Positions 1 to 64,000 of a stretch of DNA of 64,000 nucleotides are shown here, piece after piece. The notes below the pieces were generated by a model that did not search any database, was not told where the DNA came from, and saw only the letters and a program-made list of their open reading frames with translations. This DNA is from Mycolicibacterium aromaticivorans JS19b1 = JCM 16368. GTDB taxonomy: Bacteria > Actinomycetota > Actinomycetes > Mycobacteriales > Mycobacteriaceae. The number at the start of each line of letters is the position of its first letter. Position 1 is the first letter of the stretch. The DNA lies in NCBI RefSeq assembly GCF_000559085.1, contig NZ_JALN02000001.1, positions 2,046,001 to 2,110,000 of the forward strand. Reading direction: 5' to 3'. Position numbers and translations under genes: made by a program.

Positions 1-835
1 CTCCGCTTCCCAGTTCATCCCTGACGCGCGCCGGTTCAACGCCACCTACGCCAATTACGTGGGCAAGCCGATGTCCTACATCCTGGCCACGCCGGTGCGG
101 CCCGACGATGCCGACAACCCGCTGCGGGTCGTCTACGGCAATGAAGCCGCGCCGCGCGACATCGACCGGTTCGCCGCGCGGTTCGGCGTGACGGTGGTCG
201 ACGGGTTCGGATCCACCGAGGGCGGCGTCAACATCGCCCGCACCCCGGACACCCCCGAGGGTGCGCTGGGCCCACTGCCCGAAGGTCTCGAGATCGTCGA
301 CGTCGACACCGGCGAGCCGTGCCCGCCGGGGGTCATCGGCGAACTGGTGAACCTCACCGGTCCGGGCAACTTCCGCGGCTACTACAACGCCCCGGACGCC
401 GAGTCGGAGCGGATGACCGGCGGCGTCTACCACAGCGGCGATCTGGCCTACCGTGACGACGCCGGCTACGTGCACTTCGCCGGCCGACTGGGCGACTGGA
501 TGCGGGTCGACGGCGAGAACCTGGGCACCGCACCGATCGAGCGGGTGCTGATGCGCTACCCCGATGTGACCGAGGCGGCGGTCTACGCCATCCCCGACCC
601 GGCGGTCGGTGATCGGGTGATGGCCGCGCTGGTCATGCCCGAGGGCGCGACGTTCGACGTGAACGACTTCCGCGAGTTTCTGACCGCCCAAAGTGACCTC
701 GGGCCCAAGCAGTGGCCGGCGTTCGTGCGGGTCAGCACATCGTTGCCGCGCACTGAGACGTTCAAGATCATCAAGCGCAGGCTGTCGGCCGAGGCGCTGG
801 AGTGCGCCGACCCGGTGTTCGAGGTACGGCGCTAG
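1..835 (+). CDS. fadD17: Steroid-CoA ligase FadD17, 3' part
   Basis: C-terminal part of an AMP-forming acyl-CoA synthetase. The reading frame is open from base 2, so the gene starts outside the window. The adenylation motif DGFGSTEGG, then YHSGDLAYRDD and the hinge region GRLGDWMRVDGENL are visible; the family lysine probably lies in TFKIIKRRL near the end. In M. tuberculosis, FadD17 activates sterol side-chain acids with the five-carbon side chain (established for the family). The assignment rests on this similarity and on position: in M. tuberculosis fadD17 also lies upstream of ilvX. What follows it here (an IS remnant and an accessory TetR-controlled pair) differs from that species. Confidence 0.8.
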   Translation, partial: SASQFIPDARRFNATYANYVGKPMSYILATPVRPDDADNPLRVVYGNEAAPRDIDRFAARFGVTVVDGFGSTEGGVNIARTPDTPEGALGPLPEGLEIVDVDTGEPCPPGVIGELVNLTGPGNFRGYYNAPDAESERMTGGVYHSGDLAYRDDAGYVHFAGRLGDWMRVDGENLGTAPIERVLMRYPDVTEAAVYAIPDPAVGDRVMAALVMPEGATFDVNDFREFLTAQSDLGPKQWPAFVRVSTSLPRTETFKIIKRRLSAEALECADPVFEVRR

Positions 836-906
836 CCGGAATCGGTTGACCAAGACCTACGAGAGTCTTGCAACCCACGACGTGGGCAGGAAGGCTCGAG
901 AAAGTC

Positions 907-1126
907 ATGGCGACGAGGAAGCGGCATACTCCCGAGCAGATCGTACGCAAGCTGATGACGCTGATCGGCTGTTGGCCGAGGGCAAGGACACCGCGTAGGT
1001 GTGTCGCGAGCGGGGTCTCGGAGCAACCTACCCACCCGGAGGCGTAACCAGTTTGGTGGGCTCAAGCCCGAGGACGGGGGAAGGACGCGCTGCGGGAGAT
1101 GACCCGGAGAAACTTCGAGCCCCGGA
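907..1126 (+). pseudogene. Decayed IS3-family transposase OrfA
   Basis: Reading across three frames rebuilds an OrfA of the IS3 family: MATRKRHTPEQIVRKLMT, then ADRLLAEGKDTA, then VCRE-like, NQFGGLKPED-like and EKDALREMTRRNF-like pieces. The reading frame is broken by several small indels and a large part of the leucine-zipper region is missing, so no functional protein can be made. No OrfB or clear terminal inverted repeats are seen. The remnant fills most of the 836-1245 gap between fadD17 and the accessory oxidoreductase genes; I see nothing else there. It marks an old insertion at this junction. Confidence 0.75.
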
Positions 1127-1245
1127 ATGACGGCGGGAGGCCGCTTGTCATCTCCAGCCGGCCCCGGAGGTCGGCGAACGGTCACCACTCGCGCTCCCAG
1201 GCAGCCCCACGGTGAACCGCCAGGATGCCTGGGTCTGGGTGGGGT

Positions 1246-2364
1246 TCAGAGGGTGATCACAATTTTTTTGGCGGAGACGCCTTTCTTTTGCGCGTCGAGT
1301 CCGGCTTGGATGTGGTGAAGGCCGGTGCCGATGATGAGGGGGGCGGGGGCGGCGCGGTAGCGGCCGTCAGCGAGAGCCTGGGGCAGGAAATCGTTGTAGA
1401 TGACGGTGCTGACTTCGTCGTCCATCAGAGAGGCGCCCCAGATCATCTTGCTGCCAACGTGTCTCATTCGAAATCTGATCTGCGTGGACACTGTTGAGGT
1501 TGCCACCCGCGCGATGAGCCGGGCAAGCTGCACGCTCTTGCTGCGACCCGGCGTCACGCTGGCGAACGACACCGGCGGGCTGGCGATGGAGACGAATTTG
1601 GTGCCAGAAGCAAAGCCCAAGATCTCGGCGCATACGCCCGCTGAGTCGGTGGCGACCGCGAGGGCTCCGGCAATCGTTCTGCCGTGCAACGCCGCAACGA
1701 TGTCAGCCACCACAGTGGAGCTGTTGTAGTCGAAGACCTGGCCCGCACCCAGGCCCTTGACGTAGTCGAAGTTCCGTGGCGACGCGGTAGCGATGACGTC
1801 GTAGCCGGCCGCGACGGCGAGTTGGATGGCGTTGCTGCCGACACTGGTTGAGCCACCCCACACCAAGAGGGTCTTCCCTGTGGGTTTGGCTGTCGCCGAG
1901 GGATATTCGAGGCCCAACTGATCTTTTTGGAATAGCCCGCAGGCGGCGGTGGACAGGGCCAGTGGCAGCACCGCAGCGTCCTCGTAGGCCATGGTGGCTG
2001 GGATGGGGGCTGCCATGTGATCCAGGACGATGGTGTATTCCTGGAAGGCGCCCTCGGCGGCGCTGTTGCGGGCTTTCTCCGTGCCCACGGCATGCCCAAG
2101 GACACGGTCACCCACTGAAAATCGGGTGACACCGGGTCCGACCTCGACGACTTCACCGGCCAGATCGGAGCCGAGGATGAAAGGGTAGGTGATCCATCGA
2201 GTGAAGAGCCCCCCGGTGGCTTGGATGATCCAGTCGTACGGGTTGATCGCCACGGCGTGGTTGCGGACCACGATTTCGTGTTCGCCGGGATGCGGGTAGG
2301 GGGCGGCCTTGACTTCGAGGGCCGCGCCTTTGGATCCGATCCAGGCGGCGGTGTTGTTGGACAT
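1246..2364 (-). CDS. MDR (zinc-type alcohol dehydrogenase/quinone reductase) oxidoreductase
   Basis: A 372-residue medium-chain dehydrogenase/reductase. The N-terminal GroES-like domain carries AVAINPYDWIIQ and FILGSDLAGEVVEVG. The Rossmann part shows LLVWGGSTSVGSNAIQLA, where the usual glycine-rich NADPH loop has become GGSTSVGS. The zinc-binding cysteines of classical alcohol dehydrogenases are absent, so it is probably a zinc-free reductase of the quinone-oxidoreductase type; substrate unknown. The ATG lies 6 bp after the stop of the upstream reductase gene and has an AAAGGA ribosome-binding site, so the two are cotranscribed and probably controlled by the divergent TetR protein. It lies next to a transposase remnant and is not part of the usual sterol locus. 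Confidence 0.8.
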   Translation of the reverse strand: MSNNTAAWIGSKGAALEVKAAPYPHPGEHEIVVRNHAVAINPYDWIIQATGGLFTRWITYPFILGSDLAGEVVEVGPGVTRFSVGDRVLGHAVGTEKARNSAAEGAFQEYTIVLDHMAAPIPATMAYEDAAVLPLALSTAACGLFQKDQLGLEYPSATAKPTGKTLLVWGGSTSVGSNAIQLAVAAGYDVIATASPRNFDYVKGLGAGQVFDYNSSTVVADIVAALHGRTIAGALAVATDSAGVCAEILGFASGTKFVSIASPPVSFASVTPGRSKSVQLARLIARVATSTVSTQIRFRMRHVGSKMIWGASLMDDEVSTVIYNDFLPQALADGRYRAAPAPLIIGTGLHHIQAGLDAQKKGVSAKKIVITL

Positions 2365-2370
2365 GTCAAC

Positions 2371-3504
2371 TCATCCTTTCGTGGCGGGGTGAATGCCCCG
2401 TTCGGTCTTCGTATGGGTGGGGTCGGCGGCAGGGCTGATGGCGTCGCCGGTGAGGAAGCTGCCGCCGGCAGCCTCGGCGAGTTCGGAGCCGAACAATGCT
2501 CCGGGTGTGAACGCACCCGGGCGGCCGTCGCCGCGGAGCAGACGTTGGGTGACTTCGGCGGCGACCGCCGCGGTGAAGTCGTGTCCATCGCCGGTGCGCA
2601 GCCAACCGTCACGAACGCTGCCCGAGGGCCACCACACCCGGGCGTGACCCCAGGACGACGCGCGCGGGCGGTCGCCGGCGCGCACCCGAAGCTTGGCGAT
2701 GGCGGTGGTGGCGAGGTTGCGTAGGCCGGGGATCCGCAAGACCGCCGAGATCGCCGGTAACACCCGTGTCAGGGCGCTCGTGGGCGTCAAGAAGGAGGCC
2801 GCAACCACGGAGTTGGCGTTACTAGCTCGCCATGCCGCGATCAACTCCCCGCTGGGACCGCTTCCGGTGGGCAGGACATCACCCTCGGGTGTGCTCAGCG
2901 TGACGGCATGTGCGCCGATCGCGGCGCGCACCAGGCGACCGTCGCGGACCTCCCGGCCTCCGGAAGCGAGGATCTCCACCAGGGTTCCGGCCAGCGCCGG
3001 GCCGAGGGCGCCGCTATCGGTGGCGACTGACGCGAGCGCATCGACACGCACCTGACTCGGGCGGGGTTGGCCCTGGCAAAGCCGCAACACCACACTCTCA
3101 GTGGCCAGCACACCGAAGCCCGCCCCGGTAACCAGCACCTGATCCGCAGCGGCGGCGCGGCGGTCGAGATCCAGGATCGATTCGACGGCGGTGAGTTCGT
3201 TGGCGATGTCAACGTAGTGCGTGCCTGCCGGGCAAGCCCTCGCGACCTGGGCTGCCGTGGTCGCGAACGGGCCAACGGTATTCACCACCACGGCCGGGGC
3301 GTCCTGGGCCAGCCGGGATAGCGCCGCATCGAGGTCGCCGACCACCAGTCGCGGCGTAGCCCCCAGCTCGGCGGCGACGTGCTCGAGGCGGTCGCGGGCT
3401 CTACCCACCAGTACCAGCGGCGCACCCTCCGCGTGCAGCCGTGCCGCGATCATCCGACCCGCCCGACCGGTCGCTCCCAAGATCCACACGTCATTGGTCG
3501 TCAT
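2371..3504 (-). CDS. Saccharopine-dehydrogenase-like NAD(P)-binding reductase
   Basis: A 377-residue protein starting MTTNDVWILGATGRAGRMIA, a Rossmann GATGRAG nucleotide-binding loop typical of the saccharopine dehydrogenase/trans-acting enoyl reductase superfamily. Then follow VVVNTVGPFATTAAQVARAC and TGAGFGVLATESV segments. The open frame runs upstream to 3729, but that part crosses the operator region and overlaps the divergent TetR gene. The ATG at 3504 has GGGAG seven bases upstream and is the better start. It forms a two-gene unit with the MDR gene. Substrate unknown; a reductase for a toxic carbonyl or lipid intermediate sensed by the TetR protein is only a guess. Confidence 0.75.
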   Translation of the reverse strand: MTTNDVWILGATGRAGRMIAARLHAEGAPLVLVGRARDRLEHVAAELGATPRLVVGDLDAALSRLAQDAPAVVVNTVGPFATTAAQVARACPAGTHYVDIANELTAVESILDLDRRAAAADQVLVTGAGFGVLATESVVLRLCQGQPRPSQVRVDALASVATDSGALGPALAGTLVEILASGGREVRDGRLVRAAIGAHAVTLSTPEGDVLPTGSGPSGELIAAWRASNANSVVAASFLTPTSALTRVLPAISAVLRIPGLRNLATTAIAKLRVRAGDRPRASSWGHARVWWPSGSVRDGWLRTGDGHDFTAAVAAEVTQRLLRGDGRPGAFTPGALFGSELAEAAGGSFLTGDAISPAADPTHTKTERGIHPATKG

Positions 3505-3535
3505 CACGCCACTCCCGTCGTCACCTGCCATCATG

Positions 3536-3608
3536 TGATGGCATTGCGTGTCATCACACAGTAAGTCATGACACTGCGTGTCGTCAATGACGACATTGAA
3601 TGTCATCA
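3536..3608. promoter_or_regulatory. Three tandem TetR-type operators
   Basis: Three imperfect 21-bp palindromes start at 3536, 3566 and 3588 and fit TGAYGNCA-N5-TGTCRTCA, except that the left arm of the middle one is TCATGACA. The first extends to a 23-bp palindrome (3535-3557) with one mismatch between arms. They fill the divergent promoter between the reductase pair and the TetR gene, which is the normal place for an autorepressor site. A candidate minus-strand -10 (TACTGT, 3558-3563) sits between operators one and two. Confidence 0.75.
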
Positions 3609-3615
3609 AACCGGT

Positions 3616-3621
3616 TACGAT
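3616..3621 (+). promoter_or_regulatory. -10 box of leaderless TetR transcript
   Basis: TACGAT fits TANNNT and ends seven bases before the ATG at 3629. There is no ribosome-binding site, so the transcript probably begins at the start codon. The third operator (ending 3608) lies just upstream and would block this promoter. Confidence 0.5.
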
Positions 3622-3628
3622 GGTCGCC

Positions 3629-4222
3629 ATGAGTCGATGGCCGTCCGGCGCGCAAAGCAGGTTGGAGCGCGCCGCCTTGGAGCTGTTCGTCGAGCAAGGT
3701 TTCGCGGAGACGACCGTGCCGCAGATCACCGCACGCGCGGGATTGACGACGCGAACCTTCTTCCGGCACTTCGCCGATAAGCGCGAGGTCCTGTTCGCCT
3801 ACCAAGCCGAACTCCCGACGGTGGTCGCCAACGTATTGGCCGACACCCCAGCCACCCTGGGCCCGATGGACGCAATCGTTCAGGGACTGCAGACCGTCGC
3901 CGCCGAGCTGGAAGGTCAGCGCGGCTACCTACTCACTCGACGCGGCATCATCGAAACCGACGACGGTCTACGCGAACGCGAGCTACGCAAACAGTCCATT
4001 CTCTCCGAGGCCATCAAGCTCGGGCTTCTCCAGCGTGGCGTCGATGAACTCACCGCAACCCTGACAGCCCAGATCGCGGTCAGCGTCTTCGGTGTAGCTG
4101 TCACCCGCTGGCTCGACCAGGACGAGCAACTATCACTGTTGCAAGTCCTCCACGAAACATTCACCGCCCTAACGGTTTTCGCCAAACGCCTCACCGCCGC
4201 AGCACCGACCGATGAACCCTGA
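3629..4222 (+). CDS. TetR/AcrR-family repressor
   Basis: A 197-residue regulator. The N-terminal helix-turn-helix is clear: RAALELFVEQGFAETTVPQITARAGLTTRTFFRHFADK, the classic TetR DNA-binding module, at about residues 13-50. The C-terminal ligand domain is not recognisable by eye. The ATG at 3629 (MSRWPSG) is chosen because a TANNNT box lies seven bases upstream; an in-frame ATG at 3620 is the alternative, and the longer frame from 3578 would overlap the operators. It is divergent from the MDR/reductase pair with three tandem palindromes between, so it probably represses itself and that pair. Confidence 0.85.
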   Translation: MSRWPSGAQSRLERAALELFVEQGFAETTVPQITARAGLTTRTFFRHFADKREVLFAYQAELPTVVANVLADTPATLGPMDAIVQGLQTVAAELEGQRGYLLTRRGIIETDDGLRERELRKQSILSEAIKLGLLQRGVDELTATLTAQIAVSVFGVAVTRWLDQDEQLSLLQVLHETFTALTVFAKRLTAAAPTDEP

Positions 4223-4494
4223 GGGGGCACGCCCGACGACAACCTCGAGGTACCGGCGATACACCGATCATGTTGGGACAGCAAGTGAACGTCGGGAAGA
4301 TCCAGGTCCGAGATACCGCGACTCTCGGGCTGGAGGCGCTCACGAGAGATCAACCCGCTGGGCTGGCCGCTGTACCCGTTGACAACTCTCGATTGCTGTG
4401 GACCACTCAGGGGGCCCGGTCAATTCGACCTTGACGCCACACCGAGCGCGAACATTTCGCCAAAACGTGACTCTCAGTGCGGTTTCAATGCAAG
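4223..4494. other. Non-coding gap, no feature recognised
   Basis: A 272-bp gap between the TetR gene and the 3' end of ilvX, which converge here. I saw no strong hairpin, repeat or coding signal in it. Confidence 0.4.
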
Positions 4495-6051
4495 CTAGCC
4501 GGTGATCGAGGGCATGACCGCCTCGATGAGGTGCGGTCCCGGTTCGTCAAAGGCCCACCGCAGCGCGTCGGCGAACTCCTCGGCGGTGCCCACCCGGCGG
4601 GCCGGTAGCCCCATGCCTTTGGAAATTCGGACGAAATCAATTGTGGGACTGGTCAAGTCGAGGAGCGACTCGGCTTTCGGACCCGGCCGCTCCCCCGCCG
4701 CCTCGGCGCCCACCCGCTGCAGTTCGATGCGCAGGATGTCGTAGGCACGGTTCGCGTAGACCACCGTGGTGACGTCGAGTTGTTCGCGGGCCTGTGTCCA
4801 CAGTGCCGAGATGGTGTACATCGCCGAACCATCGGACTCCAGACACAGCACCGGCCGATCCGGCGCAGCAATCGCGGCGCCGACCGAAACCGGCAGCGCG
4901 TACCCGATCGCCCCACCGGTGAGGGTGAGCCAGTCGTGCGCGGGGGCGCCGGCCGTGGCCTGTGCCAGAAGGACTCCCGACGTGTTCGACTCGTCGACGA
5001 TGATGGCGTGTTCGGGCAGCAACGCACCGATTACGTCGGCAGAGGTCATCACGTTGAGCGGACCGCTCGGCAACGACGGCCGCGACATCGCCGCAAGGGC
5101 GGCAATCTCGGCCGGCGCGATCCGGTCGGCCAACGCGGTCAGCGCGGCCCTGGCGCCGACCGGTCCGGCGAGCGTGTGCACCGCACAACCGTCTGGCACC
5201 AGATCACTGGGCTTGCCCGGATAGGCGAAGAACGACACCGGATGCGGCGCACCGGCCAGCACCAGATGCTTGGCCCCCGCGAGCTGGGCGGTAGCCGCTT
5301 CGGCGAAGTAGGCCAGCCGCTCGACAGCCGGCAGTCCGGCGCCGCGCTCCAGTCGGGTCGGGAAGGTCTCGCACAACACCTGGGCCCCGTACGCCTGGGC
5401 GAGCCTGACCGCTGCGGACAGGCCGTCGGCCCCGGTGGCATCGCCCCCGACCATGATGACCGTGGGCTCACCGGAGCGAAGCACTGACTCGATCTGACCA
5501 GCATCATGAAGGACGGCGGCCGGCTGTGCCACAACCTCGTTCACACCGAATGCGCCCTCATCCCACGACACATCCGCGGGCAGGATCAACGTGGCGATGT
5601 GCCGGTGGGCACGCGCGGACGCGATGGCCGCGGCGGCATCGGCGGCCACGTCGGCGACCGCCATGGTCCTGCGTACCCAGCCCGATACGGTCCCGGCCAC
5701 CGAGTCGATGTCCGACTCCAACGGCGCGTCGTATTTCTTGTGATAGGTGGCATGATCACCGACGATCACGACCGCAGGCACATGCGCGCGTCGTGCGTTG
5801 TGCAGATTGGCCAGGCCATTACCCAGTCCGGGGCCCAGGTGCAGCAGGACCGCGGCGGGCTCGTTCGCGATGCGTGCGTAACCGTCGGCGGCCCCGGTGG
5901 CGACGCCCTCGAACAGGGTGAGCACGCCACGCATCTGCGGCACGGTGTCCAGCGCGGCGACGAAGTGCATCTCCGAGGTGCCGGGGTTGGCGAAGCACAC
6001 CCGCACCCCGTGGTCGACCAGGGTCGAGATCAGTGCCTGTGCGCCGTTCAT
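4495..6051 (-). CDS. ilvX: Acetolactate-synthase-like ThDP enzyme IlvX
   Basis: A 518-residue thiamine-diphosphate enzyme of the acetolactate synthase large-subunit family. It begins MNGAQALISTLVDHGVRVCF and has the cofactor-activating glutamate region LFEGVATGAADGYARI (about residues 46-61). The C-terminal ThDP/Mg site appears as ESDGSAMYTISALWTQ with the family GDG changed to SDG, and a YANRAYDILR segment. Length and sequence match M. tuberculosis IlvX. No small regulatory subunit lies nearby, so a role in valine synthesis is doubtful and a catabolic carboligase or decarboxylase is possible. Its ATG overlaps the stop of the upstream amidohydrolase by ATGA, and the whole run is downstream of fadD19. 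Confidence 0.85.
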   Translation of the reverse strand: MNGAQALISTLVDHGVRVCFANPGTSEMHFVAALDTVPQMRGVLTLFEGVATGAADGYARIANEPAAVLLHLGPGLGNGLANLHNARRAHVPAVVIVGDHATYHKKYDAPLESDIDSVAGTVSGWVRRTMAVADVAADAAAAIASARAHRHIATLILPADVSWDEGAFGVNEVVAQPAAVLHDAGQIESVLRSGEPTVIMVGGDATGADGLSAAVRLAQAYGAQVLCETFPTRLERGAGLPAVERLAYFAEAATAQLAGAKHLVLAGAPHPVSFFAYPGKPSDLVPDGCAVHTLAGPVGARAALTALADRIAPAEIAALAAMSRPSLPSGPLNVMTSADVIGALLPEHAIIVDESNTSGVLLAQATAGAPAHDWLTLTGGAIGYALPVSVGAAIAAPDRPVLCLESDGSAMYTISALWTQAREQLDVTTVVYANRAYDILRIELQRVGAEAAGERPGPKAESLLDLTSPTIDFVRISKGMGLPARRVGTAEEFADALRWAFDEPGPHLIEAVMPSITG

Positions 6052-6882
6052 GCGGCCACCGCCCCGAGTTTGGCGAAGACCCGAGTCGCGTTGTCGTGCA
6101 GATACGCCGAGTGGGTCGACTCGGACAACCCGAGTTCGTCGAGGCCGTCCAGCGCGTGCGTGTGTCCGATCATCGGATAGTTGGTGCCGAACAACACTTT
6201 CCGTGCACCGGTGCCGGTCTTCATAAAGCTCACGAGCTCCTTCGGTAGCCGCCGGGAGGTGTAGGCAGAGGTGTCGATGTAGACGTTCTCGTGTTTGCGG
6301 GACACGGCGACCATCTCTTCGGTCCAGGGATACCCGACATGACCGCAGACGATCGTCAGTTTGGGGAAGTCCAGGGCGATCTCGTCGATGTAGGGAATCG
6401 GCCGACCGGTCTCCGACGGTCGCAGCGGACCCGTGTGGCCCACCTGTGTGCAGAACGGCACCCCGAGTTCTACGCATTCGGCGAACAGCGGGTAGTACCG
6501 ACGGCCGGTTGGGGGGTGCACCCCACAGCCACGGCACCACTCGCAGCCCGACGAAGCCGTCGTCACGGACCCGCCTGCGCAGTTCGCGGACCGCGTCCAT
6601 GGGGCGGTCGAGATCCACCGCGGCCAGCCCTGCGAACCTCGACGGGTGCTGGCGAACCCATTCGGCCACTTCGTCGTTGGACACCAGGTCCGCACCGTGG
6701 GGTCCACGCCAGGCACTGAGCAGGCCGACTCCGACGCCGGCGGCATCCATCGCGGAGACCGTGACCTCGATCGGCAGGTCACCCTCGGGGATCCGCCCAC
6801 CGGTCCACCGACGCAGCGACGCGAGGAAGTCGCTGGCCAGAAACCGACGGGTGGGGTGCTGCATCCACACGTCGATGGTCAT
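6048..6882 (-). pseudogene. Amidohydrolase (Rv3510c type) with a frameshift
   Basis: The frame from 6882 reads MTIDVWMQHPTRRFL to VGLRVVPWLWGAPP and is a good amidohydrolase (ACMSD-type) N-terminus. The expected continuation (YYPLFAECVELGVPFCTQVG, VCGHVGYPWTEEM, LFGTNYPMIGHTHALD, ending at 6048) lies in another frame. The shift is at a run of six G on the plus strand, 6511-6516. Either the gene is broken or the assembly has one base too many or too few there. Past the shift the original frame stays open through the rest of the gene and into ilvX, giving a spurious 795-codon reading frame. An intact product would be a metal-dependent hydrolase or decarboxylase of unknown substrate. Confidence 0.75.
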
Positions 6883-6910
6883 CGCGTTCGACTGTAGACG
6901 CGCGACGCAC

Positions 6911-8041
6911 CTAGCTCTCGCGGATCGAGTCCAAACGTCGCGTCGCGGCCTCGAAGCCCGTGACCAGTTCGGCGATGATGTCGGCGACCGGACGGATCTC
7001 GTTCATCCGCCCCACGATCTGACCGACCGGCATCGCGACGGTGGACGGGTCCTCGGACGCGCTCATCCGCTGATGCGCCTCGGAGACCAGGATGTTCTGC
7101 AACGGCATCGGCAGCGGCTCGGGTGCACCCTCGGCGTCCCACGCCTCGGTCCACCGGCTCTTGAGCAGGCGGGCCGGCTTGCCGGTGTAGATGCGGCGGC
7201 GCACCGTGTCGCTCGAGCTGGCCGCCAGCAGCGCCTCCTGGATCACCGATGCGCCGCCCTCGGTGCGAACACCGAGGTCGTACTCGGCGGCGGTCAGGAA
7301 CGCAGACCCCATCCAAACACCCTGTGCGCCAAGCGCGAGCGCGGCAGCCACCTGGCGGCCGGTGCCGATACCACCCGCTGCGAGCACAGCGACCGGCCGG
7401 TCCAGCCCAGCTAACCCATCGGTGACCTCCGGCACGAGCACCATCGAGGCGATCTCGCCGGTGTGCCCGCCGGCCTCGTGGCCCTGGGCGATCACGATGT
7501 CGACGCCGTTCTCCGCGTGCCGCTGCGCATGCTTGGCGCTTCCGGCCAGCGCCGCCACCGGAACCCCGGCCTCGTGAACCTGGTCGATGACGTCCTTGGG
7601 AGGAGAGCCCAGCGCGTTCGCGATGAGCTTGATGGGGTGCCGCAGCGCAACCTCGACGTGGCTGCGGGCCACCGAGTGAAGCCACCCGAGCACGCCTTCA
7701 GACTTCGCCTCGTCCTCGGGCAGCGGCGGCACTCCCAGGTCGGCGAGCGTCTTGGCGACGAAGTCCCGATGTGTTTGCGGGATCAGCTTGTTGATGTCGA
7801 TCGACGAGCCCTCGGTGGGGACCTTCGCCGGCATCACGACGTCGACGCCGTACGGCTTGCCTTCGGTGTTGGCGTCCATCCACTGCAGCACGGCTTCGAG
7901 GTCGTCGGGGTCGTTGAACCGCACGCACCCCAGGACACCCATGCCGCCGGCGCGGGTGACCGCGGCGGCCACCTTCTCCGACGGGGTGAAGACGAAGATC
8001 GGATATTCGATGCCGAAGCGATCGCAGAGCTCGGTACGCAT
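6911..8041 (-). CDS. Nitronate monooxygenase / 2-nitropropane dioxygenase family flavoprotein
   Basis: A 376-residue TIM-barrel FMN protein. It begins MRTELCDRFGIEYPIFVF and carries IVIAQGHEAGGHTGE, the family phosphate-binding and active-site histidine segment, then VLAAGGIGTGRQVAAALALGAQGVWMGSAF. It is a distant relative of IpdC at 47964-49028 but has a longer N-terminal half. The ATG shares one base with the fadD19 stop (TGATG), so it is translationally coupled to fadD19 and probably under the same KstR site. The name covers true nitronate oxidases and enoyl reductases; a reductase acting on a sterol-derived CoA ester is plausible from context but unproven. Confidence 0.85.
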   Translation of the reverse strand: MRTELCDRFGIEYPIFVFTPSEKVAAAVTRAGGMGVLGCVRFNDPDDLEAVLQWMDANTEGKPYGVDVVMPAKVPTEGSSIDINKLIPQTHRDFVAKTLADLGVPPLPEDEAKSEGVLGWLHSVARSHVEVALRHPIKLIANALGSPPKDVIDQVHEAGVPVAALAGSAKHAQRHAENGVDIVIAQGHEAGGHTGEIASMVLVPEVTDGLAGLDRPVAVLAAGGIGTGRQVAAALALGAQGVWMGSAFLTAAEYDLGVRTEGGASVIQEALLAASSSDTVRRRIYTGKPARLLKSRWTEAWDAEGAPEPLPMPLQNILVSEAHQRMSASEDPSTVAMPVGQIVGRMNEIRPVADIIAELVTGFEAATRRLDSIRES

Positions 8042-9693
8042 CAGCTAGCGGCTCCAGCGTGCTTGGCGTGCACCTCGTCGGCGGGGCGCAGCTCGGTCTG
8101 GTCCTTGGCCCACTTGTAGTCGGGCTTGCCGGCGGGTGAGCGCTTGACCTCGTCGACGATCCAGAGGCTGCGTGGCACCTTGTAGCCGGCAATCTCCTTG
8201 CGCACGAACACATCCAGGTCGGCCAGCGACGGGCGGGCTCCCTTGCGGGGAGCGACGACGGCGGCGACGTGGTTGCCGAAGCGCGGATCGGGCACACCGA
8301 CCACCAGGGCATCGAAGACGTCCGGATGGCCCTTGAGCGCGGCCTCGACCTCTTCGGGGTAGATCTTTTCGCCACCGCTGTTGATCGACACCGAGCCGCG
8401 GCCCAGCATCGTCACCGAGCCGTCCGCCTCGACCTCGGCATAGTCGCCGGGGATCGCGTAGCGCACGCCGTTGTAGGTCTTGAACGTCTCGGCCGTCTTC
8501 TTTTCGTCCTTGTAGTACCCGACCGGGATGTTGCCCTTCTTGGCGATCACACCCCGCACGCCCGATCCGGGCTTGACCTCGTTGCCGTCCTCGTCGAGCA
8601 CGACCGTCCGATGGTCGATGGTGACCCGCGGACCACCGTTGTGGTGCTCGCCCTTGGCCACGATGCTGGTGCCACCGAAGCCGGTCTCCGACGAACCGAT
8701 CGAATCGGTGATGACCCGGTTGGGCAGCAGTTCGAGCAGCTTCTCCTTGAGGCTGGTGGAGAACAGGGCAGCTGTGCTGGCCAGCAGGAACAGCGACGAC
8801 AGATCGTATTCCCGGCCACCGTCCAGGGCGGCCTGCAGCGCGTCGAGCAGCGGCCGCGCCATGGCGTCACCGGTGAAGAACAGCAGGTTCACCTTGTGCT
8901 CGTGGATGGTGCGCCACACTTCGTCGGCGTCGAATTCCGGTGACAGCACGGTGGTTTGGCCGGAGAAGATCGACATCCAGGTCGCCGACTGGGTGGCGCC
9001 GTGGATCATCGGCGGGATCGCGTAACGCACCATCGGCGGGTTCTCCGCGGCCGCCCGCGACAGGTCGTATTCGTCCTTGACGAATTCACCGGTGGCAAAG
9101 TCGGTGCCGCCGAACAGAACCCGGTAAATGTCCTCGTGGCGCCACATCACGCCCTTGGGGAAGCCGGTGGTCCCGCCGGTATACAGCAGGTAGATGTCAT
9201 CCTCGCTGCGCTCGCCGAAGTCCCGCTCGGGTGAGGCTTCGGCCAGTGCGGTGTAGAACTCCACGCCGCCGTAGCGGGCGAAGTCCTTGTCACTGCCGTC
9301 TTCGACCACGAGGATCGTCTTGACGTTCGGAGTTTCGGGAAGCACGTTGGCGACCCGGTCGGCGTACTGGCGTTCGTGCACCAACGCGACCATGTCGGAG
9401 TTGTCGAACAGGTACCGCAGTTCGCCCTCGACATAGCGGAAGTTGACGTTGACCAGGATTGCGCCCGCTTTGATGGTGCCCAGCATCGCGATCACGATCT
9501 CGATGCGGTTGCGGCAGTACAACCCGACCTTGTCGTCCTTCTTGACGCCATGGTCTAGGAGGTAGTGCGCGAAGCGGTTCGCCTTCTCCTCCAACTCGGC
9601 GAACGTGATTTTGTCGTCACCACAAATGAAGGCGACGCGGTCTGGCACGGCGTCGATGGCGTGCTCGGCTAGATCAGCTATGTTCAGGGCCAC
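8041..9693 (-). CDS. fadD19: Steroid-CoA ligase FadD19
   Basis: A 550-residue AMP-forming acyl-CoA synthetase with the P-loop-like LLYTGGTTGFPKGVMWRHED, then SIGSSETGFGG, GRGSVSINSGGEKIYPEEVE and a C-terminal KRSPAGKPDYKWAK lysine region. FadD19 activates C26/C27 carboxylated sterol side chains and is needed for C24-branched sterols in Rhodococcus (established). The start is a GTG at 9693: a TAATTT box ends six bases before it, so the transcript is probably leaderless, and a KstR operator overlaps that box. It leads a minus-strand run with the nitronate-monooxygenase-like gene, the amidohydrolase and ilvX, and is divergent from echA19. Confidence 0.93.
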   Translation of the reverse strand: MALNIADLAEHAIDAVPDRVAFICGDDKITFAELEEKANRFAHYLLDHGVKKDDKVGLYCRNRIEIVIAMLGTIKAGAILVNVNFRYVEGELRYLFDNSDMVALVHERQYADRVANVLPETPNVKTILVVEDGSDKDFARYGGVEFYTALAEASPERDFGERSEDDIYLLYTGGTTGFPKGVMWRHEDIYRVLFGGTDFATGEFVKDEYDLSRAAAENPPMVRYAIPPMIHGATQSATWMSIFSGQTTVLSPEFDADEVWRTIHEHKVNLLFFTGDAMARPLLDALQAALDGGREYDLSSLFLLASTAALFSTSLKEKLLELLPNRVITDSIGSSETGFGGTSIVAKGEHHNGGPRVTIDHRTVVLDEDGNEVKPGSGVRGVIAKKGNIPVGYYKDEKKTAETFKTYNGVRYAIPGDYAEVEADGSVTMLGRGSVSINSGGEKIYPEEVEAALKGHPDVFDALVVGVPDPRFGNHVAAVVAPRKGARPSLADLDVFVRKEIAGYKVPRSLWIVDEVKRSPAGKPDYKWAKDQTELRPADEVHAKHAGAAS

Positions 9694-9699
9694 GGACCC

Positions 9700-9717
9700 A
9701 AATTAGAACGTGTTACA
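9700..9717. promoter_or_regulatory. KstR operator overlapping fadD19 -10 box
   Basis: TAGAACGTGTTACA at 9704-9717 fits the published KstR motif TNNAACNNGTTNNA. The minus-strand -10 TAATTT (9700-9705) overlaps its edge and is six bases from the fadD19 GTG. The site probably controls fadD19 and, on the other side, echA19. Confidence 0.85.
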
Positions 9718-9761
9718 TTTCCTGACAAGTCTGTGGCAGTGACGCTGGAAGGCAGGTACCC

Positions 9762-10562
9762 GTGAGCGAGTCCGAAAAAAGCCCCGATGCCCTCATTGAG
9801 CAGCGCGGACACACTCTCATCGTCACGCTGAACCGGCCCGAGGCGCGCAACGCACTTTCCACCGAGATGCTCTCGATCATGGTGGAGGCTTGGGACCGCG
9901 TCGACAACGATCCGGAGATCCGCACCTGCATCCTGACGGGCGCCGGCGGCTACTTCTGCGCGGGCATGGACCTCAAGGGCGCGACCAAGGCGCCTCCCGG
10001 TGACTCGTTCAAGAGCGGTGCCTTCGACCCGACGAAGATCGAGGGTCTACTGAAAGGACGCAGGCTCACCAAGCCGCTGATCGCGGCCGTCGAAGGCCCC
10101 GCCATCGCGGGCGGCACCGAGATCCTGCAGGGCACCGACATCCGGGTGGCGGGTGAGAGCGCGAAGTTCGGTATCTCCGAGGCCAAGTGGAGCCTGTATC
10201 CGATGGGGGGCTCGGCCGTCCGCCTGCCCCGGCAGATCCCGTACACCATCGCCTGCGACCTGCTGCTGACCGGCAGGCACATCACCGCCGCAGAGGCGCT
10301 GTCCTACGGGCTGATCGGGTACATGGTGCCCGACGGCACGGCGCTGGACAAGGCGCTCGAGATCGCCGAGGTGATCAACAACAACGGCCCTCTCGCCGTG
10401 CAGGCGATCCTGAAGACCATCCGCGAGGCCGAGGGCATGCACGAACTCGACGCATTCAAGCCCGACACCGCCAACGGCATCCCGGTGTTCCTGTCCGACG
10501 ACGCCAAAGAAGGTCCGCTGGCGTTCAAGGAGAAGCGGGCCCCGCAGTTCAAGATGCGCTAG
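9762..10562 (+). CDS. echA19: Enoyl-CoA hydratase EchA19
   Basis: A 266-residue crotonase. The oxyanion-hole segments are [15 protein letters not shown] and [35 protein letters not shown]. EchA19 of M. tuberculosis hydrates a steroid enoyl-CoA in side-chain beta-oxidation (established); position next to fadD19 with a shared KstR site supports the name. Start is the GTG at 9762 with GGAAGG nine bases upstream. Its 3' end overlaps the convergent cutinase gene by 14 bp. Confidence 0.92.
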
Positions 10563-11304
10563 GCGCCTTCGGGGCCGTCGCCATTGCCGCGACGATCTTG
10601 TCCGCCGCGAAACTGGCTGCCTGCGCGGTCATTCCGTTCGCGGCGTAGGCCTGGTGGGCCCCATTGTCTCGGCCGGTCGGCGAGCAGATGGGATCTTCGG
10701 GGACGCACTGGTCGATGGTCTTCGCGGCGTAGAGGCTGCCCACCGTGATCGGCGGGGCGGTCCGGTCGATGGTGTTCAAGAACCCGTTGGACGGCTTGCC
10801 GAACAGCGCGACAGCCGAGACATGCTTGGCGATCTCCGGCGCCATGGGCCCGGTGATGCCGTCGGGTGGGATGTAGCCGTCCGGGATCTTGTCGGCGGTG
10901 ACGTAGCCGGCCACCGCCGCGCCCTGCGAATAGCCGCCAAGCACCATCTTGGTGTTCGGACACCGATTCGCCATGTCGCGTACCCGGTTACTCGCATCCA
11001 CCACGCCGTCAGCCGCGGTCGAAAACTGCAGTGAAGCGGGGTAATTCACCGCATACACGTCGACCGACTTGCCCGCCAGTTGTGGCTGAGCTCGCAGCTC
11101 GTCGACGAACGCCTGCCCGATACCACCGACGCCCGGCGGTTCGAATGTGCCGCGGGCGAACACCACCTCAACGTCGGGACAGCCCTCGTCGGCCGAGGCG
11201 ACCGGGCTGCCCGTCGGCGCCGTCACCAGCGCCGCGGTGGTCAGCATCGCGGCAAGAAAGAACCGCCGCAGGTAATGGGCCTGGTCAGATTCATTCACAC
11301 TCAT
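10549..11304 (-). CDS. Secreted cutinase-family esterase
   Basis: A 251-residue cutinase-like serine esterase (CULP). A signal peptide is evident: charged YLRRFF, a hydrophobic stretch [12 protein letters not shown], and cleavage near VASA-DEG. The mature part has [14 protein letters not shown], the nucleophile motif [13 protein letters not shown], and the distal [12 protein letters not shown] with GAHQAY, giving a Ser-Asp-His triad with the usual disulfide cysteines. I chose the ATG at 11304; an upstream TTG at 11316 is possible. It probably hydrolyses secreted or host lipid esters and may free sterols or fatty acids from them; that link is inference. Confidence 0.88.
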
Positions 11305-11414
11305 GTCGCCCCACAACTAGTCACGATGTCGCCCCGGTCCGGCCAGCACCACCGCTCACCCCGAGGTGGGGTCGTGGTTCCCAGAATCGGGAGTACCCAA
11401 ACACCCGAGAACAC

Positions 11415-11474
11415 GCCGAGCGTCACCCCGGCGGCACGGTGGGCGTCGGCCGTGACTCTGGTGTGACGGTCGCG
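11415..11474. repeat. Eroded copy of a 60-bp hairpin element
   Basis: Arms 11415-11438 and 11451-11474 pair at 17 of 24 positions around a 12-base loop. The right arm contains GTGACTCTGGTGTGACG, the core of the elements at 34241-34300 and 35163-35222, which have the same 24-12-24 geometry. It lies just after the cyp142 stop, where a terminator would be expected. Confidence 0.6.
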
Positions 11475-11484
11475 CGAGTCGCGC

Positions 11485-12696
11485 CTAGGCCAGCACGGGC
11501 CGCGACGGAGTGAACACCACCGGCATCTGCTCGAGGCCGCTGACGAAGTTGGCGGGGCGCAACGGCAGCGCGGAGTCGTCGGCGAGCCGCAGGTCCGGCA
11601 GACGTTCTAGAACCTTGCGCACCATGGTGCTCAACTCCAGGCGAGCCAGCTGATTGCCGAGGCAGAAGTGGGTTCCGAAGCCGAAGGCCAAGTGGCTGTT
11701 CGGGTTCCGGTCGATACGGAAGTTCTCCGGGTCACCGAACACCGACTCGTCGAAGTTGGCGGCCTCGAACATCAAGAGCATCTTCTCGCCCTGGCGCAAC
11801 TGAGTGCCGTGGAAGTCCACATCGCGCATGGCGGTTCGGGCCATGTTCTTCACCGGCGAGGTCCAGCGCAGCATCTCCTCGATGGCCGCGGGTATCAGGC
11901 TCGGGTCGGCGACCAGATGCTGCCACTGATCCCGATGGCGCACAAGCTGTTCGGTGCCGCCCGACAATGTGTGCCGGGTGGTCTCGTCGCCGCCGATGAG
12001 AATCAGCAGGGTCTCGAAGATGATCTCGTCGTCCGCCATGCGCTGGCCTTCGACCTCGGAGTTGACCAGGATCGAGAACAGATCGTCGGTCGGCTCGGCC
12101 CGGCGCTTGGCGATGGTGTCGGTGGCGTACGCGGAATAGCCGGCGAACGCATCCATCACCGCCTGCAGAGTTTCGGCGTCAGCAGCCGAGTTCAAGCCGC
12201 ACACCAGGTCGTCGGACCACTTCAACAGCGTCGAGCGTTCCTCGGGCAGCACACCGAGCATGTCGCCGATCACGGCCATCGGCAGCGGGGCCGCGATATC
12301 GCGGACGAAGTCGCACTCCCCCCGCTCGCACACCGCATCGATCAACGTGTCGCACAACGTGTCGATCCCGGCGACCTTGTCCATCACCCGCTTACGAGTG
12401 AAGCCTGCGTTGACGAGCTTGCGCCGCAACAGATGTCCGGGATCGTCCATGTCGATCATGTAGGGCATGCCCGGGTTGTCGGGCCGGATGCCGCCGGTGT
12501 TGGAGAAGGTCTCGGGATCGCGCTCGGCGTCGATGACGGCCTGGTAGCTCGTCGCAGCGGCAAGACCTTTGCGGTCGCGAAATACCGGCTGGTTGGCCCG
12601 CATCCAGCGATACGCCTCGCGCGCCCCTCCGTCGGCATAGAAATTGCCATCCGTCAGATCAACATTCGGCTTGGCCGGCGCCAGAGTGCCTGTCAT
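11485..12696 (-). CDS. cyp142: Cytochrome P450 CYP142 (sterol 26-oxidase)
   Basis: A 403-residue P450. The I-helix has LILIGGDETTRH, the K-helix EEMLRWTSPVKNM, and the haem loop FGFGTHFCLGNQ places the thiolate at Cys345. CYP142 oxidises the sterol side-chain terminus to the carboxylate and backs up CYP125 (established in mycobacteria). The ATG has GGAGGG seven bases upstream. It is divergent from the Rv3519-type gene. A second P450 of the same function, cyp125, is at 39970-41208, so this genome has both enzymes. Confidence 0.92.
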   Translation of the reverse strand: MTGTLAPAKPNVDLTDGNFYADGGAREAYRWMRANQPVFRDRKGLAAATSYQAVIDAERDPETFSNTGGIRPDNPGMPYMIDMDDPGHLLRRKLVNAGFTRKRVMDKVAGIDTLCDTLIDAVCERGECDFVRDIAAPLPMAVIGDMLGVLPEERSTLLKWSDDLVCGLNSAADAETLQAVMDAFAGYSAYATDTIAKRRAEPTDDLFSILVNSEVEGQRMADDEIIFETLLILIGGDETTRHTLSGGTEQLVRHRDQWQHLVADPSLIPAAIEEMLRWTSPVKNMARTAMRDVDFHGTQLRQGEKMLLMFEAANFDESVFGDPENFRIDRNPNSHLAFGFGTHFCLGNQLARLELSTMVRKVLERLPDLRLADDSALPLRPANFVSGLEQMPVVFTPSRPVLA

Positions 12697-12732
12697 TCGG
12701 TTCCCTCCACTACTTTTCGTTCACGCTTGGTG

Positions 12733-12749
12733 TCAAAGCGGTTTACAGT
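12733..12749 (+). promoter_or_regulatory. -10 box and weak KstR-like site for the Rv3519-type gene
   Basis: TACAGT (12744-12749) is six bases before the ATG at 12756, giving a leaderless promoter. It overlaps a degenerate KstR-like sequence at 12733-12746 with two mismatches to TNNAACNNGTTNNA. The -10 is convincing; the operator is weak. Confidence 0.45.
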
Positions 12750-12755
12750 GACCGC

Positions 12756-13475
12756 ATGTCTGATTCGCAGCACACGATTGCCGGCACGGTGCTCACCATG
12801 CCGGTACGCGTTCGCAAGGCCGACGTCCACACGGCTATGTTCTCGGTTCCGGCCGACGCCGCGCAGCGACTTGTCGATTACAGCGGACTGAAAGTCTGCG
12901 AATTCCGCCCCGGCCGCGCAGTGGTCAACCTGATGCTGGCTCGCTACATCGACGGCGACCTGGGCAAGTACAACGAGTTCGGAACTTGCGTGATGGTCAA
13001 TCCGCCGGGCTCGAATGCCCGCGGGCTCAAGGCACTCGGAGATGCCGCGGCATTCATCCACCACCTGCCCGTGGACCAGTCCTTCACTCTCGAGGCCGGC
13101 CGCACCATCTGGGGCTTCCCCAAGATCATGGCCGACTTCAACGTGCGCGAGGCCAACCCGTTCACCTTCGACGTCAGTGAGAACGGTTCGCTGATCGCCG
13201 GAATCGAGTTCCACCGGGGTCTGCCGATCCCGTCGCTGCGCCCGCGCACCCAGGTGCTCAAGACCTACACCTTCGCCGACGGCACCACTCGCGAGGTGCC
13301 CTGGGAGATGAAGAATTCGGGCGTCCGCTTCCGGCCGGGCGGCGCCACGCTGCGGCTCGGCGACCACCCCTACGCCAAAGAGCTGGCGTCGCTGGGGCTG
13401 CCCAAGCGCGCGATGGTGTCGGGATCGGTCGCCCACGTCGACATGACGTTCGGCGACGCCCACGTGCTGAGCTGA
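12756..13475 (+). CDS. Acetoacetate-decarboxylase-like protein (Rv3519 type)
   Basis: A 239-residue protein of the acetoacetate decarboxylase-like fold, with VVNLMLARYIDGDLGKYNEF, RTIWGFPKIMADFNV and GIEFHRGLPIPSL segments. WGFPK carries a lysine at the place of the Schiff-base lysine region, but I cannot confirm the catalytic residue by eye. It matches Rv3519 in the M. tuberculosis sterol locus, whose reaction is not known to me. It is divergent from cyp142 and apparently leaderless. Confidence 0.8.
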   Translation: MSDSQHTIAGTVLTMPVRVRKADVHTAMFSVPADAAQRLVDYSGLKVCEFRPGRAVVNLMLARYIDGDLGKYNEFGTCVMVNPPGSNARGLKALGDAAAFIHHLPVDQSFTLEAGRTIWGFPKIMADFNVREANPFTFDVSENGSLIAGIEFHRGLPIPSLRPRTQVLKTYTFADGTTREVPWEMKNSGVRFRPGGATLRLGDHPYAKELASLGLPKRAMVSGSVAHVDMTFGDAHVLS

Positions 13476-13530
13476 GCCGAGCGTCATCCGGTCAATCTAG
13501 AGCCCTGACTAGACAACTCGCAAGAAGTGT

Positions 13531-14562
13531 CTACAGCAGCGCTGCGGCCTCGTGGATCTGCTCGGGGCTGCGGGCGCCGATCACCATCATCGTCACCCCT
13601 GCGGCCTCCCACGCGACGATCTGTTTGCGCACGTAGTCGATGTCGCCGACGATCGCCGAGTCGTCCACGAGCTCGTCGGGCACGGCCTTGGCGGCATCAT
13701 CTTTGCGGTCGCTGCGGAACAGACGGGTGACCTCGTCGACGACCTCGGCGTACCCCATCCGCCGATAGACGTCGGCGTGGAAGTTGGTGTCTTCTGCGCC
13801 CATTCCGCCCATGTAGAGCGCCAGGTGGGGCTTGATCAGGTCCATGATCGAGGCGCGGTCGTCGGTGACGACCACCTGCGCGGTCGCGCAGATCTCGAAG
13901 TCCTCGCGGCTGCGGCGAGCACCCGGACGGGCGAAGCCTTCGTCGAGCCACTCGTTGTACATCGGCGCCAGTCGCGGTGAGTAGAAGATCGGCAGCCACC
14001 CGTCACAGATCTCGGCGGCCAGCGCCACATTCTTGGGGCCTTCGGCACCCAGCATGATCGGGATGTCGGCCCGCAGCGGATGCACGATCGGCTTGAGCGG
14101 CTTGCCCAACCCGGTGGTGCCCTCGCCGGACAGCGGCAGCGGATAGTGCGGGCCGGCGCTGGTGACCGGCGCGTCACGCGCCCAGACCTGGCGGATGATG
14201 TCGATGTACTCGCGGGTGCGCGCCAACGGCTTCGGGAACTTCTGCCCGTACCAGCCCTCGACGACCTGGGGTCCGGAGACACCCAGCCCCAGGATGTGCC
14301 GACCTCCCGAGAGGTGGTCCAGCGTCAGCGACGCCATCGCACACGCGGTCGGGGTACGCGCAGAGAGTTGCACCACCGAGGTGCCCAACCGCATCCGGGT
14401 GGTTTCACGCCCCCACCACGCCAACGGGGTGAATGCATCCGAGCCCCACGCCTCGGCGGTGAACACGGTGTCGAACCCGGCCTCCTCGGCCACGGCCACC
14501 AGCTCCGCATGGTTTGTCGGGGGTTGCGCGCTCCAGTATCCGAGTTGCAGACCCAGCTTCAT
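13531..14562 (-). CDS. LLM-class F420-dependent oxidoreductase (Rv3520c type)
   Basis: A 343-residue luciferase-like TIM-barrel protein. It begins MKLGLQLGYWSAQPP and has FDTVFTAEAWGSDAFTPLAWWGRET, LGLGVSGPQVVEGWYG and IMLGAEGPKNVALAAEICDGW, typical of coenzyme F420-dependent enzymes. The ATG at 14562 has an AAAGGCGG site; the frame runs 25 codons further upstream but across the KstR operator and the divergent gene start. It is the equivalent of Rv3520c. Substrate unknown; the shared KstR site links it to sterol breakdown. Confidence 0.87.
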   Translation of the reverse strand: MKLGLQLGYWSAQPPTNHAELVAVAEEAGFDTVFTAEAWGSDAFTPLAWWGRETTRMRLGTSVVQLSARTPTACAMASLTLDHLSGGRHILGLGVSGPQVVEGWYGQKFPKPLARTREYIDIIRQVWARDAPVTSAGPHYPLPLSGEGTTGLGKPLKPIVHPLRADIPIMLGAEGPKNVALAAEICDGWLPIFYSPRLAPMYNEWLDEGFARPGARRSREDFEICATAQVVVTDDRASIMDLIKPHLALYMGGMGAEDTNFHADVYRRMGYAEVVDEVTRLFRSDRKDDAAKAVPDELVDDSAIVGDIDYVRKQIVAWEAAGVTMMVIGARSPEQIHEAAALL

Positions 14563-14606
14563 CGGTGCCGCCTTTCTGGCCGGGACACGGTCCTTGCCAC
14601 GATTCT

Positions 14607-14620
14607 TAGAACCTGTTCTA
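14607..14620. promoter_or_regulatory. KstR operator
   Basis: TAGAACCTGTTCTA is a perfect TNNAACNNGTTNNA palindrome with six-base arms. It lies 44 bp before the LLM gene (minus) and 9 bp before the GTG of the DUF35 gene (plus), and would control both. Confidence 0.87.
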
Positions 14621-14629
14621 CTCGATGAT

Positions 14630-15622
14630 GTGACCACCAGCCAAAGCAGCCCGGTGCAGATCGACGCGCATCAGAAGCCCCTTTCGGCACCGCTGAAGCT
14701 GTCATTCGACTACACCCGTTCAGTCGGACCACTCCTCGGCCAGTTCTTCACCGCACTGCGTGAGCGACGTATCCTCGGTGTCCGCGGTTCGGACGGGCGA
14801 GTGCTCGTACCACCCGCTGAGTATGACCCCGTGACTTACGCGCCGTTGACGGAGGTGGTGCCGGTCGCCGGTGCCGGTACCGTCGAGTCGTGGACCTGGC
14901 AGTCCCACCCCCTGGAGGGCCAGCCGCTGGACAAGCCGTTCGCCTGGGCGCTGATCAAGCTCGACGGCGCGGACACCACCCTGCTGCATGCGGTGGCCGC
15001 GGATTCGCCCGGCGAGATCAGCACGGGCGCGCGGGTCCACGCGCACTGGATCGACGAGCCCGTCGGCGCGATCACCGATATCGCGTACTTCGCGCTCGGG
15101 GACACCGAAGAATCCGTCGAACAGTCTCCTGACGACCGCGAGCCGGTGACCATCCTGGTGTCGCCGAGCAGCATCGAGATCCAGCACACCGCATCGCTTC
15201 CGGAGAGCGCATTCCTGCGCGGACTGGAAGACGGCAAGCTGCTGGGCGCCCGTACCGGCAGCGACGGCAAGGTCTACTTCCCGCCGAAGGAAGCCGACCC
15301 GGCCACCGGCCTGGAGCTGGACAACTTCATCGAGCTGCCGGACAAGGGCACGGTGACGACGTTCGCCATCATCAACATCCCGTTCGCCGGGCAGCGCATC
15401 AAGCCGCCGTACGTCGCGGCCTACGTGTTGCTCGACGGCGCCGATATCCCGTTCCTGCACCTGATCCAGGAGATCGAGGTCGCTGACGTGCGGATGGGCA
15501 TGCGGGTGCAGGCGGTGTGGAAGCCCCGCGAGGAGTGGGGTCTGGGCATCGACAACATCGAGTACTTCAAACCGACCGGCGAACCCGACGCCGAATACGA
15601 CACCTACAAGCACCACCTCTAA
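14630..15622 (+). CDS. Tandem DUF35 (OB-fold) acyl-CoA-associated protein (Rv3521 type)
   Basis: A 330-residue protein made of two DUF35-like halves (about residues 35-160 and 185-320), each ending in a beta-rich OB-fold: PFAWALIKLDGADTTLLHAV, then PYVAAYVLLDGADIPFLHLI. The N-terminal part of each half, normally a Cys4 zinc ribbon, has no cysteines (RRILGVRGSDGRVLVPPAEY and KLLGARTGSDGKVYFPPKEA). DUF35 proteins bind and complement thiolase-like aldolases, as ChsH2 does with Ltp2. Thirteen bases before ltp4, this one probably partners Ltp4 and/or Ltp3. The GTG at 14630 is chosen because it directly follows the KstR operator; longer frames overlap the divergent gene. Confidence 0.82.
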   Translation: MTTSQSSPVQIDAHQKPLSAPLKLSFDYTRSVGPLLGQFFTALRERRILGVRGSDGRVLVPPAEYDPVTYAPLTEVVPVAGAGTVESWTWQSHPLEGQPLDKPFAWALIKLDGADTTLLHAVAADSPGEISTGARVHAHWIDEPVGAITDIAYFALGDTEESVEQSPDDREPVTILVSPSSIEIQHTASLPESAFLRGLEDGKLLGARTGSDGKVYFPPKEADPATGLELDNFIELPDKGTVTTFAIINIPFAGQRIKPPYVAAYVLLDGADIPFLHLIQEIEVADVRMGMRVQAVWKPREEWGLGIDNIEYFKPTGEPDAEYDTYKHHL

Positions 15623-15635
15623 AGGGAATCGCCAC

Positions 15636-16697
15636 ATGACTTTTCGCGACGTAGCGGTCGTTGGCTTCGCGCATGCTCCGCATGTCCGGCGTACCAACGG
15701 CACCACCAACGGCGTCGAGATGCTGATGCCGTGCTTCAAATCGCTCTACGACGAGCTCGGGCTGAAGCAGACCGACATCGGCTTCTGGTGCTCCGGTTCG
15801 TCGGATTACCTTGCCGGCCGCGCGTTTTCGTTCATCTCTGCGATCGACTCGATCGGTGCAGTGCCGCCGATCAACGAATCGCACGTCGAGATGGACGCGG
15901 CCTGGGCGCTGTACGAGGCGTACATCAAGGTCCTGACCGGCGAGGTCGAGACCGCGCTGGTGTACGGCTTCGGCAAGTCCTCGGCGGGCACGCTGCGCCG
16001 GGTGCTCGCACTGCAGACCGACCCGTACACCGTCGCGCCGCTGTGGCCCGATTCGGTGTCGATGGCAGGCCTGCAGGCGCGATTCGGCCTGGACTCCGGC
16101 AAGTGGACCGAAGAGCAGATGGCTCAGGTCGCCCTCGACGCGTTTGCCGCAGGCGGCCGCACCGACAAAGTGGCAGTGAACGGATCCATCAGCGAACTGC
16201 TGGCTCAGCCGTACTTCGCAGATCCGTTGCGGCGCCACGACATCGCTCCGATCACCGACGGGGCGTCGGCCATCGTGCTGGCGGCCGGTGACCGGGCGCG
16301 TGAGCTGCGGGAGAACCCGGCGTGGATCACCGGTTTCGAACACCGCATAGAGACGCCGGTGCTCGGTGCCCGCGACCTCACCACGTCGCCGTCGACCGCG
16401 GCGTCGGCCAAGGCGGCCACCGGCGGCGACACCAGCTCCATCGAGATCGCGGAGCTCTACGCGCCGTTCAGCCACCAGCAGCTGATCCTGACCGAGGCGA
16501 TCGGCCTGCCGGAGGCGACGAAGATCAACCCGTCGGGCGGCGCCTTGGCTGCCAACCCGATGTTCTCGGCCGGCCTCGAGCGGATCGGGTTCGCCGCCCA
16601 GCACATCTTCTCTGGCTCGGCGGGTCGCGTCCTGGCTCATGCCACCAGCGGCCCTGCGCTGCAACAGAATCTGGTCGCCGTGCTGGAGGGGAAGTAG
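15636..16697 (+). CDS. ltp4: Thiolase-like sterol side-chain aldolase Ltp4
   Basis: A 353-residue thiolase-fold protein (SCP-x/lipid-transfer-protein type), with GFWCSGSSDYLAGRAF, DIAPITDGASAIVLAAGDRA and the C-terminal NPSGGALAANPMFSAGLERIGFA in place of the GHP motif. The thiolase nucleophile cysteine is not conserved, as expected for the Ltp aldolases, which cleave tertiary beta-hydroxyacyl-CoA by retro-aldol chemistry. In Rhodococcus, ltp3 and ltp4 are needed for C24-branched sterol side chains (established). RBS-like AAAGGGA precedes the ATG. Part of the run DUF35-ltp4-ltp3-LLM-SnoaL. Confidence 0.88.
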   Translation: MTFRDVAVVGFAHAPHVRRTNGTTNGVEMLMPCFKSLYDELGLKQTDIGFWCSGSSDYLAGRAFSFISAIDSIGAVPPINESHVEMDAAWALYEAYIKVLTGEVETALVYGFGKSSAGTLRRVLALQTDPYTVAPLWPDSVSMAGLQARFGLDSGKWTEEQMAQVALDAFAAGGRTDKVAVNGSISELLAQPYFADPLRRHDIAPITDGASAIVLAAGDRARELRENPAWITGFEHRIETPVLGARDLTTSPSTAASAKAATGGDTSSIEIAELYAPFSHQQLILTEAIGLPEATKINPSGGALAANPMFSAGLERIGFAAQHIFSGSAGRVLAHATSGPALQQNLVAVLEGK

Positions 16698-16699
16698 TC

Positions 16700-17874
<1,175 letters not shown>

Positions 17875-17878
<4 letters not shown>

Positions 17879-18765
17879 CCAAGATGCAGTACACCATCAG
17901 CATCGCGTTCAGCCCGCTGGACCAGCTGATCGAAATCGCCAAGGCGGCTGAGGAACTCGGCTTCGACAACATCGCACTGCCGGACTCGATCTTCTATTTC
18001 GAGGAGCAGTCCGTCGACTATCCCTATACCGCCGACGGTAAGCGGATGTTCGACGAGAACTCGCCCTGGGTCGACCCGTTGATCCTCGCGGGCGCGTTGG
18101 GGGCGGTGACCTCGAAGCTGCGGTTCTACACCAACGTGATGAAACTCGGCTCGCGCAACCCGCTGCTGCTGGCCCGCCAGGTGGGCTCCGTGGCGAACCT
18201 GACCAACAACCGGTTCGGCTTCGGCGTGGGGATCGGCTGGGCACCCGAGGAATTCGAGTGGTGCGGGGTGCCGTATGCCAAGCGCGGCAAGCGCGTCGAC
18301 GAGATGATCGACATCATCAAGCTGGTGCTCGCCGGCGGCATGGTGGAGCACCACGGTGAGTTCTACGACTTCGACCGGCTGCAGATGAGCCCGGCGCCGT
18401 CGGCGCCGGTGCCGTTCTACGTCGGCGGCCACACCGATGTCGCACTCAGGCGTGCGGTCCGGATCGGCGACGGCTGGACCAGCGCGATGATGACCTGCGA
18501 CGAGTTGGCCGAGACGATCTCCACGCTCAAGAAGCTGCTGGCCGAGGCCGGCCGCGCCGACGACCCCTTCGAGTACCAGGCGGTCTGCATCGACAAGTTC
18601 GGCGTCGACGGTCACCGCGATCTGGTCAAGGCGGGCGTCACCGACTACATCGGGATTCCGTGGGTGTTCGAGGGGCTGCCCTTCGACGCGCCGGTGGACA
18701 AGAAGATCGACTCGATGAAGCGGTTCGCCGAGACCTACATCCACTCGGGCTGGCAGGAGCAGTGA
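17875..18765 (+). CDS. LLM-class F420-dependent oxidoreductase
   Basis: A 296-residue luciferase-like protein: MTKMQYTISIAFSPLDQLIEIAKAAEELGFDNIALPDSIF, then FYTNVMKLGSRNPLLLARQVGSVANLTNNRFGFGVGIGWAPEEFEW and PFYVGGHTDVALRRAVRIGDGW. It is joined by ATGA to ltp3 and by GTGA to the next gene, so it belongs to the ltp operon under the KstR site at 14607. It resembles flavin or F420 enzymes acting on lipid substrates. It is a different subfamily from the LLM gene at 13531-14562. Its reaction in sterol catabolism is not known to me. Confidence 0.85.
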
Positions 18766-19163
18766 GTTCACCGGCCCACGAGGCGGGACGGCGATCCCGC
18801 GAGGCGGCCATGGCTCGCGACAAGGAGGCATGGCTGGCGGTGTTCGCCGACGACGCGATCGTCGAAGATCCCATCGGCCCATCGCATTTCGACCCTGAAG
18901 GCAAGGGTCACCGCGGCAAGGAAGCGATCGCGAAGTTCTACGACATGGCGATCGCCCCCAGCGCGCTGACGTTTAATTTCGAGAAGACATACCAGTGCGG
19001 CAACGAGGAAGCCAACGTCGGCCACATCGTGATCGAGTCCAGCGGATACCGGGTGATCGCCGAGGGCGTCTTCACCTATCGCGTCGACGATGAGGGTAAG
19101 GTCGTCGCGCTGCGCGCGTACTGGGAGTTGGACAAGGCAACCGCCAGCGCTCAGAAGATCTAG
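18762..19163 (+). CDS. SnoaL/ketosteroid-isomerase-fold protein
   Basis: A 133-residue NTF2-fold protein: REAAMARDKEAWLAVFADDAIVEDPIGPSHFDPEGKGHRGKEAIAKFYD, then a beta sheet ending VFTYRVDDEGKVVALRAYWELD. The pattern (alpha-cone then VEDPIG and RGKEAIAKFYD) is typical of SnoaL-like polyketide cyclase/KSI relatives, and the pocket acid may be in VEDP. Start is the GTG at 18762 overlapping the preceding TGA (GTGA). It closes the ltp operon. A double-bond isomerase or hydratase on a sterol CoA ester is plausible but unproven. The 3' end overlaps a convergent zinc-ribbon gene by 4 bp. Confidence 0.85.
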   Translation: MSSPAHEAGRRSREAAMARDKEAWLAVFADDAIVEDPIGPSHFDPEGKGHRGKEAIAKFYDMAIAPSALTFNFEKTYQCGNEEANVGHIVIESSGYRVIAEGVFTYRVDDEGKVVALRAYWELDKATASAQKI

Positions 19164-19294
19164 GCGGCGGGCGCGGTCGCTTCGACGTAGGCCACCGGCC
19201 ATTGCGCTGGTGCCGGTGCGGCCAACGAACAGGCCGCACACACGGCCGCTCCGATGGTGGGATAGCCACACGCCGGGCAGATATCGAGTGCCAT
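19160..19294 (-). CDS. 44-residue zinc-ribbon microprotein
   Basis: A short frame reads MALDICPACGYPTIGAAVC then AACSLAAPAPAQWPVAYVEATAPAA. It has two CxxC knuckles, Cys6/Cys9 and Cys19/Cys22, enough for one zinc ion, followed by an Ala/Pro-rich tail. GGAGGA sits about seven bases before the ATG (on the minus strand), which supports translation. It lies between the ltp operon (4-bp tail overlap) and the gamma-carbonic-anhydrase-like gene. I know no function for it. A zinc ribbon this small usually works by contacting a partner protein or nucleic acid. Confidence 0.7.
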   Translation of the reverse strand: MALDICPACGYPTIGAAVCAACSLAAPAPAQWPVAYVEATAPAA

Positions 19295-19379
19295 CCTCAG
19301 TCCTCCACGCGCTACGCCTTGTCAGGTAGCGGTGACATACCCGGCGCCGAAATCGGCCAAACGCCGGGAGACGGGGATC

Positions 19380-19904
19380 TCAGACGTCGTCGAGGCCTGT
19401 CAGATAGCGCTGGGCCAGATCCTGGTAGGCCTTGGGGTTGATGTTCACCCAAACCTCGGCCCGGGTTCCGGCGATCGGACCCTTGACCTTCGCCGGTGAT
19501 CCGGTGACCAGCACCTCCTCCGGGATGTGGGTGCCGCCGACCACCAGTGAGTGCGCAGCGATCATGCTGCGGGCGCCGATCACCGCACCGTCGAGGACCG
19601 TGCAGTGATTGGCGATCAGGGCCTCGGCCCCGACGTGCACCCCATGGATGGTGCACATATGCGCGATCGTCGCCCCGGGACCGATATCCACCGGGATGCC
19701 CGGCGGGGCGTGCAGCACCGACCCGTCCTGCACATTGGCGCCCTCCCGGATCACGATCGGCGCGTAGTCCCCCCGCAAAACCGTGTTGAACCACACCGAT
19801 GCGCCGGCCTCCACGGTCACGTCTCCGATGAGTACCGCAGTGGGCGCGACGAAGGCGGTCGGATCCACCCGCGGTGAACGCCCTTCGAACGAATACATCG
19901 GCAT
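19380..19904 (-). CDS. Gamma-carbonic-anhydrase-like left-handed beta-helix protein (Rv3525c type)
   Basis: A 174-residue hexapeptide-repeat protein. Repeats run from VAPTAVLIGDVTVEAGASVWFNTVLRGD to GAVIGARSMIAAHSLVVGGT. Candidate metal histidines are in GSVLHAPPG, ATIAHMCTIHGVHVG and LIANHCTVLDG, as in gamma-class carbonic anhydrases. It matches Rv3525c. The ATG at 19904 (MPMYSFEGR) fits the family start; an upstream ATG at 19958 would add 18 residues. It is divergent from kshA. Activity is uncertain, as many such homologues bind metals or act as acyltransferase relatives. Confidence 0.82.
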   Translation of the reverse strand: MPMYSFEGRSPRVDPTAFVAPTAVLIGDVTVEAGASVWFNTVLRGDYAPIVIREGANVQDGSVLHAPPGIPVDIGPGATIAHMCTIHGVHVGAEALIANHCTVLDGAVIGARSMIAAHSLVVGGTHIPEEVLVTGSPAKVKGPIAGTRAEVWVNINPKAYQDLAQRYLTGLDDV

Positions 19905-19979
19905 CGTCCAGATATACCGCACTTCAGGTGGGTAATCCGCTGCCAGTGCTGCTCTCATTGCGCGAAGAGTCGGAAAAAC

Positions 19980-20001
19980 TGTAACGTGTTCTAGTTAGAA
20001 C
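19980..20001. promoter_or_regulatory. KstR operator of kshA with an overlapping palindrome
   Basis: TGTAACGTGTTCTA (19980-19993) fits TNNAACNNGTTNNA. A second perfect inverted repeat, GTTCTA-GT-TAGAAC (19988-20001), overlaps its right half. kshA begins 24 bp downstream. Confidence 0.85.
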
Positions 20002-20024
20002 CTACGAGTTGGAGGGGCGCGAGG

Positions 20025-21167
20025 GTGACAAGCGGCATTCGCGAGATCGACACTGGAACCCTGCCGGACCGGTACGCCCGGGGCTGGCACTGCCTGGGCC
20101 CGGTCACTGACTACACCGACGGCAAGCCCCACCCGATCAACGCGTTCGGGACCAAACTGGTGGTTTTCGCCGATTCCAACAACGATGTGCACGTTCTGGA
20201 CGCGTACTGCCGGCACCTGGGCGGCGACCTGTCGCAAGGCACTATCAAGGACGACGCCCTCGCGTGCCCGTTCCACGACTGGCGCTGGGGCGGCGACGGC
20301 CGTTGCCGCCTGGTCCCCTACGCCAAGCGGACCCCGCGATTGGCCCGCACCCGGTCCTGGGAGACCGACGTGCGCAGCGGGCTGTTGTTCGTCTGGCACG
20401 ACCACGAGGGCAACCCGCCACAGCCCGAGGTGCGGATCCCGGAGATCCCGGAGTACGCAGGCGGCGAGTGGACCGAGTGGAAGTGGAACTCGATGCTGAT
20501 CGAGGGCTCCAACTGCCGCGAGATCGTCGACAACGTCACCGACATGGCGCACTTCTTCTACATCCACTTCGGTTTGCCGACGTACTTCAAGAACGTCTTC
20601 GAGGGCCACATCGCCTCGCAGTACCTGCACAACGTCGGCCGGCCCGACGTCACGCTCGGCGGCTCCGCCTACACCGAGTCACACCTGGATTCCGAGGCGT
20701 CGTACTTCGGCCCGTCGTTCATGATCAACTGGCTGCATAACAACTACGGCGGCTTCAAGGCGGAGTCGATCCTGATCAACTGCCACTACCCGGTGACCCA
20801 GGATTCGTTCATGCTGCAATGGGGTGTGATCGTCGAGAAGCCCAAGGGCATGGACGACGCCATGAGCGACAAGCTGTCGGACGCCATGGTCGTCGGTGTC
20901 AGCAAGGGCTTCCTCCAGGACGTCGAGATCTGGAAGCACAAGACCCGCATCGACAATCCACTGCTCGTCGAAGAAGACGGCGCCGTCTACCAGATGCGCC
21001 GCTGGTATCAGCAGTTCTACGTCGACGTCGCCGACGTGACGCCCGACATGACCGACCGCTTCGAGCTCGAAGCGGATACCGCCCCGGCCAACGAGAAGTG
21101 GCAGGTTGAGGTTCAGGAGAACCTCAAGAAGCAGGCTTCTTCTGAAGGACAGCCCACCCAGGTGTGA
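20025..21167 (+). CDS. kshA: 3-ketosteroid 9alpha-hydroxylase oxygenase KshA
   Basis: A 380-residue Rieske oxygenase. The Rieske ligands are Cys62/His64 (YCRHLGGD) and Cys81/His84 (CPFHDW). The mononuclear iron site is NVTDMAHFFYIHFG with Asp173, His176 and His181. KshA with its reductase KshB 9alpha-hydroxylates androstadienedione, which triggers opening of ring B (established). KshB is not in this window. Start is a GTG with GGAGG about ten bases upstream. The next gene overlaps its stop (GTGTGA). Confidence 0.95.
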   Translation: MTSGIREIDTGTLPDRYARGWHCLGPVTDYTDGKPHPINAFGTKLVVFADSNNDVHVLDAYCRHLGGDLSQGTIKDDALACPFHDWRWGGDGRCRLVPYAKRTPRLARTRSWETDVRSGLLFVWHDHEGNPPQPEVRIPEIPEYAGGEWTEWKWNSMLIEGSNCREIVDNVTDMAHFFYIHFGLPTYFKNVFEGHIASQYLHNVGRPDVTLGGSAYTESHLDSEASYFGPSFMINWLHNNYGGFKAESILINCHYPVTQDSFMLQWGVIVEKPKGMDDAMSDKLSDAMVVGVSKGFLQDVEIWKHKTRIDNPLLVEEDGAVYQMRRWYQQFYVDVADVTPDMTDRFELEADTAPANEKWQVEVQENLKKQASSEGQPTQV

Positions 21168-21628
21168 ACATGAGCCCCGAGGAAACGCCTGACGTCGACG
21201 ACCTGGCGCGGTCCATGCTCGAGCTTCTCGGTGTGCACGAGCACGACGAGCCGCACGAGCACAGCGACGATGCGTCTGGATCATGGTCCAAGGCACCGGG
21301 TTTCGCCGCGGATCCGCAGCGGATGGCTGCCGTCCAGGAATCGACCCGCCAGGACCGGGAACGGTACCTGTCGGCCGGCCTGGTCGAGATCGACTGCCGG
21401 TTCTGCCACATCGCGGTGAAGGTCAAGAAGCTCGGTGCCGCCCACACCGCGGTGCAGTGGAGCAGCGAAGCGCAGCAGCGGTGCGCCTACTTCGCCGAGA
21501 TCCGGGAAGCGGGCGGCAGCAGCGCCCGCACCCGGTCCTGCCCGAAGTTGTCCGACAGCATCAGACATGCTGTGGCAGAAGGCTGTCTGGAGGAGTACTC
21601 CAGCGCACCCGCCCCCGGCGACGGCTAA
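21164..21628 (+). CDS. Conserved protein following kshA (Rv3527 type)
   Basis: A 154-residue soluble protein with an acidic His-rich N-terminus (VHEHDEPHEHSDD), a conserved middle (QESTRQDRERYLSAGLVEIDCRFCHIAVKVKKLG) containing CRFC, and later single cysteines in QRCAYF, RSCPK and EGCLEEY. It matches Rv3527, which also follows kshA. The cysteines and histidines suggest metal binding. Start at GTG 21164 (overlapping the kshA stop) or ATG 21170. Function unknown; cotranscription with KshA suggests a role with the oxygenase. Confidence 0.75.
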   Translation: MNMSPEETPDVDDLARSMLELLGVHEHDEPHEHSDDASGSWSKAPGFAADPQRMAAVQESTRQDRERYLSAGLVEIDCRFCHIAVKVKKLGAAHTAVQWSSEAQQRCAYFAEIREAGGSSARTRSCPKLSDSIRHAVAEGCLEEYSSAPAPGDG

Positions 21629-21633
21629 GCCCT

Positions 21634-21696
21634 CGCCGAAACCGACGTTTCGCCGCGAAAGTGGGAGTAGATCGCGACATTTCGTCGATCTCGGCG
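21634..21696. terminator. Degenerate hairpin between convergent genes
   Basis: Arms at 21634-21647 and 21683-21696 pair at 12 of 14 positions around a 35-base loop. The site lies between the convergent Rv3527-type and sulfotransferase genes, where a bidirectional terminator or a repeat relic would sit. No U-tract is seen. Confidence 0.35.
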
Positions 21697-21700
21697 CCGG

Positions 21701-22837
21701 CTACAGCCCCTTGAAGCGCTCCTTGACCTGTTCCTCGGTCAGGCCGTAGTCGGCCAGCGAGTAGGTGTGCTTGGGCGCACGCGGGCCCTGCTTGCTTTCC
21801 TCGTCCGTCCGTTGGATCGCCGCGCGGGCATCGTCGGTCAGCTCGATACCGAAGTGCGAGTAGATCTTTTCCACGGTGCTGATCGGTTCGCGGATGAGCT
21901 CGAAGTAGTCGACATCGTAGAACTGCGCCGGATTGTGCTTGGCGCGTTCGGTGTTGAACAACTCCAGCCCGCGCGACCAGGTCTCCAGTGAGTCGGCGCC
22001 GATGACCTCGTCTTTGAACGTGTTCGACCAGCCCTCGGTGGTGTGCTGGGCCAGCGAGCACATCGAGGCCATGATCGTCTCGGCCGGCCGGTGGCACTGC
22101 AGGATCAGCGCATCCGGATAGACGGCGAACACCGCGTCCAGGGCGAACAGATGGCTGGGATTCTTGAGAACCCAACGCTTTTCGGGATCGTTGAGTCCGA
22201 TCAGCTGCAGGTTCTTGCGGTGCCGCGCGTACGACTTGGTCCAGTCCTGTCGCGCAAGCCATTGCGCATACGTGGGCACGTGCGCGAGCGTCTCGTAGGA
22301 CACCGAGTGCACGGACTGGCGCAACAGCTGCCAGCACTCCTCCACCTCGTCCGCGGTCATGTAGTGCAGGCCCGTGTAATCCGGGTTCTCCTCATGCGCC
22401 TTGGTGAACTGTGCGTCGATCTGCTGAAAGACCGGGTTGTCCTTCCACGATTCCCGCGGCGGCCGGGGTTGCGGGAACTCCGCGAGCCAAAGCTCCAGCC
22501 CCTGGTGCCTAGGATCCCCGCACAGCAACCGGTGCAATGCGGTGGTACCGGTGCGCGGCAGGCCGGTGACGAAGATCGGACGCTCGATCGGGACGACGAC
22601 GTGCTCCGGATACTGCTTGAAGGCAGCCTCGGAAACAAGTCTGGCCACCAACGCATTTCGCACGAAGAACCGGTGCATCTTGCTACCGAGCTCGGTCAGG
22701 TCCGCATCGTTGCGGAACGACTCGAGCAGCACGCTCAGCGCCTCTTGATAGTTGTCGTCGTCGACGCCGAAATCGTCCATACCGGTGGCTTTGACCGCCG
22801 AGGCGATCAGACTTTCAACACTCAGGAAGTCAGCCAT
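21701..22837 (-). CDS. PAPS-dependent sulfotransferase family protein (Rv3529c type)
   Basis: A 378-residue sulfotransferase-fold protein. The 5'-phosphosulfate loop is PIFVTGLPRTGTTALHRLL at about residues 86-104; the 3'-phosphate-binding part is probably ILQCHRPAETIMASMCSL. It matches Rv3529c. Its ATG shares one base with the stop of the upstream SDR gene (TGATG), so it is coupled to it in a three-gene run (DUF1214-SDR-sulfotransferase) below a perfect KstR operator. Acceptor unknown; a steroid or lipid hydroxyl is possible. Confidence 0.85.
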   Translation of the reverse strand: MADFLSVESLIASAVKATGMDDFGVDDDNYQEALSVLLESFRNDADLTELGSKMHRFFVRNALVARLVSEAAFKQYPEHVVVPIERPIFVTGLPRTGTTALHRLLCGDPRHQGLELWLAEFPQPRPPRESWKDNPVFQQIDAQFTKAHEENPDYTGLHYMTADEVEECWQLLRQSVHSVSYETLAHVPTYAQWLARQDWTKSYARHRKNLQLIGLNDPEKRWVLKNPSHLFALDAVFAVYPDALILQCHRPAETIMASMCSLAQHTTEGWSNTFKDEVIGADSLETWSRGLELFNTERAKHNPAQFYDVDYFELIREPISTVEKIYSHFGIELTDDARAAIQRTDEESKQGPRAPKHTYSLADYGLTEEQVKERFKGL

Positions 22838-23619
22838 CAGTTGTGATACTCCCCGCAGTTGACGTCCAGTGTCTGCCCGGTGATGCCGTTGGACAGATCA
22901 CTGGCCATGAACAGGATCGCCGATGCGACCTCGTCCTCGGTGGGGAGCCGCTTGAGATCGCTGTTGACCGCGGCCGCCTTGTAGATCTCGTCGACGGTCG
23001 TGCCGTACTTCCCGGCCTGGTGCTCGAAATAGCCTTGCAATGTCCCGCCCCAGATATAGCCGGGCAGCACGGAATTCACCCGGACGCCCTGGGGGCCGAG
23101 TTCACTGGCCAACGACTGAGACATCGACAGCAGCGCCGCCTTGGCCAGCTTGTAGGCGCCCTGCTTGGGGTCGGAGTGCCGCAGCACCATCGAGTTGACG
23201 TTGACCACCGAGCCCTTGGCCTCGACCAATGCCGGGGTGAATCCCTGGATCAGCCGCAGCGCACCGAGCACCGTGAGCTCCACCGTCTCGCGGATGTGAT
23301 CGAACGAGGTGTTGGCGAACGGCTTCATCGACGGCACCTTGAACGCGTTGTTGATCAACACGTCGACCTTGCCGTAGGCGGCCAGGGTCTCCGTGACCAG
23401 GTTGTCGACCTGAGCCTCGTCAGTGATGTCGGTGCCCACCGACAGTGCGCGGCGGCCGAGGTCGGTGACCTGCTTGGCCACGTCGTCCAGACGCCCGACC
23501 GTGCGTGCCGCCAACACCAGGTCGGCGCCTTCCTCAGCACATCGGCGCGCCAGGGTGGTGCCCAGCGCGGGACCGACGCCACTGATCACGACGACCTTGT
23601 TCTCGAGCAAGCCGGCCAT
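22837..23619 (-). CDS. Short-chain dehydrogenase (Rv3530c type)
   Basis: A 260-residue SDR. The cofactor loop is VVISGVGPALGTTLARRC, a variant of GxxxGxG; LINNAFKVPSM replaces NNAG; the active site is NVNSMVLRHSDPKQGAYKLAKAA, i.e. Ser-Tyr-Lys. Start at 23619, which follows the DUF1214 stop by four bases with GGTGGGG upstream. Probably oxidises a hydroxyl on a sterol-derived intermediate; the exact substrate is not evident. Confidence 0.88.
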   Translation of the reverse strand: MAGLLENKVVVISGVGPALGTTLARRCAEEGADLVLAARTVGRLDDVAKQVTDLGRRALSVGTDITDEAQVDNLVTETLAAYGKVDVLINNAFKVPSMKPFANTSFDHIRETVELTVLGALRLIQGFTPALVEAKGSVVNVNSMVLRHSDPKQGAYKLAKAALLSMSQSLASELGPQGVRVNSVLPGYIWGGTLQGYFEHQAGKYGTTVDEIYKAAAVNSDLKRLPTEDEVASAILFMASDLSNGITGQTLDVNCGEYHN

Positions 23620-23623
23620 GTGT

Positions 23624-24751
23624 TTACCCCACCATCCTGTTGCCAATTAGTTTTTGACGCAGTGCGATTCGCTGACGCCAGTCGTCTTTGGAGATCTTGT
23701 TCTGCTCGTAGTAGGGCAGCTTGCCCGCGACCTCGCCGAGATCGACGATCTCCATCGTCGGGCCGTCGGCCTCGGTCAACGCGCGCGACACTCGCTGCCA
23801 GCGGAACTGCAGGTAACCCTTGCCATGCCCGAGCGTTTCGACCCAGTTGGTCACCCCGGGGCTCTTGTCGGCGACGACGATCCGGATCTTGCCATCCGGA
23901 TCCGCTTGCGCCTGAGTGCCGTTGAGCGAGGTCTGGTGGTTGATGTAGTCCAGCGAGATGTACCAGAGGCTACCGAGCTGGAAGCCGAGGTACGGTGCGT
24001 CAGTGACCGGCAGCGTGATGACGATCGCCTGATCTTCGGTGATGTCGTAGTGGCCGACCGACGAGTATTGGGTGGCCAGCCCACCCGGGGTGAGCCGCGG
24101 CGCGGTCAGGGTGTTGACCGGCAGGTTGTCGTAGAACCACTTCGGGAACTGGAGCCACGTCTTCACACGTTGCACGAGCTGCTTTCCTGCTGTCGCCCAG
24201 CGTCTTTCGATCAGCTCTTTGGTCAGCGCCGGCGGCGCGGTCCCCGCGGTGTCGGTGCGCGCGATAGCGAAGCTGCCCCGCTCGGCGGACCAGTCGTTGT
24301 AGACCTCCCGAATGACCAGCTGCGCGTTGCTATCCGGGGTGAACCGCCACTCGAAGGTGCCGTCGGCGGCGATGTCGAGCTTGCGGTCGTCGAATGCGGT
24401 TTCGCTGTCCGGAACCACTTCGTCGGTGTACTCGCCACCGAGCAGCTGAAAGCTGACGTCGGTGGTGGTCCCGCGCTTACCGGTGACGACGTACTCGTTG
24501 CCGGCCACCACCCGGGTGCCGAAGTACATGGTGTCCGGATTGTCCAGGCCCATTTTGGTGAACGGGCCGGTGCCCGAGTGAAGGAAGGGATGGTCGCGGT
24601 CGTAGTCGAAGGCGACGTGCGTGCACGCCGCGACACAGCCGGCCAGGTACTGCAGGCCCTCCAGCAGGTCCGCCTCACTCTCGATGAAGTCGGCTTCCTT
24701 CACCAGCCGTTCGGACTCGGCAATGGCGTCCACCAAGGGCTGTGTGTACAT
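23624..24751 (-). CDS. DUF1214-domain protein (Rv3531c type)
   Basis: A 375-residue protein with the DUF1214 beta-rich C-terminal half: PYLGFQLGSLWYISLDYINHQTSLNGTQAQADPDGKIRIVVADKSPG and WVETLGHGKGYLQFRWQRV. It matches Rv3531c, a KstR-regulated gene in M. tuberculosis. No catalytic motif is recognised. The ATG at 24751 (MYTQPLVDAI) follows GAGGCGG. First gene of the run ending in the sulfotransferase. Confidence 0.82.
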   Translation of the reverse strand: MYTQPLVDAIAESERLVKEADFIESEADLLEGLQYLAGCVAACTHVAFDYDRDHPFLHSGTGPFTKMGLDNPDTMYFGTRVVAGNEYVVTGKRGTTTDVSFQLLGGEYTDEVVPDSETAFDDRKLDIAADGTFEWRFTPDSNAQLVIREVYNDWSAERGSFAIARTDTAGTAPPALTKELIERRWATAGKQLVQRVKTWLQFPKWFYDNLPVNTLTAPRLTPGGLATQYSSVGHYDITEDQAIVITLPVTDAPYLGFQLGSLWYISLDYINHQTSLNGTQAQADPDGKIRIVVADKSPGVTNWVETLGHGKGYLQFRWQRVSRALTEADGPTMEIVDLGEVAGKLPYYEQNKISKDDWRQRIALRQKLIGNRMVG

Positions 24752-24805
24752 GACCGCCTCGCGTTTCAAAATTGGACCGCACTGGTACGTTCTTGGGACT
24801 GAGAC

Positions 24806-24819
24806 TAGAACGTGTTCTA
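24806..24819. promoter_or_regulatory. KstR operator, perfect palindrome
   Basis: TAGAACGTGTTCTA is the consensus KstR site with no mismatch. It lies 54 bp before the DUF1214 start on the minus strand and 56 bp before the IclR gene on the plus strand. Confidence 0.9.
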
Positions 24820-24841
24820 ATCTCAGTCAACCAAGCATGTG

Positions 24842-24869
24842 TTCCATATATGGAATATAGAGGTAGGAT
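24842..24869 (+). promoter_or_regulatory. IclR-type operator palindrome and leaderless -10
   Basis: TTCCATATATGGAA (24842-24855) is a perfect 14-bp palindrome. TAGGAT (24864-24869) is six bases before the ATG at 24876 and fits a leaderless promoter. The palindrome sits upstream of the -10 and is probably the IclR autoregulation site. Confidence 0.65.
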
Positions 24870-24875
24870 TTTGCA

Positions 24876-25787
24876 ATGCCGGACGGCTCCGCTCCTGGTC
24901 GATCATCGCCCCCCACGCAACGCGTGGTGGCGATCCTGGATTTCCTGGCCAAGCATCCACAAGACAAGTTCGGCCTGTCGGAACTCTCTCGACGATTGCA
25001 ACTTGCCAAGCCGACCTGCCTCGGCATCGTCACGACGCTGACCGAGTCGGGCTACCTGGTTCGGGACGCGGCCGACAAGACCTACCGGCTGGGCCCCAGC
25101 CTGATCGCGCTCGGTCACCTCGCCCAGGAGTCGTTACGGGTCAATCCGGCGGCACGCGCTGAACTCAGCAGGCTGTCGAAGACGTTCGAGACCACGGCGG
25201 CGCTCGCCGCTGTCGTGGACGACCGGATCACGCTGCTCGAGTTGGTCGGCCCACCCGGTTCCGATGTCGGGGTGCGTGTCGGGCAGAGCTACCCGTTCGC
25301 CCCGCCGGTGGGCTTGATGTTCGTGCTGTGGGACGACGAAGCACTGCGCGGGTGGCTCGGTCGCGCGCCGACCATTCCGCTGCGTACGGAGACGGAGCGA
25401 CTGGACCGCGTCATCGCCGAATGCCGGACCGCCGGATACCTCGTCGAACGATTGACCCCCGGCGGCCAGCGGCTGTATGCGTTGATGGCGGGCATGTCCA
25501 CCTCGATGCCCGACGAACTGCGTGCCCTCTTGGGCGAGTTGATCTCCGATATCGGTGAGCGGGTGTACTTGCGAAGCGAAACCGAGGGGCCGGGGTCGCG
25601 CCAGCGGCACGACGTCAGTGTCATCTCCGCACCCGTCTACGACCACCACCACCGGCAGGCGATGGTGGTGTCGCTTCAGATCGGTCGCGCTCTCACCGAT
25701 TCCGAGATCGCCAAGCATGCAAAGGGTTTGGTGGCGACCGCCAACGCCCTCACCACACAGCTCGGTGGCACCAAACCGCAGTGGTGA
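24876..25787 (+). CDS. IclR-family transcriptional regulator
   Basis: A 303-residue regulator. The N-terminal winged helix reads TQRVVAILDFLAKHPQDKFGLSELSRRLQLAKPTCLGIVTTLTESGYLVRDAADKTYRLGPSLIALG. The effector domain follows, with RELETVAL-like ETTAALAAVVDDRITLLELVG, VGVRVGQSYPFAPPVGLMF and VSVISAPVYDHHHRQAMVV. It starts at a leaderless ATG. It is divergent from the DUF1214-SDR-sulfotransferase run and could regulate it together with KstR. Not part of the M. tuberculosis locus at this position. Ligand unknown. Confidence 0.88.
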   Translation: MPDGSAPGRSSPPTQRVVAILDFLAKHPQDKFGLSELSRRLQLAKPTCLGIVTTLTESGYLVRDAADKTYRLGPSLIALGHLAQESLRVNPAARAELSRLSKTFETTAALAAVVDDRITLLELVGPPGSDVGVRVGQSYPFAPPVGLMFVLWDDEALRGWLGRAPTIPLRTETERLDRVIAECRTAGYLVERLTPGGQRLYALMAGMSTSMPDELRALLGELISDIGERVYLRSETEGPGSRQRHDVSVISAPVYDHHHRQAMVVSLQIGRALTDSEIAKHAKGLVATANALTTQLGGTKPQW

Positions 25788-25846
25788 TCTGGCGGGGCCT
25801 AGCCCGACGGCGGCGACCACAGCTCCCCGATGACGGCCGGCAGTGC

Positions 25847-27937
25847 TCAGCTGACGCCCGCGAGCACGAACGGCAGGACCTCCGATACGCCGGCCCGACG
25901 CAAGCAGCGCGCCGCGGTGGTCAGCGTCCAACCGGTGTCGGTGACGTCGTCGACCAGAAGCACTGTCCGCGGAACCTGCTGCAGCGCAGTGAAGTCAGGC
26001 TCCTGCCAGGCATCGTGCAGTGCCGCGACCCGGTAGGCCGAGTTCACGGCCGTTACCGGCCGTCGCGTCGGGCGGTAGTGGAGCGTCCCCAGGTTTGTCA
26101 GCCGACCCGCCCGGCCGAGGCGGTCGACGACGGAACGGATCAGGACCGGATGCGCCGATGAGTCAAGCCCCATGACGGCCTCGGGTCGCGTCTCCCACGG
26201 CCAGTCGGCCAACACCGCGATCGCGGCGCGGACGAACTCGTCGGGGACTGGACCGTCCGGTGCATCCAGCAGCCTGCGCAACCGGGTGCCCCAGCCCAGA
26301 TCCGTGAGCCGTCCGATCGCGCGGCCCTCCAGCGGCCCGTCGTCGATTCGCCCGCTCAGGTCGACCCCGAGCTTGGCCATGCCCGTGGGCCATAGCCGCC
26401 GTGGCGCCACCTCGACACCGCACTGCTGCAGCCGGTCGTTGGTGGCGTCGAGCGCACGCTCGTCGACCTCGGCGGTGAAGCGGGATCCGGCACAGTTGTC
26501 ACACCGGCCGCAGCGATCTTGCGCTGACAGTTCCGGATCGTCCAATTGCGCACGGAGAAAAGCCATCCGGCAGCTGGTCGAGTTCTGATAATCGAGCATG
26601 GCCTGCTGTTCTCGGCTCCGGGCCGCGTCCAAGGTGCGATAGCGCTCTTCGTCATAGGTCCACGGCTGGCCGGTACCGATCCAGCCGCCCTTCACCCGCT
26701 GCACGGCGCCATCGACATCGAGCACCTTCAGCACCATTTCGAGTCGGTTGCGGCCCAGGTCGACGAGTGGTTCCAGCGCGGGTGTCGACAGCGGGCGGTC
26801 CGGCTCCAGCACGCCGATCACCTTGCGCACCAACGCTTCCGGCGGGAATGCGACCGAGGCGAAGTAACTCCATATCTCGGCGTCCTCATGTCCCGGAAGC
26901 AGGATCACCTCGGCGCGGGCGGTGGCGCGACCGGCGCGGCCCACCTGCTGGTAGTACGCGATCGGCGACTGTGGCGCCCCGAGGTGAATGACGAAACCCA
27001 GATCTGGTTTGTCGAATCCCATCCCGAGCGCGGAGGTGGCCACCAGAGCCTTGACCCGGTTGGCGAGGAGGTCGACCTCCATCTGCTCTCGCTCGGCGGG
27101 GTCGGAGGCTCCGGTGTACGCGGCGACCTGATGGCCCTGCTCCCGCAAGACCGCCGCCAGATCGCGGGCGGCGGCGACGGTCAAGGTGTAGATGATGCCG
27201 GACCCCTCCAGCGAATTGAGCTGTGCCGCAATCCAGGCGGCGCGCCCGGCGGCGGTGGGTACCTTGACGACCGACAGATGAAGCGACTCGCGGTCCAGAC
27301 CGCCACGCAGGACCAGCGTGTCGCCACCACCGACGCCGAGTTGGGCCGCCACGTCGCCGACCACTCGGTCGTTGGCCGTCGCCGTGGTGGCCAATACCGG
27401 TACCCCGGAACCCAATTCGGCGATCAACGTTCGGATACGCCGGTAGTCCGGCCGGAAGTCATGTCCCCAGTCGGAGACACAGTGCGCCTCGTCCACCACC
27501 ACCAGGCCGGCGTCGGCGGCCAACGACGGCAGCACCTGGACGCGGAATTCCGGGTTGTTCAACCGTTCCGGGCTGACCAGCAGTACATCGAGACCACCGT
27601 CGGCGACCTGGCGGTGGATGTCATCCCACTCGGTGACGTTGCCGGAGTTGATGGTCGCCGCACGCACCCCGGCGCGCTGCGCGGCGCTCACCTGGTTGCG
27701 CATGAGAGCCAGCAACGGCGACACGATCACCGTCGGCCCGCGGCCCTGCTCACGCAGCAGCTTGGCGGCGACGAAGTAGACGGCCGACTTGCCCCAGCCG
27801 GTGCGTTGCACGACCAGAGCCCGACGCCGGTGCACCACCAAAGCCTCGATGGCCGTCCACTGGTCGTCGCGCAGCACCGCTTGCGGGCCGGCCAGCTGCT
27901 CGAGAATCTTCTGTGCGTCAGCTCGGGTCGCGGTCAT
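25847..27937 (-). CDS. rqlH: RecQ-like helicase of the RqlH type with a PRTase-like C-terminus
   Basis: A 696-residue superfamily 2 helicase. Walker A is QRTGWGKSA (about 44-52), the DEAH box VVVDEAHCVSDWGHDFRPDYRRI, and motif VI HLGAPQSPIAYYQQVGRAGRA. A tetracysteine zinc site follows (SCRMAF then DRCGRCDNCAG). The last part holds RTVLLVDDVTDTGWTLTTA (657-675), the signature of a type I phosphoribosyltransferase, instead of an HRDC domain. This architecture fits the RqlH clade described from M. smegmatis, a 3'-5' translocase and unwinding enzyme. It interrupts the sterol cluster between the Rv3531c-type gene and hsaF. Confidence 0.82.
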   Translation of the reverse strand: MTATRADAQKILEQLAGPQAVLRDDQWTAIEALVVHRRRALVVQRTGWGKSAVYFVAAKLLREQGRGPTVIVSPLLALMRNQVSAAQRAGVRAATINSGNVTEWDDIHRQVADGGLDVLLVSPERLNNPEFRVQVLPSLAADAGLVVVDEAHCVSDWGHDFRPDYRRIRTLIAELGSGVPVLATTATANDRVVGDVAAQLGVGGGDTLVLRGGLDRESLHLSVVKVPTAAGRAAWIAAQLNSLEGSGIIYTLTVAAARDLAAVLREQGHQVAAYTGASDPAEREQMEVDLLANRVKALVATSALGMGFDKPDLGFVIHLGAPQSPIAYYQQVGRAGRATARAEVILLPGHEDAEIWSYFASVAFPPEALVRKVIGVLEPDRPLSTPALEPLVDLGRNRLEMVLKVLDVDGAVQRVKGGWIGTGQPWTYDEERYRTLDAARSREQQAMLDYQNSTSCRMAFLRAQLDDPELSAQDRCGRCDNCAGSRFTAEVDERALDATNDRLQQCGVEVAPRRLWPTGMAKLGVDLSGRIDDGPLEGRAIGRLTDLGWGTRLRRLLDAPDGPVPDEFVRAAIAVLADWPWETRPEAVMGLDSSAHPVLIRSVVDRLGRAGRLTNLGTLHYRPTRRPVTAVNSAYRVAALHDAWQEPDFTALQQVPRTVLLVDDVTDTGWTLTTAARCLRRAGVSEVLPFVLAGVS

Positions 27938-27967
27938 GGACCCATCGTGCCCGCAGGCGACGACAAG

Positions 27968-29014
27968 CTACTTGGCGGCAGCCTCTTGTTCGCGCTTGAT
28001 CTCCAGCGCGATGTCGATGAGCTGATCCTCCTGGCCGCCGATGAGCTTGCGCTGTCCGGCCCGGTGCAGCAGTTGGTGGGCCGGCACGCCGTAGCGTTCG
28101 GACTGGCGGATGGCGTGCTTGAGGAAGCTCGAGTACACCCCGGAGTAGCCCATGATCAGAGCGTTGCGGTCCAGCAGACATTCGGCAGGCATCGCCGGTG
28201 CGACGACCTCCTCGGCGGCGTCGGCGATGTCGAAGAAGTCGATTCCGGTCTTGACGCCGATCTTGTCGAACACCCCGATGAGCGCCTCGACCGGCGCGTT
28301 GCCCGCACCGGCACCGAAGCGGCGGCACGACCCGTCGATCTGCTTGGCTCCCGCGCGGACGGCTTCGATCGAGTTGGCCACGCCCAGGCCCAGGTTCTCG
28401 TGGCCATGAAAACCAACTTGAGCATCCGACCCCAATTCGGCGACCAATGCGCTCACCCGGTCGGCCACGCCTTCGAGCACCAGCGCACCCGCCGAGTCGA
28501 CCACATAGACGCACTGGCAGCCGGCGTCGGCCATGATCCGGGCTTGCTTGGCAAGCTTCTCCGGGCTGATCGTATGGCTCATCATCAGGAAGCCGACGGT
28601 CTCCAGCCCGAGTTCGCGGGCCAGCCCGAAGTGCTGGATCGAGACGTCGGCTTCGGTGCAGTGGGTGGCGATCCGGCAGATCGAGCCGCCGTTGTTCTGC
28701 GCCTCCTTGATGTCCTCCTTGGTGCCCACGCCGGGCAGCATCAGGAAGGCGATCTTGGATTCCTTGGCCGTCTCGGCGGCCAGCTTGATCAGCTCCTGCT
28801 CGGGTGTCTTGGAGAACCCGTAGTTGAAGCTCGAGCCGCCCAGCCCGTCACCGTGCGTCACCTCGATGACCGGGACGCCCGCGGTGTCGAGTGCGGCGAC
28901 GATGGCACCGACCTCGTCCTTGGTGAACTGGTGGCGCTTGTGGTGGCTGCCGTCGCGCAGGGAGGTGTCCGTCATCCGGACGTCCCACATCGGGTTGAAG
29001 TAGATGTCGCTCAT
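27968..29014 (-). CDS. hsaF: 4-hydroxy-2-oxohexanoate aldolase HsaF
   Basis: A 348-residue DRE-TIM metalloaldolase. [15 protein letters not shown] gives the metal Asp and catalytic His; [16 protein letters not shown] gives the metal His pair. HsaF cleaves 4-hydroxy-2-oxohexanoate, from steroid rings A/B, to pyruvate and propanal, which is channelled to HsaG (established). The ATG overlaps the hsaG stop (ATGA), in keeping with the aldolase-dehydrogenase complex. Confidence 0.94.
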
Positions 29015-29928
29015 GCTTGTGCACCTCCAGAAACGGAAGCCCGTTCCTTCGCGATTTCCTCGCCGACCTTGGTGGCCGCGGCGGTCATGATGTCCAGATT
29101 TCCCGCATACGGCGGCAGATAGTCGCCCGCACCCTCGACTTCCACGAACGTGGTGACGAGGTGATGGCCGCCGTTGTACACACTCGGCTCGTCGAACTGC
29201 GGCTCGTTGAGCAGGCGGTAGCCCGGCACGTAGGTCTGCACCTCGGCGACGACGTCCTTGATGGACTGCGTGATCGCGTCGTGATCGGCGTCCTCGGGGA
29301 TTGCGCAGAAGATGGTGTCGCGCATGATCATTGGCGGATCAGCCGGATTCAGGATGATGATCGCCTTGCCCCGCTTCGCGCCGCCGATCACCTCCACGCC
29401 GGCGCTGGTGGTCTTGGTGAACTCGTCGATGTTGGCCCGCGTGCCGGGGCCTGCCGACGCCGACGACACCGACGCGACGATCTCCGCATAGGGCACGTCG
29501 ACGACGCGGGAGACGGCATACACCATCGGGATCGTGGCCTGGCCACCGCAGGTGACCATGTTGACGTTCGGCGCGTCCAGGTGCGCACGCAGGTTCGCCG
29601 GCGGGATCACGCCGGGGCCCACGGCGGCCGGCGTCAGGTCGATCGCGCGGATACCGGCTTCCTCGTAGCGGGGCGCGGCAGCCCGGTGCACGTAGGCGCT
29701 GGTGGCTTCGAACACCAGGTCCGGCTTTTCCGACTGCGCCAGCAGCCAGTCCACACCCTCGTGGCTGGTCTCCAGTCCGAGCTTGCGTGCCCGGGCCAGA
29801 CCCTCACTCTCGGGATCGATGCCGATCATCCAGCGCGGCTCGAGCCACTCCGAACGGAGGAGCTTGTACAGCAGATCGGTGCTGATGTTGCCCGACCCGA
29901 CGATGGCGACAGAACTCTTCTGGGGCAC
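29011..29928 (-). CDS. hsaG: Acylating propanal/acetaldehyde dehydrogenase HsaG
   Basis: A 305-residue enzyme starting at a GTG ([19 protein letters not shown]) with AGGAGG six bases upstream. NAD loop GSGNIS; catalytic Cys127 in [13 protein letters not shown]; later [16 protein letters not shown]. It converts propanal to propionyl-CoA in the HsaF-HsaG channel. Lies between hsaF (ATGA overlap) and hsaE (13-bp gap). Longer frames extend into hsaE and are not used. Confidence 0.94.
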
Positions 29929-29941
29929 GTGAAGCCTCCTC

Positions 29942-30727
29942 TTATTCGAATGACAGCCGGACTGAACCCAGACCGGCGAAGTCCGCGACGAACTCGTCGC
30001 CTGGGTGGCAGTCGATGGCTCTGGTGCACGATCCGGGCAGGACGATGTCGCCCGCCTTGAGTCGCACACCGAAGCTCTCGACCTTGCGGGCCAGCCACGC
30101 CACTGCAGTGACCGGATTGCCGAGAACCGCGTCGCTGCGGCCCTCGGCCACCACGTCGCCGTTACGGGTGAGCACCGCGTCGATGCCCCTGATATCAACG
30201 TCTTTCGGCGATACCCGCTCCTTGCCGAGCACGTAGCCCGCCGACGACGCGTTGTCGGCGATGGTGTCGCACAGCGCGATCTTCCAATCCTTGATCCGGG
30301 TGTCGATGAGTTCGATCGCCGGGGCGAACGCCGCGGTGGCCGCCAGCACGTCGTCCTCGGTACACCCGGCGCCGGGCAGGTCGTCGGCAAGGATGAATCC
30401 GACCTCGACCTCGACGCGCGGGAACAGGAAGCGCCCGGCGGGAACCGGCTGGTCCTCGAACACCTCCATGTCGGCCAAAAGGTGGCCGTAGTCGGGCTCG
30501 TCGACGCCCATCATCTTCTGCATGGCCTCCGATGACAGGCCGACCTTGTGACCGACCACCCGAGCACCTTCGGCGATGCGTTGCCGGATGTTGATCAGCT
30601 GAATTTCGTAGGCGTCGACCACGTCGATATCGGGGTGGTTGGCCGTCAGCGGCGTCATCGGGACGCGACTGCGCTCCGCCTCGGCAAGGTCGGCGGCAAG
30701 CTCTTCGCGCGTCGAAACGCTCAGCAT
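29942..30727 (-). CDS. hsaE: 2-hydroxyhexa-2,4-dienoate hydratase HsaE
   Basis: A 261-residue MhpD-type hydratase: [50 protein letters not shown] (metal glutamates), and the C-terminal [27 protein letters not shown]. It hydrates 2-hydroxyhexa-2,4-dienoate from the steroid A-ring (established). Start at ATG 30727 gives the same length as the M. tuberculosis protein; an ATG at 30742 would add five residues. First gene of hsaE-G-F, divergent from kstD. Confidence 0.93.
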
Positions 30728-30765
30728 TCCCGGGAGTCCCATCGTCGGTGTGACCGGGGCGAACG

Positions 30766-30867
30766 GCGCCCGGTGCGGGCAATTCTAGTGTTGTCCGCAG
30801 CGCCGTGGGGTAAGCGTTCCGCTGATCGGAAGGGAGGGGTCAGTAGCGCCCGGACGGGGCAATTCTA
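30766..30867. repeat. Imperfect 22-bp direct repeat in the hsaE-kstD promoter region
   Basis: GCGCCCGG-N3-GGGCAATTCTA occurs at 30766-30787 and 30846-30867 (19 of 22 identical, 80 bp apart). The second copy runs straight into the KstR operator of kstD; the first is followed by a partial GTGTT half-site. Confidence 0.6.
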
Positions 30868-30879
30868 TAACGTGTTCTA
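30866..30879. promoter_or_regulatory. KstR operator of kstD
   Basis: TATAACGTGTTCTA fits TNNAACNNGTTNNA and ends two bases before the kstD ATG. TAACGT (30868-30873), eight bases from the ATG, could be the -10 of a leaderless transcript, so KstR binding would cover the promoter. Confidence 0.87.
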
Positions 30880-30881
30880 GT

Positions 30882-32594
30882 ATGACAGCTCAGGAGTTCG
30901 ACGTCGTCGTCGTCGGAAGCGGTGCTGCCGGCATGGTCGCCGCACTTACCGCCGCTCACCAGGGACTATCGACAGTCGTCGTCGAGAAGGCCGCACACTT
31001 CGGCGGGTCGACCGCCCGCTCGGGTGGCGGCGTGTGGATCCCCAACAACGAGATCCTCAAGCGTGACGGGGTCACCGACACCAAAGAAGCCGCGCGCACC
31101 TATCTGCACACGATCATCGGCGACGTGGTGGCGCCCGAGCGCATCGACACCTACCTCGAGCGCGGGCCGGAGATGCTGTCGTTCGTGCTCAAGCACACGC
31201 CGCTGAAGTTGTGCTGGGTTCCCGGGTACTCCGACTACTACCCGGAGGCTCCGGGGGGCCGCCCCGGCGGACGCTCGGTCGAACCCAAGCCGTTCGACGC
31301 CAAGAAGCTCGGCCCCGATGAGAAGTTCCTGGAGCCCGCGTACGGCAAGGTTCCGCTCAATGTCGTTGTGATGCAGCAGGATTACATGCGTCTCAATCAG
31401 CTCAAGCGCCACCCCCGCGGTGTGCTGAGGAGCCTGAAGGTCGGCGCCCGCACCGTGTGGGCCAACGCACGCGGTAAGAACCTGGTAGGCATGGGCCGGG
31501 CACTCATCGCCCCGATGCGGATCGGCCTGCGCGAGGCCGGTGTTCCGGTGCTGCTCAACACCGCACTGACCGATTTGTACGTCGAGGACGGCGTGGTGCG
31601 CGGCATCTACGTCCGGGACACCACCGGACCGGAAGCGGCTGACCCGCAACTGATCCGCGCACGCCGGGGCGTCATCCTGGGCAGCGGCGGTTTCGAGCAC
31701 AACGAGCAGATGCGCGTCAAGTATCAGCGCGCGCCGATCACCAGCGAGTGGACCGTTGGGGCCGCGGCCAACACCGGCGATGGCATCGTTGCCGCCGAGA
31801 AGCTCGGTGCCGCACTGGAACTGATGGAGGACGCCTGGTGGGGGCCCACGGTGCCGCTGGTCGGCGCCCCGTGGTTCGCACTATCGGAGCGCAATTCCCC
31901 CGGCTCGATCATCGTCAACTTGTCCGGCAAGCGCTTCATGAACGAGTCGATGCCCTACGTCGAGGCGTGCCACCACATGTACGGCGGCCAGTACGGTCAG
32001 GGCGCCGGTCCCGGCGAGAACGTACCGGCATGGCTGGTGTTCGACCAGCAGTACCGTGACCGCTACATCTTTGCCGGATTGCAACCGGGACAACGCATTC
32101 CGAAGAAGTGGATGGAATCCGGCGTCATCGTCAAGGCCGACACCCTCGAGGAACTGGCCAAGGTGACCGGGCTACCGGCCGACGCGCTACTGGCGACCAT
32201 CGAGCGGTTCAACGGGTTCGCTCGCTCCGGTAAGGACGAAGACTTCCGCCGCGGCGAAAGCGCCTACGACCGCTACTACGGCGATCCGACCAACAAGCCC
32301 AACCCCAACCTCGGCGAGATCAAGAACGGTCCGTTCTACGCCGCCAAGATGGTGCCCGGAGATCTGGGCACCAAGGGCGGCGTCCGTACCGATGTCCACG
32401 GGCGGGCTCTGCGCGACGACGGTTCGGTGATCGAAGGCCTGTACGCGGCCGGTAATGTCAGCTCGCCGGTGATGGGCCACACCTATCCCGGTCCGGGCGG
32501 CACCATCGGCCCCGCGATGGCGTTCGGATATCTGGCGGCTTTGCACATTGCCGGAGCCGCTGGGCCGGCGACATCAGGCACTGGGAAGGGCTGA
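30882..32594 (+). CDS. kstD: 3-ketosteroid delta1-dehydrogenase KstD
   Basis: A 570-residue FAD enzyme. FAD loop DVVVVGSGAAGMVAALTAA (8-26), GGSTARSGGGVWIPNN, and the C-terminal GLYAAGNVSSPVMGHTYPGPGGTIGPAMAFGYLAA, typical of the KstD/fumarate-reductase flavoprotein group. It desaturates ring A at C1-C2, which with KshA leads to ring B opening. The ATG at 30882 follows the KstR site at once and has no ribosome-binding site. A MaoC hydratase gene follows with a one-base gap. Confidence 0.94.
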   Translation: MTAQEFDVVVVGSGAAGMVAALTAAHQGLSTVVVEKAAHFGGSTARSGGGVWIPNNEILKRDGVTDTKEAARTYLHTIIGDVVAPERIDTYLERGPEMLSFVLKHTPLKLCWVPGYSDYYPEAPGGRPGGRSVEPKPFDAKKLGPDEKFLEPAYGKVPLNVVVMQQDYMRLNQLKRHPRGVLRSLKVGARTVWANARGKNLVGMGRALIAPMRIGLREAGVPVLLNTALTDLYVEDGVVRGIYVRDTTGPEAADPQLIRARRGVILGSGGFEHNEQMRVKYQRAPITSEWTVGAAANTGDGIVAAEKLGAALELMEDAWWGPTVPLVGAPWFALSERNSPGSIIVNLSGKRFMNESMPYVEACHHMYGGQYGQGAGPGENVPAWLVFDQQYRDRYIFAGLQPGQRIPKKWMESGVIVKADTLEELAKVTGLPADALLATIERFNGFARSGKDEDFRRGESAYDRYYGDPTNKPNPNLGEIKNGPFYAAKMVPGDLGTKGGVRTDVHGRALRDDGSVIEGLYAAGNVSSPVMGHTYPGPGGTIGPAMAFGYLAALHIAGAAGPATSGTGKG

Positions 32595-32595
32595 C

Positions 32596-33456
32596 ATGCC
32601 GATCGATCTGTCCGTCGCACTCGGCGCCGAGCTGGAGCCGGTTGAGTTCTCGTGGACGAGTAGCGATGTGCAGCTCTATCAGCTCGGCCTCGGTGCGGGC
32701 GCAGATCCGATGGATCCCAAGGAGTTGCGATACCTGGTGGACCGCACCCCGCAGGTGCTGCCCACCTTCGGCAACGTGGCGGCCAGCTTCCACATGACCG
32801 AGCCGCCGGAGGTGAAGTTCCCCGGTATCGAGATCGAGCTCAGCAAGGTGCTGCACGCCAGCGAGGCGGTGACGGTGCCCGCTCCGCTGCCGCCCAGCGG
32901 CACCGCGCGGTCGGTGCAGCGGTTCACCGAGATCTGGGACAAGGGCAAGGCCGCCGTCATCGTCAGCGAGACCACAGTGACCGATCCGGACGGCACACTG
33001 CTGTGGACCACCAAGCGGTCGATCTTCGCCCGCGGTGAGGGTGGTTTCGGCGGCGAGCGCGGCCCGTCGACAACGGTGGCTGCCCCGGACCGTGCGCCGG
33101 ACTACGAGATCGCGGTTCCGGTGCTGCCGCAACAGGCGCTGCTGTACCGGCTCTGCGGAGACCGCAACCCGCTGCATTCCGACCCCGAATTCGCCGCGGC
33201 GGCAGGCTTTCCCAAGCCGATCCTGCACGGGCTGTGCACGTACGGCATGACCTGCAAGGCGCTGGTCGACACGCTGCTCGATTCCGACGCCTCGGCCGTG
33301 AAGACCTACGGCGCGCGGTTCGCCGGGGTTTGCTATCCCGGTGAGACCATCAAGGTCAGCGCATGGAAGGAAGACGGCCGCTATGTCGGCGTCGTCACCG
33401 CTCCGGGCCGCGACGACGCCGTGGTGCTCTCCGACGTGGAGTTCATCCCGGTCTGA
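32596..33456 (+). CDS. MaoC-type 2-enoyl-CoA hydratase (Rv3538 type)
   Basis: A 286-residue double hotdog enzyme. The C-terminal half has the hydratase-2 motif YRLCGDRNPLHSDPEFAAAAGFPKPILHGLCTYG, with the catalytic Asp/His pair at D-x-N-P-L-H. The N-terminal half (residues 1-150) lacks that motif and serves the substrate tunnel, as in peroxisomal hydratase 2. Length equals Rv3538. It starts two bases after kstD's stop. Probably hydrates a steroid enoyl-CoA in side-chain beta-oxidation. Confidence 0.9.
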   Translation: MPIDLSVALGAELEPVEFSWTSSDVQLYQLGLGAGADPMDPKELRYLVDRTPQVLPTFGNVAASFHMTEPPEVKFPGIEIELSKVLHASEAVTVPAPLPPSGTARSVQRFTEIWDKGKAAVIVSETTVTDPDGTLLWTTKRSIFARGEGGFGGERGPSTTVAAPDRAPDYEIAVPVLPQQALLYRLCGDRNPLHSDPEFAAAAGFPKPILHGLCTYGMTCKALVDTLLDSDASAVKTYGARFAGVCYPGETIKVSAWKEDGRYVGVVTAPGRDDAVVLSDVEFIPV

Positions 33457-33593
33457 GTTCGTGCGGTCGGCTGTCCAGATCACGGGGTGGTGTGATTTGG
33501 ACGTCAGATTTACGCATAGGTCGGACTTTCAGCCGGCTCCAAGGTAGGAACTTAGGCAAAGCAAACTTTGGTGCTTCTACGAAAGGACGTCCT

Positions 33594-34223
33594 ATGAAGA
33601 TTGCCCCTACCAAGACCGTCGGCCTCGTCGGTGCGGCGCTGCTGGTGGGCGTTGCCGCAGTCGGCTGCGGCAACAGCGACAAGGGCGCCGAATCGTCGTC
33701 GTCATCGGCGGCGTCGAGTTCCTCCGCCACCTCCTCGGCCGCCGCTTCGGACACCACCAGCGCAGCGGCCACCGCCGCCCCCGCGGACGACTACAGCAAA
33801 CTCCTGCTGAAGGCGTCTGACATCGACCCGAGCTTCACCGCCAGCCCGCCGGAGACGCCCCCGGCCGGTATCACCGGAATCGGCCAGACCATGTCCAACG
33901 CCGCGCAGAACCAGACCATCACGTTCCAGATCGTGATCGAGACGGATCCCGCTGCGGCGGTCAAGAGGCTCGATGACGCAAAGGCAACGGTCTCCAAGGA
34001 CGTCGACGGAGCGCCGCAGCCCGCTGACGTCGGCGACGGCGGCTTCATCGCCACCGGCAAATCGCCCGACGGCTCGAAAGCCGTCACCGAGGTGTACTTC
34101 ACCCAGGGTAAGGCAGTCACGAGCGTCGAGTTCAGCAGCGCGCCGAACGATCCGGTGCTGCCGGAGACGGCGCTCGCGATCGCCAAGATGCAGGCCACTC
34201 AGATCAAGAACAACCTCACCTAA
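33594..34223 (+). CDS. Putative secreted lipoprotein
   Basis: A 209-residue protein: MKIAPTKTVGLVGAALLVGV then AAVGCGNSDKG, a lipoprotein signal with Cys25 as the lipidated residue. A low-complexity Ser/Ala/Thr linker (about 31-65) leads to a folded domain from DDYSKLLLKASDIDPSF to the end. The domain looks like mycobacterial LpqN/LpqT-type lipoproteins but I cannot prove it. AAAGGA six bases before the ATG supports the start. Function unknown; not a normal member of the sterol cluster. Confidence 0.78.
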   Translation: MKIAPTKTVGLVGAALLVGVAAVGCGNSDKGAESSSSSAASSSSATSSAAASDTTSAAATAAPADDYSKLLLKASDIDPSFTASPPETPPAGITGIGQTMSNAAQNQTITFQIVIETDPAAAVKRLDDAKATVSKDVDGAPQPADVGDGGFIATGKSPDGSKAVTEVYFTQGKAVTSVEFSSAPNDPVLPETALAIAKMQATQIKNNLT

Positions 34224-34240
34224 CAGCTCTTCGCTTTTCC

Positions 34241-34300
34241 GCCGAGCGTCACACCAGAGTCACGCTGAACGTTGAACGTGACCCTGGAGTGACGCTCGGC
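34241..34300. terminator. 60-bp hairpin element, copy 2
   Basis: Arms 34241-34264 (GCCGAGCGTCACACCAGAGT...) and 34277-34300 pair at 22 of 24 positions around a 12-base loop. It lies between the convergent lipoprotein and DUF559 genes and covers the last codons of the latter. Likely a bidirectional terminator. Confidence 0.7.
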
Positions 34301-35129
34301 GTGCGATAGCGGCCCGCACCCGCCGGATGACATCGGCCGGCTGATCCCCGGCCAAGACCCGAATGACGACCCAGCCCAGCTCTTCCAGCTTTTCGCGGCG
34401 CCGCGAGTCCCAGGCGTATTGCATCCGGTCGGTACGGTGCTGCTGGCCGTCGTACTCGGCAGCTACCTTGATGTCCTCCCAGCCCATGTCGAGATACGCG
34501 ATCAATTCACCGAACCTGTCATAGACAGCTATCTGGGTCTGCGGCCGCGGCAAGCCGGCCTCGACGAGCAGCAGACGCAGCCAGGTCTCCTTGGGCGACT
34601 GCGCTCCCCCGTCGACGAGGGAAAGGCTCTCGCGGGCCATCCGGATTGCGCGCCGACCCGGGTATCGCTCGGCCAGCACCCGCGCATCGGCAGGGTCAAT
34701 GGACGTAGCTCGCGCAAGCGAATCGAGAGTAGGCACAGCAACATTCCGGGGATACCAGCAGGCTAGATCAAGTGCCGTTCGCAGGGGCGTGGTCACCGGC
34801 AAGCCGTAGATCAGCTGGAAATCGCTGTCGCCAAGCCGATCTCCGCGGACATTCACGCCTGAACGTCGATTCCTGTTGTCGTGGATGAGGTCGACGGCTG
34901 CGTTGCGGTCGATCCACTTCGCGCCATGCAGTGCTGCGGCAGAACGACCGGCGATGACGGCCTTACGCCCCGACCACAGCCAGCCGGCCCGAGCCCGACC
35001 CTGGGCGTCCAATTCGGTGCCGGCTGCTACATACACGTCGGGGAAAACGCGAGTAAAGCGACGCCGCAGCGCAGTCTTGGTGATGTCTCCGGCGGCGACG
35101 GCCTCACTTCCGATGAACGGCTGATTCAT
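34260..35129 (-). CDS. DUF559-domain protein (Vsr-like nuclease fold)
   Basis: A 289-residue protein. The N-terminal part (ALRRRFTRVFPDVYVAAGTEL, then AVIAGRSAAALHG) looks like the AbiEi/DUF2075-type antitoxin region often joined to DUF559. The C-terminal part carries YLDMGWEDIKVAAEYDGQQHR and KLEELGWVVIRV, which fits the D-(x)-E-x-D core of Vsr/DUF559 PD-(D/E)xK nucleases. Such genes are common solitary accessory genes in mycobacteria. It is flanked by hairpin elements at 34241-34300 and 35163-35222. No partner toxin or antitoxin is adjacent, so a toxin-antitoxin role is not supported. Confidence 0.75.
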   Translation of the reverse strand: MNQPFIGSEAVAAGDITKTALRRRFTRVFPDVYVAAGTELDAQGRARAGWLWSGRKAVIAGRSAAALHGAKWIDRNAAVDLIHDNRNRRSGVNVRGDRLGDSDFQLIYGLPVTTPLRTALDLACWYPRNVAVPTLDSLARATSIDPADARVLAERYPGRRAIRMARESLSLVDGGAQSPKETWLRLLLVEAGLPRPQTQIAVYDRFGELIAYLDMGWEDIKVAAEYDGQQHRTDRMQYAWDSRRREKLEELGWVVIRVLAGDQPADVIRRVRAAIARRASLQGHVQRSA

Positions 35130-35162
35130 GGCGGCAGTGTGCCGCTAACCACCGACAACCGC

Positions 35163-35222
35163 CGTGAACGTCACGCCAGAGTCACGCTCGGGACTGAACG
35201 TGACTCTGGTGTGACGCTCGGC
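35163..35222. terminator. 60-bp hairpin element, copy 3 (end of ltp2 operon)
   Basis: Arms 35163-35186 and 35199-35222 pair at 19 of 24 positions around a 12-base loop; the central 14 pairs are nearly perfect. It starts nine bases after the ltp2 stop and is the probable terminator of the ltp2-chsH1-chsH2-fadE29-fadE28-cyp125 run. Confidence 0.7.
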
Positions 35223-35230
35223 GCAAGGCC

Positions 35231-36397
35231 CTAGCCCAGGAGGATGCCCGACGTCGGGACGCCGGTGCCTGCGGTGACGAGCACGTGCTCGACGTTGTCC
35301 ACCTGGTTCACCGAGGTGCCGCGCAGCTGGCGCACACCTTCGGCGATGCCGTTCATCCCGTGGATGTAGGCCTCGCCGAGTTGACCGCCGTGAGTGTTGA
35401 TCGGCAGCCGTCCGCCGATCTCCAGCGCGCCGTCCTTGACGAAGTCCTTCGCATCACCCGGCTCGCAGAAACCCAACTCCTCCAACTGAATCAGCGTGAA
35501 AGGGGTGAAGTGGTCGTACAGGATCGCGGTCTGGATGTCGGCCGGCGTCAGACCCGACTGCGCCCACATCTGCTTGCCCACCAAACCCATTTCGGGCAGT
35601 CCGAGTTCGGGCCGGTAGTAGCTCGTCATCGAGTACTGGTTCGGGCTCGACCCCTGCGCCGCCGCCTCGATGATGGCGGGCCGATGCTTGAGGTCTTTGG
35701 CGCGCTCGGCCGAGACGATCACCAGGGCCACGCCACCGTCGGTCTCCTGGCAGCAGTCCAGCAGCCGCAGTGGCTCAGCGATCCATCGCGAATTCTGGTG
35801 ATCCTCGATGGTGATCGGCTTCTCGTAGAAGTACGCCTTCGGATTGTTGGCCGCATGTTTGCGGTCCGCGACCGACACCGCGCCGAAATCACGGCTGGTC
35901 GCCCCGGAGTAGTGCATGTAGCGCTGGGCGATCATCGCGACCTGTGCGGCCGGCGTCGACAGCCCGTGCGGGTACGAGAACGAGTTGTCCACGCCGGTGG
36001 AGTCCGCGTTCTCGACCAGGCGCATCTGCACCTGACCGAAGCGCATGCCGGAACGCTCGTTGAAAGCCCGGTATGCCACCACACAATCCGCGACACCAGT
36101 GGCCACCGCGATCGCCGCCTGCTGGACGGTCGCACAGGCCGCACCGCCGCCGTGATGGATCTTGGAGAAGAACTTCAGATCGCCGATGCCGGTGGCCCGT
36201 GCGATCGCGACCTCGGTGTTCGAGTCCATCGTGAACGTGGTCATGCCGTCGACGTCGGCGGGCGTCAGGCCCGCGTCGTCGAGAGCGTCGAGCACCGCCT
36301 CGGATGCCAGCCGCAGTTCACTGCGACCGGAGTTCTTCGAGAAGTCGGTGGCTCCGATGCCGACAATCGCGGCCTTGCCGCTCAGCTCGCCCGGCAT
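35231..36397 (-). CDS. ltp2: Thiolase-like 17-hydroxysteroid aldolase Ltp2
   Basis: A 388-residue thiolase-fold aldolase: GKAAIVGIGATDFSKNSGRSELRL, KIHHGGGAACATVQQAAIAV, LLDCCQETDGGVALVIVSAERA and the C-terminal NTHGGQLGEAYIHGMNGIAEG. Ltp2, with the DUF35 domain of ChsH2, cleaves the 17-hydroxy-20-carboxyl-CoA side chain to release androstenedione and propionyl-CoA (established). The ATG shares a base with the chsH1 stop (TAATG). Last gene of the operon. Confidence 0.94.
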   Translation of the reverse strand: MPGELSGKAAIVGIGATDFSKNSGRSELRLASEAVLDALDDAGLTPADVDGMTTFTMDSNTEVAIARATGIGDLKFFSKIHHGGGAACATVQQAAIAVATGVADCVVAYRAFNERSGMRFGQVQMRLVENADSTGVDNSFSYPHGLSTPAAQVAMIAQRYMHYSGATSRDFGAVSVADRKHAANNPKAYFYEKPITIEDHQNSRWIAEPLRLLDCCQETDGGVALVIVSAERAKDLKHRPAIIEAAAQGSSPNQYSMTSYYRPELGLPEMGLVGKQMWAQSGLTPADIQTAILYDHFTPFTLIQLEELGFCEPGDAKDFVKDGALEIGGRLPINTHGGQLGEAYIHGMNGIAEGVRQLRGTSVNQVDNVEHVLVTAGTGVPTSGILLG

Positions 36398-36798
36398 TAC
36401 GCGGCGCCGATCGTCAGCGTGGCGGTGGCGATCACGTGATCACCAAGACTGTTGCTGCCCACGATCTTCAGCGAGATCACATCGCCCTCCACTGCAGTGA
36501 CCTCACCGGTGAACGTCACCGTGTCGTAGGCGTACCAGGGTACGCCCAGACGCAAGCCGATCGACTTGATGACGGCGGTCGGGCCGGCCCAGTCGGTGAT
36601 GAACCGCTGCACCAGACCGGTGTCGGTGAGGATGTTGACGAAGATATCCTTGGAGCCCTTGGCCTGCGCCTTGTCCCGGTCGTGGTGGACATCCTGATAG
36701 TCCCGGGTGGCGATCGCCGTCGAGACGATGAACGTCGGGTCGCCGTAGAACTTCAGCTCCGGCAGCTTGGTGCCGACTTCGATGGCTGGTGCGCTCAT
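36397..36798 (-). CDS. chsH1: Steroid enoyl-CoA hydratase small subunit ChsH1
   Basis: A 133-residue MaoC hotdog protein: FYGDPTFIVSTAIATRDYQDVHHDRDKAQAKGSKDIFVNILTDTG. The DYQDVHHD segment holds the catalytic Asp/His. ChsH1 and the MaoC domain of ChsH2 form the heterotetrameric hydratase acting on 3-oxo-4,17-pregnadiene-20-carboxyl-CoA (established). It overlaps chsH2 by ATGA. Confidence 0.93.
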   Translation of the reverse strand: MSAPAIEVGTKLPELKFYGDPTFIVSTAIATRDYQDVHHDRDKAQAKGSKDIFVNILTDTGLVQRFITDWAGPTAVIKSIGLRLGVPWYAYDTVTFTGEVTAVEGDVISLKIVGSNSLGDHVIATATLTIGAA

Positions 36799-37766
36799 GT
36801 GGCAGGCTCCCACGCGTAGTTGGTCCAGGCAGGCCCGACGTCGTTGGCCGGGAAGTCGATATACATTGCGCGGACGGGCATTCCGATCTTCACGGTCGAG
36901 GGATCGACGTTGCGCAACTCCCCGAGCATCCGCACGCCTTCGGAGAGTTCGACGAGCGCGATCACGAACGGCAGCGTCCGACCGGGCACCTTCGGCGCAT
37001 GGTGCACCACGAAGCTGAAGACCGTACCGTTGCCGCTGGCGACGACGTAGTCGGTCTCCTGCTCCTTGTCGAGCCACAACGCCGGCACCGGCGGATGCAC
37101 CAGAGTGCCGTCCCCGCGCTTCTGGATGCGCAGTTCGTGCGCGTTGACGCCGTCCCAGAAGAACTTGGTGTCCTTCGACGACGCCGGACGCATGGCGGAG
37201 TCGGCATCGAGGTCATCCGGCACCGACGAAGCGGAAGCTTTGGCCCCGTCCTTTTCCGAAGGGATGAACTTCATGATGCGCCACATCATCTCGGCGACAT
37301 CCTCGTCACCGACCGACCAGGTGATGGTCTGGGTGATGAAGAACGCCTCGCCCAATGCGGTCCGCTTGGGACCGACGACGTCGGTCAGCTCGGCGGCGAC
37401 ACTGACTTCTTCACCGGGCCGCAGATACCGGTGATAGGTCTGCTCGCAGTTGGTCGCGACGACACCGATATAGCCTGCCTCGTCGAACAATTCGATGATC
37501 TTGCCCAGCGGGTCGTCATCGGGGCGGACACCGCCCAGACCCATCATCGTCCACACCTGGATCATCGCCGGCGGGGCAACCAAACCGGGATGGCCTGCCG
37601 CCTTGGCGGCGTCCTCATCGACGTAGATCGGGTTCTTGTCCCCGATCGCGTCGAGCCAGTGATCGACCATCGGCTGGTTGACCGGATGGCGGGCGACGCG
37701 CGGCTTGCTCTTGCCCTCAGCCTTGACCCGTTCGGCGGCGGCCTTGATGTCGTCGACCGCGCTCAT
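36795..37766 (-). CDS. chsH2: ChsH2: MaoC hydratase domain plus DUF35 domain
   Basis: A 323-residue two-domain protein. Residues 1 to about 185 are a MaoC hotdog domain without the catalytic motif (HPVNQPMVDHWLDAIGDKNPIYVDEDAAKAAGHPGLVAPPAMIQVW). Residues from about 195 are a DUF35 OB-fold (FFWDGVNAHELRIQKRGDGTLVHPPVPALW to VPGRTLPFVIALVELSEGVRMLGEL) that serves Ltp2. The ribbon region of this DUF35 has no cysteines in this sequence. ATGA overlaps join it to chsH1 and fadE29. Confidence 0.93.
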   Translation of the reverse strand: MSAVDDIKAAAERVKAEGKSKPRVARHPVNQPMVDHWLDAIGDKNPIYVDEDAAKAAGHPGLVAPPAMIQVWTMMGLGGVRPDDDPLGKIIELFDEAGYIGVVATNCEQTYHRYLRPGEEVSVAAELTDVVGPKRTALGEAFFITQTITWSVGDEDVAEMMWRIMKFIPSEKDGAKASASSVPDDLDADSAMRPASSKDTKFFWDGVNAHELRIQKRGDGTLVHPPVPALWLDKEQETDYVVASGNGTVFSFVVHHAPKVPGRTLPFVIALVELSEGVRMLGELRNVDPSTVKIGMPVRAMYIDFPANDVGPAWTNYAWEPAT

Positions 37767-38926
37767 CTGGGCACCCTCGGCACCTTCAGGCCGGCAGCCG
37801 CGATCATCTCCCGCATGACCTCGTTCACTCCGCCACCGAATGTGATCACCAGGTTGCGCTTCGTCTGGCTGTCCAGCCAGTCCATCAGCTCCGCGGTCTC
37901 CGGATCAGCCGGATTGCCGTGTGCAGCAACGATTTCCTCGGCGAGTCGGCCGGCATACTGGATGCGCTCGGTGCCGAACACCTTGGTGGCGGCAGCATCC
38001 GCGATGTCGATCTCCTCCCCCGACGCCGCGACCTGCCAGTTGAGCAGTTCGTTGATGCGCCACATGGCCTTGAGCTCGCCAAGCGAGCTCTTGACGTCCG
38101 CGTGATCAAGCGGGGTGTTTCCGTTGCTGCCCGGCTTCGAGGCCCAGGAATGCACCTTGTCGTAGAGCGCCGCGAACCGGCCGGCCGGTCCCAGCATGAC
38201 CCGCTCGTTGTTGAGCTGGGTGGTGATCAGCCGCCATCCGCCGTTCTCTTCACCGACGAGCATGTCGGCGGGCACCCGCACGTCGTTGTAGTACGTGGCG
38301 TTGGTGTGGTGGGCGCCGTCGGACAGGATGACCGGCGTCCAGGAGTAACCCGGATCCTTGGTGTCCACGATCAGGATCGAAATGCCCTTGTGCTTCACGG
38401 CTTCCGGATCGGTGCGGCAGGCCAGCCAGACATAGTCGGCATCGTGGCCGCCGGTGGTCCACATCTTCTGGCCGTTGACGATGTACTCGTCACCCTGCTT
38501 GACCGCCGAGGTCCGCAGCGACGCCAGGTCGGTGCCAGCCTCCGGTTCGCTGTAGCCGATCGCGAAGTGCACCTCGCCGGCCAGGATCGCCGGCAGGAAC
38601 TTTTTCTTCTGCGCTTCGGTTCCGTACTGCTGCAACGTCGGCCCGACGGTCTGCAGCGTCACCGCGGGCAGCGGCACGTCGGCACGCTGCGCCTCGTTGA
38701 CGAAGATCGACTGCTCGATGGGGCCGTACCCCAAGCCGCCGTACTCCTTGGGCCAGCCGGCACCCAGCTTGCCGTCGGAGCCCATCCGCTTGATGATCGC
38801 GCGGTAGGCCTCGTTGTGCCGGTCGGACTCCATCGCCTGGGCTTCCTCAGGCGAGATGAGATTCGAAAAGTATTCCCGCAGTTCAGCTTGCAGCTGTTTC
38901 TGCTCAGGAGTCAGCTCGATGAACAT
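37763..38926 (-). CDS. fadE29: Steroid acyl-CoA dehydrogenase subunit ChsE2 (FadE29)
   Basis: A 387-residue acyl-CoA dehydrogenase: AIGYSEPEAGTDLASLRTSAVKQGDEYIVNGQKMWTTGGHDADYVWLACRT, and VTFGGGVNEVMREMIAAAGLKVPRVPR at the C-terminus. ChsE1-ChsE2 forms an alpha2beta2 enzyme that dehydrogenates the 3-oxo-4-pregnene-20-carboxyl-CoA side chain (established). Its ATG directly follows the fadE28 TAA. Confidence 0.94.
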   Translation of the reverse strand: MFIELTPEQKQLQAELREYFSNLISPEEAQAMESDRHNEAYRAIIKRMGSDGKLGAGWPKEYGGLGYGPIEQSIFVNEAQRADVPLPAVTLQTVGPTLQQYGTEAQKKKFLPAILAGEVHFAIGYSEPEAGTDLASLRTSAVKQGDEYIVNGQKMWTTGGHDADYVWLACRTDPEAVKHKGISILIVDTKDPGYSWTPVILSDGAHHTNATYYNDVRVPADMLVGEENGGWRLITTQLNNERVMLGPAGRFAALYDKVHSWASKPGSNGNTPLDHADVKSSLGELKAMWRINELLNWQVAASGEEIDIADAAATKVFGTERIQYAGRLAEEIVAAHGNPADPETAELMDWLDSQTKRNLVITFGGGVNEVMREMIAAAGLKVPRVPR

Positions 38927-39934
38927 TTATGCTCCCACCAGTTCCAGACGGTGTGCCTTGCCACCCAACAGTCGGGTGAGATCTTTGATCGACGAGTAGT
39001 AGCGGTGCATCGGGTAGGTGATGTCCATACCCATACCGCCGTGCAGATGGTGGCACAGCTGCATGACCGGCGGGGCCTGCGAAGTCACCCAGTAGCCAAG
39101 GATGTCGATGTCCTCGGTCGCGTCGCGCCCCTCGGACAGTGCCCAGGACACCGCCGTCGACGCCAACGTGATGGTTCGCGAGGCAATGTAGATCTCGGCG
39201 AGCTGCGCGGCGACGGTTTGGAAGGTCGACAGCGGCTTGCCGAACTGGTGCCGGTTGGCGACGTAGTCGGCGGTGAGCCGCAGCGCACCTGCCACCAGGC
39301 CGGACGCGTAGGCGCCCACGGCGGCAACCACCAGCTGGTTGATCCGGCGCACGGAATCGCTGCCGCCCAACACATCCGCGCTGTCGACGGGGGTGTCGGC
39401 GAAGGTGACGACGTATTCGTCGGCGTGTGTCGCCGACGGGGTCTTCGCCAGGCTCACACCGGCCGCCTTGGGCGACACCACCACCACACCGCTGTCGGTG
39501 CTCACGACGATCCAATCCGCAAGCTCGGCAAAGGGAACGCCGATCTTGGTGCCGTTCAGCTTGCCGTCCGTCAGCCGCGTCTCGGGCCGCTCGGGCAGCG
39601 ATCGCCCCGGCTCGTTGAGCGCCGCCGTCAGCACCGCACCCGTGGCGACACCGGCCAGGTAGCGATCCTGCTGGGCGTCCGACGCCAGGTCCAGCAGCGG
39701 AAGCAGACCCAGACCGAGGGTCGCGAACGCAGGACTGATGTTGCCGAATCTGCCGATCTGGGTGAGCGCCGCGGTGATCTCGGCCAGACCGAGGCCGTCA
39801 CCGCCGAGCCGCTCCGGGACGCCGAACGCCACGACGCCACCAGAAACCAGCGCGTCCCAGCTGTTGTCCCGCTCGAGTGCGGACGTCACCACGTCGGTGA
39901 CTGCCTGCTGCCCTTCGTCCGGACTGAAGTCCAC
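38927..39934 (-). CDS. fadE28: Steroid acyl-CoA dehydrogenase subunit ChsE1 (FadE28)
   Basis: A 335-residue, shortened acyl-CoA dehydrogenase subunit: GGVVAFGVPERLGGDGLGLAEI, RHQFGKPLSTFQTVAAQLAEIYIASRTITL and MQLCHHLHGGMGMDITYPMHRYYSSIKDLTRLLGG, the FAD-binding C-terminal part. The start is a GTG with AGGAGG seven bases upstream; the ORF extends to 40024 inside cyp125 but without support. Partner of FadE29. Confidence 0.93.
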   Translation of the reverse strand: MDFSPDEGQQAVTDVVTSALERDNSWDALVSGGVVAFGVPERLGGDGLGLAEITAALTQIGRFGNISPAFATLGLGLLPLLDLASDAQQDRYLAGVATGAVLTAALNEPGRSLPERPETRLTDGKLNGTKIGVPFAELADWIVVSTDSGVVVVSPKAAGVSLAKTPSATHADEYVVTFADTPVDSADVLGGSDSVRRINQLVVAAVGAYASGLVAGALRLTADYVANRHQFGKPLSTFQTVAAQLAEIYIASRTITLASTAVSWALSEGRDATEDIDILGYWVTSQAPPVMQLCHHLHGGMGMDITYPMHRYYSSIKDLTRLLGGKAHRLELVGA

Positions 39935-39969
39935 GAAGAATCCTCCTTGATTCTCAGGCGATACGCGTT

Positions 39970-41208
39970 TTAGGCCGATGCTCCGGTGTAGTCGACTTGC
40001 CAGTGCTTGATGGCGTTGAGCCACCCCGAACGTAGCCGCTCCGGCGTGCCGGCCGAGGTGAGATCGGGCATGTGGTCAGCAACTGCGTTGAAGATCAGGT
40101 TGATCGTCATCCGGGCCAGGTTGGCGCCCACGCAGTAGTGCACCCCGGTGCCGCCGAAGCCCACATGCGGGTTCGGGTTGCGCAGGATGTTGAAGCTGTA
40201 CGGGTCCTCGAAGACCTCTTCGTCGAAGTTGGCCGAGCGGTAGAACATCACCACCCGCTGGTCCTTCTTGATCTGCACACCGGACAGCTCGACATCTTCG
40301 GCGGCGGTGCGCTGGAACGCGGTGACTGGGGTGGCCCAGCGGACGATTTCGTCGGCCGCGGTCTCCGGGCGCTCCTTCTTGTAGAGCTCCCACTGGTCGG
40401 GGTTGTTCGCGAACGCGATCATGCCGTGGGTGATCGAGTTGCGGGTGGTCTCGTTGCCGGCCACGGCAAGCATCATCACGAAGAAGCCGAACTCGTCGTC
40501 GGAGAGCTTCTCGCCGTCGATGTCGGCGTTGATCAGCGCGGTGACGATGTCGTTGCCGGGGTTCTTGCCCTTCACCTCGGCCATGTGCATGGCGTAGGCC
40601 AGCACCTCCATCGACGACTGCTTGGGATCGACGTCGAACTCTTCGTCACCGTTGCCGGTCATCTCGTTCGACCAGCGGAACAGCTTGGCGCGATCCTCCT
40701 GGGGCACCCCCAGCAAATCGGCGATCGCCTGCAGCGGCAGCTCACAAGCGACCTGCTCGACGAAGTCACCGTTGCCCTGCGCGGCAGCCTCTTTCGCGAT
40801 GATCTGGGCCCGCCGGTCGAGCTCGTCACGCAGAGCGCCGATGGCGCGCGGCGTGAACCCCTTGGAGATGATCCGGCGCAACCGGTCGTGGTACTCGCCG
40901 TCCATGTTGAGCATGACGACCTTCTGCAGGTCGATGTCCTCGCGCGCCATCTCATCGGGGAACTGCGGGATCGCGGTGTTCGGCGAGCTGAGGAAGACGT
41001 CGTTGCGGCGCGAGACCTCTTTGACGTCCTTGTGCTTGGTGACGACCCAGTAACCGCCGTCGTTGAAGCCGCCCTTGCCGATAGCCTGTTCGCACCACCA
41101 GATCGGCGCGACCCGGCGCAGTTCGGCGAGCTCCTCGACCGGCAGACGCTGCACATGCAGGTCCGGATCCAGAAAATCGAAACCGGCCGGGATGTTGGGG
41201 GTTGGCAT
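39970..41208 (-). CDS. cyp125: Steroid C26-monooxygenase CYP125
   Basis: A 412-residue P450: I-helix VMMLAVAGNETTRNSITHG, ExxR-region ADEIVRWATPVTAFQRTA, haem loop FGGTGVHYCVGANLAR with Cys359. CYP125 oxidises cholesterol or cholestenone at C26 to the acid (established). The ATG at 41208 (MPTPNIPAGF) has GGAG nine bases upstream; the frame runs on to 41286 across the promoter. First gene of the minus-strand operon to ltp2. Confidence 0.95.
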   Translation of the reverse strand: MPTPNIPAGFDFLDPDLHVQRLPVEELAELRRVAPIWWCEQAIGKGGFNDGGYWVVTKHKDVKEVSRRNDVFLSSPNTAIPQFPDEMAREDIDLQKVVMLNMDGEYHDRLRRIISKGFTPRAIGALRDELDRRAQIIAKEAAAQGNGDFVEQVACELPLQAIADLLGVPQEDRAKLFRWSNEMTGNGDEEFDVDPKQSSMEVLAYAMHMAEVKGKNPGNDIVTALINADIDGEKLSDDEFGFFVMMLAVAGNETTRNSITHGMIAFANNPDQWELYKKERPETAADEIVRWATPVTAFQRTAAEDVELSGVQIKKDQRVVMFYRSANFDEEVFEDPYSFNILRNPNPHVGFGGTGVHYCVGANLARMTINLIFNAVADHMPDLTSAGTPERLRSGWLNAIKHWQVDYTGASA

Positions 41209-41225
41209 GATGATGCGCTCCTCAA

Positions 41226-41239
41226 TATGACGTGTTCTA
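41226..41239. promoter_or_regulatory. Degenerate KstR site upstream of cyp125
   Basis: TATGACGTGTTCTA matches TNNAACNNGTTNNA except for G at position 4. It lies 17 bp before the cyp125 ATG, and 66 bp from the exact site of fadA5. Confidence 0.6.
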
Positions 41240-41304
41240 GTGCCAGTAAAACATGCCTTCACCGCAGACAAAAGGCACCGTGGCATCCTCGCTTGTCAGA
41301 CTAA

Positions 41305-42491
<1,187 letters not shown>

Positions 42492-42492
<1 letters not shown>

Positions 42493-42866
42493 TGCCTGCT
42501 ACCGAGGACGAACGGATCGCGGCGGCACGGGCATACATCGAGGCCCTCGCCAGTCACAAGGCTGACGACGTGCCGTTCGCGCCCGGCTGCACCCGCATCG
42601 AGTTCGGCGTCAAAACCGGATTCTCCGGAGATCAGTTGCGCCGCAGCCTCAATCGCGGTCCGCAGTACCTCGTCATCAAGTCGGTCAGCGAGCCGGAATT
42701 CAGTGTGAACGGCGATGAGGTCCACGCCCGATTCGAACTGCTCACCAAACCGACGCTCGCAGGACGACGAGTCGCCGCGCGTATCGACGAGACGTTCCTG
42801 ATCCCGGCCACTGATGGCAAGATCCATCACATTCGGGCGATGGTTCGCCCGTTCATCAAGAGCTAG
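42492..42866 (+). CDS. Small NTF2-like conserved protein
   Basis: A 124-residue protein: DERIAAARAYIEALASHKADDVPFAPGCTRIEFGVKTGFSGDQLRRSLNRGPQY, then VHARFELLTKPTLAGRRVAARIDETFLIPATDGKIHHIRAMVRPF. Helix-rich N-terminus followed by a twisted sheet fits the NTF2/SnoaL fold (DUF8021-like). GTG start sharing a base with the fadA5 stop, so coupled to fadA5. Function unknown. Confidence 0.72.
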
Positions 42867-43337
<471 letters not shown>

Positions 43338-43356
43338 AGCTGGGCAATTCATTGGC

Positions 43357-43812
43357 GTGAGCCAAGAGTCCCACCCCATCCGCAATTCGAGCGTGCTGGC
43401 GAAAGCCATGAAGTACTTCGCCCGCGCCCACATCGCGGTGTATCGCCGCACCAACGGCAAGCTGGGCGCGAAGCTGCTGTGGTTCCCCGCCGCGCTGCTG
43501 ACGACCACCGGCCGCAAGTCGGGCCAGCCGCGCACCACCGCCACGTTGTATCTGCAGGACGGCGAACGCATCGTGCTGCCCGCGTCCTACGGCGGGCGCA
43601 ACTCGAATCCTGCGTGGTACCTCAATCTGAAGGCCGATCCGAAGGTCGAGGTTCAGGTGCGCGGCACGGTGCGGGAGATGACGGCGCGGGACGCCACCGA
43701 CGACGAGCGCCGGGTGTACTGGCGCCAGCTGACGCGAATCTACCCGCCGTACAAGGGGTATCAGGACGCCGCGGATCGGCGCATCCCGCTGGTGGTGTGC
43801 GAGCCCGTGTGA
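43357..43812 (+). CDS. Second Ddn-family F420-dependent protein
   Basis: A 151-residue paralogue of the preceding gene, same length: WFPAALLTTTGRKSGQPRTTATLYLQDGERIVLPASYGGRNSNPAWYLNLKADPKVEVQV. Alignable over its length, so a tandem duplication is likely. GTG start at 43357, 19 bp after the first copy. It ends one base before the convergent SDR gene's last codon. Only one ddn gene is present at this place in M. tuberculosis. Confidence 0.85.
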   Translation: MSQESHPIRNSSVLAKAMKYFARAHIAVYRRTNGKLGAKLLWFPAALLTTTGRKSGQPRTTATLYLQDGERIVLPASYGGRNSNPAWYLNLKADPKVEVQVRGTVREMTARDATDDERRVYWRQLTRIYPPYKGYQDAADRRIPLVVCEPV

Positions 43813-43813
43813 G

Positions 43814-44719
43814 CTAGGCGCCGAAGACCGGCAACGGGGTGCGCGAGTTGGCGATCAGGTCGCTGACGACCGGGCCGAGCTCGGCGGGATCCCAGCGGGC
43901 GCCCTTGTCGATGGTCCCGCCGCGGTTCCAGCCCTCGGCCACTCGGATGATGCCGCCCTCGACCTCGAACACCTGGCCGGTGACGTCTCTCGACTCGACG
44001 CTGCCCAGCCACACCACCAGCGGCGAGACGTTTTCCGGTGCCATCGCGTCGAAAGCCTTGTCCTGCGTTGACATCATCTCGGCGAACACGGTCTCGGTCA
44101 TCCGGGTACGGGCCGAGGGCGCAATCGCATTGACGGTGACGCCGAAGCGCCCCATCTCGGCGGCGGCCACCAGGGTCAGCGCGGCGATACCCGCCTTGGA
44201 CGCGCTGTAGGTCGCCTGTCCGACGCTGCCCTGCAGGCCGGCACCCGAGCTGGTGTTGATGATGCGGGCATCGACGGCATTGCCGGCCTTGGACTGCGCG
44301 CGCCAGTACGCTCCGGCGTGCTTCATCGTGGCGAAGTGGCCCTTGAGGTGCACGGCGGTGACGGCGTCGAACTCGTCCTCGGTGGCGTTGACGAACATCC
44401 GGTCCCGCACGATGCCGGCGTTGTTCACCAGCACGTCGAGTCCACCGAAGGAATCGATCGCGGTCTGGATCAGCGCCTCGGCCTGCGCCCAGTCAGCGAC
44501 GTTGGAACCGTTGGCGACGGCTTCTCCACCGGCGGCGACGATTTCGTCGACCACACCCTGCGCGGCGCTACCGCCACCGGCAGGCGAACCGTCGAGCCCG
44601 ACACCGATGTCGTTGACCACCACGCGCGCACCTTCAGCGGCGAACGCCAGCGCGTGCGCCCGGCCGAGGCCGCCGCCCGATCCTGTCACGATGACGACAC
44701 GACCGTCGAGAAGTCCCAT
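43814..44719 (-). CDS. Short-chain dehydrogenase (Rv3548c type)
   Basis: A 301-residue SDR of the multifunctional-enzyme-2 type: VVIVTGSGGGLGRAHALAFAAEGARVVVNDIG, LVNNAGIVRDRMF, RIINTSSGAGLQGSVGQATYSASKAG (Ser-Tyr-Lys). The C-terminus (GGIIRVAEGWNRGGTIDKGARWDPAELG) matches the SDR part of 17beta-HSD4-like 3-hydroxyacyl-CoA dehydrogenases. AAGGAG lies nine bases upstream. Probably oxidises a 3-hydroxyacyl-CoA of the side chain. Downstream of the Rv3549c-type gene by 13 bp. Confidence 0.88.
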   Translation of the reverse strand: MGLLDGRVVIVTGSGGGLGRAHALAFAAEGARVVVNDIGVGLDGSPAGGGSAAQGVVDEIVAAGGEAVANGSNVADWAQAEALIQTAIDSFGGLDVLVNNAGIVRDRMFVNATEDEFDAVTAVHLKGHFATMKHAGAYWRAQSKAGNAVDARIINTSSGAGLQGSVGQATYSASKAGIAALTLVAAAEMGRFGVTVNAIAPSARTRMTETVFAEMMSTQDKAFDAMAPENVSPLVVWLGSVESRDVTGQVFEVEGGIIRVAEGWNRGGTIDKGARWDPAELGPVVSDLIANSRTPLPVFGA

Positions 44720-44732
44720 TGACGTTGTCTCC

Positions 44733-45512
44733 TTATTTGATGTCGGCAGTTGTGGTCGACAGGTAGTGCGGCGGTTCCCCGCCACCATGTACCTCCAGCG
44801 ACGCACCACTGATGTAGGACGCCGCAGGCGAGGCGAGAAATGCTGTGGCCCAACCGATATCCTCGGGTTTGGCCAGCCTGCCCAGCGGCACGTTCTTGGA
44901 GATCGCCGCGATGGATTCGGCGTCACCGTAGAAGAGTTCGGATTGCTCGGTCTCGACCATGCCGACGACGACGGAGTTGACCCGGACCTTCGGCGCCCAT
45001 TCCACGGCGAGCGTGGTCGTCATGCTTTCCATACCGGCCTTGGCCGCCCCGTAGGCGACGGTGCCCGGCGTCGGCCGTCGGCCGCTCACGCTGGTGATGT
45101 TGATGATCGAGCCACCGGAGTCCTGGGCCTGCATCACCGCATTGGCATGCTGCGAGACCGACAGCGCACCAAGAAGATTGAGCTCCACGATCTTGGTGCT
45201 GAATTTCGCCGAGGCGTCGGCCGCGAGTACATAGGGTGAGCCGCCCGCATTGTTGACGACGACGTCGAGGCGCCCATGGTCGGCGACAATCCCGTCGATG
45301 AGAGCCTTGACAGCCTCGTCGTCGCGGATGTCGCATGCCCTGAACTCGTACGGCGACCCGTCGACCGGTCGTCGGGCGCACGTGATGACGGTGGCGCCCT
45401 GCGCGGCGAAGACGGCGCTGATTCCGGCGCCGACACCTCGCACACCCCCCGTCACCAGGACGACAGAGGCGCTCAATTGCAGGTTGATACCGCTGTCAGC
45501 CGCTTCGGTCAC
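44733..45512 (-). CDS. Short-chain dehydrogenase (Rv3549c type)
   Basis: A 259-residue SDR: VVLVTGGVRGVGAGISAVFAAQGATVITCARRP, VVNNAGGSPYVL, IINITSVSGRRPTPGTVAYGAAKAG. Starts at a GTG with a TACGCT box six bases upstream (leaderless). A KstR2 site lies just beyond, shared with echA20. Probably a hydroxyacyl-CoA or hydroxysteroid dehydrogenase; the substrate is not known to me. Confidence 0.86.
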   Translation of the reverse strand: MTEAADSGINLQLSASVVLVTGGVRGVGAGISAVFAAQGATVITCARRPVDGSPYEFRACDIRDDEAVKALIDGIVADHGRLDVVVNNAGGSPYVLAADASAKFSTKIVELNLLGALSVSQHANAVMQAQDSGGSIINITSVSGRRPTPGTVAYGAAKAGMESMTTTLAVEWAPKVRVNSVVVGMVETEQSELFYGDAESIAAISKNVPLGRLAKPEDIGWATAFLASPAASYISGASLEVHGGGEPPHYLSTTTADIK

Positions 45513-45518
45513 TGTGCT

Positions 45519-45541
45519 AGCGTACCAAGCAAGTGCTTGCT
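45519..45541. promoter_or_regulatory. KstR2 operator with minus-strand leaderless -10
   Basis: AGCAAGTGCTTGCT (45528-45541) fits the KstR2 motif ANCAAGNNCTTGNT. The minus-strand -10 TACGCT (45519-45524) is six bases before the GTG of the SDR gene. The site sits in the echA20 divergent promoter. Confidence 0.87.
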
Positions 45542-45580
45542 TAGGTATTCACCCCGTCAGGAAGTGGCCCAGGTATCCCG

Positions 45581-46336
45581 ATGACCATCACCACCAGCAC
45601 CGTCGAACCGGGCATCGTCGCCGTCACGGTGAACTACCCGCCCGTCAACGCAATCCCCTCCCGCGGCTGGTTCGAGCTCGGTGACGCCATCACCGCAGCA
45701 GGCCGCGACATGAACACCCACGTGGTGATCCTGCGCGCCGAGGGCCGTGGCTTCAACGCCGGTGTCGACATCAAGGAGATGCAGAACACCGAGGGGTTCA
45801 CCGCTCTGATCGACGCCAACCGCGGATGCTTCCACGCGTTCCGCGCGGTGTACGAGTGCGAGGTGCCGGTGGTCGCAGCCGTCAACGGATTCTGTGTCGG
45901 CGGCGGGATCGGACTGGTCGGCAACTCTGATGTGATCGTCGCGTCCGATGATGCGAAGTTCGGCCTGCCCGAGGTGGAGCGCGGCGCACTGGGCGCAGCC
46001 ACCCACCTGTCCAGGCTGGTGCCCCAGCACATGATGCGCCGGCTGTTCTTCACCGCCGCAACGGTGAGCGCCGAGACGCTGCATCACTTCGGCTCGGTGC
46101 ACGAGGTGGTGCCGCGCGCCGACCTCGATGAGGCAGCACTGCGGGTGGCCCGCGACATCGCGTCCAAGGACACCCGGGTGATCCGCGCCGCCAAGGAGGC
46201 GCTGAACTTCATCGACATCCAGCCGGTCAATGCGCGCTACCGGATGGAGCAGGGCTTCACGTTCGAACTGAACCTGGCCGGCGTCTCCGATGAGCACCGC
46301 GACGCGTTCGCCGGAACCGACAAGGGATCGAAATAG
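45581..46336 (+). CDS. echA20: Ring-cleaving crotonase EchA20
   Basis: A 251-residue crotonase: RAEGRGFNAGVDIKEMQNTEGF and AAVNGFCVGGGIGLVGNSDVIVASDDAKFGLPEVERGA. EchA20 is the hydrolase proposed to open ring D of the HIEC-CoA intermediate in C/D-ring breakdown. KstR2 site 40 bp upstream. Two bases separate it from ipdA. Confidence 0.92.
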   Translation: MTITTSTVEPGIVAVTVNYPPVNAIPSRGWFELGDAITAAGRDMNTHVVILRAEGRGFNAGVDIKEMQNTEGFTALIDANRGCFHAFRAVYECEVPVVAAVNGFCVGGGIGLVGNSDVIVASDDAKFGLPEVERGALGAATHLSRLVPQHMMRRLFFTAATVSAETLHHFGSVHEVVPRADLDEAALRVARDIASKDTRVIRAAKEALNFIDIQPVNARYRMEQGFTFELNLAGVSDEHRDAFAGTDKGSK

Positions 46337-46337
46337 C

Positions 46338-47212
<875 letters not shown>

Positions 47213-47216
<4 letters not shown>

Positions 47217-47959
47217 TCTCCGCGACCCGCGCCGAGGTGTGCGCCGTCGCCTGCGCGGAACTGTTCCGTGACGCAGGCGAAATCATGGTCAGCCCGATGG
47301 CCAACATGGTGTCGATCGGTGCCCGGTTGGCCCGGCTGACGTTCTCCCCCGAAATCCTGCTGACCGACGGCGAGGCGCGCATCCTCGCCGATACCCCGGC
47401 GATGGGCGCGACCGGAGCCATCGAGGGCTGGATGCCGTTCGGCCGCGTCTTCGAGACGCTCGCCTGGGGGCGTCGCCATGTGGTGATGGGCGCCAACCAG
47501 ATCGACCGCTACGGCAACCAGAACCTGTCCGCCTTCGGTCCGCTGCAGCATCCGACCCGCCAGATGTTCGGCGTGCGCGGCGCTCCGGGTAACACGATCA
47601 ACCACGCGACCAGCTACTGGGTGGGCAACCATTCCAAGCGGGTGTTCGGCGAGAGCGTGGACATCGTCTCCGGAATCGGCTGGGACAAGGTCGATCCGGA
47701 CAATCCGGCCTACCGCTACATGAACGTCTACCGGGTGGTGACGAATCTCGGCGTGTTCGACTTCAACGGTCCCGACCACCAGATGCGGGCGGTGTCGCTG
47801 CATCCGGGCGTGGCGCCCGAGGAGGTCGCCGAGAACACCTCGTTCGAGGTGCACGGCCTCGGTGAGGCCGAGACCTCCCGCCTGCCCTCCGGCGAGGAGC
47901 AGAGGCTGCTGCAAGAAGTCATCGATCCCAAGGCGTTAAGGGACCGAGAGGTGAAGTAG
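47213..47959 (+). CDS. ipdB: Ring-cleaving hydrolase beta subunit IpdB
   Basis: A 248-residue CoA-transferase-fold beta subunit: MISATRAEVCAVACAELFRDAGEIMVSPMANMVSIGARLARLTFSPEILLTDGEARI, then GANQIDRYGNQNLSAFGPLQHPTRQMFGVRGAPGNTINH. AAGGAGG precedes the overlapping ATG. Works with IpdA. Confidence 0.93.
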
Positions 47960-47963
47960 GAAG

Positions 47964-49028
47964 ATGTCCGCTTCTTTGAAGACCCCGCTGACCGAACTGA
48001 TCGGCATCGAACACCCGGTGGTGCAGACCGGCATGGGCTGGGTGGCCGGCGCCCGTCTGGTCTCGGCGACATCCAATGCCGGTGGCCTCGGCATCCTCGC
48101 CTCGGCGACGATGACGATCGACGAGCTGGCCACGGCCATCAAAAAGGTGAAGGCCACCACCGACAAACCCTTCGGCGTCAATATCCGGGCCGACGGGGCA
48201 GATGCCGGCGACCGGGTCGACCTGATGATCCGAGAGGGTGTCAAGGTGGCGTCGTTCGCCCTGGCGCCGAAGCAAGAGCTGATCGCGAAGCTCAAAGAGG
48301 CCGGGTCCGTGGTGATTCCGTCGGTCGGCGCGGCCAAGCATGCTCGTAAGGTGGCCGGCTGGGGCGCCGACGCGGTGATCGTGCAGGGCGGCGAGGGCGG
48401 CGGTCACACCGGCCCGGTCGCGACCACCCTGTTGCTGCCGTCGGTGCTCGACGCCGTCGACATCCCGGTGATCGCCGCCGGTGGTTTCTTCGACGGGCGC
48501 GGTCTTGCCGCGGCGCTGTCATACGGCGCGGCGGGGGTCGCGATGGGGACCCGCTTCCTGCTGACCTCGGATTCGACTGTGCCCGAGGACATCAAGCAGC
48601 GGTACCTCACGGCCGCGCTGGACGGCACCGTGGTGTCCACCCGGGTCGACGGCATGCCACACCGGGTGCTGCGGACCGAACTCGTCGAGAAGCTCGAGAG
48701 CGGCTCGCCGGTCCGGGGTTTCACCGCGGCGGCGCGCAATGCGGCCAAGTTCAAGAAGATGTCGCAGATGACGTGGGCGGGGATGATCCGCGACGGTCTG
48801 GCGATGCGCCACGGCAAGGACCTCACCTGGTCGCAGGTGCTGATGGCCGCGAACACCCCGATGCTGCTGAAGGCCGGGTTGGTCGAAGGCAACACCGAGG
48901 CGGGTGTGCTGGCCTCCGGCCAGGTCGCCGGGATCATCGACAACCTGCCGTCGTGCGCCGAGCTGATCGACACCATCGTCACCGACGCCGTCAAACACTT
49001 GCAGTCGGCCAGCTCCTACATCGTGTAA
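47964..49028 (+). CDS. ipdC: IpdC, flavin-dependent enoyl reductase of the NPD family
   Basis: A 354-residue FMN barrel: LTELIGIEHPVVQTGMGWVAGARLVSATSNAGGLGILASATM, VIVQGGEGGGHTGPVATTLLLPSV, VIAAGGFFDGRGLAAALSYGAAGVAMGTRF. In M. tuberculosis IpdC belongs to the KstR2 regulon and acts on a hydroxylated HIP-CoA intermediate. Four bases after ipdB. Its stop codon lies inside the first of the three SatD operators. Confidence 0.9.
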   Translation: MSASLKTPLTELIGIEHPVVQTGMGWVAGARLVSATSNAGGLGILASATMTIDELATAIKKVKATTDKPFGVNIRADGADAGDRVDLMIREGVKVASFALAPKQELIAKLKEAGSVVIPSVGAAKHARKVAGWGADAVIVQGGEGGGHTGPVATTLLLPSVLDAVDIPVIAAGGFFDGRGLAAALSYGAAGVAMGTRFLLTSDSTVPEDIKQRYLTAALDGTVVSTRVDGMPHRVLRTELVEKLESGSPVRGFTAAARNAAKFKKMSQMTWAGMIRDGLAMRHGKDLTWSQVLMAANTPMLLKAGLVEGNTEAGVLASGQVAGIIDNLPSCAELIDTIVTDAVKHLQSASSYIV

Positions 49029-49098
49029 AGCTATCCGCTTCAATTTGCCAAAATGAAGCTATAATCTTCATATGGCTGAAGTGAAGGTTATCGCTTCA
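49026..49098. promoter_or_regulatory. Three 28-bp-spaced operators and TATAAT promoter of the SatD gene
   Basis: Three 17-bp palindromes of the type TGAAG-N7-CTTCA start at 49026 (TAAAG ctatccg CTTCA), 49054 (TGAAG ctataat CTTCA) and 49082 (TGAAG gttatcg CTTCA), exactly 28 bp apart. The middle one encloses a consensus -10 TATAAT (49060-49065) that is six bases from the ATG at 49072, so the transcript is leaderless. The first overlaps the ipdC stop, the third lies in the first codons of the SatD gene. Confidence 0.8.
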
Positions 49099-49713
49099 TC
49101 ATGTCGGGCGGCTCTGATCGGCGACGTCGTCGACTCCCGCCACGCCGCCGACCGCGCGGACCTGCACCGCCGCGTCACCGACGCGCTTGGCGCAGTCGCC
49201 GCGGACCCTCCCGCTTTCACGGTCGGTGACGAGTTCCAGGGTAGTTATCCGAGCGTCGGCGCCGCGATCGACGCCGCGTTGACCGTGCGCTTGGCGCTCG
49301 ACCCCGACATCGACGTGCGCTTCGGTATCGGTTGGGGCGAGATGACCGTGCTCGACTCCGACACCGGCATTCAGGACGGCCCCGGTTGGTGGTCGGCGCG
49401 CGAAGCCATCGAGTGGACGGCGGCCGCCCAGCAGCAGCCAGCTCTGGCGACGGTGCGCACCGCCTACCGACGCCACGGCGACGCCGGGCCCGACCCCGAC
49501 GCGGTCAACGCCGCCCTGTTGTGTCGGGACCACCTGCTTGGATCGATAGATGCCCGGTCCCTTCGGCTACTGCGGGGACTGCTCGACCACAAGACGAAGA
49601 AGGAACTGGCCGCCATGGAAGGTATCAGTGCATCGGCGGTGTCCCAGCGGACCGCGCGCGATGGACTGGATCTGCTGGTGCTGGCGTCCGAACAGCTGAG
49701 GGCCGTCCGGTGA
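49072..49713 (+). CDS. SatD-family protein with C-terminal helix-turn-helix
   Basis: A 213-residue protein. Residues 12-90 show AALIGDVVDSRH, FTVGDEFQGSYPSVGAAIDAALTVRLAL and DVRFGIGWGEM, the SatD-family core. The order of acidic strand, GDEF-like hairpin and FGIGWG strand recalls the palm fold of nucleotide cyclases (inference). Residues 165-205 (LRLLRGLLDHKTKKELAAMEGISASAVSQRTARDG) are a sigma-region-4-like helix-turn-helix. The start is leaderless. Overlaps the membrane gene by GTGA. It probably binds the three flanking palindromes. Function unknown. Confidence 0.8.
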   Translation: MAEVKVIASSCRAALIGDVVDSRHAADRADLHRRVTDALGAVAADPPAFTVGDEFQGSYPSVGAAIDAALTVRLALDPDIDVRFGIGWGEMTVLDSDTGIQDGPGWWSAREAIEWTAAAQQQPALATVRTAYRRHGDAGPDPDAVNAALLCRDHLLGSIDARSLRLLRGLLDHKTKKELAAMEGISASAVSQRTARDGLDLLVLASEQLRAVR

Positions 49714-50489
49714 GTGGCGTCGCGGTGTTTCTGATCGCCGTCGGCTGCGCCGATGGCCTGCGCAGGTTAACGCAGCGCCGGTGGCCGGCCGTCGTCATCG
49801 GTCCGGTGGTCGCGGTGATCACGGCCGTGCTGTGCGGGCTGCTGCATCCCGGTGATCTAATCCTGGTCGGTATCGCCGCGGCTGCCTCAGTGTCATGGGA
49901 GCTGTCATGCACCCGCGCCGAGCGGGCCGGCGGCCGCTGGCAAGTGGCGCCGCTGGTGTTGTTCGCGGCCGTGCTGGCGGTGCTGATCCTGCTGTCCGGA
50001 TTGGGTTCGCCGGTGACCGGCCCGGTCAAGGCCTGGCTCGGGTGGGCCCCGGTGACCGGGACCGATCCGACCCGAATCATGTTGGTGGTCGGCGTGATTG
50101 TGCTCCAGATCGTGACAGGTAACCAGCTGGTGCGTCTACTGCTGGGGTCGGTCGGCTCGGTCAAGCCCGCCGGCGAGCCGCAGCCGTCTGACAAGTTGAA
50201 GGGCGGGCGGCTACTCGGGCCGATGGAACGGTTGTTGATCGTGGGCCTGGCCCTGGCCGGGCAGCTGGCCGTCGCGTCGGCGGTGGTGGCGGCCAAGAGC
50301 ATCATCCGTTTTCCGGAGATCAACGCCCAAAAGGCCAGGGAGAACGGCGGAATCGGAATCGGCACCGGCGGGCAGGAGCGCAGCGACCCGGGGATCGGAA
50401 TCGATGATGTGACCGAGTACTTTCTGGTCGGCAGTTTCGCCAGCTGGATGGTGGCGCTCGGTGGTCTCGCCCTGACCGCTCTCGGTTAG
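49710..50489 (+). CDS. Integral membrane protein paired with SatD (DUF3307-like)
   Basis: A 259-residue membrane protein with about six hydrophobic segments: AVFLIAVGCADGL, AVVIGPVVAVITAVLCGLL, LILVGIAAAASVSW, APLVLFAAVLAVLILL, MLVVGVIVLQIVTGNQLV and LLIVGLALAGQLAVASAVVAA. The region VVAAKSIIRFPE and the late TEYFLVGSFASWMVALGG look like the conserved part of DUF3307 proteins, which often neighbour satD genes. Starts at a GTG overlapping the SatD stop. Role unknown; a membrane partner or target of the SatD protein is inferred. Confidence 0.7.
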   Translation: MSGVAVFLIAVGCADGLRRLTQRRWPAVVIGPVVAVITAVLCGLLHPGDLILVGIAAAASVSWELSCTRAERAGGRWQVAPLVLFAAVLAVLILLSGLGSPVTGPVKAWLGWAPVTGTDPTRIMLVVGVIVLQIVTGNQLVRLLLGSVGSVKPAGEPQPSDKLKGGRLLGPMERLLIVGLALAGQLAVASAVVAAKSIIRFPEINAQKARENGGIGIGTGGQERSDPGIGIDDVTEYFLVGSFASWMVALGGLALTALG

Positions 50490-50522
50490 CCGAATCGCCG
50501 TCGCGGGACGGCGTCGGCGTCA

Positions 50523-50528
50523 TACGTT
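50523..50528 (+). promoter_or_regulatory. -10 box of leaderless alcohol dehydrogenase transcript
   Basis: TACGTT is seven bases before the ATG at 50536, with no ribosome-binding site. No KstR or KstR2 motif is seen near it. Confidence 0.45.
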
Positions 50529-50535
50529 GTGCACC

Positions 50536-51648
50536 ATGAAAATGAATGCCGCCATCTTGTGGGATTACGGCCAAGACTGGAGCGTCGAAGAAGTCGAGCT
50601 CGATCCGCCGAAGGACGGCGAGGTCCTGGTCTCGTTCGAGGCCACCGGGCTGTGTCACTCCGATCACCACATCCGCGACGGTGATCTGGTCGCGCCCATT
50701 CCGCTGATCGGTGGCCATGAAGGCGCGGGCATCGTGCAGGAGGTCGGTCCGGGAGTTCGCGACCTGAAGGTCGGCGATCACATCGTGGCGGCATTCCTGC
50801 CCGCATGCGGACGCTGCCGCTGGTGTGCGACCGGCAAGTCGAACCTGTGCGACATGGGCGCCGAGATCCTCATGGGTCTGCAGCCCGACGGCACCTTCCG
50901 ACGGCACGCGCGCGGCCAAGACATCTACGCGGCAATCGGTTTGGGCACCTTCGCCCCCTACGGCACCGTTCCGGAGGCGTCGCTGGTCAAGATCGACGAC
51001 GACATCCCGCTGACCCGGGCCTGCCTGCTCGGGTGCGGTGTCACCACCGGGTGGGGTTCGGCGGTCAACACCGCCGACGTGGCGCCGGGCGACACCGTGG
51101 TGGTGATCGGTTGCGGCGGCATCGGTAGCGGTGCCATCCAGGGCGCCCGGCTGGCGGGCGCGGAGAAGATCGTCGTGATCGACATCGTGGAGAGCAAGCG
51201 GGACAAGGCATTTCTGTTCGGCGCCACCCACTTCGCGACGTCGATCGCGGAAGGCACCGAGCTGGTGCGCGAACTGACCAAAGGTGTGATGGCCGATTCC
51301 GCACTGCTGACGGTCGGGCTGGTCGAAGGCCAGATGATCAACGACGCACTGGAACTCGTCAGCAAGGGCGGCGCCGTGGTGCTCACCGCGTTGGCGCCGA
51401 TGACCGACGTGACGCCGGTGCTGCCGATGACGATGTTCACGCTCTTCCAGAAGCGGTTACTCGGCAGCCTCTACGGGCAGGCCAACCCGCGCGCGGACAT
51501 CCCGAAGCTGCTCAGCCTCTACCGCCAGGGCAAGCTGCTGCTCGACGAGACCGTCACCCACGAGTACAAGCTGGGCGAGATCAACAACGCCTACGACGAC
51601 ATGCTCGCCGGTCGCAACATCCGTGGAGTCGTCCTGCACGACCACTGA
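50536..51648 (+). CDS. NDMA-dependent type zinc alcohol dehydrogenase
   Basis: A 370-residue zinc MDR enzyme. Catalytic-zinc CHSDHH and GGHEGAGIVQEVG, structural-zinc CGRCRWCATGKSNLC, cofactor loop VVVIGCGGIGSGAIQGARLAGAEKIVVIDI. The CATGKSNLCDMGAEILMG pattern is that of actinobacterial NDMA/mycofactocin-linked alcohol dehydrogenases. In that group the nicotinamide is tightly bound and re-oxidised by another carrier. Its own leaderless promoter separates it from the SatD pair. Substrate unknown; sterol-derived alcohols are possible. Confidence 0.87.
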   Translation: MKMNAAILWDYGQDWSVEEVELDPPKDGEVLVSFEATGLCHSDHHIRDGDLVAPIPLIGGHEGAGIVQEVGPGVRDLKVGDHIVAAFLPACGRCRWCATGKSNLCDMGAEILMGLQPDGTFRRHARGQDIYAAIGLGTFAPYGTVPEASLVKIDDDIPLTRACLLGCGVTTGWGSAVNTADVAPGDTVVVIGCGGIGSGAIQGARLAGAEKIVVIDIVESKRDKAFLFGATHFATSIAEGTELVRELTKGVMADSALLTVGLVEGQMINDALELVSKGGAVVLTALAPMTDVTPVLPMTMFTLFQKRLLGSLYGQANPRADIPKLLSLYRQGKLLLDETVTHEYKLGEINNAYDDMLAGRNIRGVVLHDH

Positions 51649-51653
51649 CCTCG

Positions 51654-51711
51654 CGACTGTGCGGTTTCATACGCCGGCGACGGGCGAGCCGGGTATGAAA
51701 CCGCACAGTCG
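51654..51711. terminator. Perfect 19-bp hairpin between convergent genes
   Basis: Arms 51654-51672 (CGACTGTGCGGTTTCATAC) and 51693-51711 are exactly complementary, with a 20-base GC-rich loop. It fills the gap between the alcohol dehydrogenase stop and the fadA6 stop, so it is probably a bidirectional terminator. No U-tract. Confidence 0.75.
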
Positions 51712-51721
51712 ACGAAAGTCG

Positions 51722-52879
51722 TTAGAGCCGTTCGATGATCGTGACGTTGGCGGTGCCGCCACCTTCGCACATCGTCTGCAGGCCGTAGCGGCCACCGCGA
51801 CGCTCGAGCTCGTTGAGCATGGTGGTGAACAGCTTGGCCCCGGTGGCGCCGAGCGGGTGGCCCAGTGCGATCGCACCGCCGTTGGGGTTGACCTTCTCCG
51901 GGTCGGCCTTGGTCTCCTTGAGCCAGGCCATCACCACCGGCGCGAACGCCTCATTGATCTCGACGACGTCGATGTCGTCGATCGTCAGGCCGGCCTTGTC
52001 CAGTGCGTACTTGGTCGCCGGGATCGGGCCGGTGAGCATGAACACCGGGTCCGCGCCGCGGGCGCTGATGTGGTGGATGCGGGCCCGCGGGGTGAGCTTG
52101 TGGTCCTTGACGGCCTGCTCGCTGGCGAGCAGCACCGCGCTGGCGCCGTCGGAGATCTGGCTGGCCATGGCCGCGGTCAGCCGGCCGCCTTCGCGCAGCG
52201 TCTTGAGCCCGGCCATCTTCTCCAGGCTGGATTCGCGCGGACCCTCGTCGGTGCGGAACTCGCCGACCGGGACGATCTCGTTCTCGAAGTTGCCGTTGCG
52301 GATGGCGGCGAAGGCCTTGTTGTGGCTGTTCAGGGAGAACTCTTCCATCTCCTCACGGGACAGGCCCCACTTCTCGGCGATCATCTCCGCACCGCGGAAC
52401 TGTGAGATCTCCTGATCGCCATAGCGGTGCAGCCAGTTCTCCGACTCGTTGGTCGGCGAGGTGAAGCCGAACTGCTCGGCGACTGTCATTGCCGACGAGA
52501 TCGGGATGCGGCTCATGTTCTGCATACCGGCGGCCAATATGAGGTCCGCGGTGCCCGCCATGATGGCTTGAGCGCCAAAGGAAATCGCCTGCTGGCTGGA
52601 GCCGCACTGGCGGTCGACGGTCACACCCGGCACCTCCTCGGGGAAGCCGGCCGCCAGCCAGGTGTTGCGGCCGATGTTGCCGGCCTGCGGGCCGATGGTG
52701 TCCAGGCAGCCGACGATCGCGTCCTCGACGGCGCCGGGGTCGACGTCGACCCGGTCGAAGATGCCGCGGAACGCCACCACGCCGAGGTCGATGGGATGGA
52801 CGTGGGCCAGCGAACCGTTGCGCTTGCCGACCGCGGTGCGTACGGCGTCGATGACGTATGCCTGTGAAGCGGGGGCCAT
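51722..52879 (-). CDS. fadA6: Thiolase FadA6
   Basis: A 385-residue thiolase: [21 protein letters not shown] (nucleophile Cys), [25 protein letters not shown] and [17 protein letters not shown]. FadA6 carries out the thiolytic steps of the ring-C/D-derived acyl-CoA in the KstR2 pathway (established). AAGGAG five bases from the ATG. Last gene of fadE30-ipdF-kstR2-fadA6. Confidence 0.92.
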
Positions 52880-52889
52880 GTCGATCTCC

Positions 52890-53480
52890 TTACTTTGCGG
52901 CGGCTATTCCGCCGAGGACGATGGAAAGGTATTGGCGACCAACCTCTTCGGCCGTCAGCGGGCCACCCGGTTGATACCAACGCACGGAAACCCACGTGGT
53001 GTCCCGGATGAACCGGTAGACCACGTCGACGTCGATGTCGGGCCGGAAGTAGCCCTGCTCGACGCCGGAGTTGAGCAGGTCGAGCCACATCTTGCGCTGC
53101 TCTTTGTTGCGAGTCTCGACGAAATCGAACTGCGGCAGGTTCGTCAGCCGCTTGGCCTCGTCCTGGTAGATCACCACCTGGGCGTGCCGGTCTTCGATCG
53201 CCTCGAAGGACGTCATGAACAGACCCTTCAACCGCTCCAACGGATTGGGCTCGGTGGTGATGATCTGGTGATAACGGTCGAACAGCCAGTCCAGGAAGTC
53301 GCGCAGGACCTCCTCGACCATCTGCTCCTTGCTCTTGAAGTGGTGATAGAGGCTGCCGGACAGAATGCCCGCCGAGTCGGCGATGTCGCGCACGGTGGTC
53401 GCACGCAGTCCCCGCTCGGCGAACATCGTCGCGGCGAGCACCAGAAGCTCGTCGCGACGGCTGACCGGCTGCTCGGTCAC
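52890..53480 (-). CDS. kstR2: TetR-family repressor KstR2
   Basis: A 196-residue TetR regulator: RDELLVLAATMFAERGLRATTVRDIADSAGILSGSLYHHFKSKEQMVEEVL (HTH about residues 30-50). KstR2 represses the C/D-ring genes and is relieved by HIP-CoA (established). The two AAG-CTT operators at 45528 and 55433 fit its motif. The GTG overlaps the ipdF stop (GTGA), so it is in the operon it would repress. Confidence 0.94.
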   Translation of the reverse strand: MTEQPVSRRDELLVLAATMFAERGLRATTVRDIADSAGILSGSLYHHFKSKEQMVEEVLRDFLDWLFDRYHQIITTEPNPLERLKGLFMTSFEAIEDRHAQVVIYQDEAKRLTNLPQFDFVETRNKEQRKMWLDLLNSGVEQGYFRPDIDVDVVYRFIRDTTWVSVRWYQPGGPLTAEEVGRQYLSIVLGGIAAAK

Positions 53481-54268
53481 GCGCGTTGGCTCGATACCGA
53501 AATGACTTCGCCGGTCAGGTAACTCGAGTAGTCACTGGCCAGGAATGCGATGGTGGCCGCCACCTCCCACGGCTCGGCGGCGCGGCCGAATGCCTCGCCC
53601 TCCGAGAGCCGGTCGAGCAGGTCGGAGGAGCTGACCTTCTCCAGGAACTTGTGCCGCGCGATGCTCGGCGACACGGCGTTGATGCGCACCCCGTATTCGA
53701 CGGCTTCGATTGCGCTGCACCGGGTCAGCGCCATCACGCCGGCCTTGGCGGCGGCGTAGTGCGACTGCGAATGCTGCGCCCGCCACCCGAGGACACTGGC
53801 GTTGTTGACGATCACTCCGCCGTGACCGGCATCGCGGAAATAGCGCAGAGCCGCGCGGGTCGCCCGCATCACCGACGTCAGTGTGACGTTGAGGACGCGA
53901 TCCCAGTCGTCGTCGGTCATGTCGATGACTGGGGTTTCACCGCCGAGGCCTGCGTTGTTCACCAGCACGTCGAGGCGGCCCAGGCGCGCGGTGGTGGAGG
54001 CGATCAGCGCGTCGACCTGAGCGGTTGACGTGACATCGCACACCACAGCTTCGACCCGGCCCAACCCCAATTCGGCCAACTGGTCTCGGGTTTCGCCGAG
54101 CCGGCGTTCGTGGTGATCGGAGACAACGACATCGGCACCTTCGAGCAGCGCGCGGCGCGCAGTCGACGATCCGATACCGGTACCCGCCGCCGCCGTCACC
54201 ACGACGACCTTGCCGGTCAGCAGACCGTGGCCCGCGATTTCTTCGGGCACCTCCGACAATGACGCCAC
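53477..54268 (-). CDS. ipdF: Short-chain dehydrogenase IpdF
   Basis: A 263-residue SDR with VVVVTAAAGTGIGSSTARRALLEGADVVVSDHH, LVNNAGLGGETPV and VNNASVLGWRAQHSQSHYAAAKAGVMAL. IpdF oxidises the 5-hydroxyl of a hydrindane CoA intermediate (established). Starts at a GTG that shares one base with the fadE30 stop. The frame runs further upstream inside fadE30 without support. Confidence 0.91.
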   Translation of the reverse strand: MASLSEVPEEIAGHGLLTGKVVVVTAAAGTGIGSSTARRALLEGADVVVSDHHERRLGETRDQLAELGLGRVEAVVCDVTSTAQVDALIASTTARLGRLDVLVNNAGLGGETPVIDMTDDDWDRVLNVTLTSVMRATRAALRYFRDAGHGGVIVNNASVLGWRAQHSQSHYAAAKAGVMALTRCSAIEAVEYGVRINAVSPSIARHKFLEKVSSSDLLDRLSEGEAFGRAAEPWEVAATIAFLASDYSSYLTGEVISVSSQRA

Positions 54269-55416
54269 TAGCCCTTCGCCTCTCGAGGTAGACCGAGCAC
54301 CCGCTCGGCGATGATGTTGCGCTGGATCTCGTTGGACCCGCCGTAGATCGTGTCCGACCGGGAGAACAGGAACAACCGCTGCCATTCGTCGAACTCGCCG
54401 CCGTCCAGAAGCAGCCCGGAGCGACCCTTGATGTCCATCGCCAGCTCGCCGAGATCACGATGCCAGTTGGCCCACAACAGCTTCGAGACGTTGTCTTGCC
54501 CCGGCTGCTCCACGTCCATGGTCGCCAGCGCGTAGGACCGCATGGTCTGCAGGCCCGCCCAGGAGCGGGTGAGCCGCTCGCGGATCAGCGGATCGTCGAT
54601 CGCACCGTTCGACTTGGCCAACTCGGCGACACCGGAAAGCTCACGGGCATAACGGATCTGCTGACCGAGCGTGGACACCCCGCGCTCGAAAGTCAGCGTT
54701 CCCATGGCCACCCGCCAGCCGTCGCCCGGCTCTCCGACCACCAGACTCGCATCGGTGCGGGCGTCGGTGAAGAACACCTCGTTGAATTCCGAGTCGCCGG
54801 TCAGCTGGATGATCGGGCGTATCTCCACGCCGGGCTGATCGAGCGGCACCAGCAGGTAGGACAGCCCGGCGTGCCGCTTGGAGCCTTTCTCGGTGCGAGC
54901 GACCACGAAGCACCACTGCGCCCAGTGCGCCAGCGAGGTCCACACCTTCTGCCCGTTGATGATCCACTGGTCACCGTCGAGGACGGCTGAGGTGGCGACA
55001 TTGGCCAAGTCACTGCCGGCGCCCGGCTCGGAATAGCCTTGCGACCACAACTCGGTGACGTCGAGGATCCGCGGCAGAAACCGCTGCTGCTGCTCGGGGG
55101 TGCCGAACGCGATCAGGGTGGGACCGAGCAGTTCCTCGCCCAGGTGGTTGACCTTGTCCGGGGCGTCGGCCTTGGCGTACTCCTCGTAGAACGCCACCCG
55201 GTGGGCTACCGACAGGCCGCGCCCGCCGTGCTCCACCGGCCAGCCCAGGCAGGTCAGGCCCGCCGCTGCCAGGTGCTGGTTCCAGGCCAACCGCTCCTCG
55301 AAGGCTTCATGCTCGCGACCCGGGCCGCCGAGACCCTTGAGCGCGGCATATTCACCGACCAGATTGTCGGCCAGCCACTCGCGGACCTCCGCCCGGAACT
55401 CCTCGACCGTGATCAC
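54268..55416 (-). CDS. fadE30: Acyl-CoA dehydrogenase FadE30
   Basis: A 382-residue acyl-CoA dehydrogenase: LWSQGYSEPGAGSDLANVATSAVLDGDQWIINGQKVWTSLAHWAQWCFVVART and the C-terminal DTIYGGSNEIQRNIIAERVLGLPREAKG. FadE30 dehydrogenates 5-hydroxy HIP-CoA (established). GTG start with a TAGCCT box six bases upstream (leaderless). Divergent from fadD3 with a KstR2 site between. Confidence 0.93.
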   Translation of the reverse strand: MITVEEFRAEVREWLADNLVGEYAALKGLGGPGREHEAFEERLAWNQHLAAAGLTCLGWPVEHGGRGLSVAHRVAFYEEYAKADAPDKVNHLGEELLGPTLIAFGTPEQQQRFLPRILDVTELWSQGYSEPGAGSDLANVATSAVLDGDQWIINGQKVWTSLAHWAQWCFVVARTEKGSKRHAGLSYLLVPLDQPGVEIRPIIQLTGDSEFNEVFFTDARTDASLVVGEPGDGWRVAMGTLTFERGVSTLGQQIRYARELSGVAELAKSNGAIDDPLIRERLTRSWAGLQTMRSYALATMDVEQPGQDNVSKLLWANWHRDLGELAMDIKGRSGLLLDGGEFDEWQRLFLFSRSDTIYGGSNEIQRNIIAERVLGLPREAKG

Positions 55417-55422
55417 CCTTGT

Positions 55423-55446
55423 AGGCTAACCTACCAAGCACTTGCT
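55423..55446. promoter_or_regulatory. KstR2 operator with fadE30 leaderless -10
   Basis: ACCAAGCACTTGCT (55433-55446) fits ANCAAGNNCTTGNT. The minus-strand -10 TAGCCT (55423-55428) is six bases before the fadE30 GTG. The site serves fadE30 and probably fadD3. Confidence 0.88.
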
Positions 55447-55495
55447 TTGTTAGCCCGGGACCGATGCACCGGGTATCAAGCCTTGAGGAGTCTCG

Positions 55496-57049
55496 ATGAC
55501 GAGCGCCCCGCGCACCACACCCGCGGTGCTTGACCGGATGGCACTCGATTTCGCCGACCACGACGCACTGATCACCGACGACCGCACGTTCACTTTCGCC
55601 GAGCTGCGCGACGAGGTCCGCCGAGCGGCCGCCGCGATAATCGGGCTGGGCGTGCAACCCGGCGACAAGATCGCCATCTGGTCACCGAACACCTGGCACT
55701 GGGTGATCGCCTGTTTGGCCACGCAGTACGCCGGTGCGGTGATGGTGCCCCTGAATACGCGCTACACCGCTGACGAGGCATCCGACATCCTGGCCCGGAC
55801 GCACGCACCGCTGCTGTTCGGCATGGGCCGGTTCTTGGGCGCCGACCGGGTTGGCGATCTCGACCGCGCCGCACTGACGGACCTCCGGCACATCGTGCGC
55901 ATCCCGATCGACTCGGACGACACCGGCTTGGCTGGCACCTGGGACGAGTTCCTCGCCGGCCCGCGGGTGCCGCTCTCGGAGGTCGACGCCCGGGCGGCGG
56001 CAGTGAGCCCCGACGACCCGTCCGACGTGCTGTTCACCTCGGGCACCACCGGCCGCAGCAAAGGTGTGCTCTGCGCGCACCGGCAGTCACTGGCCGCGCC
56101 CGCGGCATGGGCCGAGTGCGGCCAGCTCACCAGCGCCGACCGCTACCTGTGCATCAACCCGTTCTTCCACAACTTCGGCTACAAGGCCGGCATCCTGGCC
56201 TGCCTACAGACCGGCGCGACCCTGATCCCCCAGCTCACGTTCGACCCCGAGCAGGCCATGCGGGTGATCGCCGAGAAGCGCATCACCGTGGTGCCCGGGC
56301 CGCCGACCATCTTCCAGACGCTGCTGGATCACCCGAATCGCACGCAGTACGACTTGAGCTCGCTGCGGTTCGCGGTGACCGGCGCGGCGACGGTGCCCGT
56401 CGTGTTGATCGAACGCATGCAAGCCGAACTGGACTTCGACATCGTGCTGACCGCATACGGGCTGACCGAGGCCAACGGCTTCGGCACCATGTGCCGGGCC
56501 GACGACGACGCGGTCACCGTGGCGACCACCTGCGGCCGGCCGATCGCGGATTTCGAACTGCGTATCGACTCCCCCGATGCCGAGACCGGCGCCGGCGAGG
56601 TGCTGCTGCGCGGACCCAATGTGATGCTCGGCTACCTCGACGATCCGGCGGCGACGGCGGCCGCGATCGACAGCGACGGCTGGCTGCACACCGGTGACGT
56701 CGGCACCGTCGACGAGGCCGGCAATCTGCGCATCACCGATCGGCTCAAGGACATGTACATCTGCGGCGGTTTCAACGTCTACCCCGCCGAGATCGAGCAG
56801 GTCCTGGCCCGGCTCGACGGAGTCGCCGACGCCGCCGTCATCGGAGTACCCGACGAACGCCTCGGTGAAGTCGGCCGGGCATTCATCGTGCGCCGGCCCG
56901 GCAACGATCTCGACGAGCAGGCCGTGATCGACTACACCCGCAAGCACCTGGCCAATTTCAAGACCCCGCGCTCGGTGGTATTCGTGGAGGCACTACCTCG
57001 AAACCCCGGTGGAAAAGTGGTCAAACCCACACTGCGAGAGATGGTTTGA
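55496..57049 (+). CDS. fadD3: HIP-CoA ligase FadD3
   Basis: A 517-residue AMP-forming synthetase: VLFTSGTTGRSKGVLCAHRQ, VLTAYGLTEANGFG, GWLHTGDVGTVDEAGNLRITDRLKDMYICGGFNVYPAEIE and the C-terminal LPRNPGGKVVKPTLREMV lysine. FadD3 activates HIP, the C/D-ring propionate, as the first step of the KstR2 pathway (established). GAGGAG five bases from the ATG. Its stop shares a base with fadE31. Confidence 0.94.
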   Translation: MTSAPRTTPAVLDRMALDFADHDALITDDRTFTFAELRDEVRRAAAAIIGLGVQPGDKIAIWSPNTWHWVIACLATQYAGAVMVPLNTRYTADEASDILARTHAPLLFGMGRFLGADRVGDLDRAALTDLRHIVRIPIDSDDTGLAGTWDEFLAGPRVPLSEVDARAAAVSPDDPSDVLFTSGTTGRSKGVLCAHRQSLAAPAAWAECGQLTSADRYLCINPFFHNFGYKAGILACLQTGATLIPQLTFDPEQAMRVIAEKRITVVPGPPTIFQTLLDHPNRTQYDLSSLRFAVTGAATVPVVLIERMQAELDFDIVLTAYGLTEANGFGTMCRADDDAVTVATTCGRPIADFELRIDSPDAETGAGEVLLRGPNVMLGYLDDPAATAAAIDSDGWLHTGDVGTVDEAGNLRITDRLKDMYICGGFNVYPAEIEQVLARLDGVADAAVIGVPDERLGEVGRAFIVRRPGNDLDEQAVIDYTRKHLANFKTPRSVVFVEALPRNPGGKVVKPTLREMV

Positions 57050-58203
57050 TGGACCTACAGTACGACGACGCGACCGAAGAGTTCCGCACCGAGGTGCGGA
57101 ACTTCCTGGCGGCCAACAAGGATTCGTTCCCGACCAAGTCCTACGACAATGCCGAAGGGTTCGAGCAGCACCGCCGCTGGGACCGCATCCTGTTCGACGC
57201 CGGCCTGTCGGTGGTGACCTGGCCGGAGAAGTACGGCGGCCGCGACGCCACGCTGCTGCAATGGGTGGCCTACGAGGAGGAGTACTTCCGGGCCGGCGCG
57301 CCGGGACGCGCCAGCGCCAATGGTACCTCGATGCTGGGACCGACCCTGTTCGCGCACGGCACCGAAGAACAACTGGACCGCATCCTGCCGAAAATGGCCA
57401 GCGGCGAAGAGATCTGGGCGCAGGCCTGGTCGGAGCCGGAGTCCGGAAGCGACCTGGCGTCGCTGCGGTCCACGGCCACCCAGACCGACGGCGGCTGGCT
57501 GCTCAATGGCCAGAAGATCTGGAGCAGCCGAGCGCCGTTCGGTGACCGCGCCTTCGGCCTGTTCCGGTCCGATCCGAGCGCCGAGCGCCATCGCGGGCTG
57601 ACCTACTTCATGTTCGACCTGAGGGCCGAGGGTGTGACGGTGCGCCCGATCGCGCAGCTCGGCGGCGACACCGGCTTCGGAGAAGTGTTCCTGGACAACG
57701 TCTTCGTCCCCGACGCCGACGTCATCGGCGCCGTGCACGACGGTTGGCGTGCCGCGATGAGCACGTCGAGCAACGAACGCGGTATGTCACTGCGCAGCCC
57801 GGCGCGGTTCCTCGCACCTGCTGAGCGTCTGGTGTCGGAGTGGCAGGACCGTGGCGGTGACCCCGCGTTCGCCGACCGAGTAGCCGATGCCTGGATCAAG
57901 GCGCAGGCCTACCGGTTGCACACATTCGGCACCGTGACCCGGGTCGCCGCAGGCGGCGAACTGGGCGCCGAGTCGTCGGTGACCAAGGTGTTCTGGTCGG
58001 ATCTCGACGTCGCACTGCACCAGACGGCGTTGGAACTGCGCGGCGCCGACGCCGAGCTGACCGACTCCTGGACCGAAGGCCTGCTGTTCGCATTGGGCGG
58101 CCCGATCTACGCCGGCACCAACGAAATTCAGCGCAACATCATCGCCGAGCGTCTGCTCGGGCTGCCCCGGGAAAGCTCAGCGAGCGCAGGAGCGAAGAAA
58201 TGA
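57049..58203 (+). CDS. fadE31: Acyl-CoA dehydrogenase FadE31
   Basis: A 384-residue acyl-CoA dehydrogenase: EIWAQAWSEPESGSDLASLRSTATQTDGGWLLNGQKIWSSRAPFGDRAFGLFRS and YAGTNEIQRNIIAERLLGLPRESS. It is full-length and probably carries the catalytic glutamate for heterotetramers with the shorter FadE32/FadE33 (complex formation established in M. tuberculosis). ATG at 57049 after fadD3 (TGATG). Confidence 0.92.
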   Translation: MDLQYDDATEEFRTEVRNFLAANKDSFPTKSYDNAEGFEQHRRWDRILFDAGLSVVTWPEKYGGRDATLLQWVAYEEEYFRAGAPGRASANGTSMLGPTLFAHGTEEQLDRILPKMASGEEIWAQAWSEPESGSDLASLRSTATQTDGGWLLNGQKIWSSRAPFGDRAFGLFRSDPSAERHRGLTYFMFDLRAEGVTVRPIAQLGGDTGFGEVFLDNVFVPDADVIGAVHDGWRAAMSTSSNERGMSLRSPARFLAPAERLVSEWQDRGGDPAFADRVADAWIKAQAYRLHTFGTVTRVAAGGELGAESSVTKVFWSDLDVALHQTALELRGADAELTDSWTEGLLFALGGPIYAGTNEIQRNIIAERLLGLPRESSASAGAKK

Positions 58204-59165
58204 AATTCGCACTCGACGAACAGCAGCGGGACTTCGCCGCCAGTATCGACGCCGCACTCGGCGCCGCCGATGTCCCCGGCGCGGTCCGGGCGTGGGCACA
58301 GGGCGACACCGCACCCGCACGCAAGGTGTGGTCGGCGCTGACCGACCTCGGTGTGACTGCGTTGGCCGTCGCCGAGAAGTACGACGGCATCGAAGCGCAT
58401 CCCGTCGACCTGGTGGTCGCATTGGAGCGCCTCGGCCGCTGGAACGTTCCCGGCCCGGTCACGGAATCTATTGCGGTGGCGCCGGTTCTGCTGGCCGGCC
58501 AGGAGGATTGGGCCGACCGATCGGCCGCTCTGGCGGCCGGGGAACTGATCGCCACAGTGGCATTGCCGCCGTCGGTGCCGCGCGCGGTCAACGCCGACTT
58601 CGCCGGACTGACCTTGCTGGCGCAGGACGGTCGGGTCGGTGATGCCACCGTCGGGGACGGACACTCCTCCGTCGACCCCAGCCGCACCCTCTTCGACGTC
58701 ACCGCCGCAGACACCCGCGACGCCGACGTGGCACTGGCATTCGAGTACGGCGCGTTGGCGACCGCCGCGCAACTGGTCGGCGCCGCGCAGGCGATGCTGG
58801 ACATGTCGGTCGAATATGCCAAGCAGCGCAGTCAATTCGGCCGGATCATCGGCAGCTACCAGGCGATCAAACACAAGCTCGCCGACGTGCACATCGCGGT
58901 GGAACTGGCCCGGCCCTTGATCTACGGCGCGGCGCTGTCGCTGGCCGACGGATCCCCCGACACCGCACGCGATGTCAGCGCAGCCAAAGCGGCCGCCTCG
59001 GACGCCGCTCTGCTGGCGGCACGATCCTCGCTACAGACCCACGGCGCCATCGGCTTCACCTCCGAACACGATCTGTCCCTGTGGCTGCTGCGGGTACAGG
59101 CGCTGCACTCGGCGTGGGGCGATCCGACCAGCCACCGCCGTCGAGTGCTGGAGGCGCTGACATGA
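58200..59165 (+). CDS. fadE32: Acyl-CoA dehydrogenase FadE32
   Basis: A 321-residue shortened acyl-CoA dehydrogenase: FALDEQQRDFAASIDAAL, YAKQRSQFGRIIGSYQAIKHKLADVHIAVELARPLIYGAA and THGAIGFTSEHDLSLWLLRVQAL. The N-terminal helical domain is reduced, as in partner subunits. Acts with FadE31 on a ring-C/D-derived CoA. ATGA overlaps on both sides. Confidence 0.9.
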   Translation: MKFALDEQQRDFAASIDAALGAADVPGAVRAWAQGDTAPARKVWSALTDLGVTALAVAEKYDGIEAHPVDLVVALERLGRWNVPGPVTESIAVAPVLLAGQEDWADRSAALAAGELIATVALPPSVPRAVNADFAGLTLLAQDGRVGDATVGDGHSSVDPSRTLFDVTAADTRDADVALAFEYGALATAAQLVGAAQAMLDMSVEYAKQRSQFGRIIGSYQAIKHKLADVHIAVELARPLIYGAALSLADGSPDTARDVSAAKAAASDAALLAARSSLQTHGAIGFTSEHDLSLWLLRVQALHSAWGDPTSHRRRVLEALT

Positions 59166-60109
59166 CATCCACCGAAGAACGGCAGATGCTGCGCGAGACC
59201 GTCGCAGCGCTGATCGACAAGCACGCCTCGCCCGCCGCGGTGCGCGACGCCATGGAATCCGATCACGGCTACGACGCGTCGCTGTGGTCCAAGCTGTGCG
59301 AACAGGTTGGCGTCGCCGCTCTGGTAGTGCCCGAGGAACTCGGCGGTGCCGGCGGCGAATTGGCGGATGCCGCAGCAGTTCTCGAGGAATTGGGTCGTGG
59401 TCTGGTCCCGACGCCACTGTTGGGCACGACGCTGGCCGAGCTGGCCCTGCTCGCCGCGGACCAACCCGACACCGACGCCCTCGAGCAGCTCGCTGCGGGT
59501 GAGTCCGTCGGCGCCGTGGTGTTCGATCCCGGCTACGTGGTGAACGGTGACATCGCCGATGTGGTGGTCGGCGTCGACGGCGGTGCGCTGACCCGGTGGA
59601 GTGATGTCAGCGCCGAAGCGGTGCAGACCATGGACCCGACCCGCCGGTTGGCGCGGCTGTCCGCGGGATCCGCCGATGCGATCGGCAGCGATCCCGGCCT
59701 GGCCGAAATCGCGGCCACCCTGCTGGCGGCCGAGCAGATCGGCGCGGCCACCCGCTGCCTGGAGCTCACCGTCGACTACACCAAGGAACGCGTGCAGTTC
59801 GGCCGCCCCATCGGCAGCTTCCAGGCGCTCAAACACCGGATGGCCGATCTGTACGTCGCAGTCCAGTCAGCCCGCGCTGTCGTCGACGCTGCCATTGCCG
59901 CACCGTCGCCGACATCGGCAGCGCTGGCCCGCTTGGCCGCCACCGAGGCGTTCATCAAGGTCGCCGGCGAAGCGATCCAACTGCACGGCGGAATCGCGAT
60001 CACCTGGGAACACGACATCCAGCTGTACTTCAAGCGCGCGCACGGCAGCGCTCAGCTGCTCGGTTCGGTGTCGGACCAACTTCGCCAGCTCGAATCACAG
60101 GTGTTCTAG
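59162..60109 (+). CDS. fadE33: Acyl-CoA dehydrogenase FadE33
   Basis: A 315-residue shortened acyl-CoA dehydrogenase: MLRETVAALIDKHASPAAVRDAM, YTKERVQFGRPIGSFQALKHRMADLYVAVQSARAVVDAA and QLHGGIAITWEHDIQLYFKRAHGSAQLLG. Start 59162 overlaps the fadE32 stop (ATGA); the longer frame from 59081 is inside fadE32. Last gene of fadD3-fadE31-fadE32-fadE33. Confidence 0.9.
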   Translation: MTSTEERQMLRETVAALIDKHASPAAVRDAMESDHGYDASLWSKLCEQVGVAALVVPEELGGAGGELADAAAVLEELGRGLVPTPLLGTTLAELALLAADQPDTDALEQLAAGESVGAVVFDPGYVVNGDIADVVVGVDGGALTRWSDVSAEAVQTMDPTRRLARLSAGSADAIGSDPGLAEIAATLLAAEQIGAATRCLELTVDYTKERVQFGRPIGSFQALKHRMADLYVAVQSARAVVDAAIAAPSPTSAALARLAATEAFIKVAGEAIQLHGGIAITWEHDIQLYFKRAHGSAQLLGSVSDQLRQLESQVF

Positions 60110-60112
60110 CCT
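60107..60112 (+). promoter_or_regulatory. Possible -10 of leaderless aspB transcript
   Basis: TAGCCT overlaps the fadE33 stop and is seven bases from the aspB GTG. aspB may thus have its own promoter and be only loosely tied to the KstR2 operon. Confidence 0.35.
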
Positions 60113-60119
60113 GGCTCAG

Positions 60120-61280
60120 GTGAACAACCGCGTTGCGCTGCGAGCCGGAATCCCACCGTTCTATGTGATGGACGTGTGGCTGGCCGCCGCGGAGCGCCAG
60201 CGCACCCACGGTGATCTGGTGAACCTGTCCGCGGGCCAACCCAGCGTCGGCGCTCCGGAACCGGTGCGCGCGGCCGCGGCGGCGGCTCTGGAGGCCAACC
60301 AGCTGGGCTACACCGTCGCACTGGGCATCCCGGAGCTACGGCAGGCGATCGCCGCGTCCTACGCCGACCGGTACGGCGTGGACGTCAGCGCCGACGACGT
60401 GGTGGTCACCACCGGATCCTCCGGCGGGTTCCTGCTGGCATTCCTGGCATGTTTCGACACCGGCGACCGCGTGGCCATCGCCAGCCCGGGCTACCCCTGC
60501 TACCGCAACATCCTGTCCGCTCTGGGGTGCGAGGTGGTGGAGATCCCGTGCGGGCCCCAGACGCGGTTCCAGCCGACGGTGCAGATGCTGGCCGAGCTGG
60601 ATCCGCCGGTGCAAGGTGTGATCGTCGCAAGCCCGGCCAACCCGACCGGCACGGTGATCCCGCCGGAGGAGCTCGCGGCGATCGCCACCTGGTGCGACCA
60701 GACCGGGGCTCGGCTGATCAGCGATGAGGTGTACCACGGGCTGCTCTACCCCGGTGCACCGGAGACGTCGTGCGCCTGGCAGACGTCGCGCAATGCGGTT
60801 GTGGCGAACAGCTTTTCAAAGTACTTCGCGATGACGGGCTGGCGGCTGGGCTGGCTGCTGGTACCGCAGGAGCTGCGCCGCGCGGTGGATTGCCTCACCG
60901 GGAACTTCACGATCTGCCCGCCGGTGCTCCCGCAGTACGCCGCGGTGGCCGCGTTCACGCCGGAGGCCGTCGCCGAAGCGGAAGGCCATCTGCACCACTA
61001 CGCCGCCAACCGGGAGCGGCTGCTGACGGGTTTGCGTGACATCGGCCTGACCCGGCTGGCCCCCACCGACGGTGCCTTCTACGTCTACGCCGACGTCTCG
61101 GACTACACGTCGGACTCATTGGGGTTCTGCGAAAAGCTCTTGTCTGACACCGGATTGGCGATCGCCCCGGGGGTCGACTTCGACACTGTGCGAGGCGGGT
61201 CGTTCGTACGGTTGTCGTTCGCCGGGCCGTCGAGCAACATCGAGGAGGCGCTGCGCCGGTTGGGACCGTGGCTTCGTTGA
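60120..61280 (+). CDS. aspB: PLP-dependent aspartate-type aminotransferase AspB
   Basis: A 386-residue class I aminotransferase: LSAGQPSVGAPEPVRAAAAAAL, VASPANPTGTVIPPEELA, RLISDEVYHGLLYPG and the PLP lysine in VVANSFSKYFAMTGWRLGWLLVP. It matches the Rv3565 product that follows fadE33. GTG at 60120. Its link to steroid breakdown is positional only. Confidence 0.88.
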   Translation: MNNRVALRAGIPPFYVMDVWLAAAERQRTHGDLVNLSAGQPSVGAPEPVRAAAAAALEANQLGYTVALGIPELRQAIAASYADRYGVDVSADDVVVTTGSSGGFLLAFLACFDTGDRVAIASPGYPCYRNILSALGCEVVEIPCGPQTRFQPTVQMLAELDPPVQGVIVASPANPTGTVIPPEELAAIATWCDQTGARLISDEVYHGLLYPGAPETSCAWQTSRNAVVANSFSKYFAMTGWRLGWLLVPQELRRAVDCLTGNFTICPPVLPQYAAVAAFTPEAVAEAEGHLHHYAANRERLLTGLRDIGLTRLAPTDGAFYVYADVSDYTSDSLGFCEKLLSDTGLAIAPGVDFDTVRGGSFVRLSFAGPSSNIEEALRRLGPWLR

Positions 61281-61298
61281 CTTGTCGGTGGGGCGGAG

Positions 61299-61304
61299 TA
61301 CCGT
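61299..61304 (+). promoter_or_regulatory. -10 box of leaderless DUF222/HNH transcript
   Basis: TACCGT is seven bases before the ATG at 61312; no ribosome-binding site is seen. Confidence 0.4.
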
Positions 61305-61311
61305 CGACAAC

Positions 61312-62595
61312 ATGTTCGAAAGTTTGTTCGATTTCGATTCGGACGTCGACGAGGCGACGCTGCGTGGGATCGTTGAACAGCTCGAACAGCTGAAGGCCGC
61401 TGCGGCTGCCGCACAGGCCCGCGCGACGGAGGCGTGGGCGACCAAGCGGCATCTGGCGGAAGCGGAAGCGGGTGTTCCAAAGCCGAAGCGCGGCCGTGGA
61501 CTGGCCAACGAGGTGGCCCTTGCTCGCCGCGTCGCCCCGATGCGGGGTGGCCAACATCTCGGGTTGGCGACCGCCCTCGTACGCGAGATGCCGCACACCC
61601 TTGCCGCGCTGGAAAGTGGTGCACTCAGCGAGTGGCGCGCGACGATGATCGTACGAGAGTCAGCGTGTCTTTCGATCGAGCATCGCCGTCAACTGGACGC
61701 CGAACTATGCAGCGATACTTCGGCGCTCGAAGGCTGGGGTGACAAGCGGGTTGCAGCTGAGGCAAAGAAGATCGCCGTGCGACTGGACGCGCAAGCCGTT
61801 GTCGAACGCACCGCCAAGGCGGCAGCCGACCGGTGTGTGTGGATCCGTCCTGCGCCGGACACCATGGCCTACGTGACGGTATTGTTGCCCGTCGCGCAGG
61901 GAGTCGCCGTGTACACCTCGGTCAAACGACAGGCGGACACTACCTTCGACGGACGTTCCCGCGGTCAGGTCATGGCCGATACCGTGGTGGAGCGCGTCAC
62001 CGGCAGACCCGCAGAACAGCCCGTACCGGTGTCGCTCAACCTGGTCATGGCCGATACCACCTTGGCCGGTGGCGACGATGAGTCGGCGTGGTTGGACGGG
62101 TACGGTCCGGTGCCCGCCGGATTCGCATGCAAGATGGTCGGCGACGCCGCTCTCGATGAAAGCGCCAGAACCACGTTGCGACGGCTTTATCGGCATCCCG
62201 ACAGCCGACAGCTCGTTGCGATGGAATCGCGTTCGCGAATCTTCCCGAGAGGGTTGGCCGCGTTCATCGGACTGCGGGACCAAACGTGCCGAACGCCGTA
62301 CTGCGACGCCCCCATTCGCCATCGGGATCATGCGCTACCGCACCGGGAATCCGGCAGTACGAGCGCGCTCAATGGCCTCGGGGAGTGCGAGGCGTGCAAC
62401 TACGCCAAAGAAGCCCGCGGCTGGCGGGTACGTACTGCCGAGCGCGACGGCATGCATCAGGCCGACTTCACCACTCCGACCGGCGCCACGTATCGGTCCA
62501 TCGCCCCACCGTTGCCCGGGCCGCCGATCCGAAAACGGGTCAGCATCATCGAGAGTCAGCTCAGCGTCGACCTGGTGACCTTCGACGCTGCCTGA
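61312..62595 (+). CDS. DUF222/HNH endonuclease-domain protein (13E12 repeat family)
   Basis: A 427-residue protein. The first 300 residues are helix-rich DUF222 (EQLKAAAAAAQARATEAWATKRHLAEAE; HLGLATALVREMPHTLAALESGALSEWRATMIVRES). The C-terminus holds an HNH-like core: FIGLRDQTCRTPYCDAPIRHRDHALPHRESGSTSALNGLGECEACNYAKEARGW. This is the family found in many copies in mycobacteria (REP13E12-type). Activity untested for most. Not part of the sterol pathway; it interrupts the M. tuberculosis-like order after aspB. Confidence 0.85.
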   Translation: MFESLFDFDSDVDEATLRGIVEQLEQLKAAAAAAQARATEAWATKRHLAEAEAGVPKPKRGRGLANEVALARRVAPMRGGQHLGLATALVREMPHTLAALESGALSEWRATMIVRESACLSIEHRRQLDAELCSDTSALEGWGDKRVAAEAKKIAVRLDAQAVVERTAKAAADRCVWIRPAPDTMAYVTVLLPVAQGVAVYTSVKRQADTTFDGRSRGQVMADTVVERVTGRPAEQPVPVSLNLVMADTTLAGGDDESAWLDGYGPVPAGFACKMVGDAALDESARTTLRRLYRHPDSRQLVAMESRSRIFPRGLAAFIGLRDQTCRTPYCDAPIRHRDHALPHRESGSTSALNGLGECEACNYAKEARGWRVRTAERDGMHQADFTTPTGATYRSIAPPLPGPPIRKRVSIIESQLSVDLVTFDAA

Positions 62596-62602
62596 CTCCC
62601 TG

Positions 62603-63349
62603 TCACCGGGCGCTCCAGCCGCCGTCCATCGTGTAGGACGCGCCGGTCACCATCGCCGCGGCGGGCGACGCCAGCCAGCCCACCAGATCGGCGACCTCGT
62701 CGGGTTCGACCAGCCGTTTGATCGCGCTCTCGCTGAGCAGGATCGTCTCCAGCACTTCCTGCTCGTCGATTCCGTGAGTGCGCGCCTGGTCGGCAATCTG
62801 CTTGGTCACCAACGGAGTTCGCACATATCCAGGGTTGACGCAGTTGCTGGTCACCCCGCGCGGGCCGCCTTCGAGTGCGGTCACCTTGGACAGCCCCTCC
62901 AGCGCGTGTTTCGCCGTCACATAGGCGACCTTGAACTCCGAGGCCCGCAACCCGTGGATGGAGGAGATGTTGATGATCCGGCCGAACCCGCGTTCGTACA
63001 TCCCCGGCAACGTGGCGCGAACGAGCAGGAACGGCGCCTCCACCATCAGCGCGAGAAGCGTCCGGAACTTATCCGGCGGATAGTCGACGATCGGATCGAT
63101 GACCTGCATGCCCGCGTTGTTGACCAGGATGTCGAAGTCCAGGTGCAGTTCTTCCAGCGCTGTGACGTCGAGAAGGTCTACTTCCCAGGACTTTCCGCCG
63201 ATCTCGGTGGCCAGGGCGGCGGCCCCGGCACCATCGATGTCGGCGACGGTGACCTTCGCCCCGCGCGCAGCCAACTCCCGTGCGCACGCCGCACCGATGC
63301 CACTGGCCGCACCGGTGACCAGAACGGAACGCCCATCGAGTGCCGTCAT
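62603..63349 (-). CDS. 3-hydroxybutyrate-dehydrogenase-like SDR
   Basis: A 248-residue SDR: SVLVTGAASGIGAACARELAARGAKVTVADID, LVNNAGMQVIDPIVDYPPDKF and IINISSIHGLRASEFKVAYVTAKHALEGLSK. The NAGxQ(x)IDP and HGLxAS(x)FKxAYVxAKH patterns are typical of D-3-hydroxybutyrate dehydrogenases. Overlaps the upstream MFS gene by ATGA, so a transporter-dehydrogenase pair for a hydroxy acid is likely. Confidence 0.84.
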   Translation of the reverse strand: MTALDGRSVLVTGAASGIGAACARELAARGAKVTVADIDGAGAAALATEIGGKSWEVDLLDVTALEELHLDFDILVNNAGMQVIDPIVDYPPDKFRTLLALMVEAPFLLVRATLPGMYERGFGRIINISSIHGLRASEFKVAYVTAKHALEGLSKVTALEGGPRGVTSNCVNPGYVRTPLVTKQIADQARTHGIDEQEVLETILLSESAIKRLVEPDEVADLVGWLASPAAAMVTGASYTMDGGWSAR

Positions 63350-64000
63350 GCCGGCGCCGTCGCGGAGGCCGCCCTGCTGTCGCGCCGGGCGTCGGCGGTG
63401 TCGATATCGGCAAGGTCGATACCCTTGGTCTCTCGAGTGAACGCCAGCGCGACCAGGGTTATCACCGCCGCGGCGGCCAGATAGATCGCGATCGGCACCG
63501 CCGACTTGTAGGTCTCCAACAGCTTGACCGCGATGATCGGCGCCAGCGATCCCGCGAAGATCGCAGTGACCTGATAGCCAAGGGACACACCCGAATACCG
63601 CATCCGGGTGGGAAACATCTCGGCCATCAGCGCCGGCTGCGGGGCGTACATGAGCGCGTGGATGACCAGACCGAGAATGATCGAGCCCATGATCAGCAGG
63701 TAATGCCCGCTGTTCATCATCGGGAAGGCGAAGAAGCCCCACGCGCCGGCACCGAGCGCACCGATCAGATAGACCGGTTTTCGCCCGACGCGGTCCGACA
63801 ACCGGCCGGCGTACGGGATCACCACGAAATGTACTGCGTGCGCGGCCAACAGCCACCACAAGATGTCGCTCGTGTCGGCGTGCACCTGCACCTTGAGATA
63901 GGTGATCGAGAAGGTGACCACCAGGTAGTACATGATGTTCTCCGCGACCCGGAGCCCCATCGCGGTGAAAACCCCACGCGGATAACGCTTGACGACCTCG
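63346..64000 (-). CDS. MFS transporter (metabolite:H+ symporter type), 3' part
   Basis: The C-terminal 217 residues of an MHS-type transporter; the frame is open to the window edge and reads EVVKRYPRGVFTAMGLRVAENIMYYLVVTFSITYLK. Several transmembrane segments and the cytoplasmic-loop motif AGRLSDRVGRKPVY (GRLSDRxGRKP) are present. It ends with RETKGIDLADID, usual for the family. Probably imports a carboxylate used by the coupled dehydrogenase. Confidence 0.87.
   Translation of the reverse strand, partial: EVVKRYPRGVFTAMGLRVAENIMYYLVVTFSITYLKVQVHADTSDILWWLLAAHAVHFVVIPYAGRLSDRVGRKPVYLIGALGAGAWGFFAFPMMNSGHYLLIMGSIILGLVIHALMYAPQPALMAEMFPTRMRYSGVSLGYQVTAIFAGSLAPIIAVKLLETYKSAVPIAIYLAAAAVITLVALAFTRETKGIDLADIDTADARRDSRAASATAPA

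Follow-up and report, generated by a model that had tools for sequence, protein, structure and literature searches.

Evenly stepped inverted-repeat arrays at satD genes of several bacterial phyla as probable SatD binding sites

The start of satD in Mycolicibacterium aromaticivorans JS19b1 lies in an array of three inverted repeats (TGAAG-N7-CTTCA) set exactly 28 bp apart (Table 1), and evenly stepped palindrome arrays stand at satD genes of several bacterial phyla. Because such arrays recur at satD and their letters covary with the DNA-reading part of the protein, SatD very probably binds these palindromes. We consider it likely that SatD dimers bind the array cooperatively and repress their own leaderless operon, where binding, cooperativity, and repression are all inferred from sequence comparison.

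Table 1. Features at and around the satD start (positions in the window, the 64,000-nt stretch that was analysed).
Feature	Position	Strand	Remarks
Upstream gene (ipdC of the earlier note; Pfam NMO)	47964..49028	+	stop codon starts box 1
Box 1	49026..49042		TAAAGCTATCCGCTTCA; 1 mismatch to TGAAG-N7-CTTCA; right arm at the -35 position
Box 2	49054..49070		TGAAGCTATAATCTTCA; exact; holds the -10-like TATAAT
-10-like hexamer TATAAT	49060..49065	+	A of the ATG is 7 nt past its last base
satD	49072..49713	+	213 aa; N-terminal cyclase/GGDEF-like domain, C-terminal helix-turn-helix
Box 3	49082..49098		TGAAGGTTATCGCTTCA; exact; inside satD codons 4 to 9
Predicted recognition helix, SatD residues 187-196	49630..49659	+	secondary structure of the model; covariation peak at 186-196
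Downstream membrane protein, divergent DUF3307-like	49710..50489	+	GTG start; 4-nt overlap with the satD stop; membrane protein by hydropathy

The earlier note on this DNA had described three palindromes at exact 28-bp steps, all with the arm TGAAG. Their starts and spacing are as described, but the arm of box 1 reads TAAAG, because the box opens with the TAA stop codon of the upstream gene. The overlap with the ipdC stop codon is real, as are the TATAAT in the centre of the middle box, six bases before the ATG, and the position of the third box within satD codons 4 to 9. The letters of box 1 double as stop codon and putative operator, and by eye the stop is TGA instead of TAA in several orthologs. 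At the -35 position this locus has GCTTCA, a poor match. Judging from the distance between the -10-like hexamer and the ATG, the satD transcript would be leaderless.

The spacing had also been called hard to explain by chance. The window has two exact boxes compared to 0.01 expected; a chance origin of the array was rejected by box counts and phase. In the whole 6.30-Mb genome, the exact TGAAG-N7-CTTCA sequence occurs five times, two of these in the array, and the two-box 28-bp pattern, allowing up to three mismatches, has no occurrence outside the satD array. A wide regulon of such arrays was therefore rejected, and additional single-box targets of SatD in this genome could exist. One exact single box (L001 1501-1517; C1:230116-230132 of the genome) lies just 5' of a gene that looks GntR-type by eye, with no partner box at 28 bp. 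The other exact single boxes are one in L004, within long reading frames, and a third on contig C3.

We compared the 5' region of all clear satD genes in the genus. A satD match was present in 121 of 297 genomes, strong in 117 (E below 1e-70) and weak in four (G239, G384, G464, and G510), which were left out of the satD count. In 114 of the 117 orthologs, a start codon (ATG in 107, GTG in 7) stands 1 nt past the end of a box with up to three mismatches; no such arrangement was found in G451, G504, and G535. Inside this start-adjoining box, TANNNT occupies the -10 place in 113 of the 114. The best further box upstream lies at exactly -28 in 112 of the 114 (unique best in 105), and the best further box downstream at exactly +28 in 111 (unique best in 111). 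Among these 114 orthologs, 25 of 30 arm columns carry at least 1.5 bits, and the 11-bp spacers between boxes carry at most 1.3 bits, except for the start codon. Scanned over the 297 genomes, the two-box pattern was found in 97, with none for the reversed control, and satD is present in 95 of these 97, the exceptions being G338 and G421. The G421 match looks like chance.

Box 3 lies in coding sequence, and it is without mismatch in 81 of the 114 orthologs. Moreover, of the 111 orthologs with Ser at codon 9, 109 encode it by TCA, compared to 6.8% TCA among Ser codons elsewhere in these genes. The letters of box 3 are thus kept by codon choice, seemingly under selection for the DNA sequence itself.

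By eye, some genus members (L105, L141, L142, L150, L153, and L155) have an extra box upstream at a 28-bp step, and thus an array can gain units; the coding box is weak or absent in several. In G451 (L049 around 1500), box 1 runs straight into satD codons; the start codon is gone along with boxes 2 and 3, seemingly through a deletion between or near the repeats. In G338 (L159, about 1500-1545), two boxes are well preserved at a 28-bp step, and no satD follows. Upstream of these boxes lies a reading frame of nitroreductase-like appearance, and another contig (C35) has a 3' fragment of the partner gene. The G338 boxes would be a relic operator.

Pfam family PF16264 (SatD) was matched in 18 of 296 genomes at the level of the phylum and in 54 of 345 at the level of the class, where the reading covered those of the 54 that were extracted as loci. 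A more distant scan used the SatD proteins of three divergent loci, and the best 80 of 499 confirmed stretches were kept; by their record titles, many of these 80 are from Bacillota, with Anaerolineaceae, Sphaerochaeta, a Thermodesulfobacteriaceae, and others also present. Ninety-two of 108 distant loci, under 70% identity to each other, formed the sample for the pair test. A matching palindrome pair was found upstream of satD in 48 of the 92, with a best spacing of 28 bp in 16, 29 in 26, 56 in 2, 58 in 3, and 47 in 1. The controls gave pairs in 0 of 92 in-gene regions and in 3 of 89 far-upstream regions, at 18, 45, and 54 bp. Likewise, 100 dinucleotide shuffles gave a mean of 1.84 loci (largest 7), and spacings of 28 and 29 together never exceeded 1. 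At this strict threshold, 44 of the 92 distant satD loci had no pair. With duplicates included, 57 of 112 loci had a pair (20 at 28 bp, 29 at 29, 7 at 56 or 58, and 1 at 47).

The half-sites differ among these arrays. TGAAG-N7 arrays occur in several actinobacterial families and include L071 of another class, ATNAG-N7 arrays were found in L066, L164, L179, and L183, and TCAAC- or TCACC-N8 arrays in L064, L062, and L065. Bacillota have ATGCA-N7 or -N8 arrays and other half-sites. Scans of L067, L070, L074, L076, L077, L078, and L174 gave no accepted array. Some arrays (L247, L255, and L223) consist of near-identical copies, e.g., GATGCAGTTATAACTGCATC twice in L255, which suggests recent duplication of the unit or homogenisation of the boxes. 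Lack of conservation next to satD in related genomes had been named in the earlier note as a refutation; this did not come about, since the array is present at nearly all genus orthologs and, with other half-sites, reaches other families and phyla.

A phage or plasmid origin was rejected, with no match in phage records and one in plasmid records (Arthrobacter). The latter, L186, consists of satD and the following gene on Arthrobacter plasmid pZXY21 (CP017422), which is typed as conjugative, and no array was detected in the scan of this locus. A defence system was also rejected, with no PADLOC match up to E 1.

The step of the array mostly follows the length of its boxes. We counted spacers at 18 loci with ATGC[AG] half-sites, where 5-10 bp inside the palindrome and 8-14 bp between palindromes were searched. 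The inner spacer is 7 bp in 9 loci and 8 bp in 9, and all 18 loci have an 11-bp spacer between palindromes, L216 with an 8 in addition. Odd-length boxes mostly step by 28 bp and even-length boxes mostly by 29, because the 11-bp spacer between palindromes is kept while the inner spacer varies. The table of box lengths and steps was made without L218 (150 aa or less), L064 (a duplicate of L187), L070, L074, and L186. Exceptions are even-length boxes at a 28-bp step (L020, L062, L065, L069, L194, L238, and L259) and odd-length boxes at a 29-bp step (L178, which has a TGAAG half-site, L256, L264, and others with ambiguous register). From these sequences, the contact between neighbours seems more conserved than the distance between half-sites within a dimer. 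At 10.5 bp per turn, 28 bp corresponds to 2.67 turns, which places neighbouring boxes on different faces of the helix; dimers bound one after another would follow a spiral around the DNA instead of aligning on one side of it. Equal 28-bp spacing fits cooperative binding and may reflect it, short of proof of cooperativity.

Covariation points to the protein that would read these boxes. The tests used 56 non-redundant loci of the 66 with an array score of 15 or more. Half-site similarity correlated with identity of the SatD recognition helix when N-domain identity was conditioned out (partial r 0.444), and 0 of 5000 label permutations reached this value (largest 0.176), where the permutation did not keep the tree, a worry that is eased by conditioning on the remainder of the protein. 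Among 195 eleven-residue windows along SatD, residues 186-196 ranked first (0.453), and the best window ending before residue 175 scored 0.147. The top covarying columns are Q192 and S188. A peak exactly at the DNA-reading helix would be surprising if a protein other than SatD read the boxes. SatD had earlier been put forward as the binder; that prediction is now strongly supported by conservation of the array at satD and covariation of its half-sites with the recognition helix.

The window protein is a member of the SatD family, whose name derives from secretion and acid tolerance in Streptococcus mutans. It passes PF16264 at 55.2 bits (cut-off 29), and the best match in a protein search, named from Mycolicibacterium aichiense, is 94% identical. 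The AF2 model has a pLDDT of 93.2, with residues 1-4 poorly modelled. An alignment of 29 sequences and the model place an N-terminal domain before a C-terminal helix-turn-helix, as in other PF16264 members. By fold searches on the predicted model, the N-terminal domain has a palm-like, nucleotide-cyclase/GGDEF-like fold; in Pfam up to E 5, SatD matches PF16264 only and no cyclase family. D18 and D53 are invariant in the 29 SatD proteins, where their match to the metal-binding Asp residues of cyclases is read from sequence motifs only.

Among the closest known systems are class III nucleotide cyclases and GGDEF domains (Ma1120, Rv1264, Rv1900c, PleD, and DgcB) and GTP cyclohydrolase III. Unlike the class III cyclases, SatD has, by motif reading, a Trp at the position of the catalytic Asn, and unlike cyclases and GGDEF proteins it has its domain fused to a C-terminal helix-turn-helix. 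One-component regulators that combine a GGDEF-like or cyclase-like domain with a helix-turn-helix include the CdaR/PucR-type regulators and mycobacterial LuxR-type regulators with cyclase domains. These share with SatD a cyclase/GGDEF-like sensor and a DNA-binding domain, but their domain arrangement is unlike that of SatD, and we know of no phased operator array for either type. Regulator 3onq is weakly present in the Foldseek list for SatD. The earlier note knew of no described SatD operator, and none was found in the open-licence PubMed Central literature. In the available excerpts of three papers, SatD is described as a protein of acid tolerance, as DNA-binding, or as an accessory gene that is essential, and those excerpts give no operator or mechanism (PMC10326533; PMC12005413; PMC11323703).

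In the mechanism that we propose, SatD would be a one-component regulator whose dimers occupy the promoter of satD in series, with one inverted repeat read by the C-terminal helix-turn-helix of each dimer. Adjacent dimers would touch in a fixed geometry, giving a step of 28 bp where half-sites are 7 bp apart and mostly 29 bp where they are 8 bp apart. The bound array would block RNA polymerase and thereby repress both satD and the DUF3307-like membrane protein predicted to share its transcript. A signal probably enters through the N-terminal cyclase-fold domain, perhaps as a metal-bound nucleotide. Counted from the inferred start, the three boxes in the window extend from -46 to +27 and take in the -35 position, the -10 hexamer, and the start of the coding sequence. 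This is about the stretch that RNA polymerase covers, and therefore occlusion is the simplest reading. Lambda CI and other cooperative autorepressors likewise have several inverted repeats over a promoter and regulate themselves. By contrast with arrays of the lambda CI type, the 28- or 29-bp step at satD is off one helix face and is common to phyla while the half-site letters drift.

SatD could instead bind the array but mainly activate, or switch between activation and repression according to where the array lies relative to the promoter. A scan run without a shuffle control found a promoter-like match with up to three mismatches at 41 of the 56 array-bearing loci; the match overlaps a box in 27 of the 41 and has no box overlap in 14. 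Eight Bacillota loci (L197, L199, L200, L222, L224, L247, L252, and L266) are also compatible with activation, in that their arrays end just upstream of the -35, with the last box centre at a constant 40-41 bp upstream of the -10 centre. However, in the window box 2 holds the -10 and box 3 is set among the first codons, positions that would hinder the polymerase, and five loci (L204, L225, L226, L230, and L260) have a box that occupies the TTGACA-17-CATAAT spacer, between the -35 and the -10. We therefore regard a mainly activating or switching SatD as improbable.

It is far less probable that the boxes belong to another transcription factor, e.g., one that regulates the ipd genes lying upstream. 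In favour of such a factor, box 1 shares bases with the stop codon of the preceding gene, and the sequence before satD resembles that same gene in many orthologs. However, the array persists where the upstream sequence differs by eye, which includes orthologs in the genus where that sequence no longer resembles the end of an ipdC-like gene; it is found at satD loci of other phyla; and the box letters track the recognition helix of SatD. The array goes with satD, and a role as a site for the upstream ipd genes was rejected. An action of the palindromes as RNA hairpins or as DNA recombination sites, rather than as protein operators, is slightly less probable still. The boxes are inverted repeats, and by eye the G451 deletion lies near them, which would suit either role. 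However, given the inferred leaderless start, boxes 1 and 2 would not be transcribed with satD, and neither a constant 28/29-bp phase nor covariation with a DNA-reading helix is expected of hairpins. SatD acting as an autorepressor on its own array thus stays the preferred reading.

The second gene of the operon bears on what would be repressed. In the window, this partner has no match to PF11750 (DUF3307) in Pfam, and DUF3307 was found in 4 of 10 scanned downstream proteins (L247, L225, L199, and L190), the others, with that of the window, having none over the cut-off. An alignment of satD-linked DUF3307-type proteins of other phyla (A6, from which L071, L178, and L182 were left out because their chosen frames look wrong) matched the window partner in hhalign at 97.9% (E 4.1e-13) over 112 columns, in the C-terminal half only. 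By this comparison, the operon partner of satD is a predicted divergent DUF3307-type membrane protein.

A partner match was found in 120 of 297 genus genomes, and the strong ones lie beside satD (coordinates compared by eye). Partner frames were read in 12 genomes, of which eight had partial partner matches and four served as comparison. Six genomes (G315, G364, G437, G493, G496, and G519) combine an open satD frame with a partner damaged by a frameshift, an internal deletion, or loss of the conserved C-terminal motifs; these are not six independent events, because four of the genomes look related. G444 may have a frameshift near the partner start. Both genes are damaged or lost in G451, whose partner gene is internally deleted, and in G504, both altered in each, and in G338, which has no satD and a fragment of the partner. 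No clear intact partner without satD was seen in the 297 genomes, with G540, whose partner lies 118 bp from a contig start, and G506, which has only a marginal 23-residue match, set aside.

According to the available excerpts of PMC11323703, satD is essential in Streptococcus pyogenes, though it is an accessory gene (178 of 249 genomes). Together with the pattern of damage in the genus, this excerpted report weakly suggests that the partner may be harmful when it is unrepressed. A wider reading, which we offer tentatively and consider rather doubtful, is that SatD and a DUF3307-type partner form a widespread two-gene module in which SatD, gated by a nucleotide in its cyclase-fold domain, polymerises on the array and silences a harmful membrane protein. 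If so, loss of satD with the partner kept would be damaging, as in a toxin-antitoxin pair, and this would account for a gene that is essential yet accessory in Streptococcus pyogenes, as far as the excerpts of that study describe it (PMC11323703).

SatD is a little-studied regulator present in several bacterial phyla, and it now gains a concrete predicted role as an autoregulator with a cyclase-fold domain that would read an inverted-repeat array of nearly invariant step. The comparison supplies candidate operator sequences for dozens of species and points to S188 and Q192 as likely specificity residues. It also poses a physical puzzle, namely which protein contact keeps the 11-bp spacer between palindromes as half-sites and inner spacing drift. 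Moreover, it makes testable what DUF3307 proteins do and why satD is both essential and accessory in Streptococcus pyogenes, as it appears in the excerpted source.
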